From NCBI GenBank assembly GCA_944324625.1, contig CALUWZ010000057.1, forward strand, positions 1 through 10,164: DNA of 10,164 nt. Reading direction: 5' to 3'. This document shows, one piece after another, positions 1 through 10,164 of the stretch. This DNA comes from an uncultured Mailhella sp. (GTDB lineage: Bacteria; Desulfobacterota; Desulfovibrionia; Desulfovibrionales; Desulfovibrionaceae). Under the pieces are notes generated by a model, which did not search any database, was not told where the DNA came from, and saw only the letters and a program-made list of their open reading frames with translations. The number at the start of each line of letters is the position of its first letter. The stretch's first letter is position 1. The translations under genes were made by a program, and so were the position numbers.

Positions 1-865
1 TGATATAATTTTGCATATTAACATAATATTCAGCCAAATTTTTTTGCTGCTTCGTTATTTTTGACGGAATACCTGAAAACAGCTCCAATACTTTAAATAA
101 ATTGCTGTTGCTGTTATATTTCCCTAAAGGTAAATTTCTGTCGGAATAATTATAAAAATAATAATCTTGCTTATGGTACATAAACGGAATTCCCATTTCA
201 ACACTGTAAAAAAGATAGGTTCCGTAAGCATTGGAGGCAGTATATTTAAATTGTCTGAGCAAACTGTAAAACCTGTCCACAAACCGAATATCCCAAACAT
301 TCCCGGCCGTATACACAGGCACAGCATTTTCCAGATATTTCAAAAAAGTTCCGTTATGAATATCAGTCATAAATAAACAAACGGCAACCGGCTGCATTTC
401 ATCCGGCAGCGATTTCAATTGTGCGCATGTTTTTTCAATATCATAAAAAACAGAAATATCAGGTGTTGAATGTACTGCAAAAAAAAGCGTTCCCTGCGGA
501 TTTTCAACCTGTTCTATGCCATGTTCCCTTCTGTACCAAATTAAAGGATGAGGAACTTTAAAACAAGGCTGCCTGCACTGTTCTTTAACCAACTGATATT
601 TTTTTTCATGATAAGAAAAAAAAGCATAAGCTCTGTTTTCCAATTCATGCTGTGCAACTTTAAAGTTCACAGGAATTCCGTGATCCGCATAAATATTCAG
701 CGGAAGCTCTTCAGGAAAACGGGCATATTCTCTGAAAATTCTGCCTTGGGAATACTGTTCGGGCAAACCGAAAAGCACAGTGGCTTTTCCCCTGTCAATC
801 AGCTTCGTATCGCACAGTTCCACCAATTTTTTTATTGGATACCCTCTATAGTTGAATTCTTCCAT
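1..865 (-). CDS. Surface-polysaccharide or glycosyltransferase-like protein, 5' part only
   Basis: Open minus-strand frame that runs off the left edge; 288 codons of the N-terminal part are visible. The ATG at 865 has GAGG six bases upstream, which fixes the start. There is no signal peptide or membrane segment, so the product is probably cytoplasmic. Readable patches include a DHG near residue 61, HPLIWYRR near 106-113, GTLFFAVHSTP near 123-133, and further on ASNAYGTYLFYSVEMGIPF. The last pattern (small residues, N, G-T/S, a YAVE/YSVE helix, then GIPF) is what I recall from GT-B-like proteins encoded in O-antigen, capsule and flagellar-glycan clusters. That family call is inference, because no catalytic residue can be assigned and the C-terminal part is missing. 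It lies 240 bp downstream of the lipoprotein gene on the same strand. It could equally be a conserved protein of unknown function within a polysaccharide cluster. Confidence 0.6.
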   Translation of the reverse strand, partial: MEEFNYRGYPIKKLVELCDTKLIDRGKATVLFGLPEQYSQGRIFREYARFPEELPLNIYADHGIPVNFKVAQHELENRAYAFFSYHEKKYQLVKEQCRQPCFKVPHPLIWYRREHGIEQVENPQGTLFFAVHSTPDISVFYDIEKTCAQLKSLPDEMQPVAVCLFMTDIHNGTFLKYLENAVPVYTAGNVWDIRFVDRFYSLLRQFKYTASNAYGTYLFYSVEMGIPFMYHKQDYYFYNYSDRNLPLGKYNSNSNLFKVLELFSGIPSKITKQQKNLAEYYVNMQNYI

Positions 866-1105
866 ATTTTTCCTCAACTTATTAAAATTTTCCAATAATG
901 AAAATCAATTGGAACTGTTTTATTATTAATAATCTTTTTCTTTTCAAAACCAAACGGATTATTTCTCAAAAGTCCGCCGCAACTGTCTGCAAAATAAACT
1001 TTTGCCGCTCCGTCCGGTTATTGCCTCAATTTTCTTTGCGTTTTCACCCGTCAGCCAAGATTGAATTATTTTTCCATGTTCAGACAACACACCATAAATG
1101 CAAAA
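866..1105 (-). other. Intergenic region between lipoprotein gene and polysaccharide-type gene
   Basis: This 240-bp stretch has no recognisable RNA gene and no convincing terminator. Two things stand out. First, the lipoprotein frame stays open for 48 codons after its TAG stop, ending at a TAA at 959-961; it has possible GTG or TTG starts but no ATG. Second, a perfect 7-bp inverted repeat, TTCCAAT at 890-896 and ATTGGAA at 908-914 with an 11-base loop, lies just upstream of the gene starting at 865. The DNA next to that gene is very AT-rich and could hold its promoter, but no hexamer pair is good enough to name. Confidence 0.5.
890..914. repeat. 7-bp perfect inverted repeat upstream of polysaccharide-type gene
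   Basis: TTCCAAT (890-896) and ATTGGAA (908-914) are exact reverse complements around an 11-base spacer. The repeat sits 25 to 49 bp upstream of the minus-strand ATG at 865. No run of T follows on either strand, so it does not look like an intrinsic terminator. An operator or a 5' UTR hairpin is possible, but a repeat this short in AT-rich DNA could be chance. Confidence 0.3.
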
Positions 1106-1579
1106 CTATCGGGAAACTTCCACAAACTCCCGTTCATCCTCAAAGGGTTTATTGATTTTATACACCGGCGTAACTGCATTTGGCAGGCCTGAAACTGAGT
1201 TGTGCACAATAAGGCGCCAGCGGTACACAGAACTTTTTTCATGGGGAAATACAGTAAAACTGAAATCAGCACTGCGGCTGACTCCCCAAACTTCTTCAGG
1301 CCGTCTGGTAAACTTTTCCGCAGGAACAAAAGGACAGCCGATGCAGTCTTCATCCACGGCCTCAATCTGCAGAGAAAAAGCCTGCACGCTTGCAACAGAG
1401 CCTGCCACTGTTCCCTGAACAGTCAGCGTTCCTTCGGGGTTATAGGTCATAAACACATTCTGCAGGCTGAACAGCTGATCGATTTTCTGCGGAAGGGGAT
1501 CACCCTTTTTTCCGCAGGCAGCAAGCGCAGCAAGCATGCACAACACACAAAACATATTGAAAATACGATATTTTTTCAT
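1106..1579 (-). CDS. Small outer-membrane lipoprotein (CGKKGDPLP type)
   Basis: A 157-residue protein with a lipoprotein signal peptide: basic MKKYR start, hydrophobic stretch about 8-20, and lipobox LAAC with the lipidated Cys at 22. Gly follows the Cys, so there is no inner-membrane retention Asp and outer-membrane sorting by Lol is expected. The next residues, GKKGDPLP, resemble a motif seen after the Cys in many small proteobacterial lipoproteins. Residues about 35-157 alternate like beta strands and include YRWRLIVHNSVSGLP, which resembles the end of a fibronectin type III-like sandwich; that fold is inference. The ATG at 1579 was chosen over an upstream frame extension because it begins the signal peptide and has AAGG five bases upstream, overlapping the mutS stop. 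Only seven bases separate it from mutS, so it is probably co-transcribed and coupled. Its specific role is unknown. Confidence 0.8.
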   Translation of the reverse strand: MKKYRIFNMFCVLCMLAALAACGKKGDPLPQKIDQLFSLQNVFMTYNPEGTLTVQGTVAGSVASVQAFSLQIEAVDEDCIGCPFVPAEKFTRRPEEVWGVSRSADFSFTVFPHEKSSVYRWRLIVHNSVSGLPNAVTPVYKINKPFEDEREFVEVSR

Positions 1580-1586
1580 AAAAGCC

Positions 1587-4280
1587 TTATAATTTTTCTT
1601 TCCACTCAAAAAGCAGACGCATGCAGTCAAGCGGAGTCAGTGTATTTAAATTAATGCCTGCAAGCTCCTTCAGAACAGGATGGTCTTTCACTGCCTTTTC
1701 CACTTCAGCCTGTATATCTTCAGCCTGCATATTTCTTTCCGAAACAGACGCGTTTTCAGAATGCTGCGGCTCAAGGCCCGGAAGCAGAACCCGTTCTGCC
1801 CTTTTTTCCGCTTTTTGCTTGCTTTCTTCAAGCAAAGACAGCAATTCCTTGGCTCTGGCCACAACATGGGCAGGCACGCCTGCAAGCCTTGCAACTTCGA
1901 CACCATAGCTTTTGTCTGCCGGCCCGGGAATAAGCCTGCGCAGAAACACTATATCGTTGTTCCATTCCTTGATGGCAATGTTCATATTGAACACACCGTC
2001 AATTTTTCCTTCAAGCGCAGTGAGCTCATGGTAATGCGTTGCAAAAAGCGTGCGAATTTGTCCGTTTGCCCGTTTCAGAAGTTCCTCAACAACGGCCCAA
2101 GCCAAAGCAAGCCCGTCAAAAGTGCTTGTTCCCCGTCCTATTTCATCAAGAATAACAAAACTTTTCTTGGTGGACTGACGCAAAATGCGTGCTGTTTCCA
2201 TCATTTCCACCATAAACGTACTCTGGCCTTGGCTGATATTGTCTGAAGCCCCCACACGGGAAAAAATCCTGTCCACAATGCCGATGCGGGCAAAACTTGC
2301 CGGCACGAAAGAGCCCATTTGGGCCAGCAGACAAATAATGGCAGACTGCCTGAGCACTGTGGATTTTCCTGCCATATTCGGACCTGTAATCAATAAAAGC
2401 CTGCGCCTGTCATTGAGGTACAAGTCATTGGGAATAAAATGAGATTTGCCGATAACAGCCTCCACGACGGGATGACGGCCTTCTCGTATTTCAATGTCGC
2501 TTCCTTCATGCAGTTCAGGCTTAATCCAGTCTTTTTTTCGGGCACATTCAGCAAGAGCCTGCCAATAATCAATTTGGGCAATAAGCCCTGCCACAAACAA
2601 AAGACGGGGGCGTTCTTCGGCAATTTTAACACGCAGTTCCTGAAAAAGCTTATATTCAAGCTCATTTCTTTTTTCTGACGCAGAAAGAATTTTATTTTCC
2701 AGCTCCTTGAGCTCAGGCGTAATAAAACGCTCGGCATTGACCAAACTCTGCCTGCGTTCAAAATAATCGGGAACAGGTTCCTGTCTTGCTTTGCTGAGCT
2801 CAAAATAATAGCCGAACACACGGTTATACCCTATTTTAAGCTTGGGAAGATTGGATTTTTCCTGCTCATGCAAAAGCAGTTCCTGCAAACGGCTTTCCCC
2901 GTGCTCCATAACATCGATAAGTTCATCAAGCTCGGCATGATAACCTGCTTTAAACAGCATGCCTTCGGTGATTTGCTGCGGAACAACATCAAGCAGGGAA
3001 TCCGCCAAAATCCGATAAATTTCTTCGCAGCTGTCCCAGCTTTTAAGCAGCCGCCCAAGTCCCTGCGGAACATTTTCGAAACTCAGGGTTTTATCCGTCG
3101 GCAAAACATCGTCTTCTGACTGCAAAACAGCCAAGATATCAGGCAGATGCGCCAAACTGTCCCGAAGAGCCAAAAAATCCTTGGGATAAAATCTATTAAC
3201 GCTGATACGGGTGGAAAGACGCTCCAAATCATAAACTTTCCCCAAAAATCCGCGCAGTGCCTGCAGTTTTTTCGGACTGCGGCAAAAATGTTCCACAACT
3301 TCCTGATGCAGGATGATTTTGGCTGTATCCTTATACGGATAGCGCAGACGCTCTTCCAAAAGACGTCCGCCCATAGGTGTTTGGCATTGGTCAAGTTCAT
3401 GCCACAAGGTTCCCAAGCCTTTTTTTCCGTCATAACGGCGGAAAAGCTCCAGATTGCGTTCCGTTACTTCGTCAATAACCATGAACATGCCCGTATCTAA
3501 GGGCTCAAAGGCACTCAGATATGAAGGCACATATTTCTGCGTCTGCTCGATATATGCTAGAAGAGCTCCGCAGACACGTACCAGAGCAGGCTTTTTCTCC
3601 AAACCCAAAGCAGAAAGTTCCTGCACTTTCTGCACTTCCAGCACACGTTTTTCCGAACGTTTCAAATCAAAATGGCTGACCGCATTTAAATACACAAGCT
3701 GAACGGAACCGTTGATCTTTACAAGCTCGGGAATTTCCATGCCGGCCATAACAAGCAGTTCCTTGGGCTCCACCTTGTAAACCCACTGCCACAGCTCGCT
3801 TTCCTTGGAAACCTGAACACCTGTCCATGCCCCCGTAGATACATCCAGCCAAGCAAAAGCCCCTTGACCTTCCTGCCAAAAAGCCGCTCCCAGATACGTA
3901 TGCTGCTTTGATTCCAAATTGGCGTCGTCAATAACGGTGCCTGCCGTCAAAATTTTGGTTACTTCCCGTTTGACAAGGCCTTTGGCATTCTTAGGGTCTT
4001 CTACTTGGTCGCAGATGGCAACTTTATAGCCTTTTTCCACCATTTGGCTGAAATACGCATCAGCCGCATGCCACGGAATACCGCACATGGGAATATAATC
4101 CCCTTTGTTTCTGCTGGTAAGGGCCAGCTGCAGTTCTTTGGCGGCTATTTCTGCATCTTGGAAAAAAAGCTCATAAAAATCCCCAATGCGGTAAAACAGG
4201 ATAGTATCGGGATATTGTTCTTTTATCCCGAGATACTGTTCATACATGGGGGTTAATTTAAAATTTTCGGGCAGCTGCAT
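1587..4280 (-). CDS. mutS: DNA mismatch repair ATPase MutS
   Basis: Full-length MutS of 897 residues (E. coli MutS has 853). It recognises mismatches and small loops in newly replicated DNA and recruits MutL. The N-terminal domain carries GDFYELF with the mismatch-wedge pair Phe35 and Glu37, followed by the IPMCGIPWHA and GYKVAICDQ motifs. The connector, lever and clamp domains occupy the middle. The C-terminal ABC-type ATPase has Walker A GPNMAGKST at 633-641, the QGQSTFMVEM signature region, Walker B VILDEIGRGTS with Asp712 and Glu713, and ATHYHEL. The C-terminus, with TPLDCMRLLFEWK, matches the usual MutS tail. The ATG at 4278-4280 lies one base after the stop of the LapA-like gene and has a poor ribosome site of its own, so translation is probably coupled; Met12 is a less likely alternative. 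All key residues are present and no frame break is seen. No mutL lies in the window. Confidence 0.98.
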   Translation of the reverse strand: MQLPENFKLTPMYEQYLGIKEQYPDTILFYRIGDFYELFFQDAEIAAKELQLALTSRNKGDYIPMCGIPWHAADAYFSQMVEKGYKVAICDQVEDPKNAKGLVKREVTKILTAGTVIDDANLESKQHTYLGAAFWQEGQGAFAWLDVSTGAWTGVQVSKESELWQWVYKVEPKELLVMAGMEIPELVKINGSVQLVYLNAVSHFDLKRSEKRVLEVQKVQELSALGLEKKPALVRVCGALLAYIEQTQKYVPSYLSAFEPLDTGMFMVIDEVTERNLELFRRYDGKKGLGTLWHELDQCQTPMGGRLLEERLRYPYKDTAKIILHQEVVEHFCRSPKKLQALRGFLGKVYDLERLSTRISVNRFYPKDFLALRDSLAHLPDILAVLQSEDDVLPTDKTLSFENVPQGLGRLLKSWDSCEEIYRILADSLLDVVPQQITEGMLFKAGYHAELDELIDVMEHGESRLQELLLHEQEKSNLPKLKIGYNRVFGYYFELSKARQEPVPDYFERRQSLVNAERFITPELKELENKILSASEKRNELEYKLFQELRVKIAEERPRLLFVAGLIAQIDYWQALAECARKKDWIKPELHEGSDIEIREGRHPVVEAVIGKSHFIPNDLYLNDRRRLLLITGPNMAGKSTVLRQSAIICLLAQMGSFVPASFARIGIVDRIFSRVGASDNISQGQSTFMVEMMETARILRQSTKKSFVILDEIGRGTSTFDGLALAWAVVEELLKRANGQIRTLFATHYHELTALEGKIDGVFNMNIAIKEWNNDIVFLRRLIPGPADKSYGVEVARLAGVPAHVVARAKELLSLLEESKQKAEKRAERVLLPGLEPQHSENASVSERNMQAEDIQAEVEKAVKDHPVLKELAGINLNTLTPLDCMRLLFEWKEKL

Positions 4281-4281
4281 A

Positions 4282-4692
4282 TTATTCGGTTTCGGAAGCT
4301 CTCAAAACAGTATCAAGACGTTTTTCCGTTGCTTCAAGTTCTGCACGGAGTTTATTTTCGGATTCGGTATGTTTGGCGTTCAAATCGGCAAGTTCCGTTT
4401 CCACCTTGGCAAGTTTCTTTTCAAGGGCAATGGCACGGCGGCGTGCGGCCATGGCTCTGGAGCTCAGCGTCAGTCTGTCCCACATAAGCATGAGAAGAAC
4501 GATGAATGCCCCGAGAGCAAAACAGATAAGCATAACGGAATATAAAGGAAGAGGAAAACTTTCAAGGGGTTCCATAAAAAACAAATCAAGTTTCAAAACC
4601 ACCGGATCGGCAAAAGAAGCCTGATTTTGCACAAAAAACATCATTACGATAAAAAAGATGAGCACAAGCAGAAAAACTTTTAAATAACGCAT
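4282..4692 (-). CDS. LapA/DUF1049-like inner-membrane protein with C-terminal coiled coil
   Basis: A 136-residue protein with two hydrophobic helices, about 3-22 and 49-71. They are separated by a short periplasmic loop with the FVQNQ and VVLKLDLFF motifs typical of the LapA (DUF1049) domain. A charged cytoplasmic region, about 78-136, follows and is rich in Glu, Lys, Ala and Leu in a heptad-like pattern, which suggests a coiled coil. In E. coli LapA works with LapB in controlling lipopolysaccharide assembly; whether this protein does so is inference. I chose the ATG at 4692 because AGGAG lies five bases upstream. A GTG at 4698 in the same frame falls inside that ribosome site. The gene lies 53 bp downstream of the HIT gene and one base upstream of mutS. 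Confidence 0.8.
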   Translation of the reverse strand: MRYLKVFLLVLIFFIVMMFFVQNQASFADPVVLKLDLFFMEPLESFPLPLYSVMLICFALGAFIVLLMLMWDRLTLSSRAMAARRRAIALEKKLAKVETELADLNAKHTESENKLRAELEATEKRLDTVLRASETE

Positions 4693-4745
4693 AACCACTC
4701 CTAAAAAAACATTACTGGATTATCCCCTAAAGGTTAAAATTTAAC

Positions 4746-5249
4746 TTATTCCATAATTTCCTTAAAAGCAAGAGCAAAAGTTTTTTGCATAGTTTCAAGC
4801 CGTTCCGGAATAAGGCGCACATCGGCAACAACGGCAATAAATTGAGAATCTCCCTCCCAGCGCGGAACAAGATGGCCATGCAGATGATCGGCAATGCCCG
4901 CACCTGCGGCTTTGCCGAGATTTATGCCCATATTTATCCCGTCACAGCGGCAAACTTTTCTCAGCGCTTTGCAGGAAATGTTCACAAGCTCCATGAAGTC
5001 GCTGCGTTCTTCTTCCGCAAGGTCTGTAATATCCATAACGTGACGGTACGGAATAACCATTAAATGCCCTGCCGCATAAGGATAACGGTTCAGCATGACA
5101 AAGCAGTGCTTTCCCTTATATACAACAAGACGCTCACTGTCCTTTTGAGTCAGTTCCCCGCCCCAGTCCTCAAGGCAGAACACACAGCCCTTATGTTCTT
5201 TTTGGGAAAGAATATATTCCATGCGCCACGGTGCCCACATATTTTCCAT
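4746..5249 (-). CDS. HIT-family nucleotide hydrolase or phosphorylase
   Basis: A 167-residue soluble protein of the histidine-triad superfamily. The catalytic motif reads HLHGHLV, with His122, His124 and His126, the middle of which would take the nucleotidyl group. An N-terminal CVFC pair (Cys22, Cys25) together with His61 or His70 suggests the structural zinc site found in one branch of the family. The start WAPWRMEYI followed by CxxC is characteristic of the Fhit/Ap4A-type bacterial HIT proteins I know from delta-proteobacteria and actinobacteria. The likely substrates are dinucleoside polyphosphates or nucleoside phosphoramidates, but the exact one cannot be read from the sequence. The ATG at 5249 has GGAAGG upstream with seven-base spacing. 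It is the first gene of the minus-strand group leading to mutS and diverges from the plus-strand OB-like gene. Confidence 0.9.
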   Translation of the reverse strand: MENMWAPWRMEYILSQKEHKGCVFCLEDWGGELTQKDSERLVVYKGKHCFVMLNRYPYAAGHLMVIPYRHVMDITDLAEEERSDFMELVNISCKALRKVCRCDGINMGINLGKAAGAGIADHLHGHLVPRWEGDSQFIAVVADVRLIPERLETMQKTFALAFKEIME

Positions 5250-5416
5250 ACACGTACCTTCCTGTTCAGAAACGATTAAATTTTATTGACGATATGCAGT
5301 CGTCATATAAAAAAGCATAGCAAAATTTTACACAAAAATAAATTGTGAAAAGCTTGACAAAATAAAAAAAAATATCCACAAATATAAAAACTTTCAATTC
5401 AAAGGAATGGCTTTTC
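5250..5416. promoter_or_regulatory. Divergent promoter region between HIT and OB-like genes
   Basis: This AT-rich 167-bp region must drive both directions. For the minus strand, TTGTGT (5330-5335) and TTTTAT (5307-5312) with a 17-bp spacer form a plausible promoter with a start near 5300. A perfect inverted repeat, TGACGA (5287-5292) and TCGTCA (5300-5305) with a 7-base loop, overlaps that start and could be an operator or a 5' UTR hairpin. For the plus strand there is an exact TTGACA at 5354-5359 but no good -10 at the right distance. No copy of the TTTAAT tandem repeat found near the PepSY genes occurs here. Confidence 0.35.
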
Positions 5417-5704
5417 ATGTCTGAAACTCAAGTTACCATAAAAGGAAGCATAGTACCGCTTTCTTTCAATGCAAGCAAATGCAAAGTTGCACTCAGAACC
5501 TTTACCAACGGCGAAGAAACCGAATACCCCATTCTTTCCAAAGGGGCAGGCATTGATTTGGTTGACATGATAAGCAATTTTGTCAGTGCAAACTGCATAC
5601 TCCAAGCCTGCGAAGAAGAAGACTGCACAAAAGTCCATATCCGTTCCTATACCATTTTGGACGAATTGGATGAAAACGACCTTTTCGGCCAAAAAGAAGA
5701 ATAA
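5417..5704 (+). CDS. Small OB-fold-like protein of unknown function
   Basis: A 95-residue cytoplasmic protein with no signal peptide or membrane segment and an acidic C-terminal tail. I do not recognise a named family. The pattern of hydrophobic stretches suggests strand (TIKGSIVPLSF), strand (KVALRTFT), strand (TEYPIL), helix (GIDLVDMI), strand (FVSANCILQAC) and strand (TKVHIRSYTIL). This is the beta-beta-beta-alpha-beta order of an OB fold; the inference rests on pattern only. Cysteines lie at about positions 22, 60, 65 and 70. The ATG at 5417 has AAAGGA ten bases upstream, a long but acceptable spacing. It ends six bases before the response regulator, so it is probably the first gene of that operon and may modulate the two-component system. 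Confidence 0.75.
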   Translation: MSETQVTIKGSIVPLSFNASKCKVALRTFTNGEETEYPILSKGAGIDLVDMISNFVSANCILQACEEEDCTKVHIRSYTILDELDENDLFGQKEE

Positions 5705-5710
5705 ATTTTC

Positions 5711-6382
5711 ATGAGAATTTTAATTGTTGAAGACGATGTTTCTTTAAACCGTCTTATCAGCGAAAAACTGAAAAAAGAACATTATACCGTCGATTCCTGC
5801 CACCTTGGCAACGAGGCTCTTGCCTATATTGACGGAGCGGAATACGATCTTATTATTCTTGACATTATGCTCCCCAATATGAGCGGTCTGGAAATTTTAA
5901 CCCATATCCGCAGCAAAAAAAACACGGTTCCTGTTTTGCTTCTGACTGCAAAAGACAGCGTGGAAGACAAAGTAACGGGCCTTGATCTCGGTGCTGACGA
6001 CTACATGGCAAAACCTTTTGCCTTTGAAGAACTTCTTGCCCGTATCCGCGTGCTTATCCGCCGCAGTTCATCGCAGAGCAGTCAGGTTTACCAAATTGCC
6101 GACCTTATGGTAAACGACAAAACCAAAACAGTTACCCGCAGCAATATTCCCATTTCCCTTTCTTCCAAAGAATTTAACATCCTTTTATATATGATTATGC
6201 ATGCCGGGCAGGTTTTGTCCAGAGAAACCCTGAACCAGCACATGTGGAATTATGATTATGAAGGAAGTTCCAATATCATTGACGTATATATCCGTTATTT
6301 GCGCAAAAAAATTGACGAAGGACACGAAAAAAAACTCATTCATACCATACGCGGACAAGGATATGTAATCCGTGAAGAATAA
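5711..6382 (+). CDS. OmpR/PhoB-family response regulator
   Basis: A 223-residue two-domain regulator. The receiver domain (about 1-115) has the acidic pocket Glu7-Asp8-Asp9, phosphoacceptor Asp51 in LIILDIMLPNMSG, Thr79 and Lys101 (in KPF). The C-terminal winged helix (about 125-221) carries SSKEFNILLYMI, the recognition-helix region SNIIDVYIRYLRKKID and the wing HTIRGQGYVI. This is the QseB/PmrA/CusR type of OmpR-family regulator. Such proteins usually bind as dimers to direct repeats with 11-bp periodicity, exactly the kind of repeat found three times downstream in this window. The gene begins six bases after the OB-like gene and overlaps the kinase gene by 11 bp, so the three are probably translated from one mRNA. 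All key residues are present. The specific ortholog cannot be named with confidence. Confidence 0.96.
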   Translation: MRILIVEDDVSLNRLISEKLKKEHYTVDSCHLGNEALAYIDGAEYDLIILDIMLPNMSGLEILTHIRSKKNTVPVLLLTAKDSVEDKVTGLDLGADDYMAKPFAFEELLARIRVLIRRSSSQSSQVYQIADLMVNDKTKTVTRSNIPISLSSKEFNILLYMIMHAGQVLSRETLNQHMWNYDYEGSSNIIDVYIRYLRKKIDEGHEKKLIHTIRGQGYVIREE

Positions 6383-7733
6383 TTTTTTTTCCTTGGGCAT
6401 TAAAAGCAAACTGACAATTTTAATCAGTGCAAGCATATTTTTGCTTGTTTTCATTTCATTGACCCTGCTTGTGCTTGTAGGGAAAAACCAGCACGAAGCA
6501 CAAATCAAAAACGAACTTATCAATGTTATTGAAGACAATGCCCAAAAAATCAGAAAACGCAGCAATCTTATTGTGCTGGATTCTGCGCGTATAGTCAAAA
6601 ACAATATTTACACGTCACTGTACAATGAAAACAAAGTTTTTATGTACGGCGAAATGCCCCCTGATTTTCCGCCCTATAATGATTTTTCAGCTGGAAAACT
6701 TAAAAAAGTTGCCCAATTTTATGTTTATGACATAGCAAAAAATGTTTACGGACAAAAAATCTTTATACGGGGCATTGTGTCCGTAGCCGCCACCAAGCAG
6801 ACATTCAGCTCCCTTTTCTATCTTGTTTTGGCCACACTGCCCGTACTGGCATTTTTTACGGTTATGCTTGCCCGCTTTTTTATCCGCAAAGCCTTCAGGC
6901 CTGTGGAGCAAATTATCCACGTTGCCCAAAAAATCCAAAGCAACAAAGATTTATCCCTGCGCATTAATTTGGACAATACGGTAAAAGATGAAATTCATGC
7001 CCTTGCCCGTACTTTTGACACACTTTTTGACAGTCTTGAACAGGCATTTATCAAAGAAAAACAATTTACTTCCGACGCATCCCACGAAATACGCACGCCC
7101 GCAAGCGTTATTATCGCACAATGCGAACTGGCCCTTGAAAATGCCGAAAACGAGCAAAACAAAGAAGCTCTGCGCACAATTTTATGGCATGCGCAGAAAA
7201 TGTCTCAAATGACAAGCCAGCTTTTGCTGCTGACCAAGGCAGAACACTGCACGGAAATTTTGGAGAACGAAGAAATAAATTTAAGTGAACTTGCGGAAAT
7301 CATTGCCGAACAGCAGCAGGAAGAAGCAGAAGAAAAAGGACTTTCCCTCACCTATTCCATTCAGGACAATATTTTTGTCACCGGCGACCCGACGCTTCTG
7401 ACAAGCGCCCTCATAAACCTTTTTTCCAATGCAATAAAATACAACAAAAAAGACGGCAAAATCAACTTTACCCTGACCCAAACGGACAATTTGATTCACG
7501 GCAGAATTTCCGATACGGGCATAGGCATTTCAGAAGAAAATCTTCCAAAAATATGGGAACGCTTTTTTCAGGCCGACAAGGCGCGCAGCAAAAAGCCGGG
7601 TGAATATTACGGAACAGGCCTCGGCCTGCCGCTGGTAAAGTGGATAATAGAAGCCCACGGCGGAACTGTTGACGCATCATCCTCTGTCAACAAAGGCACA
7701 ATTTTTCATTTTACCCTGCCGCCAAAAAAATAA
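6372..7733 (+). CDS. Membrane sensor histidine kinase (QseC/PmrB-like architecture)
   Basis: A 453-residue kinase, partner of the preceding regulator. Membrane helix 1 spans about 14-36 and helix 2 about 148-171, enclosing a periplasmic sensor region of about 110 residues that I do not recognise. A HAMP segment (about 172-226, with PVEQI) leads to the HisKA domain, with phosphoacceptor His238 in DASHEIRTPASVI. The ATPase domain has the N box (Asn349, Asn353), G1 box DTGIGI (381-386), F box WERFFQ and G2 box GTGLGL (414-419). I chose the GTG at 6372 because it gives the full first membrane helix, and AAGGA lies ten bases upstream. No later ATG would keep that helix. The gene overlaps the regulator by 11 bp. 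No terminator follows it; an operator-like repeat starts within four bases of its stop codon. Confidence 0.95.
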   Translation: MKNNFFSLGIKSKLTILISASIFLLVFISLTLLVLVGKNQHEAQIKNELINVIEDNAQKIRKRSNLIVLDSARIVKNNIYTSLYNENKVFMYGEMPPDFPPYNDFSAGKLKKVAQFYVYDIAKNVYGQKIFIRGIVSVAATKQTFSSLFYLVLATLPVLAFFTVMLARFFIRKAFRPVEQIIHVAQKIQSNKDLSLRINLDNTVKDEIHALARTFDTLFDSLEQAFIKEKQFTSDASHEIRTPASVIIAQCELALENAENEQNKEALRTILWHAQKMSQMTSQLLLLTKAEHCTEILENEEINLSELAEIIAEQQQEEAEEKGLSLTYSIQDNIFVTGDPTLLTSALINLFSNAIKYNKKDGKINFTLTQTDNLIHGRISDTGIGISEENLPKIWERFFQADKARSKKPGEYYGTGLGLPLVKWIIEAHGGTVDASSSVNKGTIFHFTLPPKK

Positions 7734-7736
7734 TAT

Positions 7737-7769
7737 TTTAATCTTTCTTTAATTTTTCTCCATTATAAC
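7737..7769 (+). promoter_or_regulatory. PmrA/QseB-type tandem box and promoter P1
   Basis: Half-sites TTTAAT at 7737-7742 and TTTAAT at 7748-7753 are separated by CTTTC, giving an 11-bp period. This matches the published PmrA/BasR consensus YTTAAK-N5-YTTAAK. A -10-like TATAAC lies at 7764-7769, ten bases after the second half-site. The -35 position (7741-7746) would read ATCTTT, a poor match to TTGACA, as expected for an activator-dependent promoter. The predicted start is near 7776. It is the distal of two such promoters before the first PepSY gene. The likely regulator is the adjacent OmpR-family protein (inference). Confidence 0.6.
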
Positions 7770-7776
7770 CCTTTCC

Positions 7777-7830
7777 ATGGACAACAAAAAAGGAAGCCAA
7801 AAAACTTCCGGACACCAAAACAAAAATTAA
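7777..7830 (+). CDS. Possible 17-codon leader peptide at the P1 start
   Basis: An ATG at 7777 opens a short frame that ends with TAA at 7828-7830 and would encode a hydrophilic Lys/Gln/Asn-rich peptide. The predicted P1 transcription start is at about 7776, so any translation would be essentially leaderless. There is no Shine-Dalgarno site. A weak 5-bp hairpin (GGAAG 7792-7796, CTTCC 7805-7809) lies inside it. A frame of this length is easily chance, so this is recorded as a possibility only. Confidence 0.12.
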   Translation: MDNKKGSQKTSGHQNKN

Positions 7831-7833
7831 AAT

Positions 7834-7866
7834 TTTAATGTTTCCTTAATCTTCAGATTGTATAAA
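7834..7866 (+). promoter_or_regulatory. PmrA/QseB-type tandem box and promoter P2
   Basis: Half-sites TTTAAT at 7834-7839 and CTTAAT at 7845-7850 are separated by GTTTC, again with an 11-bp period. A strong -10-like TATAAA at 7861-7866 begins ten bases after the second half-site, as in P1. The -35 position would read ATGTTT. Transcription from about 7873 would leave a 5' UTR of roughly 26 bases containing the TAAGGAG ribosome site of the first PepSY gene. The first half-site also forms the right arm of a 14-bp AT palindrome at 7826-7839. Confidence 0.65.
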
Positions 7867-7898
7867 AGAATTAACGAAACGCAATAAGGAGAAAAATT

Positions 7899-8435
7899 AT
7901 GAAAAAGTCTACTCTCATCGCTTCCATGACTCTCGGTTTTGCATGCATGTTTACAGCAGGCAGCGCAATGGCGCAAATTTCTTTGGAACAGGCAAAACAA
8001 ATTGTTTTGCAGCATGCAGGCGTAAATGCCAATGAAGCAGGCTTTATTCAAATCAAACAAGATATGGATGACGGCATTAATGAATACGAAATTGAATTCT
8101 GGAAAGGCAATACCGAATATGAATATTCCGTCAATGCTGACAACGGCCAAATTCTTTCTCATAAACAGGAAATAAAGCAAAATGCCGTCAATATCCCCCA
8201 AGTCCAGCAAATGCCGAATCAGCAAGCCCTTATCGGCAATCAAAAGGCTGTGGAAATCGCACTGAACCATGCAAAAGTCAGCCAAGACCAAACCCGCCGC
8301 CTGAACTGCTACCAAGAATTTGACGACGGCAGAGCCGTATACAAAGTTGAATTCTGGAAAGAATACACCGAATACGACTATGAAATCGATGCCGTAACCG
8401 GAACTGTCATCGAATTTGATGCAGAACATAACTAA
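7899..8435 (+). CDS. Exported protein with two PepSY domains (PepSY 1)
   Basis: A 178-residue protein with a clear Sec signal peptide: MKK start, hydrophobic core about 5-20, and cleavage after Ala25 in AMA-Q. The mature part is two PepSY domains, about 27-90 and 112-176. Each has a helix ending in QHA or NHA, then an Asp-Asp-Gly turn (57-59 and 142-144), then paired strands and the typical end NADNGQIL or IDAVTGTVI. The protein is strongly acidic and is expected in the periplasm. PepSY domains occur in protease propeptides, YpeB and many small envelope proteins, with proposed inhibitory or regulatory roles; no enzyme activity is implied. The start is fixed by TAAGGAG seven bases upstream. 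It follows the two tandem boxed promoters and is coupled to the next gene through TAATG. Confidence 0.92.
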   Translation: MKKSTLIASMTLGFACMFTAGSAMAQISLEQAKQIVLQHAGVNANEAGFIQIKQDMDDGINEYEIEFWKGNTEYEYSVNADNGQILSHKQEIKQNAVNIPQVQQMPNQQALIGNQKAVEIALNHAKVSQDQTRRLNCYQEFDDGRAVYKVEFWKEYTEYDYEIDAVTGTVIEFDAEHN

Positions 8436-8743
8436 TGAACAAAAACAGCTTTCTTCCCTGTTCCTTGCGGACAATCCCTTTTGCCGCAAGGAACATTTCA
8501 TACCTCTCTTTGGAAAAAGCCCGAGAAATCGTACTGAAACGCGCCAAAAAACTTTCCGTGGAGCTGTCGGAAATACGCATTACCCACCTTTTTAAAAATG
8601 GACAGGTAATTTACTGTTTCACCCTAAAAACCATAGAACAAACAGCACAAACCATTTCATGCCAACTGGATGCAATATCCGGAGAAATTCTTTCTTTTTC
8701 CGCACATCCGCTGCAAGGAGACTGCCATGACAAAATCCCCTAA
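8435..8743 (+). CDS. Single PepSY-domain protein lacking a signal peptide (PepSY 2)
   Basis: A 102-residue protein whose ATG shares a base with the TAA of the preceding gene (TAATG), so translation is probably coupled; it has no obvious ribosome site of its own. Residues about 24-90 form one PepSY domain: LSLEKAREIVLKRA helix, strands, and the end LDAISGEIL. The usual Asp-Asp-Gly turn is replaced by Lys54-Asn55-Gly56. The first 24 residues are not a signal peptide, which is odd since the relatives here are exported. The DNA for residues 9-21 contains a perfect 12-bp inverted repeat. Either the protein is cytoplasmic, or it is a decaying copy, or the real start is later, although no later ATG exists before the domain. 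The end overlaps the next gene by 17 bp. Confidence 0.7.
   Translation: MNKNSFLPCSLRTIPFAARNISYLSLEKAREIVLKRAKKLSVELSEIRITHLFKNGQVIYCFTLKTIEQTAQTISCQLDAISGEILSFSAHPLQGDCHDKIP
8459..8495 (+). repeat. 12-bp perfect inverted repeat (RNA hairpin) inside PepSY 2
   Basis: TGTTCCTTGCGG at 8459-8470 and CCGCAAGGAACA at 8484-8495 are exact reverse complements with a 13-base loop. In the mRNA this would be a stable stem beginning 24 bases after the PepSY 2 start codon. Only three T residues follow, so it is not a good intrinsic terminator. It could reduce expression of the downstream genes, mark an RNA processing site, or be a protein-binding site. Confidence 0.6.
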
Positions 8744-9077
8744 CGCATATTTTTGCTCCTCCTGCAAAAAAGTTTTTTTTCTGCCCGCCAAAAGCAAAAC
8801 CGTGTGTCCCGAATGTCGGCAAAAACTTCTTTCTTTGGACTGCTCAGAAGAAGAATTCCAAAACTTTACCCAAGAAGAACAGGAAATTATTATTGAATCC
8901 AATGCATTGCGGGAACAAAAAATAAATGAGCGTCTGCAGTACGCCATAGAAAACCCCGATGCGGACCATGCCAAAATTTTACAGAAAATAGCATCTGATG
9001 CTGCCATAACCAAATGGAGCGTCATTGGCTTCGGTGTCCTTTTTCTTCTTTTTTATATATTGGAAGAATTTTTCTAA
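8727..9077 (+). CDS. Zinc-ribbon protein with C-terminal membrane anchor
   Basis: A 116-residue protein of no family I can name. The N-terminus carries two CxxC knuckles, Cys10/Cys13 and Cys27/Cys30, spaced 13 residues apart, typical of a zinc ribbon. The middle (about 39-92) is acidic and helical in appearance. The C-terminal 20 residues (about 96-112) form one hydrophobic helix followed by EEFF, so the protein is probably tail-anchored in the inner membrane with the ribbon in the cytoplasm. I chose the ATG at 8727 rather than an earlier in-frame ATG at 8670 because AAGGAG lies six bases upstream and the earlier start has no ribosome site. It overlaps PepSY 2 by 17 bp and is the last gene before the terminator, so it belongs to the PepSY operon. 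Its function is unknown. Confidence 0.8.
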   Translation: MTKSPNAYFCSSCKKVFFLPAKSKTVCPECRQKLLSLDCSEEEFQNFTQEEQEIIIESNALREQKINERLQYAIENPDADHAKILQKIASDAAITKWSVIGFGVLFLLFYILEEFF

Positions 9078-9090
9078 TCATGCACATCAT

Positions 9091-9120
9091 AAAAAACCCG
9101 CTGCCTCGGCGGGTTTTTTT
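9091..9120 (+). terminator. Rho-independent terminator
   Basis: A run of six A (9091-9096), stem CCCGC (9097-9101), 7-base loop, stem GCGGG (9109-9113) and seven T (9114-9120). The A and T runs can extend the stem. It starts 14 bases after the stop of the zinc-ribbon gene and ends the first PepSY operon. The symmetry would also allow termination of minus-strand transcripts. Confidence 0.92.
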
Positions 9121-9152
9121 ATATATGACAACGTATTTTTAAATATTGCATT

Positions 9153-9185
9153 TTTAATCTTTCTTTAATTTTCATTTTGTACTGT
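9153..9185 (+). promoter_or_regulatory. PmrA/QseB-type tandem box and promoter P3
   Basis: Half-sites TTTAAT at 9153-9158 and TTTAAT at 9164-9169 are separated by CTTTC. The core is identical to P1 and the whole repeat matches YTTAAK-N5-YTTAAK. A -10-like TACTGT at 9180-9185 again begins ten bases after the second half-site, and the -35 position reads ATCTTT as in P1. The predicted start near 9192 gives a 5' UTR of about 33 bases before the second exported PepSY gene. It lies 33 bp past the terminator, so it starts a new transcription unit. Confidence 0.62.
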
Positions 9186-9224
9186 CTGTTTAACGCCAAT
9201 AAACAAACAGCAAAGGAGTTCAAT

Positions 9225-9887
9225 ATGAGCGTAAAACATACCGTAAAAATTATCACTCTGGGATCTGCCCTGTTTTTTTCCGCTCCCGTAATTTTCGGCA
9301 TGGCAGCCTATGCCGGCCAAAATCCTCAGACACAAAACCAGTTCAGTCAAAACAACGGACATACGGTACCTATGAATACCCCCTCCCCAAATCAGCTGCC
9401 CCTTAATGTTCCCAAACAGCAGCTTGGCATGATGAATGCGCAGCAGGCAAAACAAATTGCCCTGCAGCATGCAGGATTTCATGACAATCAAATCAGCTCC
9501 CTGCGCATTGAACAGGAAATGGATGACGGAAGAATGGAATTTGAAGTGGATTTTAAAAGCGGTGATTATGACTATGAATACAAAATCAACGGCAATACAG
9601 GCCAAATCCTTTTCCATTCCTTTGAAAAAAGAAGATTAAACCTTTTAGGGGTGTTCAAAAGTTCCACTCCGGACAATCTTATTCAAAGCGATTACGCTGT
9701 ACAGACAGCATTAAACCATGCAGGCTTAAAACAGCAGGATGTGGTCATGGGAAAATTTTCCTATGATTTTGACGACGGTGAACATATTTACGAAATCGGA
9801 TTTTACAAAAATTATATAGAATACCAATATGAAATAGATGCCGAAACAGGCGAAATCTATAAATGTGAAGTTGATTACCATATCTGA
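9225..9887 (+). CDS. Exported protein with linker and two PepSY domains (PepSY 3)
   Basis: A 220-residue protein with a Sec signal peptide (hydrophobic about 8-28, cleavage after Ala30 in AYA-G). A Gln/Asn/Pro-rich flexible linker, about 31-68, is not present in PepSY 1. Two PepSY domains follow, about 70-132 and 154-216, each with an Asp-Asp-Gly turn (100-102 and 183-185) and an NGNTGQIL or DAETGEIY end. The domain order matches PepSY 1: domain 1 shares AKQI-LQHAG and GQIL, and domain 2 shares ALNHA, FDDG and YEIDA. This suggests that the two genes came from duplication of a two-domain ancestor. AAAGGAG six bases before the ATG at 9225 fixes the start; an earlier in-frame ATG at 9177 is before the predicted transcription start. 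The product should be periplasmic. Its function is unknown, probably the same process as PepSY 1. Confidence 0.92.
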   Translation: MSVKHTVKIITLGSALFFSAPVIFGMAAYAGQNPQTQNQFSQNNGHTVPMNTPSPNQLPLNVPKQQLGMMNAQQAKQIALQHAGFHDNQISSLRIEQEMDDGRMEFEVDFKSGDYDYEYKINGNTGQILFHSFEKRRLNLLGVFKSSTPDNLIQSDYAVQTALNHAGLKQQDVVMGKFSYDFDDGEHIYEIGFYKNYIEYQYEIDAETGEIYKCEVDYHI

Positions 9888-9982
9888 ACCGCAAAAATGC
9901 CTATATCAAAAACACATTGGAGGAAAGCTGGACATTTTCAGTGCCGGCAGGTATAACCATAAAAATGAAAAAGGATACCATT

Positions 9983-10164
9983 ATGCAACCAGCCTTTCTT
10001 ACTCCCTTTTTATGCTGCATGCTTCTGCTTGGCACAATCCTTATGCCCGAAAATATTTTGGCCGCACCTCTGAGCCCGGACGAAGCAAGAAAAAGAGCCC
10101 TTGAACATGCTGATGTTCAGGAAAAAGAACTCAAGCACATCCAAATAAAACAAGAATATGATAA
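9983..10164 (+). CDS. Exported PepSY-domain protein, 5' part only (PepSY 4)
   Basis: The frame runs off the right edge, with 60 codons visible. The N-terminus is a signal peptide (hydrophobic about 8-20, cleavage probably after the Ala-Ala of LAAPLS). The start of a PepSY domain follows: SPDEARKRALEHA, then IQIKQEYD, matching domain 1 of PepSY 1 and 3. I prefer the ATG at 9983 because AAGGA lies seven bases upstream. An in-frame ATG at 9965 gives a more basic MKKDTIM start but has only a weak, distant GGCAGG. No tandem box or terminator lies in the 95-bp gap after PepSY 3, so the two are probably co-transcribed from P3. Confidence 0.8.
   Translation, partial: MQPAFLTPFLCCMLLLGTILMPENILAAPLSPDEARKRALEHADVQEKELKHIQIKQEYD

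Follow-up and report, generated by a model that had tools for sequence, protein, structure and literature searches.

The window, i.e., the whole stretch of 10,164 nucleotides that was analyzed (from an uncultured Mailhella sp.), carries a two-component system followed by PepSY genes, with the following features:

5417..5704, + strand: 95-aa ORF, first gene of the regulator operon (75-89% identity in the four congeners where it was found)
5711..6382, + strand: OmpR/PhoB-family response regulator (PF00072, PF00486), recognition helix SNIIDVYIRYLRKKI
6372..7733, + strand: sensor histidine kinase with a GTG start, HAMP-HisKA-HATPase (PF00672, PF00512, PF02518)
7737-7753, + strand: putative operator 1, TTTAAT-CTTTC-TTTAAT (TTTAATCTTTCTTTAAT); conserved in G001, equivalent in G003 and G005
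7764-7769, + strand: -10 of promoter 1, TATAAC, 10 bp past operator 1; predicted start at about 7777
7777..7830, + strand: possible leaderless 17-codon ORF, its ATG at about the predicted start of promoter 1
7834-7850, + strand: putative operator 2, TTTAAT-GTTTC-CTTAAT (TTTAATGTTTCCTTAAT); conserved in G001
7861-7866, + strand: -10 of promoter 2, TATAAA, 10 bp past operator 2; predicted start A7873
7899..8435, + strand: PepSY protein A, two PepSY domains (PF03413, 62.7 bits against a cut-off of 24)
8435..8743, + strand: PepSY-like protein B (PF03413, 20.7 bits, under the cut-off of 24)
8727..9077, + strand: 116-aa protein, zinc-ribbon-like at its N terminus (PF07191, under cut-off) and with a hydrophobic segment at its C terminus
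9091..9119, + strand: hairpin with 11-bp arms and a 7-base loop, followed by a T run; probable terminator of the first PepSY unit
9153-9169, + strand: putative operator 3, TTTAAT-CTTTC-TTTAAT (TTTAATCTTTCTTTAAT); equivalent with another spacer in G001
9180-9185, + strand: -10 of promoter 3, TACTGT, 10 bp past operator 3; predicted start A9192
9225..9887, + strand: PepSY protein C, two PepSY stretches (PF03413, 57.1 bits)
9983..10164, + strand: start of PepSY-type gene D, which runs off the contig at 10164, with no operator in front

The response regulator scored above the cut-offs for both the receiver domain (PF00072, 107.5 bits) and the winged-helix C-terminal domain (PF00486, 94.5 bits), and the 95-aa ORF had no Pfam or NCBIfam match. 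The periplasmic domain of the kinase is predicted at about residues 36-137 (single-chain model, mean pLDDT 76.5, pTM 0.43); the 50 listed matches of a fold search with the kinase were mostly histidine kinase cores and uninformative on the sensor domain. Judged by eye, the PepSY proteins of the module, PepSY protein A among them, have signal peptide-like N termini. Over its 60 residues, gene D is 40% identical to PepSY gene number four of G001, and these residues alone gave no Pfam match. The hairpin at 9091..9119 was not listed by the generic scan of positions 5200-9300, and Rfam gave zero matches within the window. The 17-codon ORF is a weak candidate. ATGGAC occupies the matching position in G001, G003 and G005, and the other residues of the ORF are little conserved; the main reading is independent of it.

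An earlier note on this DNA had described three tandem sites with CTTTC or GTTTC spacers, each followed by a -10-like hexamer starting exactly 10 bp past the second half-site, and our analysis confirmed all three, with the hexamers starting at 7764, 7861 and 9180. All six half-sites end in T. The -35 positions (17-bp spacing) of promoters 1, 2 and 3 read ATCTTT, ATGTTT and ATCTTT, as poor as had been claimed, and the -10 hexamers TACTGT and TATAAC are weak. A generic sigma-70 scan of positions 5200-9300 showed no excess of promoters over shuffles (11 versus 9.3), and the operator-linked promoters 1-3 were not among them. YTTAAK-N5-YTTAAK was found three times in the window versus 0.09 expected, with three or more copies in 0 of 200 shuffles. 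No further copy exists in the window, including the front of the regulator operon, again in agreement with what had been claimed.

The motif is also not scattered randomly across the draft genome (G000; 1,801,007 bases, 237 contigs, 88.67% complete), where YTTAAK-N5-YTTAAK occurs six times in the whole 1.80 Mb. TTTAAT-NTTTC-YTTAAT matched without mismatch at the three window sites only, nowhere with one mismatch and at 13 places with two. At up to three mismatches, 174 places were found versus 173 for a reversed-pattern control; the signal therefore consists of the three window sites, with no excess across the genome. Adding the -10 and allowing at most one mismatch left four places, three of them the window sites, and the reversed-pattern control also gave four. 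The regulon had been called local, which holds at the consensus tested in G000, although weaker sites or the missing part of the draft may hold more.

The earlier note had looked to relatives for a check, and the sites do recur there. All three sites are present in G001 with unchanged spacings, including a site 3 in which the spacer reads CTCAT while the halves are intact. G002 carries one site before each of its two neighboring PepSY genes, and G003 and G005 carry one site each, so that none of the four other congeners with PepSY genes beside the regulator lacks a site upstream of these genes. G004, by comparison, keeps the regulator (78%) and the kinase (62%) but lacks a PepSY match, and neither of the two genes has a site beside it.

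With a site matrix built from nine congeneric sites, this arrangement (N5, 10 bp, TANNNT) was also found next to regulator orthologues of three other phyla, namely Bacillota, Spirochaetota and Synergistota. Sites scoring at least 14 were present at 38 of 51 orthologue loci, compared to 3 of 25 control loci and none of 24 loci of other Desulfovibrionaceae regulators, the latter being the best-scoring ones fetched and shorter (84 kb in total) than the other loci; the remaining 13 orthologue loci had no site of this score. At a score of at least 18, the counts were 26/51 and 0/25 for orthologue and control loci, respectively. When only regulator/kinase flanks were considered, leaving out L161, L170, L173 and control L202, which have no adjacent regulator, a site was found in 28/48 versus 0/24. 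In other phyla, the site often lies directly upstream of the regulator's own gene (e.g., L155, L157, L164, L184 and L191). Orthologue loci are here L141-L193 minus L190 (from the training genome G002) and L192, with the line drawn by kinase match; regulator identity to that of the window is 47-62% inside this line and 35-44% outside. One score count of the sites includes L190, and the flank and 51-locus counts omit it. PepSY genes were found with a profile built for this analysis, and kinase loci with an alignment-based contig search; a single-kinase query gave no match.

Analyses of 72 spacings in 19 PepSY upstream regions outside the genus revealed a peak of the mean best score at N5 plus 10 bp (12.86), with the next best spacing at 9.18. 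Many matches also occur off this geometry: spacing (5,12) reached 14 at 28/51 loci and 18 at 6/51, probably because TATA-like -10 elements fit two bases out of step. In the flanks, the best of eight wrong spacings reached 14 in 26/48 and 18 in 4, versus 17 for the right spacing.

A PepSY gene adjoins the regulator and kinase at 17 loci outside the genus, as it does in G001, G002, G003, G005 and the window. The site precedes all 17 PepSY genes outside the genus that were judged to open a unit, with three starts set by eye. A mechanical test had 14 of 19 upstream regions reaching a score of 12; L153, L176 and L191 also reach 12 once the start is moved by eye downstream of the longest-ORF start, which was done because the latter coincides with or precedes their site, and the last two regions belong to PepSY genes that are second in their operon and are excluded from the 17. 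L154 has no upstream sequence. The start-site columns, which are not contained in the matrix, showed A at the predicted start in 15 of these 17 sites and C just before it in 12. Among 27 other sites scoring at least 16, T preceded the start in 19 and A stood at the start in 17, but A was equally common at neighboring positions, making this a weaker signal; binomial values for the start-site bases assume base frequencies of 0.35 and 0.2. PepSY genes are also present in six genomes of other Desulfovibrionaceae genera, and the only site scoring at least 10 at these loci (~3 kb) was a weak one in G029, CTTCAT-N5-CTTCAT-N10-TATTGT, with a score of 10.0 and ~80 bases before the PepSY gene. Taken together, the comparisons within the genus and across phyla support the claimed link between the adjacent OmpR-family regulator and the sites; two outcomes named earlier as refuting it, random scatter in the genome and absence of the repeats in relatives, were both contradicted by the data.

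The recognition helix of the regulator, DVYI[RS]YLR[KR]K, is found in 41 of 48 orthologues and in 6/6 of the genus. A counter-example is L231, another Desulfovibrionaceae regulator (48% identical) with a very similar helix, NVVNVYIRYLRTKI, at whose locus no site scoring at least 12 was found. In a tree of this one gene, rooted on an assumed outgroup and built without PmrA or QseB sequences, the window's regulator groups with Clostridia (support 97/80) and is split from other Desulfovibrionaceae regulators (98/91). The regulator, the kinase and their PepSY partner thus appear to be of clostridial type and probably entered the genus, together with the operators, by horizontal transfer.

Small PepSY genes beside a response regulator and a kinase are known from DbfQRS of Vibrio cholerae and PA2658-BqsSR of P. 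aeruginosa, and the window shows the neighborhood that defines DbfQRS-like systems, in which no more than four genes separate a PepSY gene from a response regulator and a histidine kinase. Such neighborhoods are more than 60-fold enriched across phyla, and DbfQ, on binding the sensor domain of DbfS, switches DbfS to phosphatase (PMC12714742). Unlike in DbfQRS, the PepSY genes of the window lie downstream of the kinase as separate units that have putative operators to themselves. They are also present in several copies, of which two have two domains, and no site stands before the regulator operon. With regard to promoter architecture, CiaR of streptococci provides a close parallel: TTTAAG-N5-TTTAAG with a -10 ten bases past the second repeat, a start taken seven bases after the -10 and C preferred before the start (PMC3091779). 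The window sites share the N5 repeat and the ten-base distance, and the recognition helix VVEVYVSKVRKKL resembles VVDVYIRYLRKKI in a comparison made without the CiaR protein itself. However, the window half-site is TTTAAT, lacking the final G that the same text calls extremely important for CiaR, whose known targets there include small RNA genes, unlike those of the window. No paper joining PepSY and CiaRH was found in the open-access literature.

The direct TTAA-type repeats with an 11-bp period are also shared with BqsR of P. aeruginosa and with PmrA/BasR (the PmrA spacing being taken from the earlier note). BqsRS has PepSY neighbors as well, but BqsR requires TTAAG-N6-TTAAG, and the G is absent at all three window sites, which have the same period. 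The C. difficile RR_1586 paper, in its accessible part, concerns TTAAG-type repeats and does not mention PepSY, and the main text of a Desulfovibrio vulgaris regulator-mapping paper contains neither PepSY nor TTTAA. The best regulator match in a plasmid collection was Fusobacterium CarR (54% identical), encoded in a PepSY-carR-carS operon with no such site in front of the PepSY gene. Its recognition helix, NIIDVLIKNIRKKI, is unlike that of the window's regulator, and the AT-rich motif bound by CarR is a different one. CarR is a repressor of radD and an activator of fruRBA; none of 40 tabulated 17-bp CarR ChIP-seq boxes, all AT-rich, reads TTTAAT-N5-TTTAAT on either strand by eye. Kinship alone therefore fixes neither operator nor sign. 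One of two PepSY matches on plasmids (Vescimonas) adjoins a sigma factor and does not belong to this system.

Since response regulators can both repress and activate, as CarR does, the regulator could bind these sites as a repressor, with the PepSY genes released on dephosphorylation. We consider this unlikely, as the sites are placed before the -10, in the -35 region; CiaR activates from this position, and the downstream pentamer of BqsR overlaps the -35 during activation, and as promoters without their own -35 would need help to engage the polymerase. That a different OmpR-family regulator owns the sites and the neighbor is a bystander is quite improbable; the genome does give 21 matches with E ≤ 0.001 to the window's regulator (20 besides itself), and L231 has a similar helix, but in other phyla the site adjoins orthologues of the window's own regulator, often directly before the regulator gene, and it is absent beside the 24 other Desulfovibrionaceae regulators and, at a score of at least 18, from all 25 control loci.

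The DNA at the sites is AT-rich, and sites 1 and 3 are identical, which makes duplication together with the PepSY genes plausible. UP-like or bent promoter DNA, or duplication of upstream regions, in either case without a dedicated regulator, nevertheless has very little probability as an explanation, given that the spacer letters vary whereas the halves and the two spacings do not, that the geometry recurs in other phyla and less so at neighboring spacings, and that lookalikes show no genome-wide excess; chance AT-richness was rejected by the window and genome counts and by the spacing grid. The likeness to PmrA and QseB put forward earlier stands for the half-sites, which fit YTTAAK-N5-YTTAAK, and fails as a statement of kinship. 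The regulator matches the NCBIfam PmrA equivalog over its full length at 217.9 bits, under the cut-off of 330, and reaches 163.7 bits against 345 for QseB; PmrA residues H193, H195, N196 and E199, proposed to set specificity, are Y, R, Y and K in the window's regulator (aligned by eye, anchored on N188, E/D191 and R198). Kinship should therefore be dropped, and with the regulator placed among Clostridia, in a tree without PmrA or QseB sequences, it is scarcely credible that a PmrA/BasR or QseB orthologue, with its known regulon logic, is at work here. The regulator also scored under the subfamily cut-off of the CusR/CopR/SilR heavy-metal regulators (cztR_silR_copR, 235.1 bits against 279.2).

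Sites, geometry, conservation, the tie to the regulator type and the tree were all obtained by computation, and the three sites before the PepSY genes are very probably switches worked by the neighboring two-component regulator. The whole explanation, in which they are operators from which the adjacent regulator activates PepSY units at -35-less promoters, is likely. We infer that the kinase would phosphorylate the response regulator, which would then bind TTTAAT-N5-TTTAAT as a head-to-tail dimer at about -39 to -23, replace the missing -35 element and recruit RNA polymerase to the -10 exactly 10 bp on. Tandem promoters 1 and 2 would drive the unit of PepSY A, PepSY B and the zinc-ribbon protein, promoter 3 would drive the PepSY C unit, and the regulator operon, having no site, should not activate itself here. 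By analogy to DbfQ, the putatively secreted PepSY proteins may report on or restrain the periplasmic domain of the kinase, and such feedback would be the most likely purpose of the arrangement.

A broader reading, which is possible but rather doubtful, is that the regulator and its kinase, together with secreted PepSY proteins and operator-promoters of fixed geometry, form a cassette that moves as a working unit between gut phyla (Bacillota, Spirochaetota, Synergistota and Desulfobacterota), with PepSY as the kinase's periplasmic brake and the near-invariant helix DVYIRYLRKKI as the code for TTTAAT-N5-TTTAAT. If PepSY is the brake, a recipient would gain a closed negative-feedback loop and would have to supply nothing but its housekeeping polymerase. 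PepSY/two-component modules are widespread, little was found on what turns PepSY genes on, and no report of this operator for PepSY modules was found in the open-access literature. The data suggest that operators passed from one phylum to another retain exactly the same spacing, down to the single base pair. One operator with an exact geometry is now available for a regulator clade in four phyla, known mostly from metagenome-assembled genomes, so that sequence alone may allow the regulons of this clade to be predicted, and cultured relatives, e.g., Anaerostipes butyraticus (L149), could serve to test them.

On re-reading the window, the three direct repeats of the TTTAAT-N5-TTTAAT type (at 7737, 7834 and 9153) and the 10-bp gap between each of them and a -10-like hexamer were exactly as the earlier note had claimed. 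The window is the entire contig C57 of a draft genome (G000; 1,801,007 bases in 237 contigs, 88.67% complete), and the repeats accompany the following features.

5417-5704, + strand: 95-aa ORF with no Pfam or NCBIfam match, first gene of the regulator operon (75-89% identity in four congeners)
5711-6382, + strand: response regulator
6372-7733, + strand: histidine kinase
7899-8435, + strand: PepSY protein A
8435-8743, + strand: PepSY-like protein B
8727-9077, + strand: zinc-ribbon-like protein
9091-9119, + strand: likely hairpin-T terminator
9225-9887, + strand: PepSY protein C
+ strand, truncated at the contig end: start of a further PepSY-type gene (D)

A counterpart of the 95-aa ORF was not found in the stretch from congener G002. 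A possible leaderless ORF of 17 codons (7777-7830) has its ATG at approximately the predicted start of promoter 1; ATGGAC is found at the matching place in G001, G003 and G005, while the remaining peptide is poorly conserved. Another PepSY match in the same genome, on a different contig (L129; G000:C64:8767-8949, minus strand), may be the remainder of gene D, and no site scoring at least 10 was found in the 1.8 kb around it.

The pattern YTTAAK-N5-YTTAAK occurs three times in the window compared to 0.09 expected, with three or more copies in none of 200 shuffles, and six times in the genome. With 0 or 1 mismatch, a spacer-specific pattern recovered only the three window sites, and with up to three mismatches it showed no excess (174 matches versus 173 for the reversed pattern); the three sites are therefore outliers rather than members of a genome-wide family at that consensus. 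When the -10 was added to the pattern and at most one mismatch allowed, four places were found, three of them the window sites, and the reversed-pattern control also gave four. A random scatter of the motif across the genome, which the earlier note had named as grounds for refutation, was not observed.

Conservation in relatives, a further check proposed in that note, was seen as sites before PepSY genes in four (G001, G002, G003 and G005) of the five other congeners, G001-G005. In G001 (kinase 75%), the three sites all persist with the N5 spacer and the 10-bp gap, the third spacer being CTCAT; no site is listed for its fourth PepSY gene. G003 and G005 (kinase 65%) each carry one site, between the kinase gene and the first PepSY gene. 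G002, which has a more distant system (regulator 54%, kinase 32-34%), shows one site before each of two neighbouring PepSY genes and, as a third, a perfect operator and -10 (locus L067, 5128-5160) followed by approximately 900 bases without a clear gene and then the regulator gene; its other PepSY gene (contig C7) has no site of at least 10 in the 3.2 kb examined. G004, at 98% completeness, retains the regulator (78%) and the kinase (62%; locus L065), with no PepSY match in the genome and no site adjoining the kinase gene. PepSY genes are uncommon in the family, being found in 11 of 149 genomes, 5 of the 11 in this genus.

When named genome contigs were scanned using the aligned congeneric kinases, 80 loci were obtained, 51 of which (L141-L193 except L190 and L192; kinase 29-44%, regulator 47-62%) were treated as orthologues; these are largely from Clostridia and Spirochaetes. 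PepSY genes are present in 17 of them, after the kinase gene in 13 and before the regulator gene in 4. With a matrix built from nine congeneric sites, a spacer of 5 combined with a gap of 10 gave the highest mean best score over 19 PepSY upstream regions (12.86, against 9.18 for the runner-up among 72 combinations). Mechanically, 14 of the 19 regions reach 12; leaving out two PepSY genes that are second in their operon, and with three starts corrected by eye, a site precedes all 17 unit-opening PepSY genes, the weakest scoring 12.1. Five of nine Spirochaetota loci reach 14, and Synergistota are represented by one locus.

Sites scoring at least 14, 16 and 18 were found in 38, 31 and 26 of the 51 orthologue loci (539 kb), compared to 3, 2 and 0 of 25 loci whose kinases are more distant (298 kb). 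In 24 loci (84 kb) that carry the best regulators from other Desulfovibrionaceae, no site reached any of these thresholds. Among eight neighbouring spacings, spacer 5 with gap 12 was highest (28, 20 and 6 loci), and the others gave at most 15, 9 and 1. In the regulator and kinase flanks only, 28 of 48 orthologue loci versus 0 of 24 controls reach 14, as do 26 of 48 with the most successful of the eight wrong spacings; at 18, the best wrong spacing is found in 4 loci versus 17 for the true one. In front of PepSY genes, 15 of the 17 sites have an A seven bases after the -10, preceded by C in 12; these putative start-site bases lie outside the matrix columns and would be a sign of real promoters. 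This signal is weaker at 27 other sites scoring at least 16 (A in 17, with A equally common nearby; preceding T in 19). Window sites 2 and 3 have the A at seven bases; in site 1, the A lies one base further on.

Sites are also found before other genes. The regulator gene itself is preceded by a site of at least 12 in 13 loci, and of 332 other genes across the orthologue loci, 16 have an upstream site of at least 14. The non-PepSY targets, which are of this kind, include genes for VTC-type, ApbE, metallo-beta-lactamase-fold and divergent exported-looking proteins. In seven Clostridia loci (L156, L168, L172, L173, L175, L181 and L185), an operator-promoter precedes VTC-type genes upstream of the regulator gene, as assigned by Pfam for L156 and by eye for the other six; in L172 and L185, a further one precedes a gene for a metallo-beta-lactamase-fold protein. 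In Lachnospiraceae, Anaerostipes among them (L149, L152, L165, L180 and L186), the site is directed away from the regulator gene towards a divergent gene; the product of this gene in L149, L180 and L186 is an exported-looking protein whose Pfam matches, if any, fall below the cut-off.

The recognition helix DVYI[RS]YLR[KR]K is present in all six congeners and in 41 of 48 orthologues, the remainder being six close variants and one that could not be aligned. Helices of 24 other Desulfovibrionaceae regulators are of the PQTN..DVH or DVL type in 18, with three other DVH and three VYI-/VYV-type helices, and those of control regulators are mostly RTVDVHIKRLREKI or near it. These comparisons suggest that regulator type and site go together. 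One of the three regulators with VYI-/VYV-type helices (L231, G125, from outside the genus) has the helix NVVNVYIRYLRTKI, nearly identical to that of the site clade, and its locus has no site of at least 12. In a regulator tree of 79 rows, the site clade is split from other Desulfovibrionaceae at 98/91; five congeners group with three Clostridia (97/80) and G002 falls elsewhere in the clade, so that the system may have entered the genus on two occasions. The tree was rooted by assumption, and the alternative to transfer is that other Desulfovibrionaceae lost the system. For transfer, a possible vehicle is a Pusillibacter faecalis plasmid (504 kb, typed conjugative; L256, 885-4965), which has the same regulator-kinase-PepSY order and, between the kinase and PepSY genes, TTTCATGTTCATTTCAT, 10 bp and TAGGAT (score 11.2). 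In another genus of the family (G029; L219, 1913-1945, minus strand), CTTCAT-N5-CTTCAT-N10-TATTGT is found approximately 80 bases before a PepSY gene; this repeat may represent the site in a G+C-shifted version.

Judged by gene neighbourhood, the window system is a DbfQRS-like PepSY/two-component module, with a predicted promoter geometry like that of CiaR. Among the open-access papers searched, none was found that names a TTTAAT-N5-TTTAAT operator for this regulator clade. PmrA, QseB and the copper regulators were considered and rejected because the family cut-offs are not reached, PmrA also because its proposed specificity residues differ, and BqsR because the G of its TTAAG-N6-TTAAG operator is absent at all three sites. 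Fusobacterium CarR (carRS; L257, 3494-5990) shares 54% identity with the window regulator, and its gene lies directly behind a PepSY gene. Its helix is DVLIKNIRKKI, the PepSY gene has no such site in front of it, and CarR binds an AT-rich box of another kind; the word PepSY does not occur in the main text of the paper on CarSR. A further parallel is a Vibrio kinase reported to control the conserved periplasmic protein VisP/YgiW (Matson et al. 2017, PMC5636140).

Placing the start seven bases downstream of the -10 puts the half-sites at approximately -39 to -34 and -28 to -23, flanking a -35 region that, in agreement with the earlier note's description of a poor match, has no resemblance to TTGACA. 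CiaR has been reported to activate from a matching position (PMC3091779), and BqsR is described as an activator whose downstream pentamer overlaps the -35 (PMC4682146); based on these positions, the phosphorylated regulator would be expected to recruit polymerase, after binding head-to-tail to both halves as reported for PmrA (PMC3973317). The PepSY proteins would act outside the cytoplasmic membrane. The PepSY protein DbfQ has been reported to bind the sensor domain of its kinase and to favour phosphatase activity (PMC12714742); if this behaviour applies here, the three operators would close a negative loop through the PepSY proteins.
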